From: Natronorubrum daqingense
GTDB lineage: Archaea; Halobacteriota; Halobacteria; Halobacteriales; Natrialbaceae
Assembly: GCF_001971705.1 (NCBI RefSeq)
Contig: NZ_CP019327.1
Location: 186,001-250,000 of the forward strand
Reading direction: 5' to 3'
Length of the DNA stretch: 64,000 nt
Made by a program: the position numbers and the translations under genes. Below are positions 1 to 64,000 of this stretch, piece by piece; the stretch's first letter is position 1; each line of letters starts with the position of its first letter. The notes beneath the pieces are model-generated. The model searched no databases. It saw nothing but the letters and a program-made list of their open reading frames with translations, and had not been told where the DNA came from.

Positions 1-1463
1 ATGACCGCACCCTCGGCGTCCTTGCCTTCTGCATGCTCGTCCGCTTTCATCGCCGCGAGGCGAACTGCGTCGACTCGAGAGACCTGTCCCATCCCGACGC
101 CGACCGTCTCCGTGCCGTCTGCGAAGAGGATGCCGTTCGATTTCACGTGTTTGAGCGTCTGCCAGGCGAAGACCATCGACTCGAGTTCCTCGTCGCTTGG
201 CTCGCGCTCGGTGACGACCTCGAGGTCGTCGACCGAGATTGTCTGGAGGTCCCGTTCTTGCACGAGCCGGCCGCCGACGAGTGGTTTCTCGGTAAAGCGC
301 TCCGTGGACTCACCCAACGCTCCGACGTCGAGCACGCGAAGATTGTCCTTCTCGAAGAGCACCTCGAGGGCGTCGTCCGTATAGCCCGGCGCGACGACGA
401 CCTCCTTGAACGAGTCAATCACTTGCTCGGCGGTCTCGGCGTCGCACTCCCGATTGAGCGCGACAATGCCGCCGAAGGCGCTCATCGGGTCCGTCGAGAG
501 GGCCTTCTCGTAGGCCTTGGCAAGCGAATCCGCCGTGGCACAGCCTGCGGGGTTAGTATGTTTGATGACCGCGGCGGCTGGTTCGTCGAACTCCTTGATC
601 AGGTCGAGCGCACCGTCGGCGTCGTTGTAGTTGTTGTAGCTCAGGGCCTTCGCGCCCTCGTTCAGCTGGTCGGCGTGGACGACGCTAGCCTCGTCGGTGG
701 TGTAGTCGGCGTAGACGGCGGCGTCTTGGTGTGGATTTTCTCCGTAGCGGAGGGTATCGACGCGATCGCTCGAGGAGAGTCGGCGAGCGGGAAGCCCGTC
801 GTGATCGTCGCTGTCGGTACTCGCGATGTCCGACTCGACGCGCGCCTCACCCGCCTCGAGATCGATGTCCACTGCGTCCTCAGAAAACCACTTCACCGCA
901 CGCGGGTACGCGCGGAACTCGCCCTCGTAGAGGACTCGCTCTTTTAGACCGTCCACGTCGTCACCCTCGTAGACCGGGATCGGTTCCTGCGTGACGATCG
1001 GACCGCCGTCGACCTCGCTCTCGAGGACCGCGCCGTCTTCGTCCGTCGCGTCGGTCACGACGTGGACCGTACAGCCCGTGACCGAGACGTTCGCCTCGAG
1101 CGCGTCGCCCCAGGCGTCCATGCCGGGGAAGGCGGGCAGCAGGGAGGGGTGAACGTTCAGGGTCGTCGGGGCCTCGGAAAGGAAGGTATCCGAGAGGATC
1201 CGCATGTAGCCGTCGAGGCAGACGAGGTCAAAGTCGTACCCCGAGAGAGCCTCGAGGACGGCTTCCTCGTGGGTCGCTCGATCCATCCCGTCCTCGAGCG
1301 GGACGACTTCGGTCGGAATATCGCGCTCGGCGGCGGCCTCGAGCACCGGCGCGTCTTCGTCGTTCGTGAGGACGACGGCGAGGTCGGCTCCTCCCGGTCG
1401 TCGGTCGGCGATGTTCAACAGGTTGCGCCCTCGGTTGCCGGCCATCCCGGCGATTCGCGTCAT
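1..1463 (-). CDS. purH: PurN-PurH fusion: GAR/AICAR formyltransferase (3' end cut off)
   Basis: Purine biosynthesis enzyme reading leftwards out of the window; the stop and roughly the last 30-40 residues are missing. The N-terminal ~165 residues look like a glycinamide ribonucleotide formyltransferase (PurN) domain, with NVHPSLLPAFPG and VTGCTVH. After a short linker comes the AICAR formyltransferase domain, with RYGENPHQ, LSYNNYNDADGAL, HTNPAGCA and SAFGGIVALN. No MGS-type IMP cyclohydrolase domain lies between them, so the cyclohydrolase step is presumably done by a separate protein (inference). The start at 1463 gives MTRIAGMAGNRGRNLL, a plausible PurN beginning. It is divergent from purB, with a 177-bp shared upstream region. 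Confidence 0.9.
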   Translation of the reverse strand, partial: MTRIAGMAGNRGRNLLNIADRRPGGADLAVVLTNDEDAPVLEAAAERDIPTEVVPLEDGMDRATHEEAVLEALSGYDFDLVCLDGYMRILSDTFLSEAPTTLNVHPSLLPAFPGMDAWGDALEANVSVTGCTVHVVTDATDEDGAVLESEVDGGPIVTQEPIPVYEGDDVDGLKERVLYEGEFRAYPRAVKWFSEDAVDIDLEAGEARVESDIASTDSDDHDGLPARRLSSSDRVDTLRYGENPHQDAAVYADYTTDEASVVHADQLNEGAKALSYNNYNDADGALDLIKEFDEPAAAVIKHTNPAGCATADSLAKAYEKALSTDPMSAFGGIVALNRECDAETAEQVIDSFKEVVVAPGYTDDALEVLFEKDNLRVLDVGALGESTERFTEKPLVGGRLVQERDLQTISVDDLEVVTEREPSDEELESMVFAWQTLKHVKSNGILFADGTETVGVGMGQVSRVDAVRLAAMKADEHAEGKDAEGAV

Positions 1464-1640
1464 ATGCAGATGCCCGCCCGCGAAGGGCAAAGTGGTTGCG
1501 GTCTCGTTGACTGAAGTATGCACAAACGTGTATCTCTGCGGCAGTATTTCCGACGACGGTGCTCGAGATATGCACGCTCGTGGCCCTGTACGGGGGCGAC
1601 TTCGATACGCTTTTGCACCGCCTGGGGAAAGCATTCCAAC

Positions 1641-3026
1641 ATGACCGAAACCGACGCCCTGTACGCCGTTTCGCCGCTGGACGGCCGCTACGGCAGCCGG
1701 ACTGCGCCGCTGTCGCCGTACGTCAGCGAGGCCGCGCTCATGCGTGCACGCGTCCGCGTCGAAGTCGAGTACCTGTTCGCACTCGCCGACCTCGAGGCGA
1801 CGCCACTCGAAATCGACGCCGACGAACGCGACCAGCTTCGAGGCTTGTACGAACACTTCGCGGAGGAAGACGCCCGACTCATCAAGACGCTCGAGACGGA
1901 GGGCTACGCCGAGTTCGAAGCGACCAATCACGACGTCAAAGCCGTCGAGTACTTCGTCCGCCACCGGCTGTCCGAGGACAGCGACGCCTCGGCGTGGATC
2001 CACTTCGGGTTGACCAGCGAGGACGTGAACAACCTGGCACACCGGCTGCTCGTTCGCGACGCCGTCGACGAGGTGCTCCTCCCGGCGCTGTACGACGTTC
2101 GAGACTGGCTCGCGGAGATGGCACAGAACTACCGCGACCTCCCGATGCTCGCCCGAACGCACGGCCAGCCCGCGACCCCGACGACCTTCGGCAAGGAGAT
2201 GGCGGTCTACGCCGCCCGACTGGGCCGCACGACGGGCCGCATTCGGCGGGCGACGGACGAACTCCGGGGGAAACTCGGCGGCGCGTCGGGGACCTACGCT
2301 GCCCACCACTCGGCCTACCCGGACGTCGACTGGTCGGCGTTCGCCGAGGCGTTCGTGACGGACCTCGGCCTCGAGTTCGAATCGCTCACGACGCAGGTCA
2401 ACCCCTGTGACGACCTCGCAGCAGTGTTCGACGCCTTCCGCGGCGCGAACGACGTCCTCCTCGATCTCGACCTAGATATGTGGCTCTACGTCTCCGATCG
2501 CTACCTCGGACAAGAAACCGTCGAGGGCGAGACGGGCTCCTCGACGATGCCCCACAAGGTCAACCCAATCGACTTCGAGAACAGCGAGGGGAACCTCTCG
2601 AAGGCGAACTCGGATTTGACCTTCCTTGCCGACTACGTCACGACCTCGAGACTTCAGCGTGACCTCTCCGATTCGACGGTCAAGCGAAATATCGGCGCGG
2701 CCTTCGCCCACTGTCTGATCGGCTACCGCAAAACCGAATCCGGCCTCGAGAAGGTCGTTCCGACGGAGCAGGTCATGCGCGAGGACCTCGAGTCGACGCC
2801 CGAAGTCATCGGCGAGGCCGTCCAGACGATTCTGCGCCGGGAAGGGCAAGAAGACGCCTACGAGCGCGTCAAGGCCGTCACGCGGGGGAAGGACGTCACG
2901 CTCGAGGACTTCCGTGACATGTTCGACGAACTCGCGGTCGACGAGGAGGTTCGCGAGGAACTCCACGCGCTGACGCCGACGGGCTACACGGGGGTTGCGG
3001 ACGAGTTGGTCGACGAGATCGAATAG
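1641..3026 (+). CDS. purB: Adenylosuccinate lyase
   Basis: 461-residue lyase that splits SAICAR to AICAR plus fumarate and adenylosuccinate to AMP plus fumarate. The family signature loop [16 protein letters not shown] is intact, with the catalytic serine in the GSS segment, and [16 protein letters not shown] carries the conserved histidine region. The open frame extends upstream to 1518, but the ATG at 1641 ([18 protein letters not shown]) matches the usual PurB start. Its product AICAR is the substrate of the divergent purH, so the two genes serve neighbouring steps and may share control through the intergenic region. Confidence 0.96.
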
Positions 3027-3145
3027 TACTCGCCATTCCGTCGGCTGTTTCGCAGGATTTCGTTCTTCGAACCGAAGATCTCGTCGTCGTCAAGCGCGCC
3101 CTCGAGATGATAAGGATTATTATTCTAAGGCGGCTGAGTTATTAC

Positions 3146-3574
3146 ATGGCAGTCGTCAGCGTCTCGATGCCGGACGAACTTCTCGAGCGACTCGATCAGT
3201 TTGCAGATGACCACGGCTACACCGGCCGCAGCGAAGTCGTCCGGGAAGCCTCTCGGAACCTCCTCGGCGAATTCGAGGACACTCGTCTCGAGGAACGCGA
3301 ACTGATGGGTATCGTCACCGTGCTCTTCGATTACGAAACCACGAGCGTCGAAGAGCGGATGATGCACCTCCGTCACGAACACGAGGATCTCGTCGCCTCG
3401 AACTTCCACAGCCACGTTGGCGACCACTACTGCATGGAACTGTTCGTTCTCGAGGGCGAACTCGAGGATATCTCGACGTTTGTCGGGAAAATTCGAGCGA
3501 CGAAGGACGCGCTGACCGTCGACTACTCCGTGATTCCGGTCGACAGCTTCGATCCGATCTCACAGGACGGATAA
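3146..3574 (+). CDS. nikR: NikR-type ribbon-helix-helix nickel-responsive regulator
   Basis: 142-residue regulator. The N-terminal ~45 residues form a ribbon-helix-helix DNA-binding domain ([20 protein letters not shown], then GRSEVVREA). The rest is the NikR ACT-like metal domain. All four nickel ligands known from E. coli NikR can be placed by spacing: His77, His88, His90 and Cys96, in RHEHE and [10 protein letters not shown]. The start at 3146 is preferred over 3107 because RHH proteins begin close to the first strand. No nickel transporter, urease or hydrogenase is adjacent. The 40 bp before the start are AT-rich and could hold its own operator, but no clear palindrome was found. Confidence 0.87.
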
Positions 3575-3822
3575 CGGCCAGCGCTTCGGCTATTCTCGGT
3601 TGTCTGTGTCGATATTCGATGTATCAGTTGGATGTATAGTCAGGCGACGAAACTGGACGATGTCGGTGCACGGTAGAACCCTCTCGAGCGACGTCTGGGG
3701 CATGGAGCACACAGACGCGGAGAATCGCTCGAGTTGCTCGTCGAACTGATGGGGGAGTGAGACGTTCTCGCGAATCGTCCCGGAACGCGTAGTTTTACTG
3801 GGGTCCCGCCCAATGTGTACAC

Positions 3823-4197
3823 ATGACCTATCGGAAAGTGAACTACGAGGACGTCGATCAGGTCTCGAGTGCGATGCACTTCCTGAGCGATCCACTCGAG
3901 ACCGAACAGGTCGGCGTGACGGTCGCACGGTGTGACCCGGGCTGGAACAGCAAGCCACACGATCACACCGACAACGAGCACGAGGAAGTGTACGTCCTGA
4001 TCGAGGGCGCTGCGACGGTCGTCGTCGACGACGAACCGGTCGAGATGGAGACCGGTGATGCACTCTGGCTTCCACCGGAGTCGACGCGTCAGATTCGAAA
4101 CGGCGACGACGAGAGCGCGTTCGTCCTCGTCAGCGCGCCCAGTATCGGCGACGAGAACGGCGACGACGAGCGACTACTCTCCGGATTCGCTGGGTGA
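3823..4197 (+). CDS. Small cupin-domain protein
   Basis: 124-residue single-domain cupin. Motif 1 is KPHDHTDNEHEEVYVLIEG, with His46, His48 and Glu54/55 as likely metal ligands. Motif 2 is GDALWLPPESTRQIRN; the histidine usually found here is replaced, so the metal site may be incomplete. The C-terminal tail is acidic. No substrate can be assigned. The 10-bp palindrome at 3814-3823 overlaps the start codon, which could be chance. It stands alone between a NikR-like regulator and an acyl-CoA dehydrogenase. Confidence 0.82.
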   Translation: MTYRKVNYEDVDQVSSAMHFLSDPLETEQVGVTVARCDPGWNSKPHDHTDNEHEEVYVLIEGAATVVVDDEPVEMETGDALWLPPESTRQIRNGDDESAFVLVSAPSIGDENGDDERLLSGFAG

Positions 4198-4305
4198 ACG
4201 GACGGCCTCCTCGAAACGTCCGAGACCGAGGACAAACTCGGACTTCCGTTCGGACTTGCACTGTTGTGGTGCGACTATTTCTGGCACACTATCATGTAGT
4301 GGTGC

Positions 4306-5463
4306 ATGGAGCTACTCGAGGACAGTATTGTCCCGGAGCACGCACGCGACGTCAAAGCCGAAGCCCGCGAGTTCGCGCGTGAACACATCGAACCAAACGC
4401 GCAGGAGCACTTTCAGGATGGAACGTATCCGGAGGAGATCCTCGAAGCGGGCCAGGAGGCCGGTCTCGTCGCACAGGACATTCCGGAAGCGTGGGGCGGT
4501 CGCGGATTCGACCTTCCCCAACTGCTCGCACTGACGGAGGAGTTCTATCGGGCGGATGCGGGCATCGCGTTGACGCTCCAACTGGCGAGTTTCGGCTGTG
4601 AGATCACGTACGAACACGGCACCGACGAGCAGTGCGAGGAGTTCGTTCGCCCGGTTGCCGAGGGGGAGATGCGTTCGGGGCTCGCGGTTTCAGAGCCCGA
4701 TACCGGCAGCGACCTTACGGGTATGGAGACCACCGCGGAACGAGACGGCGACGAGTACGTCCTCAACGGCGAGAAGTACTGGATCGGAAACGGCGTCGAA
4801 GCGGACTGGGTCACCCTCTACGCGCGAACGGACGACGACGAGACCAACCGCTACGGCAATCACTCGCTGTTCATCGTCCCGACAGACACCGACGGTTACG
4901 ACGCCGAACACATTCCCGAAAAGATGGCGATGCGCGCCTCGAAGCAGGCGCACATCGAACTCGAGGACTGTCGTATCCCCGCGGAAAACCTGATCGGCGC
5001 GGAAGGTGCGGGCTTCTGGCTGCTCGCCGAATTCTTCAATCACGGCCGCATCGTCGTCTCGGCACACGGCTTGGGATTGGGAGCGGCAGCGATCGAGGAA
5101 ACCTGGGAGTTCGTCCACGACCGCGAGCAGTTCGGCCGGTCGATCAGCGACTTTCAGGCGGTCCAACACGGCCTCGCGGAGATGTTGATGGCCTTCGAAC
5201 GCGCTCGAGCACTCACCTGGCGTGCCTGCCAGAAGGTCGAGAATGGCGACGACGTGGGATACTGGGCGGCATTGTCGAAGACGAACGCGACGGAGATGGC
5301 GGTCGACGTCGCCGAGCAAGGTATGCAGTTTCACGGCGGGCGGTCGATACTCGACGAGCGCCGAATCGCGCGCGTCTATCGCGACGTGCGCATTCCAGTC
5401 ATCTACGAGGGAGCGAACGAAATCCAGCGAAACCTGATCTACGGGCAGGCACCGAGGAGCTAA
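4306..5463 (+). CDS. Acyl-CoA dehydrogenase
   Basis: 385-residue flavoprotein of the acyl-CoA dehydrogenase family, which makes the alpha-beta double bond in acyl-CoA esters and passes electrons to ETF. The FAD/substrate segment SEPDTGSDLTGMETTAERDGD, the GADGAGFWLL-type loop (GAEGAGFWLL), DRKQFG-like DREQFGRSI and the C-terminal VIYEGANEIQRN with the probable catalytic Glu are all present. Length is normal for the family. Chain-length or branched-chain specificity cannot be read from the sequence, and no thiolase or hydratase is adjacent. Confidence 0.92.
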   Translation: MELLEDSIVPEHARDVKAEAREFAREHIEPNAQEHFQDGTYPEEILEAGQEAGLVAQDIPEAWGGRGFDLPQLLALTEEFYRADAGIALTLQLASFGCEITYEHGTDEQCEEFVRPVAEGEMRSGLAVSEPDTGSDLTGMETTAERDGDEYVLNGEKYWIGNGVEADWVTLYARTDDDETNRYGNHSLFIVPTDTDGYDAEHIPEKMAMRASKQAHIELEDCRIPAENLIGAEGAGFWLLAEFFNHGRIVVSAHGLGLGAAAIEETWEFVHDREQFGRSISDFQAVQHGLAEMLMAFERARALTWRACQKVENGDDVGYWAALSKTNATEMAVDVAEQGMQFHGGRSILDERRIARVYRDVRIPVIYEGANEIQRNLIYGQAPRS

Positions 5464-5532
5464 ACAGCGTCAGCGAACGAAACGGACGTTTCGGTATCGG
5501 GTTGGGAAAACGAGCGGAGCGAACGGGAACCG

Positions 5533-6108
5533 TTAGTTTTCGGATGAGATGTCTTGGAAGACGCCGACGAATTCGTCGTGATTTCGAAGGCTCGAGACGG
5601 TCGCGTCGGTCCGTTCCTCGAGTTCTTCGACGCGCGTACAGAGCGTCTGATACTCTTCGTTACCTTCCAGTTCTGGCGCGGATTTTTTGGACTCGATGAG
5701 GGCTTTCTTCGAGACGAGCGTGTAGTACGTCTGAACCTCCGATTCGTAGGTGGCTCGTTGGTCGATGTGGTCGACTACCGTGAGGAGTTCTTCCTCTGAG
5801 AGTGGTTTGACCAGGTAGTCGTCGAACCCCATTTCGATGATGTCGAAGTCGGGATCGACTGCCGTCGCCATGACGACGCGTACGTCGTACCCGTTGTCTC
5901 GAATCGTTTCGAGGACCTCCTCGCCGGTTTGATCCGGCATCCGACGGTCTAACAGAACGATTTCGATGGACGCCGTAAGTTTCTCGAGGGCTGATTCGCC
6001 GTCGTAGGCCGTCTCGACGGACCATCCGTCTTGTTGAAGCCACTCGGTGTACAGATCGGCAAGTTGATTCTCGTCGTCGACGACGAGGATGTCTGGTTCA
6101 GTGCTCAC
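5533..6108 (-). CDS. HalX-domain response regulator
   Basis: 191-residue response regulator. The receiver domain has the acidic pair Asp11/Asp12, the phosphoacceptor Asp54 (IVLLDRRMPD), the conserved Thr/Ala position (VMATAVD) and the Lys in YLVKPLS. The C-terminal ~70 residues form the helical HalX domain found with haloarchaeal receivers, ending in a probable coiled coil (TRVEELEERTD). There is no DNA-binding domain, so output is probably protein-protein. No histidine kinase is adjacent. It is divergent from the CPBP protease gene, with a 196-bp gap that contains an inverted repeat. Confidence 0.9.
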   Translation of the reverse strand: MSTEPDILVVDDENQLADLYTEWLQQDGWSVETAYDGESALEKLTASIEIVLLDRRMPDQTGEEVLETIRDNGYDVRVVMATAVDPDFDIIEMGFDDYLVKPLSEEELLTVVDHIDQRATYESEVQTYYTLVSKKALIESKKSAPELEGNEEYQTLCTRVEELEERTDATVSSLRNHDEFVGVFQDISSEN

Positions 6109-6218
6109 TTACTTTCCCCTCGGTTCGTCTCATCCATCACACTCATGAGCAATGAATTCTTCTACTGTATGATAAATCTCGCGACTATCCACGAGAACAC
6201 ATATTTACACTAACTGGT

Positions 6219-6241
6219 CTATGAAAACACGTTGTTCATAG
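6219..6241. promoter_or_regulatory. Inverted repeat, possible operator
   Basis: CTATGAA (6219-6225) and TTCATAG (6235-6241) are perfect 7-base arms separated by 9 bases. It lies between the divergent HalX regulator and the CPBP protease gene, about 65 bp before the latter's start, close to where a promoter would sit. The function as an operator is inference. Confidence 0.4.
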
Positions 6242-6304
6242 ACACCAATCAACACGCACTCCGGATCTCGAACCTATTTCTACCGGAGGTGTGAACGAGC
6301 AGGT

Positions 6305-7075
6305 ATGGGCTCGAGTCGGCGTTCGACGGCGATCTCCCACCGACTTCGCGTGCTGGGGCTCTGTTTCGCTCTCGCGATCGGTGGCTGGCTGACCGGATTC
6401 GCCGCGACGCTGGGTGTCGAACTCCACGCCCTCGCCGCTGGTTACGATATTCGGGCGATTATGCAGATCGGCTCGTCGGTCGCGTTCAACGTCGTCGGCG
6501 CTGCCGGGGTCGCGCTCACGTACCTCATCGTCCGTCGAAACGGGTTCGACCTGCCGTTCGCCCTCGAGTTTCTCCGAATTCGGAAGCCGACGGTCTGGGA
6601 CATGCTGTGGATCGCCGTCGGGCTGTGGGGGGCGTTCGCCGTCGTCATGGGGTATCAGGTGTTCATCGAGTTCGTCGATCCGTTTGGAACGGGTGGTGAG
6701 GGCGAGACGCACTCGTCGATCGAAGACGGACGACAGTATCCCTCGCTCTTTTTGGTTGCCATCCCGATTGCGCTCTTCCTGACCGGCCCTGGCGAGGAAC
6801 TGCTCTATCGCGGCGTCGTTCAGTCACGTCTCGGCGAGGTGTTCCCGTCGTCGCTCGCCGTCCTCCTCTCGTCGCTCGTCTTCGCGGCTGTCCACCTCCC
6901 GGTGTACATGGGCGAAGAGTTCGGTGCCGTGCTCGTCAGTCTCGGCACGGTGTTCGCACTCGGACTCTACCTCGGTATCCTCTACGAACTCTCCGATACC
7001 CTCGTCGTCCCCGCACTCATCCACGGCGGCTACAACGCCCTCGTCTACTACTCGAACTACGTCACGTACGCCTGA
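6305..7075 (+). CDS. CPBP family intramembrane metalloprotease
   Basis: 256-residue multi-pass membrane protein of the CPBP (CAAX protease/bacteriocin-processing, Abi) family. The motif-1 glutamates and arginine are in GEELLYRGVVQSRLG (Glu164/Glu165, Arg169), motif 2 has His197 in FAAVHLP, and motif 3 His is in ALIHGGYNALVY. Around 7-8 hydrophobic segments are visible, with an acidic soluble loop near residues 125-145. The substrate is unknown. A second family member lies at 49,716-50,648 next to lonB. Confidence 0.9.
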   Translation: MGSSRRSTAISHRLRVLGLCFALAIGGWLTGFAATLGVELHALAAGYDIRAIMQIGSSVAFNVVGAAGVALTYLIVRRNGFDLPFALEFLRIRKPTVWDMLWIAVGLWGAFAVVMGYQVFIEFVDPFGTGGEGETHSSIEDGRQYPSLFLVAIPIALFLTGPGEELLYRGVVQSRLGEVFPSSLAVLLSSLVFAAVHLPVYMGEEFGAVLVSLGTVFALGLYLGILYELSDTLVVPALIHGGYNALVYYSNYVTYA

Positions 7076-7143
7076 GAACTCGTCCGACGCTCGTTCCCCC
7101 GGTCGAGTTCGATCTCCGACTCGAGGTGCCAGAATTCCCCCTC

Positions 7144-7866
7144 CTACAGCTCTCGTTCGTCCCGAATCGAATCGTCGCCACGAGTGTCGTCGAGAGTTGC
7201 GGAGGTCGTTTCAGTCCACCGGGGCTGGTCGACCGACTCGGCTCTCGAGGGTCGATCCCCGTTTTCTTCGTCGAACAGCCGTCGCTCGAGTTCGGTGCGC
7301 TGGCGAAGGATCGCCCCGATTGCGACGGTCGCGAGCCCCATCGCGACGAGGGCTCCCAAAATCGGAATCAGTTGACTCGAGGCGAGAACGAGTACGCCGG
7401 CCAGGAGCGCCCACCAGAGTGATGGCTCCTCGCCGGTGACGCTCTCGAGGAGGTGGTGGCTCACGGCGAGCGCACCGAGCGTCGCGCCGAAGGCCAACAG
7501 GAGTCCCCAGAAGAACAGGCCGGGAAGCGAAACGATCCCCGCCAGCGCAACGAGAGTCGCCTGCTCGTACACCGTCGTGACGATCAACGGGGAGGAAACG
7601 ACGACCAGAACGCCGAAGAATCCCAGAAACCCGATCGCGAACGTTCGATCCGGGTGGGCACTGATTTCAGTCCCAATCGAACGCGTGAACGACGACGACC
7701 CGGCGACGAAAAGGACACCGAGGACTCCAGCGGTGACGGCAACAGCGAGACTCAACAGTACTGGCCGCGGGAGGTCGATACCCGCAACGAAGAGTTGCCG
7801 TGGGAGACTCGAGACTGTCGCCGAAACTGCCTGCTCGAGCGACACGCCGGCGGGAACTGGAAACAC
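7144..7866 (-). CDS. Membrane protein, function unknown
   Basis: 240-residue protein with about five hydrophobic segments in residues 30-190 and a charged, probably cytoplasmic tail of ~45 residues rich in Asp, Glu and Arg. No family motif was recognised. It converges with the CPBP protease gene upstream and is divergent from the 38-residue membrane peptide gene. It resembles the polytopic, bactofilin-free membrane proteins common in haloarchaea, but no assignment is justified. Confidence 0.75.
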   Translation of the reverse strand: MFPVPAGVSLEQAVSATVSSLPRQLFVAGIDLPRPVLLSLAVAVTAGVLGVLFVAGSSSFTRSIGTEISAHPDRTFAIGFLGFFGVLVVVSSPLIVTTVYEQATLVALAGIVSLPGLFFWGLLLAFGATLGALAVSHHLLESVTGEEPSLWWALLAGVLVLASSQLIPILGALVAMGLATVAIGAILRQRTELERRLFDEENGDRPSRAESVDQPRWTETTSATLDDTRGDDSIRDEREL

Positions 7867-7998
7867 GAGTGTGCCCTATTGCTTCGGCAGTAACGACAAA
7901 AAACGATCGAAACGAGGGGCTGTGAGTGACCGCTGCGGACGCCCGTTTTCCAGCCAGCGACCAACACCGCTTTGAGCGGGCACGTTCAACGCTCTCGT

Positions 7999-8115
7999 AT
8001 GAGCGAGGCGTTACTCGAGTACCTCTTTCCCGAAATCGCGACCATCGCCCTCTTTACGATCGCTATTCTGGGCATGATCGCGCTATTGTACATCTCGACG
8101 CAGTGGGACGAGTGA
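7999..8115 (+). CDS. 38-residue single-span membrane peptide
   Basis: Short gene, MSEALLEYLFPEIATIALFT followed by a hydrophobic helix and the tail STQWDE. One transmembrane span (about residues 12-32) is predicted, with an acidic N-terminus and C-terminus. The ATG follows a region of normal intergenic composition. Third positions are GC-rich, as in neighbouring genes, which supports coding. The function is unknown; small proteins like this often accompany membrane complexes, but no partner is evident here. Confidence 0.6.
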   Translation: MSEALLEYLFPEIATIALFTIAILGMIALLYISTQWDE

Positions 8116-8156
8116 GACGGGCGAAATGAGTTGGTAAAGTCGTCTAAAAAGTCGAG

Positions 8157-9365
8157 TCACTCGAGAACCGTCTGTAGCGTCTCCTCGAGTGCACGTGCGG
8201 CCTCGCGGACGGCTTCGATCCGGACGTACTCTCGCGGGGCGTGGGCGACGGCACCGTTCTCGTCGGCGAGCACGCCGGGTCCGAAGACGACCGTCGGCGC
8301 GTCCTGCGCGAAGTACGACGCCTCCGTCGCCGCCGAAAACGGCCGGACGGCACCGCCTGCGGCGTCGGCGAGCACGTCGACGATCCGTGCGTCGGGGTCG
8401 GTATCCCACGCCTCGAGGAACGGGGTCGGCCGGTCGGTAAAGCGGAACTCGACGCCGACTCCCGCCGGCACCGCGACCTCGAGTCGGTCGGTCAACGCGG
8501 CGTGGAAGTCCTCCGCCGTTTCGGGCGGGACGCTTCGTCGGTCGACCGTCAGCGCGCAGTCGGCGGGCACCTGATTGGTCGCCTCACCGCCCGATACGAC
8601 GGTCGGCGTGAGCGTCGCTTCACCGAGTTGGAGGTGGGTCGGCGGGGCGTCGTCGCGTTCGTCGAACGTCCGGATCGTCTCGAGGACGGGTTCGAGGGCA
8701 GCGACGGCGTTGATTCCGGTCTCGGGTTCGGCAGCGTGGGCGTTCGCACCCGTCAGGTGAATCGTCCCCTGAAACCGACCTTTCGCCGCCGTGCAGACGT
8801 CGAGATCGGTCGGTTCGCCGACGATCACGGCGTCGGCGTCACGCGTCGGCGAATCCGCACTCGAGACCAGTTCGTACGCGCCGATCGAGAGCACCTCCTC
8901 GTCGGGCGTGATCGCGAGCGTCACGCGGCCGGCCCCACTCGAGAGGTCGACCGCGAAGAAGGCTGCGAGCATGGCGGCGAGGGGTCCCTTCGCGTCACAG
9001 GAGCCACGGCCACAGATGATCTCGCCGTCAGTTTCGGGGTATCCATCGCGTCCGTCGATCTCCCGTTCGAACGGAACGTGGGGCGAGACGGTGTCGATGT
9101 GCGTGTTCAATACGACGTGTGCGTCCGCATCGGCCGAGCCTCGCGTCGCGAGGACGTTTCCGTGCTCGTCGACGCGCGGGTCGACGCCGTTGGCCTCGAG
9201 CGTCTCGCACAGTAACTCCCGCATGGGTCCGATATCCTCGTGCGAGGGGCGTTGCACAGCGGTCTCGAGGAACGAAACGGGGTCGAACGCGGAGGACGGA
9301 GTGTCGGCGCTGCCCGTCGACTCGCTCTCGGCCGGAGCCGTTCCGGATGGGTCGTCTCTGCTCAC
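8157..9365 (-). CDS. dapE: Succinyl-diaminopimelate desuccinylase, M20 family
   Basis: 402-residue M20 metallopeptidase-family enzyme, last gene of the lysine operon. Zinc-ligand motifs are visible: VVLNTHIDTVSPH, GRGSCDAKGPLAAM, and the catalytic Glu pair in TPDEEVLSIG, plus VGEPTD. It should hydrolyse N-succinyl-LL-diaminopimelate to LL-DAP, an assignment that rests on position in the operon, since the M20 family also contains many other deacylases. The start is GTG, overlapping the dapF stop by four bases (GTGA), which indicates translational coupling. The first ~25 residues are a low-complexity Ser/Pro/Asp stretch. Confidence 0.88.
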   Translation of the reverse strand: MSRDDPSGTAPAESESTGSADTPSSAFDPVSFLETAVQRPSHEDIGPMRELLCETLEANGVDPRVDEHGNVLATRGSADADAHVVLNTHIDTVSPHVPFEREIDGRDGYPETDGEIICGRGSCDAKGPLAAMLAAFFAVDLSSGAGRVTLAITPDEEVLSIGAYELVSSADSPTRDADAVIVGEPTDLDVCTAAKGRFQGTIHLTGANAHAAEPETGINAVAALEPVLETIRTFDERDDAPPTHLQLGEATLTPTVVSGGEATNQVPADCALTVDRRSVPPETAEDFHAALTDRLEVAVPAGVGVEFRFTDRPTPFLEAWDTDPDARIVDVLADAAGGAVRPFSAATEASYFAQDAPTVVFGPGVLADENGAVAHAPREYVRIEAVREAARALEETLQTVLE

Positions 9366-10192
9366 AGTTCTGTCGGGGACTTGATGGCCACTTCGCCGTC
9401 GAACTCGTGTTCGACGGGGCCGGTCAGCGTGGCGTTCCCGCGATCGTTGAAACTCACTCGCAGGTGGCCACCCGGCGGGTGCACGTCGACCGGATCGGCG
9501 TCGGTCCGCCCGAGGCGGCGAGCGACGACGGCGATGCCGACCGCGCCGGTTCCACAGGAATCGGTTTCGGCCTCGACGCCCCGTTCGTAGGATCGCTGAT
9601 CGAAGCCGCCCGAACCGTCGGGACTCGCGATCGTCACGTTCGTCCCGGCCGGGAACTCGTCGCCGTAGCGAATCGGCGGTGCGACCGCCTCGAGGTCGAT
9701 GTCGTCGACGTCGTCGACGAAGGCGACGGCGTGAGGGACGCCGGTGTTGACCATCGTCACCTCGAGTCCCTCGATCTCCTGCTCGAAAACGGGTTCGTCG
9801 GCTCTGACGGGCACGGCTTTCGGATCGAACGTCGGCGTCCCCATCTCGATCGTGATGTCGCCGTCGGTTCGATCAGCTCGAAGCGTGCCAGCTTGGGTGT
9901 CGATCATGACGCTGTCCGCGCCGGTTCGTCGCATGGCCCACTCGGCGGCACAGCGCGCGCCGTTGCCACACATCGGAGCCGTCGCGCCGTCGGGCTGGAC
10001 GAGCGTCATAACGACGCGCGGCGGAGAGAACCGTTCCTCGAGTGCGAGATAGAGGATGCCGTCGGCACCGACGCCCTCCTCGCGGTCGCACTCGCGCTCG
10101 GCGAGCGCACCGCGGTTGGAGACGTACTCGTCCGCAGGAATGATTAGAAAGTCGTTGCCGGTGCCGTGGTACTTCTGGAATGGGACAGTCAT
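9362..10192 (-). CDS. dapF: Diaminopimelate epimerase
   Basis: 276-residue cofactor-independent epimerase converting LL-DAP to meso-DAP. The two catalytic cysteines lie in MCGNGARCAAEW and TDSCGTGAVG, and FQKYHGTGNDF forms the start. The frame opens further upstream at 10219, but the ATG at 10192 gives the family's normal N-terminus and sits 4 bp after the lysA stop rather than overlapping it by 23 bp. Both halves of the two-fold repeat are present and length is typical. Confidence 0.95.
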   Translation of the reverse strand: MTVPFQKYHGTGNDFLIIPADEYVSNRGALAERECDREEGVGADGILYLALEERFSPPRVVMTLVQPDGATAPMCGNGARCAAEWAMRRTGADSVMIDTQAGTLRADRTDGDITIEMGTPTFDPKAVPVRADEPVFEQEIEGLEVTMVNTGVPHAVAFVDDVDDIDLEAVAPPIRYGDEFPAGTNVTIASPDGSGGFDQRSYERGVEAETDSCGTGAVGIAVVARRLGRTDADPVDVHPPGGHLRVSFNDRGNATLTGPVEHEFDGEVAIKSPTEL

Positions 10193-10196
10193 CGTG

Positions 10197-11573
10197 CTAT
10201 CGTGTGTCGTGCTCGGCATGAGTCTCGTGGTTCGCGCTCGGTTCCGAATCGCGGGCCTCGCGCTCGAGACGGGTCACGTCCTCGAGCGTCTCGCGGCGGC
10301 GGGCGAGCCGAACGTCCCCGTCCTCGAGGACGATCGATGCAGGCCGCGGCCGTGAGTTGTACTGGTTCGCCATTTCGTAGCCGTAGGCCCCCGCGTTGCC
10401 GATCACGAGCACGTCCGTGCGCTCACTTACGGGTAAGTGACGGTTCTCACAGAAAACGTCTCCGCTCTCACAAATCGGACCGGCGATGGTCTGTGCAACC
10501 GTTTCGCGGCCACGTTCGTCGTCGCTCGCGCCGTGTTGCTCGGCTTCGATGGCGGCCGTCAGATTCCGAATCGGATGGTACGCGTCGTACATCGCGGGTC
10601 GCAAGAGGGTCGTCATGCCGGCGTCGACGCCGACCGCGAGGGTATCTCGGGCCTCCTTGACGGTGTTGACCGCGGTCAGGAGGACGCCCGCGTCCGCGAC
10701 GAAATAGCGGCCGGGTTCGATCGTCAGTGCGGCGTCGACGTCACCGAGCGCGTCCCGGGTCGCGTCGCCGACCGCCTCGAGATCCAGCGGCTGGTCTTCC
10801 TCGCGGTAGGGAACGCCGAAGCCGCCGCCGACGTCGACGAACTCGAGACCGTCGCCATCTCCCGCGAGCGCCTCGCTCACATCCCGAGCGAGGTCGCCCA
10901 TCCGCGAGACGAACTCGCGGTGGTCGCCGAGTTGATCGCTCGAGACGCCGGAGCCGACGTGGGCGTGGATACCAACGACGTCGAAGCCTCGGTCGGCGGC
11001 GTCTGCGAGGACGTCGACGGCACGCTCCGCCGGGACGCCGAACTTCGCGGCAGCGCCGGTCTGAACCTTCTCGTGGTGACCGGCGCCGATACCGGGATTG
11101 ACGCGTAAACAGAGTCGCCCGTCGTAACCCCGCTCTTCGAGGCGGTCGATGGTGTCCTCGGCACCGACGGTGATCGTCAGGTCGGGGTACTCCTCCCAGG
11201 CGTCGACGACCCACTCGAGGTCGCGTGCTGGCGGGTTGACCGCCGTATAGTGGACGTTCGCGCCCGTCGCGCCGTTCTCGGCCGCAGATTCGCTGGCCGC
11301 GAGCGCGCGTTCCACTTCGCCGGCGGAGGCACACTCGAGGCCTGCCCCCTCCTCGCGAAGCGTCTCGAGAACGTCACCAAGCGCGTTCGCTTTCACCGCG
11401 TAGAGGATTTCGGCGTCGGGAAACGCCGACTCGAGGCGGCGATAGTTCTCGCGGACGCGCTCGAGGTCGAGGACGTAAAGCGGCGAGCCGTAGTCCTGGG
11501 CGAGGGACTCGAGGCGCGTCGGGTCCCAGTCGGCGAGGCGGCGGATCGAGGGCGACTCCACGGGCGCGGTCAT
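10197..11573 (-). CDS. lysA: Diaminopimelate decarboxylase
   Basis: 458-residue PLP enzyme (fold type III) that decarboxylates meso-DAP to L-lysine, the last step of the pathway. The Schiff-base lysine is in YAVKANALG, the phosphate loop in DVGGGFGVPY, and substrate-binding segments CESGDVF and GAYGYEMANQYNSR are intact. The frame extends to 11603; the ATG at 11573 (MTAPVESPSIRRLADWDP) is preferred because it begins the conserved part. The 57-bp gap to dapD is the widest in this operon. Confidence 0.95.
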   Translation of the reverse strand: MTAPVESPSIRRLADWDPTRLESLAQDYGSPLYVLDLERVRENYRRLESAFPDAEILYAVKANALGDVLETLREEGAGLECASAGEVERALAASESAAENGATGANVHYTAVNPPARDLEWVVDAWEEYPDLTITVGAEDTIDRLEERGYDGRLCLRVNPGIGAGHHEKVQTGAAAKFGVPAERAVDVLADAADRGFDVVGIHAHVGSGVSSDQLGDHREFVSRMGDLARDVSEALAGDGDGLEFVDVGGGFGVPYREEDQPLDLEAVGDATRDALGDVDAALTIEPGRYFVADAGVLLTAVNTVKEARDTLAVGVDAGMTTLLRPAMYDAYHPIRNLTAAIEAEQHGASDDERGRETVAQTIAGPICESGDVFCENRHLPVSERTDVLVIGNAGAYGYEMANQYNSRPRPASIVLEDGDVRLARRRETLEDVTRLEREARDSEPSANHETHAEHDTR

Positions 11574-11630
11574 CGTTTTGGCAAAGTGATCGTGTTGATT
11601 CAAGCGTTTGGATTCGATGCGTCGACGTCG

Positions 11631-12467
11631 TTATTCGCGCAGCGCGTCCTCGCGCTCGGTCGCCTCGAGTGTCTCGGTCTCGAGGTCGGTGGCGACGACG
11701 GCTGGCTTGTACGCGCCGCCCTCGAAGAGGTCGTGGTCGCTGATCGAGGACTCGACGAACCGGGTGAACGCCCGGCGGTTCGCGGGCAGTTCGCCGTAGA
11801 CGACCTCCTCTTCGACGAGGTCGTAGACGGGGATGCGCGGCGTCAGCAGCGTATTTTCCCCGACTACGCTGTTTTCGCCGACGACGAAGCCGCTCGTGAC
11901 GCGACAGCCGGCGCCGAGGGAGACGTTGTCCTCGACGATCACGGGTGCGTTCTCGACTGGCTCGAGGACGCCGCCGATGAGGGTGTTCGCACCGAGTTTG
12001 ACGTTTGCTCCGATCTGCGCACAGGAACCGACCGTGTCACAGGAGTCGACGAGCGTGCCGTCGCCGACGTGAGCGCCGATGTTGACGAATGCCGGACTCA
12101 TCAGGATGCAGTCCGAGCCGATGTGGGCACCCTGACGGACGACGGTGCCGTCCGGCGTGTTGCGACTGCCGCGCTCGCCGTAGTCACTCGAGTCCGCGAG
12201 TGGCAAGACGTCGTTGTACGTGACGCCGCCGTGTTCGAATCGCTGAATCGAGCGCAGGCCGAAGTTGAGCAAGATTCCCTGCTTGACCCACTCGTTGGCT
12301 TCCCAGGTATCGCCGTGCTTTTCGGCCGCGCGAGCGTCGCCCGCTTCGAGCGCGTCGAGGAAGGCCTCGAGGGTCGCGTAGGCGTCTTCGCCTGCGCTCC
12401 CGGCGTCGATCTCGTCGTCCTGATACTGGCTCCACAGCTCCGTAATCTCCTGTTCGAGCGTGCTCAT
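11631..12467 (-). CDS. dapD: Tetrahydrodipicolinate N-succinyltransferase
   Basis: 278-residue left-handed beta-helix acyltransferase. Hexapeptide-repeat runs are visible (VRQGAHIGSDCILMSPAFVN, VGDGTLVDSCDTVG, AQIGANVKLG). It transfers a succinyl group from succinyl-CoA to tetrahydrodipicolinate, so the operon encodes the succinylase branch of the DAP pathway, consistent with the dapE call. The acetyl variant cannot be excluded from sequence alone. The start at 12467 (MSTLEQEITEL) overlaps the dapB stop as ATGA; the upstream in-frame extension lies inside dapB. Confidence 0.92.
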   Translation of the reverse strand: MSTLEQEITELWSQYQDDEIDAGSAGEDAYATLEAFLDALEAGDARAAEKHGDTWEANEWVKQGILLNFGLRSIQRFEHGGVTYNDVLPLADSSDYGERGSRNTPDGTVVRQGAHIGSDCILMSPAFVNIGAHVGDGTLVDSCDTVGSCAQIGANVKLGANTLIGGVLEPVENAPVIVEDNVSLGAGCRVTSGFVVGENSVVGENTLLTPRIPVYDLVEEEVVYGELPANRRAFTRFVESSISDHDLFEGGAYKPAVVATDLETETLEATEREDALRE

Positions 12468-13231
12468 TCGTCGATCACGTCCGCAAACTCGTAGCGACCT
12501 GCCTTTTGTCCAGCGATCCACACCGCGGCGTCGACCGCGCCCGCGGCGAAGACGCCCCGATCCTCGGCGCGGTGAGTGAGACGAACCTCCTCGTGGTTGC
12601 CCGCGAGGACGACCTCGTGTTCGCCCGTGACGTTACCCGCGCGGAGCGCGTGAACGCCGATTTCGCCCGCTTCACGGGGGTCGACCCCCTCTCGGCCGTG
12701 CGTGCGATCGGTGAATTCACCGTTGGCCTCGATCTCCTCGAGCAACCGATTCGCGGTGCCACTCGGCGCGTCGCGCTTCGCGTTGTGGTGGGTCTCGACG
12801 AGTTCGACGTCGTAGCCCGGAAGATTCTGGACGGCCTCGCCGACGGCATTCAACAGGGCCTGTACGCCGCGAGCGAAGTTCGGCGCGTGAAGCACGGGGA
12901 TCTCGGCGCTCGCGTCCTCGAGTGCGTCTTCCTGCGCGTCGCTGAAGCCCGTCGTCCCGGTGACGAACGCGACGTCGGCGGCCGCGCAGGCCTCGAGGTA
13001 CTCGATGGCCGACTCGGGGCCGGTAAAGTCGACGACGGCGGTTGGCTCGCGCTCGTCGACGAGCGAATCGAACTCGCTCGCTGACTCGAGTTCGACGCCC
13101 TCGACCGTCTCGCCGTCGGGCTCACGGTTGACCGCGAAGACGACGTCGCACTCTGGGTGGTTGTCGACGGCGGCGATGACCTCACGGCCCATCCGCCCCG
13201 TTGCGCCGGTGACGCCGACCCGTACCGTCAT
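12464..13231 (-). CDS. dapB: 4-hydroxy-tetrahydrodipicolinate reductase
   Basis: 255-residue NAD(P)H-dependent reductase, second step of lysine synthesis. The nucleotide-binding loop is GVTGATGRMGREV, FVTGTTGFSD follows, and the substrate-binding and catalytic segment ETHHNAKRDAPSGTA contains the conserved His-His and Lys. Its ATG directly abuts the dapA stop codon, with no intervening base. Confidence 0.96.
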   Translation of the reverse strand: MTVRVGVTGATGRMGREVIAAVDNHPECDVVFAVNREPDGETVEGVELESASEFDSLVDEREPTAVVDFTGPESAIEYLEACAAADVAFVTGTTGFSDAQEDALEDASAEIPVLHAPNFARGVQALLNAVGEAVQNLPGYDVELVETHHNAKRDAPSGTANRLLEEIEANGEFTDRTHGREGVDPREAGEIGVHALRAGNVTGEHEVVLAGNHEEVRLTHRAEDRGVFAAGAVDAAVWIAGQKAGRYEFADVIDE

Positions 13232-14173
13232 CTACTCACCCTCCGCGGCGGGCTCTACGTTGGAGTCGTCTGCCGCCGCGGGTGAGGTCGTCTCGAGATC
13301 GTCGAGGACGGCCTCGAGGTCGTCGCGATACTCTTCGGAGAGCCGGCTGAGAGGTGAACGCATCCGGGCGGGTCCGTAGCCGCGGATCTCCATCGCTTCC
13401 TTGACCGGGATCGGGTTGGTCTCGACGAAGAGTTCGCGAAAGAGGTCGCCGAGTTCGTGGTGAATTTCCTGTGCCCGTGCATAATCTCCATCGAGTGCGG
13501 CACCGACCATCGCACAGGTCAGTTCGGGTTCGACGTTCGCGGCGACGCTGATCGTTCCGGTTCCGCCGACCGAAATCGTGGGGAGCGTGAGCGCGTCGTC
13601 ACCCGAGAGGACGGCGAAGTCCTCGTCCATCGTCCGCTCTGCAATTTCGCCGATCTGGCCGAGGTCACCGCTTGCGGCCTTGTAGCCTGCGATGTTCTCG
13701 TGGCTCGCCAGTTCGACGGCGGTGTCGGGTTCGATGTTCCGGCCCGTTCGCGAGGGGACGTTGTAGACGATCTGTGGGAGGTCTACCGCGTCTGCGATCG
13801 TTCGGAAGTGCTCGACAAGTCCGCGCTGTTCGGGCTTGTTGTAGTACGGCGAGATGAGAAGCAGTCCGTCCGCACCGGCTTCGGCGGCGCGCTCGGAAAG
13901 CTCGAGTGCTTCGCGGGTGTTGTTCGAACCCGTGCCCGCGATGACCGGGACGTCTTCGACGGCGTCGATGACGCTCTCGACGACGCGGACGTGTTCGTCG
14001 TGAGTCAGCGTCGCAGATTCGCCGGTCGAGCCGACGGGAACTAAGCCGTCGACGCCCGCGGTCTCGAGTCGCTGCGCGTCGGTCTGGAGGGTTTCGAAGT
14101 CGATCCGTTCGTCCTCGTCGAAGGGCGTACACATCGCCGGAAAGACGCCCGTGAAGTCGATATCGTGTGTCAT
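13232..14173 (-). CDS. dapA: 4-hydroxy-tetrahydrodipicolinate synthase
   Basis: 313-residue TIM-barrel aldolase of the DHDPS/NAL family that condenses pyruvate with aspartate semialdehyde, the committed step to lysine. The Schiff-base Lys165 (IAGYKAASG), Tyr137 (IVYNVPSRTG) and the substrate loop VGSTGESATL are present. It is the first gene of a six-gene operon with gaps of 0, -4, 163/57, 4 and -4 bp. The C-terminal ~20 residues are an acidic Ala-rich tail. Its promoter must lie just right of 14173. Confidence 0.96.
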   Translation of the reverse strand: MTHDIDFTGVFPAMCTPFDEDERIDFETLQTDAQRLETAGVDGLVPVGSTGESATLTHDEHVRVVESVIDAVEDVPVIAGTGSNNTREALELSERAAEAGADGLLLISPYYNKPEQRGLVEHFRTIADAVDLPQIVYNVPSRTGRNIEPDTAVELASHENIAGYKAASGDLGQIGEIAERTMDEDFAVLSGDDALTLPTISVGGTGTISVAANVEPELTCAMVGAALDGDYARAQEIHHELGDLFRELFVETNPIPVKEAMEIRGYGPARMRSPLSRLSEEYRDDLEAVLDDLETTSPAAADDSNVEPAAEGE

Positions 14174-14598
14174 TGGTGTTGTCTGCTGGTTGGATAGCGG
14201 TTACTTGGTTATGGGTGATGTACGTCTCGGTTGGGGTCGAATACGGGTTCAACCCGGGTTCGTCTGGACCGTACCCGGGACGGGGGCGCTACGCCCGCCT
14301 CGAGCACTGTTCACGGACGTTTTTTACCAAAAGGAGCCACAGACTGTCCGCTCACGGGACGGGAGACGGCGATGCGAGCGGAGCGGGACATACGAGTGAG
14401 ACGAACGGGGGCGAACTTATGAATTTCGTTCCGCCTCGATCGACGCGATGTACGCTAAACGTGGCGCGGGACGGACCTATCAACGTCCCCGGTCGATCGA
14501 TTAGCGACGATTATCGGACTGCGAAATCGCGCGATGGGCCACCGAATCCGTCGATATATCTCGCTGTGTTTATACACCATGATCACCTACAGCCGCCT
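14174..14598. other. Divergent intergenic region between dapA and htpX
   Basis: 425 bp without a convincing gene. The right end, about 14552-14575, is TA-rich (gatatatctc, gtttatacacc) and probably holds the htpX promoter. The left end near 14195-14215 should hold the dapA promoter. In between are G/C-rich short palindromes such as ggcg-ctac-gccc near 14285 and a T-run (gttttttacc) near 14322. Open frames here lack haloarchaeal codon bias. Confidence 0.5.
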
Positions 14599-15423
14599 AT
14601 GACAGACTTCGGACTGAAGCTACGGATGTTCGTTGTCGGCTCGATGCTGGCGGCGCTGTACCTGTTCGTCGGGGCCGTCGGACTGACGCTCCTGGGTACG
14701 GGGGCCTGGCCGATCGTCCTGTTGTTGTTGGTGACGTTCCCGTTCCTCCAGTACAAACTCGGGACCTGGGCCGCCACCAGAAAAGCTCAGGAGATGCCCG
14801 AAGAGGGCCAATATGCGGATATCCACCGGATGACTGAGTCACTCTCCCGTGACATGGGTATCAAGAAGCCCAAACTGATGGTCCAGCAGATGGGCGTTCC
14901 GAACGCCTTCGCGACCGGCCGCAAGGGCAACGGCGTCGTCGTCGTCAGCGAGGAGCTCATCCGGCTGCTCGACCGCGACGAACTCGAGGGTGTCGTCGCC
15001 CACGAACTCGCCCACATCAAGAACCGTGACGTGCTCATGATGACGGTCGGTAGCTCCATCGGGATGATGGTCGGCTACGCCGTCTACTTCGTCTACGTGT
15101 TCGCGGGCGAGGACAACCCCGGCGGCTTCATCGTCGGAATGGTCCTCTCGATGATCGCGCAGATGCTCGTGACGGTGCTCGTGATGGCCATCTCGCGCTA
15201 CCGAGAGTACGTTGCCGACGACGACGCCCGCCAGTACATCGGCAGCGGCGACCCGCTCGCTCGAGCCCTCGAGAAGATCTCGCAGGGCGCAGAAAACCGC
15301 GAGTCGACCATCGACGACGGGCAGGCCGCGCTCTGTATCTTCAACTCCGAGCGCGGACTGCTTGAGACGGTGTTCGCGACCCACCCACCAACCGAAAAGC
15401 GCATTCAGAAGCTCCGTAGCTGA
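14599..15423 (+). CDS. htpX: HtpX-like membrane zinc metalloprotease (M48)
   Basis: 274-residue M48 protease involved in turnover of misfolded membrane proteins. Two N-terminal transmembrane helices (residues ~11-52), zinc motif HELAH at 135-139, then another pair of hydrophobic segments (~145-195) and the downstream Glu ligand region (YREYVADDDA). The HPPxxxRI-like element THPPTEKRIQKL ends the protein. The frame is open from 14167, but the ATG at 14599 gives the canonical N-terminus. Length is close to bacterial HtpX. Confidence 0.94.
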   Translation: MTDFGLKLRMFVVGSMLAALYLFVGAVGLTLLGTGAWPIVLLLLVTFPFLQYKLGTWAATRKAQEMPEEGQYADIHRMTESLSRDMGIKKPKLMVQQMGVPNAFATGRKGNGVVVVSEELIRLLDRDELEGVVAHELAHIKNRDVLMMTVGSSIGMMVGYAVYFVYVFAGEDNPGGFIVGMVLSMIAQMLVTVLVMAISRYREYVADDDARQYIGSGDPLARALEKISQGAENRESTIDDGQAALCIFNSERGLLETVFATHPPTEKRIQKLRS

Positions 15424-15439
15424 ACGTCGCGGACAATTC

Positions 15440-15461
15440 GATCCCGTCGGCTTTTTTTTTT
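15440..15461 (+). terminator. T-run terminator after htpX
   Basis: A GC-rich stretch followed by ten T residues (15452-15461), starting about 30 bp after the htpX stop. U-runs of this type terminate transcription in archaea. Confidence 0.55.
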
Positions 15462-15683
15462 GCAGACGTCGATACGTCAACAGCGTCATCGACCCCCTCG
15501 AGTGAATTCGCACGTGTTTTACCCTGGCGCGTAGCGTTTTTCGACATTTCGGCTTTCCACCGTCCTGGCCGATTTGAAATCACTATACTTCTTGGTGTAA
15601 GTGACCTGACTGAACATCACCATTGATTACAGGCGTAAATTTCAGTGATAAAACTTATTGCCTGGCAGCAAAAATCGGAAAAT

Positions 15684-16070
15684 ATGGTTTCGCTCTGGCA
15701 CTTCGTTGGCGGTTCCGTACTGGTACTGTTCGGTCACCTCTATCTACTTGTTCCGCTCTCGGGAGATGCTTCGGTGCCGGTCGCTATCGGGTTTCTCGCA
15801 TTGTACGCGGCGCTCGTCCTCACCGGAGCTGTCGAAATCGCGGTCGCGTTCGGTCGGACGCGGTTCGCGGATCGCCGACGAGAGATGGGTGGCGTCGGTT
15901 GCATTATGTTTGGCATCGCCGCGGCCCCATTGGCGATCATGGATCTCCTTGATTCGGGGACCAGCCTCTCGGAGGCCGCGCTCTGGGTATCGATAGCCGT
16001 CGTGATGCCCGCAATGGGCGTCTACTATCTTCGTGGCGGGGGATCATTTGGCGAACCGTCTCCGAATTGA
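15684..16070 (+). CDS. Four-span membrane protein, function unknown
   Basis: 128-residue protein with four hydrophobic segments (about residues 6-27, 33-56, 68-92 and 98-118) and very short soluble parts. The start MVSLWHFVGGSVLVLFGH is preferred to the in-frame codons further upstream. The 260 bp before it are comparatively AT-rich. It converges on the halocin-like precursor gene, 150 bp away. Because small membrane proteins often give self-protection against bacteriocins, a link is possible, but known halocin immunity resides in the precursor's own N-terminal part, so this is speculation. Confidence 0.7.
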   Translation: MVSLWHFVGGSVLVLFGHLYLLVPLSGDASVPVAIGFLALYAALVLTGAVEIAVAFGRTRFADRRREMGGVGCIMFGIAAAPLAIMDLLDSGTSLSEAALWVSIAVVMPAMGVYYLRGGGSFGEPSPN

Positions 16071-16220
16071 GCGATTTCGACCGACGACTGCGGTGAATAT
16101 CAATATTCTGGCCTATGTTCACGGACTCGACCGGAACATGTCTCTTTAGCTACCGCTCGCGGCCCTCGAGCCTCTCACATTGTAGAGAAAATAGTTGTTG
16201 ATCATCTCGCCAAGTGGCGG

Positions 16221-17282
16221 CTAAATATGTCCGTTGTCTTCCAGACAGGCCACCGCGCCGTTCGGACCGACACAACTGGTTCCCGTCAATACGTGCGAAC
16301 ACATTGCGAAGACACAGGCGACACAGACGACGGCACCGACTCCGGTAGAGCCGGCAGCACAGCCCGGTGCACATCGGTAACACGAACTGATACTGGTAAT
16401 GATGCCCGCAACGCATTCTCCAGCCTCGTAACCACAATCTCCGGCAGCACCGGGAAGGGTCGTCTCGATGACGTCTTTCGCGTACTCCCTTGGGTCCGGA
16501 ATGTTGTCGTGGGCGAACTGTACGGAGACCTCCCCAGAAACACCGTCGCTGTGGGCAATGAGTTCCGGACTCCCAACCGACGAAATCTCAGTCGATTCGG
16601 GATCAAACGTCGCTACATCCTCGGCGGGTAGTACGTATCGCCAGGCCTTCAGTTCGTCTTCCGATGTATCGAACACGTTGACGAAAATACCGTCGACATC
16701 GGATTCGGTATAGGCAACTGCTTCTTGATCACCACTGACTTGAACTTCAGTGAGTGCAACCTCGCGTTCTCGATCCGTCGCCGTACGACGGAAAACGGTC
16801 TCATCATCGTCCCCGAGTAGCCAAGCAGTCGTCCCCGCTGGAATTTCCCTGTACTGCTCGGGAACGTTCGTTCGACCGTGAGCGTTCCCACGACCCTCGT
16901 CTCGACGGTGTGGGTTTCCTTCACCGTTCGATGGGTTCTCCCATTCAAAGGCGAACGCCGCGCTTGTTTCCCCGTTGATTTGACCGATCTGTAAGATCCC
17001 GTATTCGAATTCGACTTCCGTGACAACTAATTCGATCGTGTCGCCGACGAGTTCTTTAGTCTCTGGCGCATCAACACCGGGTAAGCCGGTTTCACCGAGT
17101 TTGTCCAGAATCGACTGGACTTCTGGTAATGCTTCGAACTCCTCAAGTTCGTCGGATTCGGTATCTCTCGTCGCGATTACAGACTGACTTAGTCCGGTAG
17201 CACCGACACTCGCGCCGACTGCGCTCTTTTTCAGCACGTTCCGTCTGCTTAAACCGTCACTCCTGTCTGTATTCTCAGACAT
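16221..17282 (-). CDS. Tat-exported precursor with ten-cysteine halocin C8/S8-like C-terminus
   Basis: 353-residue protein. It begins with a Tat signal (LSRRNVLKKSAVGASVGATG, Arg13-Arg14). A long acidic, cysteine-free middle (residues ~40-280) follows. The last 71 residues hold all ten cysteines of the protein (283, 290, 301, 304, 308, 320, 323, 328, 337, 346) among small hydrophobic residues, for example SSCYRCAPGC. This matches the layout of halocin C8/S8 precursors: Tat signal, an N-terminal part that confers immunity, and a Cys-rich peptide released from the C-terminus. Function as a halocin is inference from architecture. The gene has a strongly AT-rich promoter and sits in a patch of low gene density. 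Codon use is less GC-biased than its neighbours (many A/T third positions), hinting at transfer. Confidence 0.75.
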   Translation of the reverse strand: MSENTDRSDGLSRRNVLKKSAVGASVGATGLSQSVIATRDTESDELEEFEALPEVQSILDKLGETGLPGVDAPETKELVGDTIELVVTEVEFEYGILQIGQINGETSAAFAFEWENPSNGEGNPHRRDEGRGNAHGRTNVPEQYREIPAGTTAWLLGDDDETVFRRTATDREREVALTEVQVSGDQEAVAYTESDVDGIFVNVFDTSEDELKAWRYVLPAEDVATFDPESTEISSVGSPELIAHSDGVSGEVSVQFAHDNIPDPREYAKDVIETTLPGAAGDCGYEAGECVAGIITSISSCYRCAPGCAAGSTGVGAVVCVACVFAMCSHVLTGTSCVGPNGAVACLEDNGHI

Positions 17283-17345
17283 AATTAGTTAATCTACACA
17301 ATAATATTTAAAATTTTTATTAAAAAGAATGTAATATATGGTCTT
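17283..17345 (-). promoter_or_regulatory. AT-rich promoter region of the halocin-like gene
   Basis: About 60 bp directly before the start at 17282 are nearly all A/T (for example aatatttaaaatttttatta at 17303-17322), unlike any other intergenic region here. A TATA element at roughly 17303-17312 is at the right distance for a leaderless or short-leader transcript. Confidence 0.6.
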
Positions 17346-17430
17346 CCAGATGAATAATGGATGCAATTGATTCGGTAGCAAACACGGCAATTGACGCGAC
17401 TTTTTAACGGTGGCCGATTCAGTATAGCAT

Positions 17431-17928
17431 ATGACGGAAATCCATCCCGGTCAGCGCGTCGCGGTTCTCGTCGACGCCCAGAACCTCTATCACACCGCAC
17501 AGAGCATCCACAGCCGCAATATCGACTACTCCGCGCTCCTCGAGAAGGCCGTCCAGGACCGCGAACTCACTCGAGCGATTTCCTACGTCATTCGCGCGGA
17601 CGCACCGGAGGAGGAGAGTTTCTTCGAGGCGCTGGTCGACATCGGCTTCGAGCCGAAGATCAAGGAGATCAAGACGTTTTCCGACGGCACGAAGAAGGCC
17701 GACTGGGACGTCGGCATGAGTCTCGACGCGGTGACGCTTGCGAACCACGTCGATACGATCGTCCTCTGTACGGGTGATGGGGATTTCTCGCGGCTGTGTT
17801 CGCACCTGCGCCACGAGGGCGTCCGTGTCGAAGTGATGGCCTTCGAGTCCTCGACGGCAGAAGACCTCATCGCCGCGGCCGATTCCTTTCTCGACCTCGG
17901 CGACCGCCACGAGACGTTCCTCCTGTAG
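17431..17928 (+). CDS. NYN domain (LabA/DUF88) protein
   Basis: 165-residue PIN-like NYN-domain protein, a family of predicted metal-dependent ribonucleases. The conserved acidic residues are in VAVLVDAQNLYH, KADWDVGMSLDA and LCTGDGDFSRL. It is a single-domain protein without RNA-binding additions. Function is probably RNA processing or decay; the substrate is unknown. It is divergent from the halocin-like gene. Confidence 0.9.
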   Translation: MTEIHPGQRVAVLVDAQNLYHTAQSIHSRNIDYSALLEKAVQDRELTRAISYVIRADAPEEESFFEALVDIGFEPKIKEIKTFSDGTKKADWDVGMSLDAVTLANHVDTIVLCTGDGDFSRLCSHLRHEGVRVEVMAFESSTAEDLIAAADSFLDLGDRHETFLL

Positions 17929-18008
17929 GTCGAGTTCGTCCGCGCAGCCGATTGCGTGACACTCGCGGATTTCGTATCAGTTCTTCTCTCGGCCTTGCTC
18001 GAGGAAGA

Positions 18009-18185
18009 TCAGTTCGGATACTGGTTGCGTCCGATGCCAACCAGGAGTGCGTATCCCGTCACACACAGTGTCGCGGCCGTCAATAGATAGGTTACCGGGC
18101 CAGAGACGAGCGTCGCCGGACCAGCCAGCGTTAGCCCCCCGAGAACGAGCAGTGCCGTTCCGAGGCCGATTTGCGTGGCGTCCAT
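18009..18185 (-). CDS. 58-residue two-span membrane protein
   Basis: Short gene starting MDATQIGLGTALLVLGGLTL and ending GIGRNQYPN. Two transmembrane helices (about residues 6-26 and 31-51) are joined by a Gly-Pro turn. Third-position GC bias and a hydrophobic pattern support coding. AT-rich sequence (tataaccttcaccatatcc region, 18212-18238) just upstream could be its promoter. No family recognised. Confidence 0.6.
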   Translation of the reverse strand: MDATQIGLGTALLVLGGLTLAGPATLVSGPVTYLLTAATLCVTGYALLVGIGRNQYPN

Positions 18186-18435
18186 GAGATGATGGAACTT
18201 TCGGATCGAGTGTTATAACCTTCACCATATCCATAATATGGCGCTATTTTCTCTGGTAGCCACTGAACATCGGTGCACACCTGCTCGCCAGACGGTTCGA
18301 CGATCGGTGCCTGATTCGACTCAGTTGGTGCGATAGTTGACTCTGAGACGACAGGCCACGGCCTTCGCGAGAACGGATACTGAGACGAAACTCGAGGTCG
18401 AAGGGCTTTCGACCGCTCGGAAGAAGAGGTGGGTA

Positions 18436-18927
18436 ATGAGCGACGGAGCCACCGAGGGCGGGTTGGCCGGCGTGTCCGAACTCCGAACGATCGCGGACTA
18501 CCAGTTCGGGGCGGGCGCGGGGTCGGCCCTCTTTCCGCGCGAGGAGTCGGTAACGGTCAAACGAACGAATTCCGGACGGCCCCAGCAGGTCCACGCCGAC
18601 GGCGGCCGTCTCGTCTCCTTTGGCATCGACGGCCGATTCACCCTCGGACTCGAGGGCGGACGACGACTGCACGAGGCGCTCGAGTCCCCCGCCTACCGGG
18701 TGATCGTCGACGACGAGAGCGAACCGTTCGTCCGCGACGAGAAGAACGTCTTCGCGAAGTTCGTTCTCGAGGCGGGACCCGACATTCGTCCCGGTGACGA
18801 GGTGCTCGTCGTCCACGAGCGCGGCGAACTCATCGCCGTCGGGACGGCCGACCTCGCCGCCGAGGGAATCGAGGACTTCGAGACGGGAATGGCAGTTCGC
18901 GTGCGCGAAGGCGTGCCCGCGGAGTGA
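18436..18927 (+). CDS. PUA-domain protein
   Basis: 163-residue protein whose C-terminal ~75 residues form a PUA RNA-binding domain (YRVIVDDESEPFVRDEKNVF, PGDEVLVVHERGELIAVGTA). The N-terminal half resembles the pre-PUA region seen in archaeal tRNA-modification proteins, but no catalytic domain is present. It probably binds structured RNA. The following 331 bp contain several strong hairpins, then nac and trmI, so a translation-related cluster is likely. Confidence 0.85.
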   Translation: MSDGATEGGLAGVSELRTIADYQFGAGAGSALFPREESVTVKRTNSGRPQQVHADGGRLVSFGIDGRFTLGLEGGRRLHEALESPAYRVIVDDESEPFVRDEKNVFAKFVLEAGPDIRPGDEVLVVHERGELIAVGTADLAAEGIEDFETGMAVRVREGVPAE

Positions 18928-19258
18928 GTCAAAATTCCCGGAGAGAGTCCAAAGCGCTGGCCGGGAGCGGGGCTCGAGCCCTGCGAGAGCCCCGCGACCC
19001 TACGGAAGAGCACACTCTTCCGAGCATCGCGGACGCAAGCGTCCGCTCAGCGGGGAAGGGCAGGCTGTTTACCGATACTCACCGCGAACGAACGAAGTGA
19101 GCGAGCGGGCCGACGACCGATGTGAAGACTCCGGAGGTGTCGAAACGGAGGGAGGAGTGCTTTTCATCAAAGTTTTGCCGAGGGCGCGGCGAAGCCGCGA
19201 CCGCAGCGCAAAAGTTTGGACCGTAGCATAAAAGGTTGCTGACAGCGACGTGTCGGGT
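18928..19258. other. Structured intergenic region with successive hairpins
   Basis: 331 bp without a gene. On the plus strand there are four perfect stems: CGGGGCTC/GAGCCCCG (18968-18994), CGGAAGAG/CTCTTCCG with a 4-base loop (19003-19022), GCGGACGC/GCGTCCGC with a 2-base loop (19029-19046) and CGCGGC/GCCGCG (19185-19199). A stretch near 19081-19105 has the cgaacgaa-gtgagcgag pattern common between haloarchaeal genes. This may be a non-coding RNA, a terminator cluster or repeat debris. Confidence 0.5.
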
Positions 19259-19648
19259 ATGTTCGGAGGAGGCGGCGGACTGAACCCGCGCAAGATGGAA
19301 CAGATGATGGAACAGATGGGAATCGACGTCGAGGATATCGACGCCGAGGAGGTAATCATCCGCACGGACGAGTACGACCTCGTCTTCAACGACGCCGAAG
19401 TCACGAAGATGGACGCTCGCGGCCAGGAGACCTACCAGGTCATCGGCTCGCCCGAGCAAGTCGAATCCGGTGCTGCCGGCGGGGCTGGCGGGGCTGGCGG
19501 CGACGAGGACGCGGACGCCGGCGGTGCGATTCCCGACGACGACGTCGAACTCGTCGCGGCCCGTACCGGAGCGAGCGAGGACGACGCGCGCGCAGCACTC
19601 GAGGACGTCGACGGCGACCTCGCCGCTGCGGTCGAATCCCTCGAGTAA
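19259..19648 (+). CDS. nac: Nascent polypeptide-associated complex protein
   Basis: 129-residue archaeal NAC (alpha-type) protein that binds emerging chains at the ribosome. The N-terminus [20 protein letters not shown] and the NAC domain ([20 protein letters not shown]) are typical. A Gly/Ala/Asp linker leads to a C-terminal UBA domain ([20 protein letters not shown]). The ATG at 19259 is chosen over the GTG at 19250. Only 3 bp separate it from trmI, so the two are co-transcribed. Confidence 0.95.
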
Positions 19649-19651
19649 CGC

Positions 19652-20494
19652 GTGACGGACGATTCTTCCCTCGACGACGACACCGAGAGCGACCACGACC
19701 ACGACCACGACGACCGAGGGGCCGACGAATCCACCGAAAGCGACCGCGTTCCCGTCTTGCTCGTCCGCGAGGATCGAGAGTTCCTCATCGAACCGGGCGC
19801 GGAGCAAGGCACCGATCTGGGCGTCCTCGAGGTGCCGGCGGACGTGCAACCGGGCGAGATCGTCGAGACGCATCTGGGCGAGGCGTTCCGGGTGCGCTCG
19901 CTGCGCGGCCCGGATCTCTTTCACCACTTCGAACGAACCGGGGCCCCGATGGTCCCGCGGGACATCGGACTGGTGATCGGCGAGACGGGCGTCTCGCAGG
20001 GTGACCAGATCCTCGATGCCGGCACCGGGACCGGAGTCCTCGCGGCTTCGATGGCCCGTGCTGGGGCGTCAGTAGTCACATACGAACGAAAGGGCGAGTT
20101 CGCCGACGTCGCTCGAGCGAATATGTCGCTGGGGGGCGTTTCCGACGCCGTCGACGTTCGAACGGGGGATTTGGCGACGCTGCTCGAGGAAGAGGGCGTC
20201 GAATCGCTCGGCTTCGAGTCGTCGTTCGACGTGCTCACGCTCGATACTGGCGATGCGGCCTCGATCGTCGACTACGCACCCGACGTGCTCGTCGACGGCG
20301 GCTTCCTCGCGGTCTACAGCCCGTTTATCGAGTCGACGAAGGCGACCGTCGAGGCGGCGCGCGAGGCCGGATTGTCGAATATTCGCACTCGAGAGACGAT
20401 TCAACGAGAGATGCAGTTCGACGACCGCGGCTCGCGCCCGTCGACCGCACCGGTGGGTCACACGGGCTATCTCGTGATCGCTCGGAACGTGTAA
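19652..20494 (+). CDS. trmI: tRNA (adenine-58-N1)-methyltransferase
   Basis: 280-residue SAM-dependent methyltransferase of the TrmI/Trm61 family, which makes m1A (positions 57/58) in the tRNA T-loop. The SAM motif is ILDAGTGTGVLAASMARAG, followed by TYERKGEFADVARANM. An N-terminal ~30-residue Asp/His-rich extension precedes the small beta domain. The start codon is GTG. The 3-bp gap after nac indicates an operon. Confidence 0.92.
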   Translation: MTDDSSLDDDTESDHDHDHDDRGADESTESDRVPVLLVREDREFLIEPGAEQGTDLGVLEVPADVQPGEIVETHLGEAFRVRSLRGPDLFHHFERTGAPMVPRDIGLVIGETGVSQGDQILDAGTGTGVLAASMARAGASVVTYERKGEFADVARANMSLGGVSDAVDVRTGDLATLLEEEGVESLGFESSFDVLTLDTGDAASIVDYAPDVLVDGGFLAVYSPFIESTKATVEAAREAGLSNIRTRETIQREMQFDDRGSRPSTAPVGHTGYLVIARNV

Positions 20495-20658
20495 TTCCCG
20501 CCACCGAAGGCTATCGACGATCAGTGACCGGCTGTCGACAGCCGGATTTCGCGTTTCTCAGCCGCTCGCGCCGAAAAAGACTCATTCAGTTGCGAGTAGC
20601 GAATCACAGGAACTGTTCGCAACCTTCTTTATTCGTTCGGGTGTCCACGAACATAGCA

Positions 20659-22995
20659 ATGGCTGTACTCTGGCTGGACGAGATCAGTGCCGACGACCTC
20701 GAGACGGTCGGCGGCAAAGGCGCCTCTCTGGGCGAACTTACGGGTGCTGGGCTGCCCGTCCCCCCGGGATTCGTCGTCACCGCCGGGACCTACCGATCGT
20801 TCATCGAAGAAGCCGAAATCGATGAAGAACTGTTCGAGGCCGTCGACGTCGACGTTGACGACTCGAGCGCGCTCGCGAGCGCGGCCAACCGCGCACAGGA
20901 ACTCATTCTCGAGACGCCGTTTCCGGACGACCTGCGCGAGGAGATTCTCGCGTCGTACCAGGAGGTCGGCGACGGCGAGGCGTTCGTCGCCGTTCGATCT
21001 TCGGCGACGGCGGAGGATCTGCCAGACGCCTCCTTCGCGGGTCAACAGGAGACGTTCCTGAACGTCACCGAGGAGGCGCTCCTCGACCGCGTTCGGGAGT
21101 GTTGGGCGTCGCTCTTCACGCAGCGAGCGATCTACTACCGCCAGGAGCAAGGGTTCGACCACTCCACGGTCAACATCGCCGTCGTCGTTCAGCAGATGGT
21201 CGACGCCGAGAAATCGGGCGTGATGTTCACGAGCCATCCCTCGACTGGCGATCCGACGATGATTATCGAGGCCGCGTGGGGACTCGGCGAAGCCGTCGTC
21301 TCGGGTGCCGTCTCGCCGGACAACTACGTCATCGAACGCGAGGACCGCGAGGTCGACGTCACCGTCGCCGAGAAGAAAGTAATGCACGAAAAGGACGAGG
21401 AAACCGGAGAGACCGTCGAACGCGAGGTTTCCCAGGAAAAACGCAACGAGCGAGTCGTCTCCGACGAGGAGATTAACGCGCTCATGGACCTCGGCGAACG
21501 CGTCGAAGACCACTACGGCGAACCACAGGACGTCGAGTGGGCGATCGTCGACGGAGAGGTCTTCATGCTCCAGTCCCGACCGATCACGACCATCGACGAG
21601 GACGGCGGAGCCACGGCAGAGACGGGCAGCGTCGACCCGACGACTGGAATCACCGACGGCAGCGGTAGCGTCCAAGCGACAGGGGGCGGAAACGGCGCCA
21701 CAGCAAGTTCTGGCGGATCTGGCGACGTGCTCGTCGACGGCCTGGGCTCGAGTCCAGGGACCGTAAGCGGCGCCGCGCGAATCGTCAAAAAGCTCGACGA
21801 TCTCGACAAAGTCAGCGAGGGCGACGTCATCGTCACCGAGATGACGATGCCCGACATGGTGCCGGCGATGAAACGCGCCTCGGGGATTATCACCGACGAA
21901 GGCGGCATGACCAGCCACGCCGCGATCGTCTCCCGGGAACTCGGCGTTCCAGCCATCGTGGGCACGACGAACGCCACGACGGTGCTCGAGGACGGCCAGG
22001 TCGTCACGCTCGACGGCGACAAGGGTGCGGTGCTCGAGGGACAGGAAGTCGATCCCGACGAGGAAACCGAACCCGTCGAGGAGGTGCGTCCGCAGTCGCC
22101 GGTCAAACCGATGACCGCGACCGAGGTGAAAGTCAACGTCTCCATTCCGGAAGCCGCGGAACGTGCGGCGGCGACGGGGGCCGACGGCGTCGGCTTGCTC
22201 CGCATGGAGCACATGATCCTCTCGCTGAACCAGACGCCGGCGAAGTTCATCGAGGAAAACGGCGAGGACGCCTACATCACCGAACTCGTCGAGGGCATCC
22301 GCGGCGTCGCCGACGCCTTCTATCCGCGGCCGGTTCGCGTCCGCACGCTCGACGCCCCGACCGACGAGTTCCGACAACTCGAGGGCGGCGAGAGCGAGCC
22401 GAGCGAGCACAATCCGATGCTGGGCTACCGAGGGATTCGCCGCTCGCTCGACCGGCCCGACGTGTTTGGCCACGAACTCGAGGCGTTCCGTCGCCTCTAC
22501 GAGATGGGCTACGACAACGTCGAACTCATGCTCCCGCTGGTCAACGATGCCGAGGACGTTTACCGAGCGAAGTCGCTCATGGAGGATGCCGGTATCGACC
22601 CCGAGAAGCGAAAGTGGGGCGTGATGATCGAGACGCCGGCGTCGGCGCTCTCCGTCGAGGGAATGGCCGAGGCGGGAATCGACTTCGCGTCGTTCGGGAC
22701 GAACGACCTCACCCAGTACACGCTCGCGGTCGATCGGAACAACGAGAACGTCGCCGACCGCTTCGACGAACTTCACCCGGCGATCTTGCGACTCATCGGT
22801 GACGTCATCGAAACCTGTCGCGAACACGACGTGAACACGAGTATCTGCGGGCAGGCCGGTTCCAAACCCGAGATGGCCCAGTTCCTCGTCAACGAAGGTG
22901 TGAACTCGATTTCGGCCAACATCGACGCCGTTCGCGACGTCCAACACGAAGTAAAGCGCGTCGAGCAAAAGTTGCTCCTCGATTCGGTCCGCTAG
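20659..22995 (+). CDS. ppsA: Phosphoenolpyruvate synthase
   Basis: 778-residue pyruvate, water dikinase making PEP from pyruvate for gluconeogenesis. Domains in order: ATP-grasp-like nucleotide-binding domain (residues 1-~315), a Gly/Thr/Ser linker (~318-355), the swivelling phosphohistidine domain with His420 ([14 protein letters not shown]), and the PEP/pyruvate TIM barrel with the catalytic Cys730 ([17 protein letters not shown]). Length is normal. The ATG at 20659 starts [15 protein letters not shown]. It catalyses the direction opposite to Pyk at 29.2-31.0 kb. Confidence 0.96.
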
Positions 22996-23080
22996 AACGA
23001 GTCGACGAACTCTCGGACAGTTTTCTTCACTACTTCGAGTAAACGTAACGCATAAATTCGCGAGTACGGACTGTCGGGGT

Positions 23081-24166
23081 ATGCAACGCGAGCCGCAATC
23101 GTTCGATCGAGTGCTCTCCTCGATGTGTTCCGAGCCACATCCCCTCGCACGCGAGGCGGCCGAACGATTTCTCGCGACGAACCCCGGCGATCCGGGAACC
23201 TATCCAACTGTGACGGCCCTCGAGGAGGAGGCGCTCGCCACGCTGGGCGAGATCGCCGGTCTCGAGAACCCGTCGGGGTACATCGCGAGCGGCGGGACGG
23301 AAGCGAACGTGCAGGCGGTGCGAATCGCCAGAAACCGTGCCGAGACGCGGACGCCGAACGTCGTCATGCCCGAGTCGGCACATTTCAGTTTTCAGAAGGC
23401 TGCCGGCGTGTTGGGCGTCGACCTTCGAATCGTGCCGACCGACGAGAGGTTTCGGGCGGATCTCGAGGCCGTTCGCGCGTCCGTCGATGCGGATACCGCA
23501 CTCGTCGTCGGCGTGGCCGGATCGACGGAGTACGGCCGCGTCGATCCGATTCCGGCACTCGGTGAGATCGCTCGAGACGCGGGAGCGATGCTCCACGTCG
23601 ACGCAGCCTGGGGCGGGTTCGTACTCCCGTTTAGCGGGGACGAGTGGCACTTCGGTCACGCGGCCGTCGATACGATGGCGATCGATCCACACAAGATGGG
23701 CCAAGCCGCCGTCCCCGCGGGCGGTCTGCTCGCCCGTTCGGACGACTTGCTCGACGAACTCGCCGTCGACACGCCCTACCTCGAGTCGACCTCGCAGGCG
23801 ACGCTGACGGGGACGCGCTCCGGCGCGGGCGTCGCGAGCGCCGTCGCCGCGATGGACGAGTTGTGGCCCGATGGGTATCGCGAACAGTACCGTCGCTCTC
23901 AGGAAAACGCCGAGTGGCTCGCCGCGGAACTCGAGCAGCGGGACTACGATGTCGTCGAGCCGACGCTGCCGCTGGTCGCGGCCGAGATTTCGGGGTCGAC
24001 GTTCGAGGCGCTGCGCGAGGAGGGGTGGCGGATCTCCCGAACCGCGAGGGACGAATTGCGCGTCGTCTGTATGCCACACGTGACTCGGGAGATGCTCGCG
24101 TCGTTTCTCGAGGATCTCGATCGACTCGAGCGAGGGGCGAGCGTTCCAGTCGCGAGTGACGGCTGA
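23081..24166 (+). CDS. mfnA: Aspartate 1-decarboxylase / tyrosine decarboxylase family (MfnA/PanD)
   Basis: 361-residue group II PLP decarboxylase. The PLP lysine is Lys205 ([16 protein letters not shown]), and HVDAAWGG carries the PLP-binding Asp. In archaea this family makes beta-alanine from aspartate for coenzyme A, or tyramine for methanofuran in methanogens. Haloarchaea lack methanofuran, so the aspartate decarboxylase role is the likely one (inference from known biology). It lies alone between ppsA and a small membrane protein. Confidence 0.9.
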
Positions 24167-24240
24167 CGCTCCGCGAACGCCATCGAGATACCGATGGGTC
24201 GGATCGGTAGCGGTTTGCCCTCCCGCTTCGAGACTCGAGT

Positions 24241-24576
24241 ATGGCGCTGGATCGCTTCGACGTGGTCGCGATCGTCGGTTTCGTCGGACTGGTTGGGGCT
24301 TCGGCGGTTCTCGAGGGAGTACTGGTCGCGGCCGCACTGGGCGGATTCGCCCTCTCGCTGTCGAGTTGGCGACTGTACGACGGCCGTCCGTGGGAGGCGC
24401 TGGCCTGGATCGCGTGGGTCGGTGCGGCGGTGTCGATCGTCGTCGTTCCCAGCGGCGGCGCGTTCCTCGTCGCCTTCTTCGGCTGTCTCCTGGTGGGAAT
24501 CGGCTTGTTGTTCGGCGCCCGCCTCGAGTGGCTCCCGGATATCTGGCACGCCTCGTCGCCTGGTAGTGAGGAGTGA
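24241..24576 (+). CDS. Small membrane protein, function unknown
   Basis: 111-residue protein with four hydrophobic segments (about residues 6-26, 27-45, 53-70 and 74-92). A charged residue patch (SWRLYDGRPWE) lies in the middle. No family recognised. It ends 17 bp before the convergent stop of the sodium symporter gene. Confidence 0.7.
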   Translation: MALDRFDVVAIVGFVGLVGASAVLEGVLVAAALGGFALSLSSWRLYDGRPWEALAWIAWVGAAVSIVVVPSGGAFLVAFFGCLLVGIGLLFGARLEWLPDIWHASSPGSEE

Positions 24577-24593
24577 TTCACCCGTGAGCCGCG

Positions 24594-25955
24594 TTACTCC
24601 TCGAGCCACGCCGCGAAGTCCCCGCTGAGGAACTCGTAGTAGTCGAGGATACCGAGGACGAGGGCGACGACGAGCACGAGGACGACGGGGATCCTGACGG
24701 CCCAGATCCACGCCGTTCCGAGCGAGCCGAGGTCACCGATTCCGCGCTCGAGCTCTTCGATGGCGAGCGTCGACAGCGACCAACTGACGAGTATCGCGAG
24801 CAACAGTCCGCCGAGGACGAGCAGGATCTGGTCGGCGAAGAGGTCGAACAGGTCGAGCAAGACGAGGTCGTACGCCGAGGGGATGCCGAGCAGGAAGATC
24901 GCGCCGCCGATGGCGAGGGTGGCCGTTACCCGGTCGAGGTCTAACTCGTCGATCGCGTAGGAGACGACCACCTCCATGAGACTGATCGCACTCGAGAGCG
25001 CGGCGATTGCGACGGTGGCAAAGAAAATTGCGCCGATGAGCCAGCCGAACGTGAGGTCGCCGAACGCGGCGGCGAGCGAGACGAAGATCGCACCGGCCCC
25101 GGGATCGCCGGGGGCGACGCCGGCCGTAAAGAGGACGGGGAAGACGATCAGTCCGGTGACGAACGCGATTGCCGTGTCGAAGCCGATGATGATCGCGCTG
25201 TCTTCCGCGAGATTTCGGTCCTCACCGAGGTACGACGCGTACGTGATCATCACACCCATCCCGAGCGAGAGCGTGAAGAAGGCCTGTCCGGCGGCCGCGG
25301 GCAGGATGCTTTGCCACTCGGCGGCGATCACCCCCCACTCCGGCGAGAGGTAGTAGCTGTAGGCTTCGCTCGCCCCCTCGAGCGTCGCGACGTAGACGGC
25401 GAGACCGAGCATGATGACGATGATCGCCGGGATCATCACCTTCACGGCGAGTTCGATCCCGCGTTCGATGCCGTAGGCGACGATGGCGATGACGGCGACC
25501 ATGAAAATCGCGTGAAGGAAGATGGCATCGAGGCCGCTCGCGAGCGTGACGAACTGCGCTTCCGCTTCGGCGGCGTCGGCGATGTAGTCGTCCTGTAAAC
25601 CGAGGAGCGTGTAGCGAATCGTCCACCCGGCGACGACGCTGTAGTACGAAAGGATCACGAACCCGGTCGCGATGAAGATCCAGCCGACGTACCTCCACGC
25701 GCCGGCGCCGATTTCCTGGAGGGCGCCGACTGGGTTGCGTTCGGTGTGACGACCGACGACGAACTCGATGAGCATCGCCGGAAAGCCGATGAGGACGATA
25801 AACAGGAGGTAGATGACGAGAAACGCCGCGCCACCTTCCTGACCGACCTGAAACGGGAACCGCCAGATGTTCCCCAGACCGACGGCGCTACCGACTGCCG
25901 CGAAAATGAACCCGATTCGGGTTGCCCACTGTTCGCGTTGGCCACCGCTGCTCAT
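24594..25955 (-). CDS. Sodium-dependent transporter, NSS/SNF family
   Basis: 453-residue neurotransmitter:sodium symporter family protein, presumably importing an amino acid or similar small solute with Na+. The first helix has the family hallmark, REQWATRIGFIFAAVGSAVG then LGNIWRFP, which forms part of the Na+ and substrate sites. About eleven to twelve hydrophobic helices are visible; the short C-terminal tail ends in LEE. The substrate cannot be assigned. It is divergent from metG. Confidence 0.93.
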   Translation of the reverse strand: MSSGGQREQWATRIGFIFAAVGSAVGLGNIWRFPFQVGQEGGAAFLVIYLLFIVLIGFPAMLIEFVVGRHTERNPVGALQEIGAGAWRYVGWIFIATGFVILSYYSVVAGWTIRYTLLGLQDDYIADAAEAEAQFVTLASGLDAIFLHAIFMVAVIAIVAYGIERGIELAVKVMIPAIIVIMLGLAVYVATLEGASEAYSYYLSPEWGVIAAEWQSILPAAAGQAFFTLSLGMGVMITYASYLGEDRNLAEDSAIIIGFDTAIAFVTGLIVFPVLFTAGVAPGDPGAGAIFVSLAAAFGDLTFGWLIGAIFFATVAIAALSSAISLMEVVVSYAIDELDLDRVTATLAIGGAIFLLGIPSAYDLVLLDLFDLFADQILLVLGGLLLAILVSWSLSTLAIEELERGIGDLGSLGTAWIWAVRIPVVLVLVVALVLGILDYYEFLSGDFAAWLEE

Positions 25956-26170
25956 ACCTTGGTACGTCCGGATGGCGTGTCAAAACAATGCATGACAGTC
26001 TCGGTGGAGAAATTCGACATTTTGTCCCGTACCGTGACGATACTCTCACTCGAGCCTTGGATTACCGACCGAACCGCCGTACTGCGACGGCGCGATGTCG
26101 ATTTCGTTCGAGCCAATGTTCGCGACCGAAAACCGGCGGGTTTTACGCCCGCCAGCGACAGCGTACAGAT

Positions 26171-28297
26171 ATGAGCAACGACGAGTTTCCGACCGACACG
26201 CCCGCGGTCGTGACCTGCGGGTTGCCGTACGCGAACGGCGACTTGCACATCGGCCACCTGCGGGGGTACATCGGCGCCGACGCGTTCGACCGCGCACTCG
26301 AGACGCTGGGTCAACAAACCGCCTACGTCTGTGGCTCGGACATGCATGGCACGCCGGTCGCCGTCAACGCCGAGCAGGAAGGCGTCGATCCGGAAGACTT
26401 CGCACTCGAGTGGCACGACCAGTACGAGGAGACGTTCCCGAAGTTCAACGTCGACTTCGACAACTACGGCCACACCCACGACGAGACGAACACCGAACTG
26501 ACCCAGGAGATCGTCCGAACCTTAGACGAGGAGGGCTACATCTACGAGAAGGAGATTCAGGTCGCCTACGATCCCGACGCGGACCAGTACCTTCCCGACC
26601 GGTACGTCGTCGGCACCTGTCCCTACTGCGGCGAGAAGGCCCGAGGGGACGAGTGCGACGAGGGGTGTCAGCGCCACTTAGAGCCCGGCGAGGTCGAGGA
26701 TCCGACGAGCACGATCACGGGTAACCCCGCCGAGTACCGCGAGCGTCCGCACAAGTTCTTCGAGGTCTCCAAGTTCGAGGAGTACCTCACCGAGTTCTTG
26801 GACGGCCTCGAGGGAACCTCGAACGCGCGAAATCAGCCCCGACAGTGGATCGACGACGGCCTACAGGACTGGTGTATCACCCGCGACATGGACTGGGGGA
26901 TCGACTACCCCAACGGCGGAGATGGAGACGGAGAGGACCTCGTCCTCTACGTCTGGGTCGACGCACCTATCGAGTACATCGCCTCGACGAAGCAGTACAC
27001 AGAACGCGTCGGCAGCGACGAGTACGACTGGGAACAGCCCTGGAAGGGCGAGGGCGAGATCGTCCACATCATCGGCCGGGACATCATCCAACACCACACC
27101 ATCTTCTGGCCCGCGATGCTCGAGGGTGCCGACTACAACGCCCCCCGCGCCGTCGCGGCGACCGGGTTCATCACGATCAACGGCAAAGGCCTCTCGACGA
27201 GTCGCAACCGCGCCATCTGGGCGAAAGAGTACCTCGAGGAAGGCTTTCACCCGGACCTCCTGCGCTATTACCTGACGACGACCGGCGGCCTTCAACAGGA
27301 TGTCGACTTCTCCTGGGACGCCTTCCAGGAGAAGGTCAACGGCGAACTCGTGGGAACGGTCGGCAACTTCTGGTATCGCTCGCTGCTCTTCGCGTACCGA
27401 AACTACGAGGGCACGCCGGAGACGGACGTCTCCGAGGGAGTCAGCGAACGAATCGAGGGCGCGATCGGGCAAACCCGCGACGCGGTCAACGACTACGACC
27501 TTCGGGAAGTCGGCCGCGCCGCGACCCAACTCGCGCAGTTCGGCAACGAGTACATCCAGCGCAACGAGCCCTGGAAGCTCACCGACGACGACCCCGAGGA
27601 AGCGGCGCAGGTCATCCGCGACTGCGTCCAGATCGCCAAGGCCGTCGGCGTCCTCTTAGAACCGATCGCGCCCGACAAGGCGCAGGCCCTGTGGGAACAG
27701 TTGGGCGAGGACGGATCGGTTGCGGACGCTCACCTCGAGGACGCGCTCGAGGCCCCGCCGCGAAACTTCGCGGAACCCGGCGAACTCTTCGAAAAGATCG
27801 AAGACGACCGCGTCGAGGAGTTGAACGAGAAACTCGAGGAGCGCGTCGCCGCCGCGGGAGACGATTCGGAGGACGGCGAGGAGGACGACGAGGACGACGC
27901 GGAAACCGAAAGCGACGACACCGACGCGGGCGAAGCGACCGATATGGCAGCCCCAGACGACCTCGAGCCACTCGCTGACGAACGAATCGAGTTCGAGGAC
28001 TTCCAGGACGTCGACATCCGCGTTGGGCGAATCGAGTCGGCCGAAGGCATCGAAGGAGCGGACGACCTCGCGAAACTCGAGGTCGACATCGGCTTCGAAA
28101 CGCGACAGGTCGTCGCGGGCATCAAACAGCTCCACGACCTCGAGGCGCTTCCGGGCGAGAAGTGCATCCTGCTCGCGAACATGGCAAAAGCCGAACTGTT
28201 CGGCGTCGAGTCCAACGGGATGATCCTCGCTGCGGGCGAGGAGGCCGATCTGTTGACGACCCATGGAGACGCCGAGGTCGGCGAACGGGTTCGTTGA
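26171..28297 (+). CDS. metG: Methionine--tRNA ligase with C-terminal tRNA-binding domain
   Basis: 708-residue class I synthetase. HIGH motif variant HIGHLRGY near residue 24, a zinc-binding insertion with CPYCGEKARGDECDEGC (about 153-170), and the KMSKS-equivalent KGLSTSRN near 338-345. After the anticodon-binding helical domain, a very acidic linker (about residues 560-590, EDDEDDAETESDD) leads to a Trbp111-type OB-fold (VDIRVGRIESAEGIEGADDL). It charges both initiator and elongator tRNA-Met; the initiator tRNA gene is at 63,021. Confidence 0.96.
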   Translation: MSNDEFPTDTPAVVTCGLPYANGDLHIGHLRGYIGADAFDRALETLGQQTAYVCGSDMHGTPVAVNAEQEGVDPEDFALEWHDQYEETFPKFNVDFDNYGHTHDETNTELTQEIVRTLDEEGYIYEKEIQVAYDPDADQYLPDRYVVGTCPYCGEKARGDECDEGCQRHLEPGEVEDPTSTITGNPAEYRERPHKFFEVSKFEEYLTEFLDGLEGTSNARNQPRQWIDDGLQDWCITRDMDWGIDYPNGGDGDGEDLVLYVWVDAPIEYIASTKQYTERVGSDEYDWEQPWKGEGEIVHIIGRDIIQHHTIFWPAMLEGADYNAPRAVAATGFITINGKGLSTSRNRAIWAKEYLEEGFHPDLLRYYLTTTGGLQQDVDFSWDAFQEKVNGELVGTVGNFWYRSLLFAYRNYEGTPETDVSEGVSERIEGAIGQTRDAVNDYDLREVGRAATQLAQFGNEYIQRNEPWKLTDDDPEEAAQVIRDCVQIAKAVGVLLEPIAPDKAQALWEQLGEDGSVADAHLEDALEAPPRNFAEPGELFEKIEDDRVEELNEKLEERVAAAGDDSEDGEEDDEDDAETESDDTDAGEATDMAAPDDLEPLADERIEFEDFQDVDIRVGRIESAEGIEGADDLAKLEVDIGFETRQVVAGIKQLHDLEALPGEKCILLANMAKAELFGVESNGMILAAGEEADLLTTHGDAEVGERVR

Positions 28298-28528
28298 GCC
28301 ACGACCGGATCGAGCACCACAGACCACCGTAGCGACGACGGAACTCGCAGTGGGTCTTCGTCCACTGCTCGCGCATCGTGGCCGGAGTTACTCGTTTCCC
28401 GGTCCCAATTCGTTCTTTCTGCCATCTGTAGACGGATATGCCAATAAAAAACTCCGAGAACGGGGATACGAACAACACTCGCTCATAGAAACCATAGCGC
28501 TTATTTTATAGATTGTTGAAATTTAAAT

Positions 28529-28711
28529 ATGGATTACAGAATTCGAACGTACGTTGGAATCGCTACGTTCTCCGGGATGGTGTACGTTCTGCTCGCGATC
28601 GATACGCAGAGCAGTTTGTCCCAATCCGTCTACGGCTGGGCGGTTGCTGTACTTTCGATCCTCGTTCTTCTGCTGGTAGCCGCTGATCTGTATCACAGCG
28701 TACAGAGCTAA
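28529..28711 (+). CDS. 60-residue two-span membrane protein
   Basis: Starts MDYRIRTYVGIATFSGMVYV and ends ADLYHSVQS; two transmembrane helices (about residues 8-25 and 34-53). A clear TATA-like box (ttattttatag, 28500-28510) lies about 20-30 bp before the ATG, and the sequence between is AT-rich, as expected of a leaderless or short-leader gene. Codon bias is weaker than in neighbouring genes. Function unknown. Confidence 0.65.
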   Translation: MDYRIRTYVGIATFSGMVYVLLAIDTQSSLSQSVYGWAVAVLSILVLLLVAADLYHSVQS

Positions 28712-28832
28712 TCGAAGGCGAGTGGGTTTCCGGGCATCTCGAACGAGTGACAGATGGCCACGAGCGTCCTGATCGGCGAGCATGGAGCCGGCGGGACTGT
28801 TCGGCTCTCTGTCAATTGACGTTCGATCCCGC

Positions 28833-29120
28833 TCACACTTCGTCGACGAGATCCGCGAAATCGTCCGTATCCACGATCTCCATCGTCTGAGCCTCGAGGC
28901 CGTGCCTACGAAGCGTCAGCGCGGATTTGAACGCGCTCTCGCGGTCGGGTGCCTCGAAGATGACCAGAAAGTCGTGGCTCCCGAGCATCGCGTAGGAGTC
29001 GACGAGTTCTGCCTCGTGTTCGGTGAACTCGCCTCTGACCTCGCCCCAGATTGAGGCCAGTTCCTGGACGTTCTGTACGTCTCGGTCGGCGACGTCGACG
29101 AACGCTGCGTAGCTGGGCAT
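28833..29120 (-). CDS. GYD-domain protein
   Basis: 95-residue protein of the GYD family, a small ferredoxin-like fold of unknown function. It contains YAAFVDVADRDVQNVQELAS, AMLGSHDFLVIFEAPD and a C-terminal EAQTMEIVDTDDF. The frame is open up to 29204, but the ATG at 29120 (MPSYAAFVDV) gives the family's normal start. It is divergent from pyk. No ligand is known. Confidence 0.82.
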   Translation of the reverse strand: MPSYAAFVDVADRDVQNVQELASIWGEVRGEFTEHEAELVDSYAMLGSHDFLVIFEAPDRESAFKSALTLRRHGLEAQTMEIVDTDDFADLVDEV

Positions 29121-29239
29121 TGTCGAGGCTACTGGACTACCGCGGAAAACGCTTGGGCCGAAACGAGTCTTGGAAAAAGATAGACTCGAGTCCGAGTTAG
29201 TCACCTACCTTTTTGCCCGTACTCGCGCTACCTCGAGTT

Positions 29240-31012
29240 ATGAGAAACGCGAAGATCGTCTGCACGCTCGGGCCGGCCTCGAGCGACCGCGACACGATCG
29301 AGGACCTCGCCGACGCTGGCCTCTCCGTCGCTCGGTTGAACGCCAGCCACGGAACGCGGGAGGACCGCGCCGAGTTGATCGACCGCGTCCGCGCCGTCGA
29401 CGAAGCGCGCGAGGAACCGGTCGCCGTTATGCTCGACATGCAGGGACCAGAGATCAGGACCGCGACGCTTCCCGAGGGCGAGACGGTCACACTCGAGACG
29501 GGATCAAATATCCGCTTCGTCGAGGGCGAGGAGGTCTCTCCCGAGACGGTGGGCCTCTCGCTTCCCATCGACGCCGTCGAAGAGGGCGATACGATCTTGC
29601 TCGACGACGGATTGATCGAGACGACCGTCCTCGAACGCGAGGGCAAGGGCGACGGCGTCCGCGCTCGGGTCGATACCGGCGGCGAACTCGGCGGCCGAAA
29701 GGGTGTCAACGTTCCCGGCGTCGATCTGGATCTCGACATCGTCACCGAATCGGATCGAGAGGACCTCGAGTTGGCGGCCGAGAAGGACGTCGACTTCGTC
29801 GCCGCGAGTTTCGTCCGCGACGCGGAGGACGTCTACGAGGTCAGCGAGGTGCTCGAGGAACTGGGTGTCGAGATCCCCCTCATCTCGAAAATCGAACGCG
29901 CTGGCGCTGTCGAAAATCTCGACGAGATCATCGAAGCGTCCTACGGAATCATGGTCGCTCGCGGCGACCTCGGCGTCGAGTGTCCGATGGAGGACGTGCC
30001 GATGATCCAAAAGCGAATCATCCGCAAGTGCCGAAACGACGGCTCACCGGTCATCACGGCGACGGAGATGCTCGACTCGATGGTGCACGCTCGCCGTCCG
30101 ACTCGAGCGGAGGCTTCGGACGTGGCGAACGCCGTCCTCGACGGCACCGACGCCGTGATGCTCTCCGCGGAGACCGCCATCGGCGACCATCCTGTTGCGG
30201 TCGTCGACGCGATGGATAGCATCGTCAGCGAGGTCGAGGCGTCCGAGGAGTACGACGAACTGCTCGAGCAACGCGTTCCGTCGGCTGGCGAGGCGCGGAC
30301 GGACGCGCTGGCTCGATCTGCCCGCTTCCTCGCGCGCGACATCGGTGCGGACGCGGTCGTCGCCGCCACCGAGTCCGGCTACACGGCGCTGAAGACGGCG
30401 AAGTACCGTCCAGGGGTCCCGGTCGTGGCGTCGACACCGAGTCACGAGGTTCGGCGACGGCTCGCGCTCTCGTGGGGCGTGACGCCGCTCTACGCTCGCG
30501 TGTCGGATCAGGGAGCCGACGCCGTTGTCGAGAAGGCCGTTCAGGCTGCACTGGACGCCGGCGTCGCAGAGAGCGGCGATACCGTCGTCGTCCTCTGTGG
30601 CATGATGACCGAACTCGAGGGCGCGAACACGACGAACATGCTCAAGGTCCACGTCGCCGCCGAGGCGCTGACGACCGGCCGCGTCGTCGTCGACGGGCGC
30701 GTGACGGGCCCCGTTGTGCGAGTGGGTGACGGCGACCTCTCGAGTGTTCCCGACGGGGCAATCCTCTCGTTGTCGGCGGAGTTCGATGGCGAGTTCGAGG
30801 GAGACCTGTCGAGGATCGGCGGCATCGTCGACGCCCAGCGGGGGCTGACGGGCTACCCGGCGCTGGTCGCTCGAGAGATGGACATTCCGATGGTCAGCGG
30901 AGCCTCGCTTCCGGCGGGTATCGAAGGGAGCGTCGTCACGCTCGACGCCGAACGCGGCGTCGTCTACGGCGGAGAGATTGGCGACCGGACGAACCGTTCG
31001 GAACTCGAGTAA
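29240..31012 (+). CDS. pyk: Pyruvate kinase with C-terminal PEP-utiliser-like domain
   Basis: 590-residue pyruvate kinase. The N-terminal ~475 residues are the standard enzyme: MRNAKIVCTLGPASS, SKIERAGAVENLDEII (catalytic Lys and the Mg-binding Glu), and TATEMLDSM-type loop (ITATEMLDSMVHARRPTRAE). The last ~110 residues form an extra domain like the phosphohistidine domain of PEP synthase. In that domain the catalytic His of TSHAAIV is replaced by Tyr (TGYPALVAREMDIPMVSG, Tyr ~539), so it cannot carry phosphate there and probably has a structural or regulatory role. Confidence 0.95.
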   Translation: MRNAKIVCTLGPASSDRDTIEDLADAGLSVARLNASHGTREDRAELIDRVRAVDEAREEPVAVMLDMQGPEIRTATLPEGETVTLETGSNIRFVEGEEVSPETVGLSLPIDAVEEGDTILLDDGLIETTVLEREGKGDGVRARVDTGGELGGRKGVNVPGVDLDLDIVTESDREDLELAAEKDVDFVAASFVRDAEDVYEVSEVLEELGVEIPLISKIERAGAVENLDEIIEASYGIMVARGDLGVECPMEDVPMIQKRIIRKCRNDGSPVITATEMLDSMVHARRPTRAEASDVANAVLDGTDAVMLSAETAIGDHPVAVVDAMDSIVSEVEASEEYDELLEQRVPSAGEARTDALARSARFLARDIGADAVVAATESGYTALKTAKYRPGVPVVASTPSHEVRRRLALSWGVTPLYARVSDQGADAVVEKAVQAALDAGVAESGDTVVVLCGMMTELEGANTTNMLKVHVAAEALTTGRVVVDGRVTGPVVRVGDGDLSSVPDGAILSLSAEFDGEFEGDLSRIGGIVDAQRGLTGYPALVAREMDIPMVSGASLPAGIEGSVVTLDAERGVVYGGEIGDRTNRSELE

Positions 31013-31088
31013 CGTCGTGGGCAGTCACTCGTTCGCTGTTCGGTGCGGGACCGCGGCTTTTTGATGGCGCGGGGATTAGGATCCGATC

Positions 31089-31544
31089 ATGACAGACGAC
31101 GCGTCCGAACCTGACGAGGACGCACACCGGGAAGGGACGACGGATTCGACGGCTCACACCCCCGAGGACGGCTCCGAATTCGAGCGAGAACGCGACTGGT
31201 GGGATGATCCCGCTGTCGATACCGATCGTGATGACACGCTCGAGGACGAGATTCGCGTGTCTCCGGACGACGTTCGCGACCCCGGGTCCGAGTCCGAACG
31301 CGGCCGTCGCGACGACGCGTACCGAGTCCCGTTGGATCTCTCGGGATCAGCCGCTGACGACGACTGGGGAACCGACGAGGCAAACGCCACGGCGAACGAC
31401 GATGAAGACGATCCGTACGCACCGGAACCCAGTTCGACGCCGATCGAACCCGGCGAACCGAGCCTCGAGCACGCGCTGTTCGTCGTGCTCGGCGTCGTCG
31501 CGATGGTTCTCGTCATGTTCCAACTCGGAGCGCTCGTCTTCTAA
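31089..31544 (+). CDS. Tail-anchored acidic protein, function unknown
   Basis: 151-residue protein. Residues 1-~125 are extremely acidic and probably disordered (Asp, Glu and Ser rich, with EFERERDWWDDPA as the only aromatic patch). A single transmembrane helix (about 127-149, LFVVLGVVAMVLVMFQLGAL) ends the protein, giving a tail-anchored topology. It precedes NfeD and stomatin genes and may belong with them. Confidence 0.72.
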   Translation: MTDDASEPDEDAHREGTTDSTAHTPEDGSEFERERDWWDDPAVDTDRDDTLEDEIRVSPDDVRDPGSESERGRRDDAYRVPLDLSGSAADDDWGTDEANATANDDEDDPYAPEPSSTPIEPGEPSLEHALFVVLGVVAMVLVMFQLGALVF

Positions 31545-31628
31545 GGCCGACGTCGAAATTCCGCCGCCTCCGAGAGCCGCGGTCGACCCTCGGCAACCTT
31601 TAATTTGGGTGAGAACTTAGCTCGAGGT

Positions 31629-32267
31629 ATGCTCGAACTCCTCTTTGGCAACATGCCACTTGCGCTCCTCTCGGTGGGGCTCATTCTGATGGCACTCGAG
31701 GCCCTCTCGCCGGGCGCACACCTCATCGTCGTCGGCGTCGCGCTCGCTGGCGCTGGGCTCATCGGACTGATCTTCCCGCCGGTCGCCGACGTGTTCGTCC
31801 TCTCGGCGCTGACGCTCGTCATCGGACTCGCCGCGGCGTACGTCTACAACGAGTTCGACTTCTACGGCGGAAAGGGGACGGCCCAGACGTCGGACTCGAG
31901 TTCGCTAGCCGGATCGACGGGATACGTCACGGAGGCCGTCACGTCCCGAGACGGCGAAGTCAAACTCGACGACGGCGGGTTCGCCCCCTTCTACAGCGCT
32001 CGCTCGACGAGCGGAACGATCGAGGAGGGCGAAGAGATTATCGTCCTCGATCCGGGTGGCGGGAACGTCCTCACCGTCGAATCCCTCGGTGCGATCGGTG
32101 ACGACGAAATCGATCGCGCGCTGGCACAGCACAACGGAGACGCTGATTCTGGCTCTAACGAGGCCGCCGAATCGGTCGAACCGGGCGATAGCGAGGCCGA
32201 ACCCGAAACCGAGTCCGGACCAGAGACCGAAACTGAGACCGAGACCGAAACCGAGAAATCGAACTGA
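31629..32267 (+). CDS. NfeD family membrane protein
   Basis: 212-residue protein of the short NfeD type: three or four N-terminal transmembrane helices (residues ~1-80), then an OB-fold domain (GSTGYVTEAVTSRDGEVKLD, EEGEEIIVLDPGGGNVLTVE), and a repetitive acidic tail of alternating Glu/Thr (ETETETETET). NfeD proteins partner SPFH/stomatin proteins in membranes, and the stomatin gene lies 111 bp downstream. The ATG at 31629 starts MLELLFGNMPLALL. Confidence 0.9.
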   Translation: MLELLFGNMPLALLSVGLILMALEALSPGAHLIVVGVALAGAGLIGLIFPPVADVFVLSALTLVIGLAAAYVYNEFDFYGGKGTAQTSDSSSLAGSTGYVTEAVTSRDGEVKLDDGGFAPFYSARSTSGTIEEGEEIIVLDPGGGNVLTVESLGAIGDDEIDRALAQHNGDADSGSNEAAESVEPGDSEAEPETESGPETETETETETEKSN

Positions 32268-32378
32268 GCGTCGGAGCTAGGAGCCGACTCGAGTCACACG
32301 GACTTGTGATACTCGCCAGAAAGGATATGTCGTGAAAATAAGGGAACGCTTTTCCCCTCACCACCGTAACACGGTACC

Positions 32379-33512
32379 ATGGTCGTAGAAGTACTCCCCT
32401 TGCAAACCGGTGGTGCACTGTTGTTCCTCGGTGCGCTCGTTCTCCTCGTCGTCGTCGCCGCACTGCTCAGTGCGATCGAAATCGTCGACGCGTACGAGAA
32501 ACGAGCGCTCACCGTCTTCGGTGAGTACCGCAAACTACTCGAACCGGGTATCAACTTTGTGCCGCCGTTCGTCTCGAATACGTATCGCTTCGACATGCGT
32601 ACGCAGACGCTCGACGTGCCACGACAGGAAGCCATCACGCGCGACAACTCGCCCGTGACGGCCGACGCCGTCGTCTACATCAAAGTGATGGACGCCAAGA
32701 AGGCGTTCCTCCAGGTCGACGATTACAAGAAGGCGACCTCGAATCTCGCCCAGACGACCCTGCGTGCCGTCCTGGGTGACATGGAACTCGACGACACGCT
32801 CAACAAGCGCCAGGAGATCAACGCGCGAATCCGACAGGAACTCGACGAACCCACCGACGAGTGGGGGATTCGCGTCGAGAGCGTCGAGGTCCGCGAGGTC
32901 AACCCATCGAAGGACGTCCAGCGTGCGATGGAACAACAGACCTCCGCGGAGCGCAAGCGCCGTGCCATGATCCTCGAGGCCCAGGGTGAACGCCGCAGCG
33001 CCGTCGAGAAGGCGGAAGGTGACAAACAGAGTGAGATCATCCGCGCACAGGGTGAAAAGCAGAGTCAGATCCTCGAAGCGCAGGGTGACTCGATCTCGAC
33101 CGTCCTCCGTGCTCGGTCCGCCGAATCGATGGGCGAACGTGCGATCATCGATCAGGGCATGGAGACGCTCTCCGAAATCGGTCAGAGCGAATCCACGACG
33201 TTCGTCCTGCCCCAGGAACTCTCCTCGATGCTCGGACGCTACGGCAAGCACCTCTCGGGCAGCGACGTCCAGGAGGCCGACACCGAACTCGAGAGTCTCG
33301 AGTTCGACGAGGAGACGCGCGAACTGATCGGTCTCGACGACATCGCCGAGATCATCGGCGAAATCGACGAGGAAGCCGAGATGGACCTCGAGGCGATGGA
33401 ACAGGAAGCCCAGGCGATCAAAGAGGGCAAGGATACGGCGGAGATCTCCGATCCCGACGACGTCATCGAGGAGATGGATCAGGAGTTCGCCGGCGACTCC
33501 AAATCCAGCTAA
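32379..33512 (+). CDS. SPFH (stomatin/prohibitin) family protein
   Basis: 377-residue protein. One N-terminal membrane helix (residues ~10-32), the SPFH/PHB domain (ALTVFGEYRKLLEPGINFVP, DVPRQEAITRDNSPVTADAV), a long coiled coil rich in Ala, Glu, Gln and Lys (about 185-250, AEGDKQSEIIRAQGEKQSQI), and an acidic C-terminal region. It should form oligomeric membrane scaffolds. It probably works with the NfeD protein encoded just upstream. Confidence 0.93.
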   Translation: MVVEVLPLQTGGALLFLGALVLLVVVAALLSAIEIVDAYEKRALTVFGEYRKLLEPGINFVPPFVSNTYRFDMRTQTLDVPRQEAITRDNSPVTADAVVYIKVMDAKKAFLQVDDYKKATSNLAQTTLRAVLGDMELDDTLNKRQEINARIRQELDEPTDEWGIRVESVEVREVNPSKDVQRAMEQQTSAERKRRAMILEAQGERRSAVEKAEGDKQSEIIRAQGEKQSQILEAQGDSISTVLRARSAESMGERAIIDQGMETLSEIGQSESTTFVLPQELSSMLGRYGKHLSGSDVQEADTELESLEFDEETRELIGLDDIAEIIGEIDEEAEMDLEAMEQEAQAIKEGKDTAEISDPDDVIEEMDQEFAGDSKSS

Positions 33513-33602
33513 CGCTCACCGCGCGCAGACACTCAATTCTCGGAGAAGAAAGCGGAGCGAAACCTGTTTTACGTGCGGTCACGTTCGGTTGATACACACC
33601 AC

Positions 33603-34226
33603 ATGACGAGTTCCGATGGGGTCGACGACGAGAAGCGAGCGACCCTGCGACGATTCGCGGCTCTCGGGGCCGCGACACCGCTTGCCGGCCTTTCTCCCTC
33701 TGCAGCCGCCGATACGGGCGAGAGCGATGCCCGCGATGCGATCGCAGGGTATCTCTCGACGACCCCCGGCGCTCACTTCTCGAAGATCAGAGACGACCTT
33801 CAACTCGGCACCGGTGAGACCCAACATCACCTCCGTCGACTCGAGGAACTCGATGCGATCGAGCGGTTTCGCGACGGCGATTACAAGCGGTTCGTTCCGG
33901 CCGACCGATTCGACGAGTACGAAAAACACGCGCTCGGATACCTTCGCCGGGAGACCCCTCGCGGGATGTTGATCGAACTCCTGTTGACGCCAGACGCGAG
34001 TGCTGGCGACCTCGCGACCTCACTCGACGTTTCGGCACCGACGGTGAGCAAGTACGCCGGCGAACTCGAGGAGGCCGGATTGCTGTCGCGCGAAGACGGC
34101 TACGCCGTCGAACGCCCGGAAACGGTCCTCGTTTTGGTTATTCGCCACGCCGATTCCTTCGGCGAGACGGCCCGCCAACTCGCCCAGCGTGCCGATCAAC
34201 TCATCGAGTACGACGCCGAACAGTAG
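33603..34226 (+). CDS. Winged-helix protein with Tat-like N-terminal segment
   Basis: 207-residue protein. Residues 11-37 look like a Tat signal (ATLRRFAALGAATPLAGLSP, then SAAAD with an A-x-A cleavage pattern). Two winged-helix domains follow: residues ~45-100 (HFSKIRDDLQLGTGETQHHL) and ~118-175 (DASAGDLATSLDVSAPTVSK). The double winged-helix layout is known in haloarchaeal regulators and usually acts in the cytoplasm, so the N-terminus more likely serves as a membrane anchor than an export signal (inference). The ATG at 33603 is the first in a good context. Confidence 0.75.
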   Translation: MTSSDGVDDEKRATLRRFAALGAATPLAGLSPSAAADTGESDARDAIAGYLSTTPGAHFSKIRDDLQLGTGETQHHLRRLEELDAIERFRDGDYKRFVPADRFDEYEKHALGYLRRETPRGMLIELLLTPDASAGDLATSLDVSAPTVSKYAGELEEAGLLSREDGYAVERPETVLVLVIRHADSFGETARQLAQRADQLIEYDAEQ

Positions 34227-34301
34227 CCGGTAATCGCGTATTGACTGCTCCTTTTCGGCGGTATTCCCGGCTTACACTTGAAGCGACTCGGCCAGCGACG
34301 A

Positions 34302-34970
34302 CTACCGCGCGTCGAGCGTCTCGAGCACCGCTGGCAGTTCGGTCAGCGACTCGATGACCGTCGTGGCGCCGGCCGGTCGCTCGACGTCGCGATTGTGTGG
34401 TCGACGAAGGTACGCCGTCTCGAGGCCGGCCGCGTTCCCGGCCGTGACATCTTTGAGCGAGTCGCCGACGTAGAGTGCGTCGTCGACGGCGAGGTGCTCG
34501 CAGGCGTCCTCGAGAAAGGTGGGATCGGGCTTTCGACGGCGGTAGTCCTCGAACGTCGGCTGGCGGCCGCGAACGACGGCGAAGTCGACGGGGAGGGAGT
34601 CGGCGACGAACTCGCCGGTGGCGTGGCGATTGTTCGTGACGAGACCGACCGTCGTTTCTGTAGCCAGTTCCTCGAGTGCGTGGACGTCGTCGTACAGGCC
34701 GCGCTCGCCCGTTCGAACGCGCTCGTGAGTCCGTTCCGAGGCGAATCGGTCTTTCAGTCGCCAGAATTCGTCGGCGTCGATATCCAGCGTCTCGCAGTGT
34801 TCGACGACGTGCTCGAGGTCGTGGCGTCTGAGGTCTCGTCGCTGTGCCGGCGTGGGCTCGACGCCGAGTTCGGCGAGTGCAGCGTCGGCCGCGTCCGCGT
34901 AAATGCCCGGAGCGGTTCGTGGCCCCTCGAGGATGACGCCATCCATATCGAACAACACTGGCGGTGTCAT
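34302..34970 (-). CDS. HAD-superfamily hydrolase (phosphoglycolate phosphatase-like)
   Basis: 222-residue haloacid-dehalogenase-type phosphatase. Motif I is LFDMDGVILE, motif II GLVTNNRH, motif III RRRKPDPTFLEDA and motif IV YVGDSLKDVTAG. A helical cap lies after motif I. The substrate is unknown; phosphoglycolate or sugar phosphates are common in this group. A second HAD protein lies at 40,179. The ATG at 34970 (MTPPVLFDMDG) is preferred to 34997. Confidence 0.88.
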   Translation of the reverse strand: MTPPVLFDMDGVILEGPRTAPGIYADAADAALAELGVEPTPAQRRDLRRHDLEHVVEHCETLDIDADEFWRLKDRFASERTHERVRTGERGLYDDVHALEELATETTVGLVTNNRHATGEFVADSLPVDFAVVRGRQPTFEDYRRRKPDPTFLEDACEHLAVDDALYVGDSLKDVTAGNAAGLETAYLRRPHNRDVERPAGATTVIESLTELPAVLETLDAR

Positions 34971-35158
34971 TACGTGTCTCGAATAGGTCAGCAGCAATCA
35001 AAAACCGTTCGACGACTTGTACGGACCACTAGCTAACACGGGGGTTTGGTAGAGGAAGGTACACACGAATGGTATAGATAGTGAATTCGTTAGTGCGTCT
35101 ACGAGCGGGTAAACACGGAGTTGAGTGGTGGGTTATCGGCTGCTCGAGCGGTTTAGTC

Positions 35159-35392
35159 CTACGTAATCACTTTCCACGTCGTACTCGAGGAGTAGCCCCA
35201 CTTTTCGATCTCGACGTCGTAATCGCCGTCCTGCAGGGCGGCGATGTTCGAGCCGACCTCTTTCGCCGTCATGCCGAGTTCCTTGCCGATCAGTCGCGAC
35301 TTGAAGTAGGTTTTCGTTCCGGCGTTCCTGCGGAGGTATTGGAGTATCTGCCGTTGTTTACCGGTGAGGTCCGTGGTTACTGCGGTGCTCAT
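35159..35392 (-). CDS. Small winged-helix protein (DUF7123-like)
   Basis: 77-residue protein of a haloarchaeal family, beginning MSTAVTTDLTGKQRQILQYL with a helix-turn-helix-like segment (YFKSRLIGKELGMTAKEVGS) and a C-terminal wing (DVEIEKWGYSSSTTWKVIT). The frame stays open another 79 codons upstream, but that stretch is Arg/Cys/Tyr-rich and not haloarchaeal in composition, so the ATG at 35392 is chosen. DNA binding is likely; targets are unknown. Confidence 0.8.
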   Translation of the reverse strand: MSTAVTTDLTGKQRQILQYLRRNAGTKTYFKSRLIGKELGMTAKEVGSNIAALQDGDYDVEIEKWGYSSSTTWKVIT

Positions 35393-35659
35393 AGGCCAGT
35401 TAATGGCAAGACTGCCCTTATGGGGTTTGGTACGCGCGGTTAACCCGCTGCCTGCTTGCGGTTTTTTTCGGTAGTAATCGGTGGATAACCCGACAGAAAC
35501 GTTCCGTTGGTACGGGAGGTTAATACATACGACCGTAGTACAATATAAATACGATGACTGTCGAGAGACGGTGAGTCTCAGTACCGGCTGACGATGGTAC
35601 ATTCGAACGCTTTGAAGCGGGAAAATCAACTCTGATGACGCAATGACGGCGACCGTATC

Positions 35660-36187
35660 CTATCTGTGATCGGTGAGAATTCCTTCGACGACGAACGGAC
35701 CGAACGCACAGGCGAGCGCCTCGCCGAGTGCCTGTGACCGATTGGTCAAGCCGGCAGTGAGCACTCCCGCAGCGCCCTCGCTTTGCGCGATGCCATCCGT
35801 GTCGTGACGGTCGTCCATGATCGGACCTAACTCTTCTCCGGCCTCGAGTCGGCGAGTGACGTCGTCGGGAAGCGCCAGCGTCGGTCCACCACCGTGTTCC
35901 AGACGCGTGCCGTCGGTGACGGCTGCCCACATGATCAACGAAAGCCCGGACACGCCGTCGATCCGAGCGACGCCACCCTCGAGCCCGACGCCGTAGTCGC
36001 CACCGGTCGCCTCGAGCGCTCGCCGGGCGCGGGTTTCCGCACCGGTGACGGTTTCCTCGACCGACCGTGGCTGTTCGGCCACCCCGGAATCGACCGCGTG
36101 CGCGGTGACTCTCGGCTGAAATCGCTCGAGTGTCTGCTCGACTGCCCTAACTTTGACGGGGTTCGTGCTCCCGACGGCGACGTGCAT
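35660..36187 (-). CDS. Inosine/xanthosine triphosphatase (DUF84, YjjX family)
   Basis: 175-residue house-cleaning nucleotidase that removes ITP and XTP from the nucleotide pool. The phosphate loop VGSTNPVKVRAVEQ, YGVGLEGGV with the acidic metal ligand, and ALGEALACAFGPFV are conserved. Length is normal. It lies between the DUF7123-like gene and the divergent tfb gene. Confidence 0.9.
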   Translation of the reverse strand: MHVAVGSTNPVKVRAVEQTLERFQPRVTAHAVDSGVAEQPRSVEETVTGAETRARRALEATGGDYGVGLEGGVARIDGVSGLSLIMWAAVTDGTRLEHGGGPTLALPDDVTRRLEAGEELGPIMDDRHDTDGIAQSEGAAGVLTAGLTNRSQALGEALACAFGPFVVEGILTDHR

Positions 36188-36404
36188 ACGTCGTCGTTAG
36201 GACGGGTGTGGTTTGATCGCTCCGATCCGACACTTCTGTGCTTCAATGTTTTGATCGATCATGCTCGATCCAACGAATTACGCGCTTTCGAGCGGTATCG
36301 GGACGCGATTCCGAAACCCTTAACCCTCGAGTCTAAGAACGAGGTAGGTAACGAATCCGTCCGGGCTTTTGCAGTCAGTTCGGCCGGTCAGCATTTGCCA
36401 TCGT

Positions 36405-37385
36405 ATGACCAATTCAACACCGAGCACCAGAGTACGACGTACCGAACGCGAATCGGACCAAGAGACGACCGAAACGGAAGACAGCGACCTCTCGTGTCCC
36501 GAATGTACGGGTCACCTGGTCGTCGACGACGAACACGGCGAAACCGTCTGTGAGGACTGTGGCCTCGTCGTCGAAGAGGATTCGGTCGACCGCGGCCCGG
36601 AGTGGCGAGCCTTCGACGCCGCCGAGAAGAACGAGAAGTCCCGCGTGGGTGCGCCCACGACGAACACGATGCACGACAAGGGCCTCTCGACGAACATCGA
36701 CTGGCGAAACAAAGACGCCTACGGCAACTCGCTTGGCTCCCGCCAACGCGAGAAGATGCAGCGCCTGCGCAAGTGGAACGAGCGCTTTCGCACCCGAGAC
36801 TCGAAAGAGCGCAACCTCAAGCAGGCGCTTGGCGAAATCGACCGGATGGCAAGTGCACTCGGACTGCCGACGAACGTCCGCGAGACGGCCAGCGTGATCT
36901 ACCGACGCGCACTCGACGAGGACCTCCTCCCCGGTCGATCGATCGAAGGCGTCTCCACGTCCTGTGTCTACGCCGCCGCTCGACAGGCCGGCGTCCCCCG
37001 GAGCCTCGACGAGATTGCAGATGTCTCCCGCGTCGAGAAAAACGAGATCGCCCGAACCTACCGCTACGTCGTCCGAGAGCTCGGTCTCGAGGTCCAGCCG
37101 GCTGACCCCGAGAGCTACGTTCCGCGTTTCGCGTCCGGACTCGACCTCTCCGACGAGGCCGAACACCGCGCACGCGGCCTCCTCCAGAACGCGAAGGAAA
37201 AAGGCGTCCACAGCGGCAAGTCGCCGGTCGGTCTGGCCGCCGCAGCCGTCTACGCCGCCGCCTTGCTCACCAACGAGAAGACCACGCAGGCCGCAGTCAG
37301 CGACGTCGCGGACATCTCTGAAGTGACGATCCGCAACCGCTACCACGAACTCCTCGAGGCCGAGGAGACGCTCGGACTGGCGTAA
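36405..37385 (+). CDS. tfb: Transcription initiation factor IIB (TFB)
   Basis: 326-residue general transcription factor that bridges TBP, BRE and RNA polymerase. The zinc ribbon uses Cys31, Cys34, Cys49 and Cys52 (CPECTG, CEDCG). The B-reader/linker segment (EWRAFDAAEKNEKSRVG) follows, then two cyclin-fold repeats (about 130-215 and 225-315, ending ISEVTIRNRYHELLEAEE). Haloarchaea carry several TFB paralogues, and this copy's specific role cannot be told. The ATG at 36405 is used; 36369 opens upstream. Confidence 0.96.
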   Translation: MTNSTPSTRVRRTERESDQETTETEDSDLSCPECTGHLVVDDEHGETVCEDCGLVVEEDSVDRGPEWRAFDAAEKNEKSRVGAPTTNTMHDKGLSTNIDWRNKDAYGNSLGSRQREKMQRLRKWNERFRTRDSKERNLKQALGEIDRMASALGLPTNVRETASVIYRRALDEDLLPGRSIEGVSTSCVYAAARQAGVPRSLDEIADVSRVEKNEIARTYRYVVRELGLEVQPADPESYVPRFASGLDLSDEAEHRARGLLQNAKEKGVHSGKSPVGLAAAAVYAAALLTNEKTTQAAVSDVADISEVTIRNRYHELLEAEETLGLA

Positions 37386-37462
37386 GATCCCGGTATCGAC
37401 GCCGTCGTAAACTCGCGAAATCGACACCGTTTTTCCCGTTCTCGCCTTTCTCATCGCTACTG

Positions 37463-38155
37463 ATGGGACTCGACTTCGACTCGTTCGTACTCGCCGCATC
37501 GACCGCCGATCTCTCGACGGAACCGGCCGCTCGAGACCACGCCGACGCGATCGAATTCCGCATGGATCTCGCGGCGGAGCCACTCAAGGCGCTCGAGTCC
37601 TACGACGAGGGTGACGGCGAGTTACCCGTCTTGGCGACGAACCGCGCCGAGTGGGAAGGCGGCGAGTGGGACGGCGACGACGCCGCCCGTCTCGAGGTGC
37701 TCGCCGAGGCGACGCACTTCGACGCCGTCGGTGCGATCGATATCGAACTCGAGTCGATTCTCGAGGGTGACGCCGAGGACCTTCTCGAGACTGCACGCGA
37801 GCGAGACGTGACGGTCGTCGCGTCGGCACACGATTTCGAGGGGACGCCGACTCGCGGCGAGATGGTTTCGACGCTGACCGAGGCTGGCAAGTACGCCGAC
37901 GTCTCGAAACTGGCCGTCACCGCCGAATCGCACGCCGACACGCTCGCGGTCCTCGCCGCGACCGAACAAATGACGGCCCACGGCGACCGCGTGGCGACGA
38001 TGGCGATGGGCGAGTTGGGAAGTCACACGCGTGCCGTCGCGCCGGTGTACGGCTCGAAAATCGGCTACGCCCCCGTCGAGTCGGCAGACGCGACCGCGCC
38101 GGGTCAGTACGACCTCGAGACGCTCTCGAGGCTCGTCTCGCAGCTAGAGGCCTAA
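37463..38155 (+). CDS. aroD: 3-Dehydroquinate dehydratase, type I
   Basis: 230-residue TIM-barrel dehydratase, third step of the shikimate route. The catalytic His region is VASAHDFEGTP, the Schiff-base lysine is in KYADVSKLAVTAES, and GSKIGYAPVES closes the active site. It is slightly shorter than bacterial AroD, as usual for haloarchaea. It lies 600 bp from the convergent dehydroquinate synthase II, which makes its substrate. Confidence 0.95.
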   Translation: MGLDFDSFVLAASTADLSTEPAARDHADAIEFRMDLAAEPLKALESYDEGDGELPVLATNRAEWEGGEWDGDDAARLEVLAEATHFDAVGAIDIELESILEGDAEDLLETARERDVTVVASAHDFEGTPTRGEMVSTLTEAGKYADVSKLAVTAESHADTLAVLAATEQMTAHGDRVATMAMGELGSHTRAVAPVYGSKIGYAPVESADATAPGQYDLETLSRLVSQLEA

Positions 38156-38245
38156 CGCTGCGTGGCTGGCTCCCAGTCGGGGAACGGTCCGCGGCGAGTA
38201 TAAAATCGGAATGTTAAGGGCCCGGGTCTCCAATCACCACGTACG

Positions 38246-38692
38246 ATGACATGGCTTCGTACGATGGCCGCCGCTGGTCTTTCGCTCTTTTTTCCGGGGG
38301 CAGGTCACGCCTTACTTCGCGATTGGTTCCGTGCACTCGTCTTTGCCGGACTGTACTTCTCGGCGGTCTGGTTCTTCTTTCCGGTCGAGCAAATGGCTTC
38401 CGCGAGCTCGTTCTCGGGGATGATGGACGTCGTCAACACGGAGACGGACACGATGTCACAGTTCTTCATCATGTTCATCGCGCTCTTTGCGGCGATCGAC
38501 GCCACCTTCAGAGCGCTCGGCTTTCCGCCGGAAAGCAACGACCAGACTGATGGCCCGTCCTGTCCCGAGTGTGGCAAAGGACTCGACGAAGACCTCGAGT
38601 TCTGTCACTGGTGTACGACTCGCCTCGAGCCAGTGGACCCGGACGCCGAAGACGTCGACGAGGCGGAGCGAGAAGAGCCCGTTCACAACTAA
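38246..38692 (+). CDS. Zinc-ribbon membrane protein
   Basis: 148-residue protein with two to three N-terminal hydrophobic segments (residues ~7-50 and ~68-92) and a C-terminal zinc ribbon, CPECGKGLDEDLEFCHWC, with four cysteines. The tail is strongly acidic. It begins MTWLRTMAAAGLSLFFPGAG. The function is unknown. It converges with aroB', 78 bp away. Confidence 0.8.
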   Translation: MTWLRTMAAAGLSLFFPGAGHALLRDWFRALVFAGLYFSAVWFFFPVEQMASASSFSGMMDVVNTETDTMSQFFIMFIALFAAIDATFRALGFPPESNDQTDGPSCPECGKGLDEDLEFCHWCTTRLEPVDPDAEDVDEAEREEPVHN

Positions 38693-38770
38693 TTCCTCCT
38701 CTGCAATCCTCGAGTCGAGAACGGGCTGACCCGCCGAAGCCGAAACCGGGTAGGAAAGGAATGGAGCGAC

Positions 38771-39970
38771 TTACTTCTCGATGATGCTCTCTTCGACCGG
38801 TTCGCCGAAATGGCGGGCCGTATCCTCGTAGTAGTGAAGGAGTTCGTCGCCGGCCTCGAGGTCGGTGATCGCGGTTCGACCGTCCGAGGTTGCGACTTTG
38901 ATCGTCTCCGCGTTCTGGAGGAGGGTCTCGATTCGGTCGCCGTCTTCGGTTTCGAGGGCGACGCGAAACATCGGCCGCTTTTCGATTTTGACGCGGCCGA
39001 CGATCGCTTCGCGCGTGTTTCCGTCGATGTCGACGACCTGCACTTCGTCGCCGCTCTGGAGTTCCGAGAGGTACTTCGTGCCGCCGTCGGGCGTCCGGAC
39101 GTAGGCGTGGACGGCACCGGCGTTGACGCGGAACGGTCGAGACGCAACGTAGGGCGACTCTGCCGTTTCGGCGTGGACGAACACGAGACCGCGGGACATC
39201 GAGCCGACGAGCATACCTTCGTCGTGCTCGAGGAGGGTGCCCGTATCGACGCAAACGCGGTCGGCGCTGCCGATGCGTTCGACGTCGAGGACTTCCGCGT
39301 ACTGGAGGTCGAGCGATTCGCGGTCGGCGTCGTCGCGAACGTCGACCGTCTGTCGAATCTCGTCGGGGTCGTCGGAGTCGAGCAGGACGGAGTCCGCACC
39401 GATTTCGAGCGTTTCGAACGCCGTCTTCGCTTCCGCGGCACTCGTGACGCCGGCCACGAGGTCGGTTTCCTCGCCGATGCGAGCGATCAGGTTCTCGAGG
39501 GGGATAATCGTCCAGTCTTCGCCGACGACGATGGTGTAGTCGGCGTCTGCAGCGGCGGTTTCGGCGAAGTGCTCGTACTCCTTCGCGAGGATGCGGATGT
39601 ACGCGCCGCGGTCGATGTCGCCGTCACGCCGGCGGAGCGTCGAGAGGTCTGCGGAGCCCGAGAGGTCCTCGGGGAGGTCGATTGTCGCGTCGCCTTCGCC
39701 TTCCTTGCCGACGATGATGGCGTCGGGTTGTGCGCCCGACTCATCGTCGCTATCGGCTTCGGCGTCGTCGATGTCGTCCACGAGCGTCACATCGCCGTCG
39801 GTTCGGTAGGCGGCGACGTTGATGTCGCCGAGTTCCCGTACCCGTGCAACCTCGTCCTCGTCGACCAGTACCCAGTCTGCACCCGCCTCGAGTGCAGCGG
39901 TAATCCGTTCGCGTCGGTCGTCCCAGTCGCCGACGGTGTCGTCGGCTTTGACCCAGACAGATCGCGTCAT
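38771..39970 (-). CDS. 3-Dehydroquinate synthase II
   Basis: 399-residue archaeal-type dehydroquinate synthase (AroB'), which converts the 2-amino-3,7-dideoxyheptulosonate made by the enzyme at 44,787-45,584 into 3-dehydroquinate with NAD. Conserved family segments include ILAKEYEHF, VGEDWTIIPLENLIA, GMLVGSMSRGLVFVHAE, PFRVNAGAVHAYV and GRVKIEKRPM. A long acidic insertion (about residues 60-105) is haloarchaeal. The start at 39970 (MTRSVWVKADD) is chosen over 40015. Confidence 0.95.
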   Translation of the reverse strand: MTRSVWVKADDTVGDWDDRRERITAALEAGADWVLVDEDEVARVRELGDINVAAYRTDGDVTLVDDIDDAEADSDDESGAQPDAIIVGKEGEGDATIDLPEDLSGSADLSTLRRRDGDIDRGAYIRILAKEYEHFAETAAADADYTIVVGEDWTIIPLENLIARIGEETDLVAGVTSAAEAKTAFETLEIGADSVLLDSDDPDEIRQTVDVRDDADRESLDLQYAEVLDVERIGSADRVCVDTGTLLEHDEGMLVGSMSRGLVFVHAETAESPYVASRPFRVNAGAVHAYVRTPDGGTKYLSELQSGDEVQVVDIDGNTREAIVGRVKIEKRPMFRVALETEDGDRIETLLQNAETIKVATSDGRTAITDLEAGDELLHYYEDTARHFGEPVEESIIEK

Positions 39971-40178
39971 GAATTCACCGTCGAAGGGGATTGGCTTGAA
40001 CGTGGCGAATGTCACAGACGACCTGTCGTCGTCGCGTCATTCGGTGTCAGTACCTCGGTTCGAGAGAGACGGCACGCTCCCGCTCGCTCGAGCGACCGCC
40101 GGAGGCGGTTCACAGAACGTGCTTCACTATGACACACTGGCGAAACGTTGAGAACGCTCGCACCCCATCTTCTGAATA

Positions 40179-40856
40179 ATGAGTGCGTACGATGCGATCT
40201 GTTTCGATCTCGATCGAACACTCTGTGAGTCGACGCAGGACCCCGAGGCGCTTCTCGAGTCCGCGTTCGATCGAGCCCACCTCGAGCCGTTTTGCACGCC
40301 GAGGGATCTCAGAACGGCCGTGCCGTCGGTTCCGACCGCCGAGACGGCTCTCGAGTTCTACGAGAATCTCTTTACAGCAGTCGCTGCAAATGCCGACGTC
40401 GAATCCACTCACACGTCGACGCTCGCAGAGCGCTATCTCGAGGCGCAGGATCCGTCTGCTGTTCGATTTCGCCCCGGCGCGAAGGCGGCACTCGAGCACG
40501 CCCGCGAGCGCGGTCCGGTCGGCTTGATCACGAACGGTGGCCGTCCGACGCAGACGCAGAAACTCGAGGCACTCGACATCGCGGACGCGTTCGACGTGCG
40601 GGTGTTTACGGAGCCGAGCAAGGGCATTCATCCCAAACCCGACGCCGCCCCTTTTGAGCACGCGTTGAGAGAACTCGAGGCGACGCCCGACGCGGCGCTT
40701 CACATTGGTGACTCCCTGCACGCAGATGTCGCGGGGGCGAACGCGATGGGTCTCGATTCGGCCTGGCTCGATCTGGGCCACGACGACCCTGCAAGCGTCG
40801 GTCACGAACCGACGTACGAACTCGCGTCGCTCGAGGCGTTCGAGACGATCGTGTAA
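40179..40856 (+). CDS. HAD-superfamily hydrolase
   Basis: 225-residue HAD phosphatase. Motif I is CFDLDRTLCES, with a helical cap next; motif II is GLITNGGRPTQ, motif III GIHPKPDAAPFEHA, motif IV HIGDSLHADVAGAN. It is closest in type to the subgroup with short helical caps. The substrate is unknown. It is divergent from aroB'. Confidence 0.88.
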   Translation: MSAYDAICFDLDRTLCESTQDPEALLESAFDRAHLEPFCTPRDLRTAVPSVPTAETALEFYENLFTAVAANADVESTHTSTLAERYLEAQDPSAVRFRPGAKAALEHARERGPVGLITNGGRPTQTQKLEALDIADAFDVRVFTEPSKGIHPKPDAAPFEHALRELEATPDAALHIGDSLHADVAGANAMGLDSAWLDLGHDDPASVGHEPTYELASLEAFETIV

Positions 40857-40923
40857 CTGGCCGGTTTTCGAACGGTGACCAAAAGAAGCGAGCAGCGCAG
40901 AATCTAGCTATTGGGCGCGCGAT

Positions 40924-41460
40924 TCAGGGGTGGGGAGGGAGCACGTCCGTGTGAACGACGGCACGATACTGTTCGTCGGTCGCCTCCTCGAGTCGTTTGA
41001 GCAGGGCTGCACCGTCGTTGAAGGTGTCGGGCAATTCGAACTGATCGTCGACGTGATCGTCTCGCTGCTTGCACCGTTTGACGAACGAGAGGAGCGTCGG
41101 GTAGGTGTCCGGCCGGGCGTAAACGATTCCGATGTCGTCGTCGACCTGCTCGTGCCAGGTGTCGAGGACGGCCCGGGCCTCCTGTCGCGGGTTCCGCTGG
41201 CGCTCGGTCAGATATTCTGCGTCGATGTCGACTTCGCCGAGGACCTCGTCGAACACGCTCTGGACATCGTCGGTGTCGACCTCGAGCGACGGTGCGTCGG
41301 CTTCCGCCTCGAGGAGGTCGAGAAATCCCTCGAGTTCGACGCGTCGGACGGCGACCGGGTAGACGAAGTCGTGTGTGTCTTTCGGCAGTTTGTACGACCG
41401 TCCCTCGACGCCCTGTTCGCCGGGGCCCGATTGGCCCAGCATCAACTCGAGTAATCCCAT
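40924..41460 (-). CDS. Conserved-looking haloarchaeal protein, function unknown
   Basis: 178-residue soluble acidic protein starting MGLLELMLGQSGPGEQGVEG. No motif recognised. It has a mixed alpha/beta look with a central acidic helix-rich part (DDVQSVFDEVLGEVDIDAEY) and a basic-cysteine segment (FVKRCKQRDD). Codon bias fits a real gene and no credible competing frame covers it. It is followed by the SprT-like gene in the same orientation 103 bp upstream. Confidence 0.75.
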   Translation of the reverse strand: MGLLELMLGQSGPGEQGVEGRSYKLPKDTHDFVYPVAVRRVELEGFLDLLEAEADAPSLEVDTDDVQSVFDEVLGEVDIDAEYLTERQRNPRQEARAVLDTWHEQVDDDIGIVYARPDTYPTLLSFVKRCKQRDDHVDDQFELPDTFNDGAALLKRLEEATDEQYRAVVHTDVLPPHP

Positions 41461-41562
41461 AGATGAATCAGTACGCGGGACTCGAATAAGTGTTCCGTGG
41501 CGCTCTCACGAGCGCTGTGGCGAGCGAGTGTCTCGCGCTGGTCGTCGTCGACTCGCTCGGGC

Positions 41563-42132
41563 TTACCACGTCTCGCCGAGGGCTGCTTTCACGCCACCGT
41601 ACTCACTCGCACTCGTCCAGGTCCGCCCGCTCTCAGCGTGTTCGACCTCGTAGTCGTGTCCGCACTGGCCACAGCGATACTGGTCGGGCGCTTTCACCGG
41701 CTTGGACGCGCGGTGTCGCCGCGCCGACCACTCACACGCCGACCCGAGACAGCGCAGGACGTATCGCGGCTCGGAGAACGTCTCGCAGTGGCGAGGGGCC
41801 TCGAGTCGCGTCGCCTGCTCTCGAAAGCGGGTGCCGTGGCCGGACTCCCCGAAGCGCTGGAACTCCCAGGCGTGGACGAGTTCGTGTCTGACGACGCCGG
41901 CGAACGTCTCCCACTCGTAGCGTTCGTACGCTTGTCGAGTCAACACGATCGTCGCGACCTCGCGCGAACGGTTCCACCGACAGGCCCCGGCACGTCGGCG
42001 CGCGCGAGTCGACACCTCCCACTCGAGGGCCTCGCGATCGATCTCGAGGTCGTACTCGCGACAGACCTCTCGGGCGTGGATCCGGGCGCGAGCGACGATT
42101 TCGTCGTCGATCGTGAGGTCGGCGTCGGTCAC
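41563..42132 (-). CDS. SprT-like zinc metalloprotease domain protein
   Basis: 189-residue protein with the SprT/Spartan-type motif HELVHAWEFQRFGESGHG (HExxH then H) and a C-terminal zinc ribbon (RCLGSACEW and RCGQCGHDYE). Eukaryotic SPRTN cuts DNA-protein crosslinks; the archaeal role is unproven. The N-terminal part is rich in Arg and likely to bind nucleic acid (RARRRAGACRWNRSREV). It is divergent from the NUP-family gene. Confidence 0.87.
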   Translation of the reverse strand: MTDADLTIDDEIVARARIHAREVCREYDLEIDREALEWEVSTRARRRAGACRWNRSREVATIVLTRQAYERYEWETFAGVVRHELVHAWEFQRFGESGHGTRFREQATRLEAPRHCETFSEPRYVLRCLGSACEWSARRHRASKPVKAPDQYRCGQCGHDYEVEHAESGRTWTSASEYGGVKAALGETW

Positions 42133-42273
42133 GGGCCGGAAAACGCAGGCGGATTTTGAAGCTGTTACGGTTGGATTCGACGCCGCAGTCGGATGGCGAC
42201 ACCTCGTCTGGGTGTCCTGGATGTCGATAAGGAGGTTCTATGCGGGTGCCCCGGCTATCGGGAATTAGATTCC

Positions 42274-43242
42274 ATGAGCGAGCCCTCACGACCCGAGCCG
42301 CGAGCACCGGAACCGGACGACCCAGTGTCCCCCACTGCGTTGGTCCTCACGGCCGCGTTCGAAGCCCCGCTCGACGAACGACGGCCGTGGCTCGAGCGCG
42401 CCACCCTCGTCGACGCGCTCGAGGTTCCCGGGACGGAGACGCCGCTGTATCTGACCGAAGACGACGTTGCGATCACGACGACTGGGATCGGCAAGAGCGA
42501 CGCGGCGACGACGACGACCGCGTTACTCGCCACGCCGGGAGTCGACCTCGAATCGACCTACGTCGTCTCGAGTGGTATCGCGGGTTCGTCCCCCGAAACG
42601 ACCGCGCTCGGGTCGGTCGCCATCGCCGACGCCGTCGTCGACTGGGACCGAAAACACCGTTGGGACCACCCGGAAGACTCGAGTTCCGCCGACGCGGCCG
42701 TCGAATCCCCCGCGGAGCGCCCGATCGACCTTCTTGCCTACCGTCCGCGAGACTACGTCCACCGACTCGAGGAGAGCCTCGTCGAGTGTGCGCTCGAGGC
42801 CGCCCGGGGCGTCGCCCTCGAGGCGGATGAGGACGCCCGTGCGTACCAGCGAACGTATCCGAACGCGCCGAACGCAGGGCCGACGATCGAGCGCGGGACG
42901 ACCGTCTGCGGGGACGAGTTCTGGCACGGAACGCGCTACGCCCGAGAGGTCGAGTGGCTCTGTGGGGAGTACGACGCAGAACCGTACGTGACGACGCAGA
43001 TGGAAGACGCGGCCACGGCGCGCGCCCTCGAGCGATTCGGCCTGCGCGAGCAGTACCTGAGCGTTCGGTCGGTTGCCAACTACGATCGGCCGGCACCCGG
43101 TCAGTCGGTCGCCGAGAGTTTCGACGGCAATCCAGGGAGTCTCGCGCTGGGGATTACCAACGCCGCCCGCGTCGGCGAAGCCGTCGTCGAGGGGCTCGTG
43201 ACGGTGGATCCGCTCGGTCTCGAGGCGACCTCCTCGCGTTAG
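42274..43242 (+). CDS. NUP family purine nucleoside permease-like protein
   Basis: 322-residue protein of the NUP family (nucleoside phosphorylase-like fold). The family block SSGIAGSSPETTALGSVAIA and WDRKHRWD, plus TTTGIGKSDAATTTTALLAT and VRSVANYDRPAPGQS, is present. Some family members were described as purine nucleoside permeases, but there are no membrane helices here, so an enzyme of nucleoside phosphorolysis type is as likely. The start at 42274 follows a short leader. Its stop overlaps the Nramp stop by 3 bases on the opposite strand. Confidence 0.8.
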   Translation: MSEPSRPEPRAPEPDDPVSPTALVLTAAFEAPLDERRPWLERATLVDALEVPGTETPLYLTEDDVAITTTGIGKSDAATTTTALLATPGVDLESTYVVSSGIAGSSPETTALGSVAIADAVVDWDRKHRWDHPEDSSSADAAVESPAERPIDLLAYRPRDYVHRLEESLVECALEAARGVALEADEDARAYQRTYPNAPNAGPTIERGTTVCGDEFWHGTRYAREVEWLCGEYDAEPYVTTQMEDAATARALERFGLREQYLSVRSVANYDRPAPGQSVAESFDGNPGSLALGITNAARVGEAVVEGLVTVDPLGLEATSSR

Positions 43243-44480
43243 AGCCACCCGGAAATGGTGGTTGCGAGCGAGTCGGCCGTCGTGATGCTGCCCAGCAACA
43301 AGACGAGTGCGACGAGGCCGAACGCGATGTTTTCCGCCCGCGACACGTCTCGGTAGCGGTTGACCGCACCGATGAGCGCCAGGACGGTGATCGGCAGGGC
43401 GATGAGACCGTTGATCGCAGGCATGATGATGGCCATTCTGACGGGCGTGAGCCCGGTGTTCGCGAGCAACCAGAACGCGGCGACCGCCGAGAAGATGATG
43501 AGGGCGACGACGGTCGCTCTGAACTTCGTGTCTCCGAACCGGGTGTGATGGCCGAACGCCTGTGGGACCATGTAGCCAGCGCCGAACAGCGTCCCGGTCG
43601 CCGAACTGAAACTGGCGAGCAACGCGGCGAACAGGAAGATGTAGAGCGCCCCGCTTCCGAGGAGTGCAGCCAGGGGTTCGCCGGGCCCGGTAAGCGTCGT
43701 CGGGCCCTCGGTCAGCGTAATCGCGGAGACGATCATCACGAACGCACCGATCGTGAGCGTCGTGATGATGCCGGCGGCGTTGTCGCGGCGATAGGTGTTC
43801 ACGTCGGACCACTCCTTCGTCGGCCCGATGCTCGACTGGATGAAGAAGTTCGGCCAATAAACCGTCGTCCCGAGCAAGGCGATAATGGCCGTGAGGTAGC
43901 CGACGTCGCTCTCTAAGGCTGGCACGAGGCCGGCGACGACGTCACCGACGGGAATGTCGAGGCCGATCAGCAGGAGGCCGTAGGACGCGAAGACGGTAAT
44001 CACCATTGCAGCGATCGCGCCCTCGATGCGTTCGTACACGCGCAACTCGACGAGGGCGATTCCGACGCCGCTCGCGAGCAGGATGCCGATGATGACGTTG
44101 TCCAGGCCGGGAACGAGCCAGGCTAACGCCGCGCCGGCGATCGCGTAGTTCGCGATAGACCAGAACGCACTCATCACTGCCATCGAGATGATGACCAACT
44201 GACCGCTCGGGCCAGGGAGTCGATCGACGATGTAGTCGGTCAGCGGTTCTCGAGAGACGGCCAATCGAGCGGACATGTCGTGGAGTGCAATATCGATGAG
44301 AAACGCCAGCGGGAGCACCCACAGTAAGGCGAAGGCGAAGTTTGCGCCCGTATCCGCGAGAATGTAGACCGACCCGGCACCGAACACGTTTGCTGCGAAC
44401 AATACCCCGAGACCGTACGACTCCAGTAAGTTTGCTATTCGAGCTTGCACACCGCCGATTTCGTATGTTTTACTCGCCAT
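43239..44480 (-). CDS. Divergent Nramp family divalent metal/cation transporter
   Basis: 413-residue transporter with about eleven hydrophobic helices of the Nramp (LeuT-fold) type. The canonical metal motif DPGN in helix 1 is replaced by the sequence FAANVFGAGSVYILAD, and the helix 6 MPH motif is WPN (TVYWPNFFIQSS). The Asp, Asn and Met ligands of Mn/Fe Nramps are therefore missing, so substrate specificity is probably different. The start at 44480 (MASKTYEIGGVQARIANLL) is chosen over 44591. The stop overlaps that of the convergent NUP gene. Confidence 0.85.
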   Translation of the reverse strand: MASKTYEIGGVQARIANLLESYGLGVLFAANVFGAGSVYILADTGANFAFALLWVLPLAFLIDIALHDMSARLAVSREPLTDYIVDRLPGPSGQLVIISMAVMSAFWSIANYAIAGAALAWLVPGLDNVIIGILLASGVGIALVELRVYERIEGAIAAMVITVFASYGLLLIGLDIPVGDVVAGLVPALESDVGYLTAIIALLGTTVYWPNFFIQSSIGPTKEWSDVNTYRRDNAAGIITTLTIGAFVMIVSAITLTEGPTTLTGPGEPLAALLGSGALYIFLFAALLASFSSATGTLFGAGYMVPQAFGHHTRFGDTKFRATVVALIIFSAVAAFWLLANTGLTPVRMAIIMPAINGLIALPITVLALIGAVNRYRDVSRAENIAFGLVALVLLLGSITTADSLATTISGWL

Positions 44481-44786
44481 CGAGAACCACCTCGACACCG
44501 CGAACGTGAATGGTGACAGTCGTGACTGCGACAGATCGTGGGACCATGTCAGACTAATCAGGAATGAGCGGGGAGTGGGTTCGGCCTGCAACAGCCACTG
44601 CTGTGTGAATGACCTGTGAGCGTACGCGACGTATCACTTCGATTATCAACGGAGACGCCTCGAGCGTGCGACGCCGCCCGGATGAGCCCGAATACGGTGT
44701 GAGAAAAAACAGTACAGATACGCAAGCAGTCGAGAACGCTGACCGTCGAGTATCGGTTGCGTTCGGTACTCGCAGGTGGGTCCCGG
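44481..44786. other. Gap between ADTH synthase and the Nramp gene
   Basis: 306 bp with no gene. A run of six A residues on the plus strand (44704-44709), read as TTTTTT on the minus strand, lies about 80 bp after the ADTH synthase stop and is a plausible terminator. The part next to 44480 should contain the Nramp promoter, but no clear TATA box was picked out. Confidence 0.45.
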
Positions 44787-45584
44787 TTACGCCTCGAGTG
44801 CGAGCCCGGATTTCGCCAGTGCGTCGTCCGTCGAGATATCGTGGTGGACGACGCCGGAGACGGCGTTCGCGATCGCTTGCGGGTTTTCGTGTTGGAAGAT
44901 CGATCGCCCCATCGAGACGCCGGCGCCACCGGCGTCCATCGCGCCGCGCACCATTTCGATGGTCTGTCGGTCGGTCCCTCTCGAGCCACCGGCGATGACG
45001 ACCGGCAGTCGAGTCGACTCACAGACGTGCTCGAAGCTAGCTGCGTCGCCGCTGTAGCCCGTTTTGACGATATCCGCTCCGAGTTCTTCCGCGAGTCGGA
45101 CGGCGTGGCCGAGCGCTTCGGGATCTTCGGGGTCGACGTCGGGGCCGCGCGCGTAGGCCATCGCGAGCACCGGCATGCCCAGTCGCGTCGCCTGCTCGGT
45201 TACGTCGGCGAGTTGGGTGATCTGGTCGGGTTCGTGATTCGAGCCGACGTTGATATGAAAGGAGACGGCGTCGGCACCGACTCGAACGGCTTCTTCGACG
45301 GTGCCGGTCACCCGTTTCTCGTTCTCGTCGGGGCCGATCGACGTCGATCCGTTGAGGTGGACGATGTAGCCCTTGCCGTTTTTGTGTTCGTGAACGCGGG
45401 GCGCGATGCCTTTCTGCGTGAGAACCGCGTCTGCACCGCCGCTGGTGACACCGTCGATCGTCGATTCGATGTCTTTGAGCCCCTGTACGGCGCCGATCGT
45501 AGTGCCGTGATCCATCGGAACGATCACGTAGGAGCCGTCTGTACCGATTCTGTCGAGTCTGGCGTCGATTCCTGTGGTAGTCAT
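44787..45584 (-). CDS. 2-Amino-3,7-dideoxy-D-threo-hept-6-ulosonate synthase (ADTH synthase)
   Basis: 265-residue class I aldolase-like enzyme. In the archaeal shikimate route it condenses an aspartate-semialdehyde unit with a deoxyketofructose phosphate unit. Motifs: PMDHGTTIGAVQGL, VLTQKGIAPR with the probable catalytic lysine, VSFHINVGSNHE, DIVKTGYSGD, and VIAGGSRGTDR. The related archaeal fructose-bisphosphate aldolases share this fold, but the neighbouring trp genes and aroB' favour this role. It follows trpA after 24 bp. Confidence 0.9.
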   Translation of the reverse strand: MTTTGIDARLDRIGTDGSYVIVPMDHGTTIGAVQGLKDIESTIDGVTSGGADAVLTQKGIAPRVHEHKNGKGYIVHLNGSTSIGPDENEKRVTGTVEEAVRVGADAVSFHINVGSNHEPDQITQLADVTEQATRLGMPVLAMAYARGPDVDPEDPEALGHAVRLAEELGADIVKTGYSGDAASFEHVCESTRLPVVIAGGSRGTDRQTIEMVRGAMDAGGAGVSMGRSIFQHENPQAIANAVSGVVHHDISTDDALAKSGLALEA

Positions 45585-45608
45585 TGCGAGTGTGTAGCAA
45601 GCTTGCAG

Positions 45609-46490
45609 TTATGGCTGTTCTGGTTCCGGTGTATCTTCCGTATCGTTCGTGAGGGTCTCGCCTCCCCGAAGAGCGCCGCGTTTGAGCTCTCGAGCTTTGG
45701 CCTCGAGGGCGTCTGCCGCGGGGGCCTCGCCCGCCGACCCGTGCTCAGCGACGATGTCGACGAGCGCGCTGCCCACGATGACGCCGTCGGCACCGGCGTC
45801 GATGATTTCGGCCGCGTGATCGCCCTCGCTAACGCCGAAGCCGACGGCCTTGGGCACGTCGTAGTCGTCGAGTCGCGAGAGGCTGTCGTGGGTCGCGTTC
45901 GAGACGTCCGCGCGCGCGCCGGTCGTTCCGAGGCGAGCCTGCACGTAGGCGAAGCCGGACACCTGCGACATGATCCGCTCGAGGCGCTCACCCTCGGTCG
46001 TCGGCGCGACGATGAAGACGAGGTCGAGGCCGTGATCGTCGCAGGCCTCGCGGAGGGGATCGGCTTCTTCGGCGGGGAGATCCGGAACGATAATCCCCGA
46101 GAGCCCGGTCTCGGCGGCGCGCTCGACGAAGGGGCGAACGGCCGCAGACGGCCCGTACTGCAGGATCATGTTGTAGTAGGTCATCACCAGCAGCGGCGCC
46201 TCCGTTTCGAGGTCGTCGATCAGTTCGAAGAAGCCCTCGGGCGTCGTTCCGGCCTCGAGTGCGCGGTTGATCGCGGCCTGAATCGTTGGCCCCTCGGCGA
46301 TCGGCTCCGAGAAGGGAAGGCCCAGTTCGATCAGGTCTGACCCGCCGCGGTCGAGGGCTTCGACGTACGCTTTGGTGTCCTCGAGCGACGGATCGCCCGC
46401 CGTGATGTACGTGATGAGCGCGGGGTGGTTCTCGCGGATAGCGGCCTCGACGTCGCTGTCGTACTCGGTCGCCGTCGACTCGCCGCTCAT
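45609..46490 (-). CDS. trpA: Tryptophan synthase alpha subunit
   Basis: 293-residue TIM barrel that cleaves indole-3-glycerol phosphate to indole and glyceraldehyde 3-phosphate. The catalytic Glu lies in [18 protein letters not shown] and the catalytic Asp in [12 protein letters not shown]; the phosphate loop is [10 protein letters not shown]. The C-terminal ~15 residues are a Thr/Pro/Glu tail. Its ATG overlaps the trpB stop by four bases, the usual translational coupling for the two subunits. Confidence 0.96.
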
Positions 46491-47758
46491 CCGTCGAACA
46501 CCTCCACGTCGGGGGCCGCCTCGAGATCACGCTTCTCGGTTTCCTCCAACACGGTCTCCAGATCCTTGTCGCCCCGGCCGGAAACGTTGACGATGACGAG
46601 GTCGCCGAGGTCTTCGTGCGCTTCTTCGAGATAACCTAACGCGTGACTCGACTCGAGTGCGGGGATGATCCCCTCGAGTCGCGACAGTCGGTGAAAGCCC
46701 TCGAGTGCGGCCTCGTCGTCGACGCTGACCGGGGTGACCCGTCCCGTGTCGACGAGATGGGAGAGTTCGGGGCCGACGCCCGCGTAGTCGAGTCCGGCAC
46801 TCACGCTGTGTGATTCCATGATCTGGCCCTCCTCGCTCTGTAGCAGTTTCGTCATCGCGCCGTGGAGCACGCCGTCCGTCCCCGTCGACAGCGTCGCCGA
46901 GTTCGGGGCGATCGCGTTCTCGGCGTCGATCTCGAGGCTCGAGCCGCCGGCCTCGACGGCGTACAGATCGACTGCATCATCCGGCACGAACTCGTGGAAC
47001 GCCCCCATCGTGTTCGACCCGCCGCCGGCGCAGGCGACGACGCTGTCGGGGAGTCGACCCGCCTGCTCGCGGATCTGCTCGCGGGCTTCTCGCCCGATAA
47101 CGGCCTGAAAGTCACGAACCAGTTTCGGGAACGGGTGGGGTCCGACGACCGATCCGATGACGTAGTGGGTTCGTTCGACCGTCGTCGCCCAGTCGCGCAT
47201 CGTCTCGTTGATCGCCTCCTTGAGCGTCCCGCTTCCGGCGTCGACGGGGTTGACCTCGGCCCCGTTCATCCGCATCCGGTAGACGTTCGGCCGCTGGCGG
47301 TTGACGTCCGTTCGGCCCATGTAGATCTCACAGGGCATCTCGAGGTGGGCCGCGGCCATCGCCGTCGCGGTGCCGTGTTGGCCCGCGCCGGTCTCGGCGA
47401 TGATTCGCTCCTTGCCCATGTACTTCGCGAGCAGGACCTGTCCGAGCGCGTTGTTCAGCTTGTGTGCGCCGCCGTGGACGAGATCCTCGCGTTTGAGGTA
47501 GATCTCGCGGTCGTAGCGCTCGCTCAATCGGTCCGCGCGCTGGAGCGGCGTCGGCCGGCCGCCGAACTCGCGCATGCGCTCGCGGAACTCGTCTAAAAAT
47601 CCGTCTTCGTTGTTCAATACGTAGCGCTCGTAGGCGTCCTCGAGTTCCTGGACGGCCGGCATCAGTGCCTCGGGGACGTACTGGCCACCGTAGTCGCCGA
47701 AGGTGGCGTCGCTGTCGCGCTCTCGGTTTCGTTCGTGGTCGTGGTCGCTCGTGCTCAT
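46487..47758 (-). CDS. trpB: Tryptophan synthase beta subunit
   Basis: 423-residue PLP enzyme that joins indole and serine. The PLP lysine is Lys100 ([14 protein letters not shown]). [16 protein letters not shown], the [12 protein letters not shown] phosphate loop, and the C-terminal VSGRGDKDL are typical of TrpB1. A charged 20-residue extension precedes [13 protein letters not shown]. It sits between trpC and trpA. Confidence 0.96.
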
Positions 47759-47789
47759 CTCTCGTCTCCGTGGCTGTCTGCGTCGTCGA

Positions 47790-48626
47790 TCATTCTCCGT
47801 GCTCCGTCGCGGTGACCAGCCGTCGGGTGTTCTCCGTCACGTTGCTGTCGCCCGCGCCGTGGTCCATGATGGCGCTTCCGACCAGGAGGGCGTCGGCACC
47901 CGCCTCGCGCATTCGTCTGACATCGTCGGGCGAGGAGACGCCACTTTCGGCGATCAACGTTACGTCGTCAGGGACGTGGGGCGCGACGGACTCGAAGGTT
48001 TCGAGGTCGACCTCGAGTTTCGCCAGATCGCGGTTGTTGACCCCGATGATGTTCGCTCCGGCTGCGAGCGCGTCCTCGAGTTCCTCCCGGTCGTGGACCT
48101 CGACGAGCGCCTGAAATCCTCGCTCGCGAGCGGCGACGACGAGTTCCTCGAGGTCAGCGTCAGAACGTGACGGGTTCTGACTGGCTCGCGAATCGTTCGA
48201 TTTCCGAGCGCCGACGAAGCGTGCGATGAGCAAGGCGAGGTCGGCTTCGACGACGTCGAGTTGGTCCTCGCGGACGACGAAGTCCTTGCGAAGCACGGGG
48301 ACCGAAACGGCCTCTCGGATTCGCGTCAGTGCCTCGGGTGAGCCACCGAAGTGCGTCGGCTCGGTGAGGACGGAAATCGCCGCTGCGCCACCCTCGACCA
48401 TCGCCCGGGCTAGTTCTACGGGATCGTCCGCACGCGTTCCATCGGCGGTCGGACTCGTCGGCTTTACCTCCGCGATCACGGGCACGCGACCGTCCGCCTC
48501 CGCTCGCGCCAGCGCGTCGGGTAACGAGCGCGCGTCGACGTCGACGGGGGCATCACCACCCGGGCGCTCTCTGGCGGCCTCGAGGATCGACGCCACCGCC
48601 GGAGCGAGCTCCGTTCTGGAGTTCAT
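47790..48626 (-). CDS. trpC: Indole-3-glycerol phosphate synthase
   Basis: 278-residue TIM-barrel enzyme forming indole-3-glycerol phosphate. The catalytic Lys and Glu lie in [11 protein letters not shown], with [16 protein letters not shown] and [12 protein letters not shown] following. There is a short non-standard insertion ([13 protein letters not shown]) near residue 145. It is the promoter-proximal gene of the trpC-trpB-trpA-ADTH synthase set. The operator-like sequence lies directly in front of its ATG, implying a leaderless or short-leader message. Confidence 0.95.
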
Positions 48627-48628
48627 TA

Positions 48629-48656
48629 TTGTACATCGACGTACTCATATGTACAA
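48629..48656 (-). promoter_or_regulatory. TRP-box-like operator with three phased GTAC half-sites
   Basis: Perfect 8-base inverted arms TTGTACAT (48629-48636) and ATGTACAA (48649-48656) flank a 12-base centre. GTAC occurs at 48631, 48641 and 48651, exactly 10 bp apart, so all three face the same side of the helix. Two are full TGTACA, the consensus of TRP boxes bound by TrpY in Methanothermobacter. The site begins 3 bp before the trpC start, and the distal arm falls where the TATA box of a leaderless transcript is expected. Regulatory function is inference. Confidence 0.65.
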
Positions 48657-48835
48657 AAGCCTTCCGCCATCGTCGCGAACGAACGGGCGTACAGCGGACG
48701 CGGGAGGTGGTCGTGGCGTACGAATACGGCTGCTACCGGGCGATCAGTTCGATCGCCGATCGTCAACTCGTTCATCGCGTCAGTCGATAGTGATCGACCG
48801 GCGATTATTCAACCCCGCATCACCTAGGCACACGT

Positions 48836-49306
48836 ATGGAGGACGCCACGGACGCAGGAATCTACGCGCGCGAGTCAACGTACCTCGACCGATACGTCCA
48901 GCTCGGTGCCGCGAGCGGCCGGGTCTTGAGCGTCTCGTTTCCCACGACCCCCGACGCGGATGCCGAGGACGAACACCCCGTCCTCGAGGAGATATTCGAA
49001 TACCTCGACGGTCTCGAGGAGGTGGACTTCGACGATATTCAGATCGCGTTGACCGTGCCGACCGACCAGCGGGCCGTCCTCGAGCAGGTTCGCGAGATCC
49101 CCTACGGCGACCAGGTGAGCGTCGAGGCGCTCGCGCGGATGACTCCCGAACTGGACCCGGAGGACGAAGACGACATCATCCTCGTCCGAACCGCGTTAGA
49201 TGAGAATCCGACCCCGCTTTTGATCCCGGACCACCGCGTTCGTGACGGCCCGAGTGCTGCACCGCCGACCGTCGAACAGAAGCTCCGGTCGCTCGAGGAA
49301 CTCTAA
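48836..49306 (+). CDS. MGMT-like (alkyltransferase-like) DNA-binding protein lacking the catalytic Cys
   Basis: 156-residue protein whose C-terminal ~80 residues match the O6-alkylguanine-DNA alkyltransferase DNA-binding domain: VLEQVREIPYGDQVSVEALA, then NPTPLLIPDHRV. The PCHRV active site has Asp132 where the alkyl-accepting Cys should be. Alkyltransferase-like proteins with Trp there bind O6-alkylguanine without repair and recruit excision repair; whether Asp does the same is inference. Divergent from the trp operon. Confidence 0.85.
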   Translation: MEDATDAGIYARESTYLDRYVQLGAASGRVLSVSFPTTPDADAEDEHPVLEEIFEYLDGLEEVDFDDIQIALTVPTDQRAVLEQVREIPYGDQVSVEALARMTPELDPEDEDDIILVRTALDENPTPLLIPDHRVRDGPSAAPPTVEQKLRSLEEL

Positions 49307-49336
49307 ACCGCCCTTATCCGACGGAAAAATCTCTTC

Positions 49337-49690
49337 TCACTCGGCGTACCAGACCGCATAGAGGTACAACCCGATGCCGGCGAAGACGACGATGGACGAG
49401 ACCTGATCGAGGACGAGAACGCGCGTGAAGAGGTAGCCAAACTGAAACATTCCGCCGGCCACGAGACAGACGGCTGCCCCGAGCAGCGCCGGCGATGTCG
49501 TCGTCTCTCTGGTCTGGATGAACAACACCGTTCCGACGCCGATGGCGATTACCCCGAAAACGAACTCCGCTGCGAGAATCGCCACGGGCTCGCCCGCGCT
49601 TTGCCCGTACAAGAGGAGCGCGAAGTACCCGAGTATGCCGTAGAAGATCGCCCGATACACCGCGTCCGGAATCGCTTCACGTGTGTCCAT
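49337..49690 (-). CDS. Four-span membrane protein, function unknown
   Basis: 117-residue protein with four hydrophobic segments (about residues 12-30, 38-60, 67-85 and 95-115). Little soluble sequence. It lies 26 bp after the CPBP protease stop, in the same orientation, so it may be the third gene of the lonB transcript. Confidence 0.7.
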   Translation of the reverse strand: MDTREAIPDAVYRAIFYGILGYFALLLYGQSAGEPVAILAAEFVFGVIAIGVGTVLFIQTRETTTSPALLGAAVCLVAGGMFQFGYLFTRVLVLDQVSSIVVFAGIGLYLYAVWYAE

Positions 49691-49715
49691 ACTGAATTCG
49701 AACAGGTCCGTCCTC

Positions 49716-50648
49716 TTAGCCTTCGAGGATTCGCGCCCACTCGAGTTCGAGACCCTCGTGGACGACGAACTCGAAGGCGTTGATCAGGTAGTGAGCGACG
49801 ACGACGACCAGAAAGCTCCCCGTGACGACGAAAATCGCCGCGAGGACGAATCCGAGGGCGCCCGTCACGACGATACCGACCGACCCCTGAATGCCGTGTC
49901 CCACCGCGAACGCGACGGAGGAGACGACGGCGAGGAGCCACGGCGAAACGCCGAACCCGGCTTCCATCGCGCCGATCATCGCGGCTCGAAAGAGCAGTTC
50001 CTCGAAGACGGCGATGATCGGCAACACGACGACGAGCAACACGCCCCACTCCGTCGCCGAGTCGGGGCCTAACAGCTCTCGCAGTTCCTCGTCGTGGTCG
50101 AACCCGAAGCGCGTCGCCAGCGCCGCAGCGACCTCGTTCGCCACGTAGAGGGCGATTCCGAAGACCGCACCCAATAGGAGCCCCTGCTCGAGGTAACGCC
50201 ACGAGAACTCGATCCCGAGTGCGTCGGCAGGAATTCCCGTGTAGATCACTGCGCCGAGCAAGACGAGCGCGAACAGTCCCTGCGAGAACGCGACGTTCGC
50301 CAGCAACGCCATCGTCGACAACGATCTGGGATCGACGTCCGCTGGCTCACCGGAGGCGGGGTCGGCGTCGGTGTGACTCGATGGCCGTTCGTTCTCACCT
50401 GGGGGACTCGCGTCCGAATCCGCCTCGAGCGAGGACGTTTCCGACGGGGGGAGGTTCCCAGGGGTCGGCGAATCCGCGGGAGTCTGAATTGCTTCGGTTC
50501 GGTCGGATACCGTCGACTGGCGAGCGTCGGAGTCGGAGTCGGAGTCAGGGTCGGAACCCTCGAAAGCATCCTGCGTCAACTGCGATAAAACGAGCAACAC
50601 GACGAGGACGACGCCCGTAATCCCGGCGAACGTCGCCCACGCAGTCAT
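49716..50648 (-). CDS. CPBP family intramembrane metalloprotease
   Basis: 310-residue membrane protease. One N-terminal helix (residues ~5-25) is followed by a long acidic, Ser/Pro-rich linker (~30-110), then about six helices. Motif 1 is FEELLFRAAMIGAMEAGFGV (Glu-Glu, Arg), motif 2 FAVGHGIQGSVG with His, motif 3 VVVAHYLINAFEFVV with His. Its ATG immediately follows the lonB stop codon, so the two are co-transcribed and probably translationally coupled, linking it to membrane protein quality control (inference). Confidence 0.9.
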   Translation of the reverse strand: MTAWATFAGITGVVLVVLLVLSQLTQDAFEGSDPDSDSDSDARQSTVSDRTEAIQTPADSPTPGNLPPSETSSLEADSDASPPGENERPSSHTDADPASGEPADVDPRSLSTMALLANVAFSQGLFALVLLGAVIYTGIPADALGIEFSWRYLEQGLLLGAVFGIALYVANEVAAALATRFGFDHDEELRELLGPDSATEWGVLLVVVLPIIAVFEELLFRAAMIGAMEAGFGVSPWLLAVVSSVAFAVGHGIQGSVGIVVTGALGFVLAAIFVVTGSFLVVVVAHYLINAFEFVVHEGLELEWARILEG

Positions 50649-52925
50649 CTATTGTGGGTTCGGGTTCGAGCCGCTGGCGGAGCCAACGGCACCCTGACCG
50701 CCTTCGAACGCCGAGCCGGTAATCGATTTGAGGCGATCGACCAGCGAGTCTTTCTTCGGCTCGCCCTCGAGGGCGACGTCTAACACTTCGCTGATGTTCG
50801 AACACGGGATGATCTCGATCATCTCTTCGTACTCCTCTTCGATCATCACGTCCTGTTCGTTCGCCTCGGGGATGATGACCTTGGTGCAGCCAGCTTTGGC
50901 TGCAGCCTCGATCTTGTGGGTTACCCCACCGACGGGGAGGACGTCCCCGCGAACCGAGAGCGAACCGGTCATCGCGATCGACTGATCGACCGGAATGTCC
51001 TCGAGTGCGCTGATGACGGCCGTCGCCACCGTGATGGAGGCGGAGTCGCCGTCGACGCCCTGTTGGCCGGCCTGGACGAACTGGATGTGGATGTCTTTCT
51101 CCGAGAGATCGACGTCCGAGAACTTCTTGATGATCGCGGAGACGTTCTGGACGGATTCCTCGGCCATCTCTTTGAGCTGTCCCGTGGCGATGACCTGTCC
51201 GCCGCCCTGTGCGGGGGCGATTTCGGCCATGACGGGGAGCATGATCCCGGAGTCCTCGCCCATCACGGCGAGTCCGTTGACGCGGCCCTCGACGCCGTCG
51301 TCGGTGACCTGGAGCTCGTAGTCCTTGCGCCGTTCGATGTAGTCGTCGGCGAGTTGTTGCTCGATCGACCGGGAGCGGCTCTTCGCCTGCAACACGTCGT
51401 CGCGGGTCGTGCGTTCGCGGTCCTCGGAACGGGCGATGTCACCCGCAACGCGGACGAGACCGCCGAGGTCCCGGAACAGGAGCGTCAGGTGATCCTTCCG
51501 GCCCGCCCGGCGCTTGGCCTCGAGGATGAGCTCCTCGACGGCTTCGCGCTCGAAGTGTGGGAGACGTCCATCGCGTTCGACCTCCTGGGCGATGAAGCGG
51601 GCGTACTTGCGCCGCATCTCGGCCGTGTCCTCGATGGTGTCGTCCATGTACACTTCGTACCCGTATCCCTTGATCCGCGAGCGCAGTGCGGGGTGCATGT
51701 TCTCCATCGCGTCGAGGTTCCCCGCGGCGATCATGATGAAGTCACAGGGGACGGGTTCGGTCTGGACCATCGCGCCCGAGGAGCGCTCGGACTGGCCCGT
51801 GATGGCGAACTCGCCCTCCTGAATCGCGGTCATCAGCTTCTGCTGGGTACGGACGTCGAGCGTGTTCATCTCGTCGACGAATAACACGCCCTTGTTAGAC
51901 TGGTGAATCGAGCCGGGTTCGACGCGGTCGTGGCTCGGCGTCTCCATCCCACCGGACTGAAACGGGTCGTGGCGGACGTCACCGAGCAGTGCACCGGCGT
52001 GGGCACCGGTTGCGTCCTCGAACGGCGCGGTGCGCTGATCGCCGTTGTTGACGATCATGTTCGGCACCATTGCGTCCGTGCCGCGGGACGTGTAGCGGAA
52101 GATCAGCCAAACGATACCTGCGGCGATGATGCCGAGCAGGATACTGGTCGGGCTGAGCAGCGTGTAGCCGATAATGATCGCGATGATGACCCACATCAGG
52201 ATCGAGCGCATCTGGTTTCGCTTGCGCGCTTCTTCCTTGTGGGCGTCGATAATCTGTTCACCCTTCCCGGCGGGGACGGTTCGGACCTTCGGCTCGTTGC
52301 CGTCGTCCGGGTTGTGGTAGACTAAGACATCTTGAAGATCCTCTCGCGGGAGCAACTGGCTCATCGCCTTCGCCAGCATCGACTTCCCGGTACCCGGGGA
52401 GCCAATCATCATCACGTGTCGGCGCTGTTTGGCCGCTTTGATGATGATGTCTCGTGCTTCGTCCTGACCGATGACCTGGTCGACGAGCCGGTCTGGGACC
52501 TCGATATCGGCGGTCGAATCGACTTTGAGCCCGCCGAGAAGATCGTCTTCGGCGTTCTCTTCGTCTACTTCGACACCCGGATCGACTTCGACCGTGCTCC
52601 CGAGGTCTTCGACGGTTTCGATGTCGTCTTCTTCCTCGGTCGTCGAATCCGACTCGAGTTCGTCGTTCGGGTCGGCGATCGGATCGTCGAACTCGTCACT
52701 ATCGTCGAGTTCGCCGGTATCGCCGTTCGAATCGTCGATATCGTTACGTTGGTCATCGTCGTCGACGTCGTCGCGCCGGTCACCTTCTTCTTCGAGGAGC
52801 GACCGTTCTCCCTGACGATCCGACGCCGGCTCCTCGTCGCGGGGCCGTGACTGAGTCTGGTCTGACTCAGGCTCAGCGTCGGGGTCGTCTTTGGGAGGAT
52901 CGTCAACGTTCGTATCGTTGCTCAT
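50649..52925 (-). CDS. lonB: ATP-dependent membrane protease LonB
   Basis: 758-residue archaeal Lon protease, essential in several haloarchaea. An unusually long acidic N-terminal region (~130 residues) precedes the AAA+ domain: Walker A GSPGTGKSM near 175-183. A two-helix membrane anchor (ILMWVIIAIIIGYTLLSPTS and following) is inserted, then Walker B LFVDEMNTL. The C-terminal protease domain has the Ser of GVDGDSASITVA and the Lys of VTHKIEAAAKAG. The ATG at 52925 (MSNDTNVDDPPKDDPD) is chosen over 52994. Confidence 0.96.
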   Translation of the reverse strand: MSNDTNVDDPPKDDPDAEPESDQTQSRPRDEEPASDRQGERSLLEEEGDRRDDVDDDDQRNDIDDSNGDTGELDDSDEFDDPIADPNDELESDSTTEEEDDIETVEDLGSTVEVDPGVEVDEENAEDDLLGGLKVDSTADIEVPDRLVDQVIGQDEARDIIIKAAKQRRHVMMIGSPGTGKSMLAKAMSQLLPREDLQDVLVYHNPDDGNEPKVRTVPAGKGEQIIDAHKEEARKRNQMRSILMWVIIAIIIGYTLLSPTSILLGIIAAGIVWLIFRYTSRGTDAMVPNMIVNNGDQRTAPFEDATGAHAGALLGDVRHDPFQSGGMETPSHDRVEPGSIHQSNKGVLFVDEMNTLDVRTQQKLMTAIQEGEFAITGQSERSSGAMVQTEPVPCDFIMIAAGNLDAMENMHPALRSRIKGYGYEVYMDDTIEDTAEMRRKYARFIAQEVERDGRLPHFEREAVEELILEAKRRAGRKDHLTLLFRDLGGLVRVAGDIARSEDRERTTRDDVLQAKSRSRSIEQQLADDYIERRKDYELQVTDDGVEGRVNGLAVMGEDSGIMLPVMAEIAPAQGGGQVIATGQLKEMAEESVQNVSAIIKKFSDVDLSEKDIHIQFVQAGQQGVDGDSASITVATAVISALEDIPVDQSIAMTGSLSVRGDVLPVGGVTHKIEAAAKAGCTKVIIPEANEQDVMIEEEYEEMIEIIPCSNISEVLDVALEGEPKKDSLVDRLKSITGSAFEGGQGAVGSASGSNPNPQ

Positions 52926-53190
52926 AGAACTCTGTTCAGTACCTGATTCGAAGGGACTGGCACTGATATACTTTCTCCATGCGGCGGATAGCAAAAACTC
53001 CAGATATACGGGGACTCGACTGCTATAAACCCGGGTCAGCGTTTCCCGCCGGCTCGATTTAGCGATGAGATTTCCAACTTATGTGCAGTGATAACACACT
53101 GAACTATTCTACACGTGTGACTCGCTTTCGTCGTTCGCAACTGTTGGGAAACTCGCCACGCTTAAGCATACCGCCCGAGCAATTTTCCGC

Positions 53191-53709
53191 ATGAGCAGGG
53201 GGTTTTACATCGGGCGTTTCCAGCCGTTCCACAACGGGCACCTCAGTATGATCGAGCAAATTGCCGAGGACGTCGACGAACTCGTCCTCGGGATCGGCAG
53301 CGCCGACGACTCGCACACGGTCCGAAACCCGTTCACGGCCGGCGAACGGATCATGATGATCACGAAGTCGCTGGTCGAGTTCGATCTCGTCACCTACGCC
53401 GTCCCGATCGAGGACCTCGAGCGAAATTCGGTCTGGGTGAGCCACGTCCAGAGTATGAGCCCGGACTTCGACGTCGCCTACTCGAACAATCCACTCGTCA
53501 TCCAACTCTTTCGCGAAGCCGGCATCGAAATCCGACAATCACCGATGTTCAATCGCGAGGTCTTAGAGGGGACTGAGGTCCGCGAACGGATGATCAACGA
53601 CGGCGACTGGGAGACGCTCGTCCCCGAAGCCGTCGTCGGCGTCGTCGACGAGATGAACGGAATCGAGCGTCTCCAGATGATCAGCGACTCGGACTCGAAC
53701 GGTGCTTGA
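53191..53709 (+). CDS. nadM: Nicotinamide-nucleotide adenylyltransferase
   Basis: 172-residue archaeal NadM that makes NAD+ from NMN and ATP. The nucleotidyltransferase motif is YIGRFQPFHNGHLSMIE (HxGH type as HNGH); a second ISxTxxR-like segment is GTEVRERMIN. An acidic Ser-Asp tail ends it. A TATA-like element (cttaagcat, about 53160-53168) is 20-30 bp before the ATG. Divergent from lonB. Confidence 0.95.
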   Translation: MSRGFYIGRFQPFHNGHLSMIEQIAEDVDELVLGIGSADDSHTVRNPFTAGERIMMITKSLVEFDLVTYAVPIEDLERNSVWVSHVQSMSPDFDVAYSNNPLVIQLFREAGIEIRQSPMFNREVLEGTEVRERMINDGDWETLVPEAVVGVVDEMNGIERLQMISDSDSNGA

Positions 53710-53835
53710 TATTCTACTCCACCTGAAGGCGACGGAACCTCGAGTGTTGGCGGCCCACGACTCAAGTGATCGGCAGCCAAAATACGCCGATTGGCGAGCG
53801 TATCTCCTTTCTGTGGCCGTCTCGTACCGTCGGCT

Positions 53836-54747
53836 ATGATCACGCTCGCATCGGATTTTGGGACGCCGTACCCCGCGGCGATGAAAGGCGTCCTGGCCCG
53901 ACGGACGAACGCCCGATTGGTCGACGTCGCACACGACTTTCCGCGACAGGACGTGCGGGCGAGTGCATTCTGGCTTCGAGAAGTGCTCCCCTACTTTCCG
54001 CCAGCGACACACCTCGTGGTCGTCGACCCCGGCGTTGGAACCGACCGACGGGCGATCGTCGTCCGTGCTGGCGAACACCTCCTCGTCGGCCCCGACAACG
54101 GCGTACTCCTGCCAGCAACACGGCGACTCGCCGACAGCGGACGTGACGGAGACACCGACGTCGACTACGAATGCTACGAGATCGAGGAATCTGCCCTCGA
54201 GCAGGTCGAACCTGTGGGAGCCAATACTGCCGGAGCTAATACCGGATCGATTCCGAACGGACCGGACGCGACGGCGCTCCACCCGAGCGAGGACGATACC
54301 GGTCGCCCCGACGGCCCTGCCAGCGCGACCTTCCACGGGCGGGACGTCTTCGCACCCGCCGCGGGCGAGGTCCACGAAGCTGGACTCGAGGGAGTCACCG
54401 ACCTCGAGTGGCTCACACCGCTCGTCGACGACCCCGTCGACTGTCGCCTTCCAGAACCGACGCTCGAGGACGAACGCGCGGCGGGTGAAGTGCTGACCGT
54501 TGACGACTTCGGGAACGTGATCACGAACGTTCCCGGCGGATTTCTCACAGGGTGCGACCGCGTGAGCGTGAACGACGAGGTCGTCCCTATCGGCGAGACG
54601 TTCGCATCCGTTCCGGTCGGTGAGCGACTCGCGACCGTCGGCAGCCACGGCTACGTCGAACTCGACGTGAATCAGGGCCGTGGCGACGAGGCGTTCGGCC
54701 TCGAGGGTGGGAAGCACGTGACGCTCGAGACGATTGAAGACGACTGA
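53836..54747 (+). CDS. SAM hydroxide adenosyltransferase (DUF62 family)
   Basis: 303-residue enzyme of the DUF62 family, which splits S-adenosylmethionine to adenosine and methionine using water. The N-terminal block MITLASDFGTPYPAAMKG, VVDPGVGTDRRAI (Asp64 and Arg71 as likely catalytic residues), GPDNGVL, TFHGRDVFAPAAGE with the conserved His, and DDFGNVITN are present. An Asn/Gly/Asp-rich insertion lies near residues 125-165. It follows nadM by 126 bp. The cell's reason for destroying SAM is unknown. Confidence 0.92.
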   Translation: MITLASDFGTPYPAAMKGVLARRTNARLVDVAHDFPRQDVRASAFWLREVLPYFPPATHLVVVDPGVGTDRRAIVVRAGEHLLVGPDNGVLLPATRRLADSGRDGDTDVDYECYEIEESALEQVEPVGANTAGANTGSIPNGPDATALHPSEDDTGRPDGPASATFHGRDVFAPAAGEVHEAGLEGVTDLEWLTPLVDDPVDCRLPEPTLEDERAAGEVLTVDDFGNVITNVPGGFLTGCDRVSVNDEVVPIGETFASVPVGERLATVGSHGYVELDVNQGRGDEAFGLEGGKHVTLETIEDD

Positions 54748-54792
54748 GACGGAGACAGAGACGAATAGCGATTCTCCGTGATCTGGTCGTCC

Positions 54793-55173
54793 TTATCCGA
54801 CCCTTGACGATGAGCCTCGTTCGCGGACGTGGTGATCGGGATCGATGACGATCTCGCCATCGGCGTAGACGGTGATTCGACACGAGGCATACCGAAAAGC
54901 AACCGATCCGTTAGACGCACGCGGGTCGGTTTTGTCCCAGTGACCCACGAGACCGTTCAACGCGTCTGGATCGACCCGTCTCGAGAGTGACTCGAGATCC
55001 TCGGTTTCGACACCGAGTATCGACGAGACGGCGAGAACGAGTGCTGTACTTACCGGTTCGTAATCACCGGTCTGACACCAGACGTGATACGTCCCCCGAC
55101 TGTCGTCGTAGTACACCGGACGCCCGGTCTGTTCGTTGACCTGCGTCAGGCGATCTCGAGTGGTTTTGGACAT
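54793..55173 (-). CDS. Stand-alone HalOD1 output-domain protein
   Basis: 126-residue protein in which the HalOD1 domain (STALVLAVSSILGVETEDLE, DALNGLVGHW, ITVYADGEIVID) follows a short N-terminal segment. HalOD1 is a predicted haloarchaeal signalling output domain, often joined to receivers or sensors; here it stands alone. A 10-base palindrome GTGTTAACAC lies 21-30 bp before the ATG at 55173. Confidence 0.85.
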   Translation of the reverse strand: MSKTTRDRLTQVNEQTGRPVYYDDSRGTYHVWCQTGDYEPVSTALVLAVSSILGVETEDLESLSRRVDPDALNGLVGHWDKTDPRASNGSVAFRYASCRITVYADGEIVIDPDHHVRERGSSSRVG

Positions 55174-55193
55174 GATACAGGATACAATCATGC

Positions 55194-55203
55194 GTGTTAA
55201 CAC
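55194..55203. promoter_or_regulatory. Palindrome before the HalOD1 gene
   Basis: GTGTTAACAC is a perfect 10-base palindrome centred about 26 bp upstream of the start at 55173, the position expected of a TATA box in a leaderless gene. It could be an operator, or part of the promoter. Confidence 0.35.
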
Positions 55204-55337
55204 TTAACATTATTGGCTGCGAGTAACTCATCCCTATTGATACATCTTGTACCGTATACGATTACTGACTGATCGGTTACCGGTGTGCTTTCTACGTTAT
55301 ACGAACGGAAAAACGGTAAAAAACTGACTCGGCGTCG

Positions 55338-56915
55338 TTATTCGGCGGCGATGACGTCGTCGATACGGACGATCATCGTTGCGGCTTCGGTCGCACTCTC
55401 GACGGCTTCACGCTTGACGTCCGCCGGGTCGACGACGCCGTACTCGAGCGGGTCGTCGATGGTGACGTCCTCGCCGTCGGTAATCAGGCCTGCGCGACCC
55501 TCGGACTCGTGAGCGGAACGAAGGTCCACGAGCGCGTCGATTGGGTCCTGGCCGGTGTTCGCCGCGAGCGTTCGGGGGACGATATCGAGGGCGTCGGCGA
55601 AGGCCGTCACGGCGAGTTGTTTGCGGCCTTCGATACCCGCTGCCTCCTGGCGGATCTTGTCTGCGATGGCGATCTCAGTCGCACCGGCACCGGGGACAAC
55701 TTCGCCGGAATCGAGCGCCGTCGCGACGACGTCCAGCGCGTCACCGATCGCTCGCTCGAGTTCGTCGACGACGTGTTCGGTCCCACCGCGGACGAAGACC
55801 GTGACGGTCTCTGCGGCCGCGCCGCCTTCGATGAACGCGAGGTCGTCGTCGCCGTAGTTCGCCGAGCGAACCCGGTCAGCCTCGCCGAAGTCGGACTCCT
55901 CGAGGTCGTCGAGCGCACCGACTCGCGTCGCACCGGTCGCGGAGACGACGTCTTTCGCGTCGCTGCTACCGATGTTTTCGAAGAGCAAGATGCCCTCGCT
56001 CGCGAGGAAGGAACTGACGCGGTCGTCGACGTCGTCGGTCGTGATGACGACGTCAGCACCGCTTTCGGCGACCGTTTCCGCGTAGCCACGGACCTCGCTC
56101 TCCTCGGCGCCGATCGCCGTGTTGAGCTGGTCGATGGAGTCGATAGCGTACTCGGCATCGATCTCTCCCGTACGGACGCCGAGTTCGACGTCGAGTACAG
56201 CGATCGAGGCATCTTCGACCTCCGCAGGCATGCCGTCGTGGGCAGGCTCCTCGTCGAAGACGATTCCGGGAACGAGCTCCGTCGCGTTCGAGGAGGCTCC
56301 GACCTGGGTGTGAACGGCGACGTTGTCGCGGGCGACTGCCGCGTCGGTTTCGACGTGACGAATCGCTTCGACGACCGTTTCGGCCAGCGATGCTGCAGTG
56401 AGGCCGCCGGTGCCCTTGCCGGTCATGCTCGACTCGGCGACTTGTTTGAGCACGTCGTCGTCGACGCCGTCCTCGTTGACCTGCTCGGCGATTGCCTCGA
56501 GTGCGATTTCGGACGCTTCGTGATAGCCTTCGACGATCGTCGTCGCGTGAACGTCCTGTTCGATGAGGTCTTCGGCTTCACCGAGGAGGTTCCCGGCGAC
56601 GACCGCAGCCGTCGTCGTTCCGTCCCCGACTTCTTCCTCTTGGGAATCGGCGACTTCGACGATCATCTGGGCTGCAGGGTGTTCGATGTCCATCTCGTTG
56701 AGAATCGTCGCTCCGTCGTTGGTGATGACGACTTCTCCGCCGGAGTCGACGAGCATCTTGTCCATCCCACGGGGACCGAGTGTCGTCCGTACCGCTTCCG
56801 CCACGGCCTTCCCGGCCATGATATTCGACGACTGGGCATCGCGACCCTGCGTTCGCTGACTATCCTCGCTCATGATAAACATCGGCTGTCCGCCCATGCG
56901 TCGCTGTTGTGCCAT
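55338..56915 (-). CDS. Thermosome subunit (group II chaperonin)
   Basis: 525-residue chaperonin subunit. It has the group II core: [48 protein letters not shown] and the equatorial C-terminal sequence [16 protein letters not shown]. The tail ends [10 protein letters not shown] and lacks the GGM-repeat or long acidic extension found in some paralogues. A strong TATA element (tatttatata, minus strand, at 56951-56960) sits ~36 bp before the ATG at 56915, as expected for a highly expressed or heat-shock gene. Frame is open upstream to 57137. Confidence 0.95.
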
Positions 56916-56950
56916 AATTGAATCCTCACTAACTATGTCGTCAGCACTTC

Positions 56951-56960
56951 TATATAAATA
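56951..56960 (-). promoter_or_regulatory. TATA element of the thermosome gene
   Basis: TATTTATATA on the minus strand, the clearest TATA box in the window apart from the halocin-like promoter. With the usual ~26 bp to the start site, a 5' leader of about 10-15 bases is predicted. Confidence 0.6.
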
Positions 56961-57082
56961 TTGCGCTCCAGAACCCCTCCCGTCTGGCGATTGCTCGCTC
57001 GGCTCAACGCCGCGAGTCGTCGCCACTCGAGTCCCTCGTGGCCGGTAGCAAAATATGGGTCGGCTAGAAAGTCCCGGCAGGG

Positions 57083-57910
57083 ATGCTGGAACTTGAACAC
57101 GGGTTTCGCGTCGTCGACGTCTACGCGAGACTGCCACCGGATGGGGCGTCTCCCGGCGGAAGGGACTCCACGAGTACCCCGGATCGACTCGAGCGAGAGA
57201 TGCATCAAGCGGGAATCACCAGATCGGTCGTCTTTCCACCGGCGAGCGCCGACACGAGTTACGTCGGTGCGAACAACGGCGTCGCCCGCCACAGCGTCGA
57301 CCGGCCGTTTATCGCACTCGCTCGAATCAACGGAACACGACGACCAGGAACCTCCTCGATCGGACGACTCAGAAACGCCGTCAGCAGCCGAAACCCGTAT
57401 CACACGACTCCGGACGATATCGAAAAGTACGCCTACGATGACCGATTCCACGGCTTCGTCATCGATCCCAACGTCGACGATTATCCCGACAAAGCCGTCC
57501 TCGAGACGCTCGAGTCAGTCGGGCTCCCCGTCCTCGTCGCCGGTACTGGTGACGTTCGTCCCGTCCACCTCGAAGCCACCCTCCTCGAGCGATCGTTTCC
57601 CGTCGTCGTCGCACACTTCGGCGGCCACCCCCTCGAGCGCTCGCGCATGCACGAGATGATAGATTTACTCGAGCGCTACGACGAGTGCTACGTCGAGACG
57701 AGCTTCGTCCAGTATCGCGAAGTTCTCGAGCGCGCGTTGCTCGAACACCCGGATCGCGTGCTCTTCGGCAGCGGCGTTCCAGCCCGTCACCCAAACGTCG
57801 CCGTGATGGAAATCCTGACGCTCGACGTCTCCGAGGACAAACTCTGGCGTGCCTTTTCGAAGAACGCCTGTCGTGTGTTTGAGGCCCTATCCCCCGCGGG
57901 AAGCGGATAG
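57083..57910 (+). CDS. Amidohydrolase-like protein lacking the HxH metal motif
   Basis: 275-residue protein of the amidohydrolase-2 type (TIM-barrel). It begins MLELEHGFRVVDVYARLPPD: the N-terminal metal-binding HxH is missing. Internal HFGGHPLERSRM and LFGSGVPARHP match the family, but the Asp usual in FGxDxP is Gly. At least two metal ligands are therefore absent; the protein may not be an enzyme. It is divergent from the thermosome gene. Confidence 0.75.
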   Translation: MLELEHGFRVVDVYARLPPDGASPGGRDSTSTPDRLEREMHQAGITRSVVFPPASADTSYVGANNGVARHSVDRPFIALARINGTRRPGTSSIGRLRNAVSSRNPYHTTPDDIEKYAYDDRFHGFVIDPNVDDYPDKAVLETLESVGLPVLVAGTGDVRPVHLEATLLERSFPVVVAHFGGHPLERSRMHEMIDLLERYDECYVETSFVQYREVLERALLEHPDRVLFGSGVPARHPNVAVMEILTLDVSEDKLWRAFSKNACRVFEALSPAGSG

Positions 57911-58057
57911 AACGTCGCTCGAAGTACTATCGGGCATCGACCGGCCTATCACTTCCAATAGCCGGACGACGATACCACAGTCCCCCCGAGCAAGCCCACC
58001 GCTCAGAATCACGGACTCAGGGTCTGCGACGGAACGGGATCCGTCGATCGAGCACCC

Positions 58058-59428
58058 TCATCCGCCGAGACCCTCGAGAATCTCGTTCGCGACTCGTTCA
58101 CCCGAACGGATCGCCCCCTCCATGAACCCGCGCCCCTCGAGCGCCGTCTCCGAACCGGCCCAGTGGACGCCGTCGACGGGTTCGCGGAGCGCACCACCGC
58201 ACGTCGTCACCGTTCCAGGAGCCATCACGGCGTTGTACCCGCCCGTCGACCACCGCGTCGTCGACCAGGCTTCGTCGACGTACTCGAGGGGATCGACCGC
58301 CCGCGAGCCGAGGTAGCGGGCACACTCCTCGAGCACTCGTTCCCGGCGTTCGGACGCTGGCCGTTCGCTCCACTCGAGGGCGTTGCCGCCGGCGACGAAC
58401 GCGATGAGCAACCCTCGGTCCCCGTCCGGAAGCGTCGCGTCCGCGATTTCGGACACGACGCCGTCGGTTGCCAGTACCGACCCCGAATAACCGGCCTCGC
58501 GCCAGAACGGCTCCTCGTACGCCGCGACGCACTTGATTACCGCCCCCATCGGCATCCGCTGTAGCAACCCTCGTCGGCGGGCAGGTAACGGCGGATCGTG
58601 CTCGATACGTTCGATCAGCGGCGGCGGGACGGCGACGACGGCGTTCGAAACGACGTAGGATCCGTCGGACGTCTCGAGCGTCACGTCGTCCCCGCGTCGG
58701 TCGATCCGTCTCACCGGCTCGCTCAATCGGAGTGCGTCGCCGAGAGTCTCGGCCAGCCCCTGAGAGAGCTGTTGGGTACTGCCGGCGAGGCGATACTCCT
58801 GGGTAACGCCGCCCGAGTCGGTGACCGTCTCGAGCCCACCGCCAGCGTCGACGGCCGAAACAAAAGACAGCAACGAGAGTTGCGTCGGCTCGACGGCGAA
58901 TTCCGCGCGGACGAAGGCGTCGAACGTCTCCCGTGCGGCGTCGGTCGCTAACACCTCTCGCTTCCAGGATTCGAGAGTCGTCCCGTCCCACCTGTCGGCC
59001 TCGGCCGCCTCCTGGGGCGCCTCGAGGGGAACGTCGCGACGGAGGGTCTCGACCCGTTCGAACGCGTCGCGCAACTCGGCCGTCGATTCCGGTGCCAGCG
59101 CCCGAAACCGCTCTTCGTGTTCGAACACCTCACCCGTTACGGCGACTCGATCGACGCCCGAACGGTACTGTTCGCAAAGCTCGAGGTCGAATTCGTCGAC
59201 TAACTCGAGAACCCGCGCGTGCTCGCTTCCGATCCACTCCGCGCCGAGGTCGATCGTCCCGCCAGTTGACAGCGACTTACTCGCCGTTCGACCGCCGACG
59301 CGATCTCTCGCCTCGAGCACAACCGCGTCCAGCCCTCCAGCGGTTAGTTCTCGCGCCGCCACCAATCCGGCGAGTCCCGCACCAACGACGCCGACGTCGG
59401 CGCGATCCGTCGTTCGAGTATTGGTCAT
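58058..59428 (-). CDS. Flavin-containing amine oxidase
   Basis: 456-residue FAD protein of the amine oxidase family. The Rossmann dinucleotide motif VGVVGAGLAGLVAARELTAGG, then VVLEARDRVGGRTAS, are near the N-terminus; the C-terminal FAD segment is HWAGSETALEGRGFMEGA. The substrate (amine, polyamine or carotenoid-like) is not apparent. The ATG at 59428 is preferred over an overlapping upstream TTG. It is probably the last gene of the ribosomal operon, 80 bp after PAC2. Confidence 0.88.
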   Translation of the reverse strand: MTNTRTTDRADVGVVGAGLAGLVAARELTAGGLDAVVLEARDRVGGRTASKSLSTGGTIDLGAEWIGSEHARVLELVDEFDLELCEQYRSGVDRVAVTGEVFEHEERFRALAPESTAELRDAFERVETLRRDVPLEAPQEAAEADRWDGTTLESWKREVLATDAARETFDAFVRAEFAVEPTQLSLLSFVSAVDAGGGLETVTDSGGVTQEYRLAGSTQQLSQGLAETLGDALRLSEPVRRIDRRGDDVTLETSDGSYVVSNAVVAVPPPLIERIEHDPPLPARRRGLLQRMPMGAVIKCVAAYEEPFWREAGYSGSVLATDGVVSEIADATLPDGDRGLLIAFVAGGNALEWSERPASERRERVLEECARYLGSRAVDPLEYVDEAWSTTRWSTGGYNAVMAPGTVTTCGGALREPVDGVHWAGSETALEGRGFMEGAIRSGERVANEILEGLGG

Positions 59429-59508
59429 AGTTGCGAGCACATCACTGGGCAAAATAGCGTTGGGGCCTGCGGCGGATCGTTGATTACAGTCGCGGTTAGA
59501 CCGACGAC

Positions 59509-60282
59509 TCAACCGATGTACCGAAGATCCTCGTCGGTCGGCACGTCCATCTGCTGTTGTTGCTGTTGTTCCATCTCCTGAATCTTGCCGATCACGTCCT
59601 CCATCTCGTCTGCGCGCTCGTCGAGCGAGTCGTACTCGAGGTCGAACTCGAGGAGTTCCTCGAGTACCTCGAGCACTGCGCGTGCACTTTTCGGATCGAC
59701 GAGATAGCCGCTGGTTTCACCCATCAGACAGGCCGCGTCGAATCCGCGGCGCTCGCCCAATCCGAGTAAGAGTCCCGACACGCCGACGATCCCACCAGCG
59801 GGTTCGTCCTCGCGAAACTCGACCCCGACGTCCTCGAGTTCCTCCAGCAGCGACTCGTCGCTGACAGCGCCAATGACGGCGTACTCGTCGATGAGTTCGC
59901 CGGTCGGAACACCCCCGAGTGCGTACACCTCGCTCGCGCCGAACTCCTCGGCGATATCGAGAAACGCGTTCGTCAACGTGTAGTGACCCTCGTTCGTCTG
60001 GGCCTGGTGATCGCCGGTTAAAACGAGTAAATCTCTGCCGTCGGGAACGGAGACGGCGTGTAGTTCAGCGCAGGTGAGTTCGGCAACGCCGTCCTCGAGA
60101 CTCACCTGCGGTGGAAACTCTTCGGAGTACACTCGGCGGACGAGCGTACTGTCGCCCTCGAGTTCTTCGAGCAGGTGTTCGACGGCGAGACTCCCGACGT
60201 GTCCGACGCCCGGTAGTCCCTCGACGAGGACGGGGTCAGTAACGTCGGCCTCGGCGACTGCATCGATCTCGAGTTCGTCCAT
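59509..60282 (-). CDS. PAC2 family (proteasome assembly chaperone-like) protein
   Basis: 257-residue PAC2-family protein, named for eukaryotic proteasome-assembly chaperones. It contains LVEGLPGVGHVGSLAVEHLL, LTGDHQAQTNEGHYTLTNAF and YALGGVPTGE. A C-terminal helix ends with a run of five Gln (EMEQQQQQQMD). The archaeal role is not settled; genes of this family are often near aIF2-alpha and nop10. It follows nop10 by 6 bp. Confidence 0.9.
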   Translation of the reverse strand: MDELEIDAVAEADVTDPVLVEGLPGVGHVGSLAVEHLLEELEGDSTLVRRVYSEEFPPQVSLEDGVAELTCAELHAVSVPDGRDLLVLTGDHQAQTNEGHYTLTNAFLDIAEEFGASEVYALGGVPTGELIDEYAVIGAVSDESLLEELEDVGVEFREDEPAGGIVGVSGLLLGLGERRGFDAACLMGETSGYLVDPKSARAVLEVLEELLEFDLEYDSLDERADEMEDVIGKIQEMEQQQQQQMDVPTDEDLRYIG

Positions 60283-60288
60283 ACCGTA

Positions 60289-60468
60289 TCAGCGCCGGCG
60301 ACGTTTAAGAGCGCGTCGGTACTCGCCGTGTGGATCGTTCGGATCGAACGGCGCAGGCGCGGTATTCTCGGTCTCGCTCCCACAGTCAGGACACGTCTCA
60401 GAAAGCGTGTACACCGGGCGGTCGTGTGCGTCGCGCCACGCCGAACACACCCTGATGTCCGATTTCAT
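60289..60468 (-). CDS. nop10: RNA-protein complex protein Nop10
   Basis: 59-residue component of the H/ACA ribonucleoprotein that guides pseudouridylation. It starts MKSDIRVCSAWRDAHDRPVY, has the zinc-binding-like Cys pair ETCPDCG and ends in a basic tail (RRALKRRRR). The family FDPNDPHGEYRR segment is intact. It is only 3 bp from the aIF2-alpha stop and 6 bp from PAC2, the common archaeal order. Confidence 0.95.
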   Translation of the reverse strand: MKSDIRVCSAWRDAHDRPVYTLSETCPDCGSETENTAPAPFDPNDPHGEYRRALKRRRR

Positions 60469-60471
60469 GGC

Positions 60472-61272
60472 TTACTCGTCGTCGGTTCGTCGATCGCGGT
60501 GGTACTCGCCGTCGCCACCTTCACCTTCGATCGCGGTGATCGCTCGCTGTGCGCTCTCCTCGAGGTGGGATTCGGCGGTCTTGTAGTTCGGCGCACGAAC
60601 TTTGATTCGATACTCCGGTGCACCGACGTAGCTCACCTCGAGGTCGACTTCCTCGGGGACCTCGCCGTTTCCTTCGGCGGCCGCAAGCGCCTCGCGAATG
60701 CCGTCGACGCCACTTGGCGAGGCGTTCTCGAGGTCGACGTAGCCGGTTACGTTGACGTACGGAACCGAGACGTTTTCGCGAGCCGTCTCGACGAGCGAGT
60801 CGATTTCGTCCTCGGAGAGATCGGTGTCCTCGAGCGCTTCGACACCGTGGATCGCCGCCTGCTTGAAGCCGTTGTAGAGGCTGCCGTGGGCCGCGATCAG
60901 TTCGTTCGCGATTGCGGTGTAGGTCTCGTCGTCGGCGTCCTCGCCGAGGGCGATACCCATCCAGTTGTCTGCCTTTTGCTCGTTTTTCCACTCCTGAATC
61001 TTGTCGGAGCGCTGGTGGTCGTTGACGTCTTTCAACGAGAGATCGATCTGCTGGGAACTCTCGTCGATGTCGAGGACCTTGCAGACGACGATCTGACCCT
61101 CGCGGACGTGGTCGCGGACGTTTTTGATCCATCCGCTCGCGACCTCGGAGATGTGAATCAGGCCGCGTTTGTCCTGATACTCCTCGAGATCGACGAAGAC
61201 ACCGAAGTCCTCGATCTCGTCGATCTTACCGACGACGAGTTCGCCGGGTTCGGGCCAGCCGCTGTATTTCAT
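60472..61272 (-). CDS. Translation initiation factor aIF2 alpha subunit
   Basis: 266-residue factor, part of the heterotrimer that brings initiator Met-tRNA to the small subunit. An N-terminal S1 OB-fold ([33 protein letters not shown]) is followed by a helical domain and a C-terminal alpha/beta domain ([20 protein letters not shown]). Its ATG overlaps the S27e stop by four bases. The initiator tRNA gene it serves is at 63,021. Confidence 0.96.
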
Positions 61273-61442
61273 CGTGACTCGACAGTTTCGACGATCTCGT
61301 GTTCGATCTCGGCTTTGCCACCGGTCGGTCGCGCGAGCGTCGTGCCACAGACGGCACAGGCGACCTCCGAGGAGGCTTTGCCGAAGACGGTCTGTTCGTT
61401 CTCGCAGTCACTGCATCGGACACTGTAGAAATTTCCTGCCAT
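61269..61442 (-). CDS. rps27e: Ribosomal protein S27e
   Basis: 57-residue small-subunit ribosomal protein with a four-cysteine zinc ribbon ([26 protein letters not shown]). The ATG at 61442 ([12 protein letters not shown]) is chosen; open sequence extends upstream into L44e. Operon order L44e-S27e-aIF2alpha-nop10-PAC2. Confidence 0.95.
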
Positions 61443-61447
61443 TGAAA

Positions 61448-61729
61448 TCACTCCTGGAACTCGAGTCGGCCAGCGCGCCATCCCTCGCGGAGGTGGGCCT
61501 TGCCACATTCGCCACAGCGGTACTTGAGGTCGGTTTTCTTGGTTGGCTTCTCGCCACCAGGAACCTTCGAGAAACGACCGGAGTTACCGATCGTTGCGCT
61601 GTTCCGTCGGGTACGGCGAGCGTCCCATTTCATTCCGCTGGAACGGCCGGATCGGGCCTTCTCGACTTCGTGCTCGTGGTGTTCGTTACAGTGCGGGCAG
61701 TACGTGTTGAATCGGCGTGGCATCTGCAT
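61448..61729 (-). CDS. rpl44e: Ribosomal protein L44e (eL42)
   Basis: 93-residue large-subunit protein with zinc ribbon ([24 protein letters not shown]). It starts [14 protein letters not shown]; the second Met (MPRRF) is also possible. It leads the operon: the 178-bp gap upstream to the divergent gene at 61,908 carries the promoter. Confidence 0.95.
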
Positions 61730-61907
61730 TGTTAATTCACTTGGCGTGGGGTAGGGCAGGGCTGTTTAAAACCCGTTTGGTTCGCTCTCGTGCCAGAAGT
61801 CCTTCGTGGACTCGGAATGAGCGTATCGTATTCACGATCGTGCGTAGTGACTGGTTCTCGAGGACCCCTTCGAAGCGTTTAATCGCCTCTCCTGTGAAGT
61901 GGGAGGT

Positions 61908-62174
61908 ATGAAGCGCCTCATCATTCACGGCGACCCGGGCATCCGGAAGGGGGCTATCGTCGAGTACGACGGCGAGGAACTGGTCTGCTTCGGGATCAAT
62001 CGCAACGGCGAGTGGCACGGCCCCGAAACCGTCCAGTTGTGGTGTACCGTCGGGAGCGAAGACGAGTACGAGGACTTCGAAAAGCGAAATTTCACCCCGC
62101 ACTTCCTCGACGTCGAACGCGTCGACGCCGACGACGTCACCGTCGTTCGGCCGTCGGCCGATCTCGCGATCTGA
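61908..62174 (+). CDS. Small haloarchaeal protein, function unknown
   Basis: 88-residue protein with a compact alpha/beta look: MKRLIIHGDPGIRKGAIVEY, VCFGINRNGEWHGPETVQLW, DFEKRNFTPHFLDVERVD. Conserved haloarchaeal small proteins of this kind are known, but a function is not. Divergent from the L44e operon. Confidence 0.8.
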   Translation: MKRLIIHGDPGIRKGAIVEYDGEELVCFGINRNGEWHGPETVQLWCTVGSEDEYEDFEKRNFTPHFLDVERVDADDVTVVRPSADLAI

Positions 62175-62504
62175 CTCGAACTTGCCGCCGCCGGGCAACG
62201 TTCCCTTCTCTCGGTCGGTTCCCGTCGTCGACCTCGAGAGCTGTGGCCTACGCGTACTGTGACTCCTCTTCTACACGTTTTCCCCTTCTGCACGTTTCCG
62301 AACACGCCGTCGTCTTTCGCCGGTGGGTCGTTACACTTCGTATCCACCCACCTACACCGTTTTACAAGTCGAGGTCCGAAGACGCGTTCTCGATGGCACG
62401 CAAACCTGTCGGCGAATCGCAACACGGATACGGGTGCCGAAGCCAGTGGTCGTTACGGTCGACGCTGCACACCGCACTACTACGCGGCCCTATCGAGGTA
62501 CTAT
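62175..62504. other. Gap before the GtrA gene
   Basis: 330 bp with no convincing gene. A TATA-like sequence (cgttttaca) lies at 62358-62366, about 140 bp before the GtrA start, so either the message has a long leader or another start is used. A short near-direct repeat (cacgttttcc, cacgtttccg) lies at about 62273-62300. Confidence 0.4.
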
Positions 62505-62954
62505 ATGACTCCAAACTCGCTCTCCGAGGCGATTCGGACGCGATTTCGAGCGTTGTGTTCGACATCGCGGTTCACCCAATTCGCTGGCGTCGGTTTCGTC
62601 GGCGCGGCGGTGGACAACCTCGTCCTCATCTTGTTGGTCGAATTGACGGTCCTCGGCCCGCTCTCCGCGAAAGTCATCTCGTGGGAGCTGTCGATCGTCG
62701 TCATCTTTCTGATCAACGAGTGGTGGACCTTCGCCGACTACGGGGCGATGACGCCTCGAGCGTTCGGCACCCGATTCGTTCGCTCGAATGCGGTCAGATT
62801 CGGCGGCTTTCTGGTGACGATGTTGGTCCTCGCTGTGTTAGTCGAATGGTTCGACGTCTGGTACGTCGCAGCGAATATCATCGGTACCGGAATCGGCTTC
62901 TTCGTCAACTACACCTGCGAGAGCCTCTACACGTGGAAGGTCCATCGAGACTAA
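62505..62954 (+). CDS. GtrA family membrane protein
   Basis: 149-residue protein with four membrane helices, of the GtrA family associated with lipid-linked sugar translocation. Conserved parts include QFAGVGFVGAAVDNLVLILL, FLINEWWTFADYG and NYTCESLYTWKVH at the C-terminus. No glycosyltransferase gene is adjacent. The ATG at 62505 (MTPNSLSEAIRTRF) is chosen by alignment with family N-termini. Confidence 0.85.
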   Translation: MTPNSLSEAIRTRFRALCSTSRFTQFAGVGFVGAAVDNLVLILLVELTVLGPLSAKVISWELSIVVIFLINEWWTFADYGAMTPRAFGTRFVRSNAVRFGGFLVTMLVLAVLVEWFDVWYVAANIIGTGIGFFVNYTCESLYTWKVHRD

Positions 62955-63020
62955 CGGTAGAAATCCCCATACGGTAGTCGAATCACAACCCTTATCTAAC
63001 ACACTCGGTTATGAAGTGAT

Positions 63021-63095
63021 AGCGGGATGGGATAGCCAGGAGATTCCGGCGGGCTCATAACCCGCAGACCGGTAGTTCAAATCTACCTCCCGCTA
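63021..63095 (+). tRNA. Initiator tRNA-Met (CAT anticodon)
   Basis: 75-base tRNA with an acceptor stem AGCGGGA/TCCCGCT (63021-63027 and 63088-63094), discriminator A, anticodon stem GCGGG/CCCGC with three G-C pairs next to the loop CTCATAA, and T-arm GGTAG/CTACC with loop TTCAAAT. The A1-T72 pair and the GGG/CCC anticodon stem are typical of initiator tRNAs. No intron and no encoded CCA. It starts the repeat array downstream. Confidence 0.96.
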
Positions 63096-63465
63096 CTTTT
63101 CGACGCGAGCAATAACGAAGAACGGAGTTATGAGTGACGTGAGCGTCGAAAATACGCTGAGTAGATTTGAAGTAGACGACGAGGGGGCACAGCGACCGAA
63201 GTCGCCGTAGTTCAAATCTACCTCCCGCTATGTTTTGGCGCGAACAAGCACGTGAGCGCCATCCATAGCACGGGGTAGATTTGAATCAGGGAACAGCGTT
63301 GCTGTGACCGTGGTTAAAATCTACCTCCCGCTACTTTTCGAGACGAACAATACCGCCGAGCGAAGCGAGGGGTCCGTGAGTCTCGAAAATACGACGAGTA
63401 GTTTGAACGAGAGAAGACCGGAGTGAAACGACGGTCTTCACGTAGTTCAAAGCTACCTCCCGCTA
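63096..63465 (+). repeat. Tandem array of tRNA 3'-end repeats with paired hairpins
   Basis: Three further copies of the tRNA's last 24 bases (T-arm plus 3' acceptor strand) lie at 63207-63230 (identical), 63310-63333 (two changes) and 63442-63465 (one change), 103-135 bases apart. The next ~20 bases are also conserved in all four (ending gcgaacaata-like). Each unit holds hairpin 1: A 63097-63106/63143-63152, B 63236-63241/63256-63261, C 63335-63344/63380-63389. Hairpin 2 is an inverted copy of the T-arm sequence paired with the direct copy: A 63161-63171/63211-63221, B 63274-63282/63317-63325, C 63398-63408/63445-63456. An inner stem-loop sits inside hairpin 2 in every unit. Confidence 0.85.
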
Positions 63466-63579
63466 CGTTTCATTGCAAACAACAACGAGGAATAGAGTAC
63501 CGAGTATGGTGAAAAAGCGTTCTGAACAGGGAGGACGAGTCCAACACCTCAACTTCGCGCTGGTTATAGAGTTACCGTC

Positions 63580-64000
63580 TTAGTGACTGAGTATCTCATT
63601 GGGACCTCTCCACTCGTCATGTAATAATCCATACCGGTCAACATCCACGTATTCTCCACCAGCAAATTGGGCCTCACGCGCGGTCCCTTCGTGGACGAAT
63701 CCCAATCGCTCACAGAGCGTCTTGGAAGCCTCGTTGGGTGCCATCACGGTTGCCGAAATCCGGTGCAATCGGAGGTATTCAAACCCATACTCGATGAGAT
63801 ACGCGCTGGACTCGAGTGCGTAGCCGTTTCCCCATGCTTTTGGGTGGAACCAGATACCGAAGTTCGCGTATCCGTCCCCCTTGATGATTGGCGAGAGCGA
63901 AAGCGATCCGACTGGTTCACCGACGAATTCCCCTTCTGACGGTACGGCGAGGAGAGTGACCGAATCACCATCGTTGTCGATCGGCCAAAGTTCGTCTCGA
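63580..64000 (-). CDS. GNAT family N-acetyltransferase (5' end outside window)
   Basis: C-terminal ~139 residues of a RimJ/RimL-like GNAT protein; the start is beyond 64000. The acetyl-CoA-binding region shows GIWFHPKAWGNGYALESSAY, LRLHRISATVMAPNEASKTL, CERLGFVHEGTAREAQFAGG and YVDVDRYGLLHDEW. It probably acetylates N-terminal amino groups or small molecules. Its C-terminus faces the tRNA repeat array. Confidence 0.85.
   Translation of the reverse strand, partial: RDELWPIDNDGDSVTLLAVPSEGEFVGEPVGSLSLSPIIKGDGYANFGIWFHPKAWGNGYALESSAYLIEYGFEYLRLHRISATVMAPNEASKTLCERLGFVHEGTAREAQFAGGEYVDVDRYGLLHDEWRGPNEILSH

Follow-up and report, generated by a model that had tools for sequence, protein, structure and literature searches.

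Tail-closed palindromic units behind haloarchaeal tRNA genes as possible DNA cassettes recombining at the T-loop

Mobile DNA docks mainly at tRNA genes, and the question raised by the locus described here is what to make of an initiator tRNA gene whose own 3' end recurs several times behind it. The window, that is, the whole stretch of 64,000 nucleotides of Natronorubrum daqingense that was analyzed, holds the initiator tRNA-Met gene (anticodon CAT) at 63021..63095 on the forward strand, as called by ARAGORN and by Rfam (RF00005, 58.5 bits), with the T-loop TTCAAAT at 63076-63082. As reported in the initial annotation, the last 24 bases of this gene (copy 0, 63072..63095, comprising the 3' part of the T-arm and the 3' strand of the acceptor stem) recur three times on the same strand, at 63207..63230 (24/24), 63310..63333 (22/24) and 63442..63465 (23/24). 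Spacings are 135, 103 and 132 bp; if the count starts at base 63071, the copies differ from the original at 1, 3 and 2 positions. The roughly 20 further conserved bases that had been noted after each copy are real as well: they form the 5' arm of the palindrome that we term P1. What had been missed is that every unit contains, in addition, an inverted copy of the tail and a pair of palindromes, an arrangement found at most other tRNA genes of this genome too. The unit plan reads tail, P1 palindrome, T-arm reverse complement (GTAGATTTGAA), P2 palindrome, tail, with T-loop sequences alternating between forward and inverted along the array.

Unit 1 comprises a type A P1 (63096..63158, arms TTTTCGACGC at 63097-63106 and GCGTCGAAAA at 63143-63152), which is also present at tRNA-iMet in other Natrialbaceae genomes, the T-arm reverse complement GAGTAGATTTGAA (63159..63171, forming inverted repeats) and a type b P2 (63172..63210). 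In unit 2, a type B P1 (TGTTTTGGCGC...GCGCCA) plus linker (63231..63271) is followed by the T-arm reverse complement GGGGTAGATTTGAA (63272..63285, with a wider inverted repeat from 63264) and a type a P2 (63286..63313), in which TCAGGGA and GACCGTGG enclose a hairpin. Unit 3 consists of a type A-like P1 (TTTTCGAGAC...GTCTCGAAAA, 63334..63395), an eroded T-arm reverse complement (GAGTAGTTTGAA, 63396..63407) and a type d P2 (GAAGACC...GGTCTTC, 63408..63445); 3' of the last tail copy lies a P1-like remnant similar to type A (63466..63515). All these elements are given on the forward strand. The reverse complement of the tail matches at 15/24 in unit 1 and 18/24 in unit 2, and more weakly (11/24) in unit 3. 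Neither an ORF of at least 60 aa nor an integrase is found inside the array, in line with the earlier observation that no integrase or cargo separates the copies, and the only Rfam matches at gathering score in the window are tRNAs.

The array is not a curiosity of one gene. Copies of the own tail stand behind about 28 of the 42 tRNA genes of the N. daqingense genome (G000), a few of them weak, in stacks of 1-6 units, and behind 22 of the 42 in its sister genome G003. Chance is excluded because two controls give almost none: placing another tRNA's tail behind the same genes returns 2/42 in G000 and 1/42 in G003, and reversed tails reach at most 12-16/24 downstream of any G000 tRNA, as against 19-24/24 for most real copies. 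Within G000 the P2 signature TTTGAATCAGGGA occurs behind Gln, Arg (three isoacceptors), Glu and Asp tRNAs, each unit being closed by the tail of its own tRNA. Exact matches to this signature are present in 31 of 53 Halobacteria genomes and in 0 of 242 other Halobacteriota, the reversed pattern giving 0, and a scan of named species with the P2 pattern gave at least 120 sites across Natrinema, Halorubrum, Haloferax, Haloarcula, Halobellus and others. Most of 80 such matches lie tens to a few hundred nucleotides behind a tRNA and come with its tail, a rate biased by the choice of these loci through the P2 pattern; the G000, G003 and G005 sets are unbiased. All arrays were read from assemblies. 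Two apparent extensions were discarded: the tail copies called in the distant relative G174 (6/32 tRNAs) are, by eye, tRNA genes that follow rather than units, and the P2-pattern match in one viral contig (L107) lies simply behind a tRNA-Glu. At G000:C1:2500567-2501146 a tRNA-Asp gene has been duplicated along with part of its array. The proposed family of tRNA-tail-derived repeats fits these findings, with tail copies following the majority of tRNA genes in G000 and conservation across Halobacteria, and the window repeat appears to be one case of a class-wide recombining system at tRNA tails.

The two palindromes of a unit behave differently. At iMet, P1 and P2 assort independently. Over three Natronorubrum gene sets, close relatives of a given P1 are found at the same tRNA in another species (31 cases) or between the two Lys tRNAs, which have the same tail (3 cases), while those of P2 sit at another tRNA of the same genome (12 cases) or of another genome (9 cases). 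In P2 pairs near-identity runs from GATTTGAA to TTCAAATC, with approximately 20% identity outside in the clearest pairs; clear examples are Ile versus Phe in G000 and Val(cac) versus Arg(cct) in G005 (Natronorubrum texcoconense). In the second of these examples, the T-loop base that varies tracks the tRNA on both sides, and the interior is identical. Such T-loop-bounded identity is the pattern that strand exchange within the T-loop would give. In these comparisons P1 and the tail stay with their own tRNA, and P2 jumps between tRNAs. Free movement of whole units from one tRNA to another was considered and rejected, P1 tracking the tRNA; a given P1 type remains at a single tRNA from one genus to the next, so whole-unit movement is rare. 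Inversion of P2 was likewise considered and rejected, as an inverted-type start was looked for and not found. Three further loci (L390, L394 and L408), at which no tRNA was found upstream and no T-loop borders are present, also carry the inner hairpin of P2, GGAAGTCGCAGC...GTCTTCC. These hairpins suggest a wider REP-like family, and since they occur away from tRNAs, part of the P2 spread may be of another kind.

Comparison of G000 with G003 shows units coming and going. Flanks are often shared while whole tail-to-tail units differ exactly, mostly beside the tRNA; at Glu(ttc), for instance, positions 112-1421 of G000 equal 1-1311 of G003. G000 holds the extra unit at Glu(ttc), Ile, Val(tac), His, both Asp genes, iMet, Lys(ttt) and Arg(tcg), the flank alignment at Lys and Arg being weak (73-76%), and G003 holds it at Ser(cga) and Phe. 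The initial annotation had offered repeated capture and loss at one att site, which comes close and fits these exact unit differences. At Val(tac) the array reads B in the outgroup G005 and in G003, and A+B in G000, which fits the gain of a unit next to the tRNA in the latter. At iMet, unit 1 was probably lost in G003, because it is also present in G005. Reading Val(tac) as gain and iMet as loss, both processes act, with gain and loss polarized at these few loci and most events left unpolarized. The differences lie mostly next to the tRNA and the copies show the polar decay described below, as insertion next to the anchor might produce, but loss acts as well.

Could this turnover arise with no dedicated recombinase at all? 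Such a route would combine template switching at palindromes, slippage during replication, unequal exchange and gene conversion, all acting on the strongly palindromic tRNA 3' end to make, multiply, even out and remove units, and several observations agree with it. Tandem units are identical at Lys(ttt) and near-identical at Asn, and repeat-mediated deletions have been reported in Haloquadratum (PMC3119063). Old tail copies at Gly(tcc) in G005 bear the new variant of the local tRNA, which suggests that gene conversion acts too, and the near-perfect Watson-Crick palindromes, without wobble preference, fit template-directed correction. Local processes, however, cannot generate the specific P2 sequences that are met again at many tRNAs and in different families; P2 blocks that are nearly identical and bounded by T-loops stand at different tRNAs, and an array at a protein gene, discussed next, is absent from relatives. 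We regard a wholly recombinase-free origin as a rather doubtful, if serious, alternative, and lean instead towards reading the array as stacked DNA cassettes for which the T-loop of the tRNA gene serves as recombination site and which are lost between direct repeats.

The array at a protein gene is instructive in this respect. In N. texcoconense (L111, C4 about 169262) a three-unit array without a tRNA is found where a small protein gene (...YRFEPV) ends, the last codons of this gene reading GGTTCGAACCGGTCT, a T-loop look-alike. Two Natronorubrum species have units at this site, three in G005 and one in G002, against none in G000, G003, G004, G007 and the other relatives read. A 15-bp core is repeated after every unit; the original duplication may have been 13-15 bp or longer, and the last copy may have eroded. 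No Rfam match was found at this array. Because the array sits at the GGTTCGAACCGGTCT site of a protein gene, a T-loop-like sequence suffices without a tRNA.

Whether the units act as DNA or as RNA can be read from their stems. Transcribed RNA elements, be they terminators, decoys for RNase Z or the CCA enzyme, or small RNAs arising from tRNA read-through, would agree with the fixed orientation of the units behind tRNAs, with the T-rich start of many P1 palindromes and with the strong folding of the units (mean z of −4.1 versus mononucleotide shuffles). Stems covary as well. Among the P2 types, which were set by eye and leave about 123 of 329 units outside them, type a, with 95 distinct inserts, has a Watson-Crick first pair in 86 and a Watson-Crick second pair in 90 of them, pairs of several types being represented, and the first four pairs of types b-d are Watson-Crick in 50-55/56. 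The E. coli tyrT tail repeats, moreover, yield an annotated RNA, RttR. The mismatches point the other way. In a count that treats both mismatches alike, G-U to A-C stands at 100:104 for arm versus tail, 21:18 for P1 and 18:14 for P2, as against 71:3 for two tRNA stems (acceptor and T) in these data. Selection for pairing in RNA would favor G-U, and no such preference is seen in the stems; the units behave as DNA rather than as RNA. The stems carry no sign of selection as RNA, decoy and terminator were both rejected on the wobble statistics with their tRNA control, and the earlier suggestion of a transcribed array mimicking tRNA 3' ends is not supported. Tail copies further decay with distance, identity falling from 19.3 through 18.7 and 18.0 to 17.3 of 21 at positions 1-4, a decay possibly understated by the similarity threshold used to call copies; the first copy resembles the tRNA tail more closely than the last does in 53 arrays and the reverse holds in 6 (p = 1.8e-10). 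Many tRNAs lack a unit, sister species differ freely, the array at the protein gene is without RNA match and no Rfam family other than tRNA is seen, all of which makes an RNA role very unlikely. The inverted arm matches its own tRNA (3.2/5 versus 2.3/5 T-stem bases), a fit for which simple integration does not account and which counts against the cassette reading.

Attachment sites commonly lie in tRNA tails (PMC8371274), and one may ask whether the units are scars of ordinary viruses or plasmids that repeatedly integrated at tRNAs and then lost all between their ends. Such elements do exist in these genomes. At G000:C1:1918712-1947000 (L106, L228 and L229) tRNA-Thr(CGT) is separated by approximately 28 kb from its own displaced array, and the span between this tRNA and a 14-bp tail copy holds an integrase ORF (L106:4064-5308) beside the right junction (core TCCCTCCACCGGCT). 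Haloterrigena salina (L143, reverse strand, about 4750-7840) carries a 3.1-kb insert at tRNA-Val(CAC) with units downstream; a 486-aa ORF resembling a P-loop ATPase and apparent integrase remnants are seen in this insert. The junctions of the 28-kb element differ from unit ends, and the possibility raised at the outset that the copies match the ends of known integrated elements was looked at with the same outcome: in both elements compared, the ends differ and the arrays are displaced, and units were accordingly dismissed as element ends. Ordinary elements appear, from these two cases, to use the same tails and to push units downstream. Similar unit size and anatomy at many tRNAs, the lack of a match to the array in a phage collection or in haloviruses and the absence of the iMet tail from viral contigs also count against scars, which we consider highly improbable.

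Known systems offer partial parallels. In an integron array, units are gained and lost by way of a fixed site, an imperfect hairpin bearing inverted core sites closes each unit, and a copy of the core is regenerated. Change by whole units beside a fixed site, hairpin-ended units and a regenerated core copy are shared with integrons (attI/attC). Integrons, however, have a GTTRRRY core and gene cassettes, whereas the haloarchaeal units have a T-loop core, are gene-free (103-135 bp in the window) and use many tRNA anchors. No integron integrase (TIGR02249) scored above cut-off in any of 21 genomes and no ORF of at least 60 aa lies in the array, so an integron in the strict sense was rejected. SMRs and PATEs are likewise short, palindromic and transposase-free haloarchaeal sequences, and SMR-A (approximately 110 bp) has inverted ends and a preference for palindromes (Dyall-Smith et al. 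2011, PMC3119063). Neither SMRs nor PATEs duplicate their target, and the targets of SMR-A are other mobile elements, whereas the present units are bounded by tRNA tail copies, the tail or the 15-bp core being repeated at each unit. SNJ2-type and other tRNA-integrating elements also insert at the 3' end of a tRNA gene, where a copy of the tail is left behind, but measure kilobases, carry integrase genes and have other ends; both kinds occur in these genomes. REP/BIME sequences are comparable as dispersed non-coding hairpins, while the units are tied to T-loops. Archaeal integrons (PMC9668308), SMRs/PATEs (PMC3119063) and SNJ2-type integration (PMC8371274) are relatives in logic only.

The closest likeness is bacterial. 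At tyrT of E. coli K-12 (L290; recomputed for one locus in one genome) tandem 178-bp units are each closed by the tRNA-Tyr tail, each holds a perfect 10-bp tail reverse complement (GGGGAAGGAT / ATCCTTCCCC), and the tail copy starts within the T-loop. The tyrT/tyrV repeats thus share with the haloarchaeal arrays tandem tail-closed units behind a tRNA, each with an inverted tail copy. At tyrT the units are nearly identical, the tail includes CCA, and tpr and RttR are annotated in the region, whereas the haloarchaeal units stand at most tRNAs, are diverse and swap P2 hairpins. The haloarchaeal arrays look like a widespread, diverse version of the tyrT architecture, a likeness of architecture for which common descent is not claimed.

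Returning to the reading of the array as T-loop-recombining cassettes, new units or P2 hairpins would enter beside the tRNA by site-specific strand exchange in the T-loop, following an integron-like logic without genes and probably by way of a tyrosine recombinase, and units would be deleted between direct tail repeats, repeat-mediated deletion having been reported in haloarchaea (PMC3119063). A candidate enzyme, and a candidate only, is a 345-aa tyrosine recombinase (G000:C1:998100-999134) that came up in a search rather than in an unbiased screen. It is present in 53/53 Halobacteria, in single copy in nearly all, and has no homologue at E ≤ 1e-60 in 242 other genomes, a stringent threshold that inflates the contrast. 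The protein matches the Pfam phage integrase and is XerA-like, scoring under the NCBIfam XerA equivalog cut-off (113 versus 220 bits), and may simply be the chromosome resolvase. More tentatively still, one could picture a class-wide, gene-free, integron-like system in which a conserved chromosomal tyrosine recombinase docks at the tRNA T-loop, the folded P2 hairpin is the mobile substrate, cassettes are written and erased, and the tyrT repeats are a bacterial relative; we put this fuller picture forward as speculative.

For the host, the array is most likely a tolerated, self-propagating repeat. A repeat on most tRNA genes of the surveyed Halobacteria appears unreported, no prior description having been found in the open-licence PMC literature. 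In haloarchaea, finding the tail of a tRNA repeated downstream of its gene is, by itself, no evidence of an integrated virus. If the proposed recombination is true, the old tyrT oddity of E. coli would be one case of a broader phenomenon, and Halobacteria would offer many natural recombination events between close relatives to study, a fast-changing strain marker and a testable recombinase.
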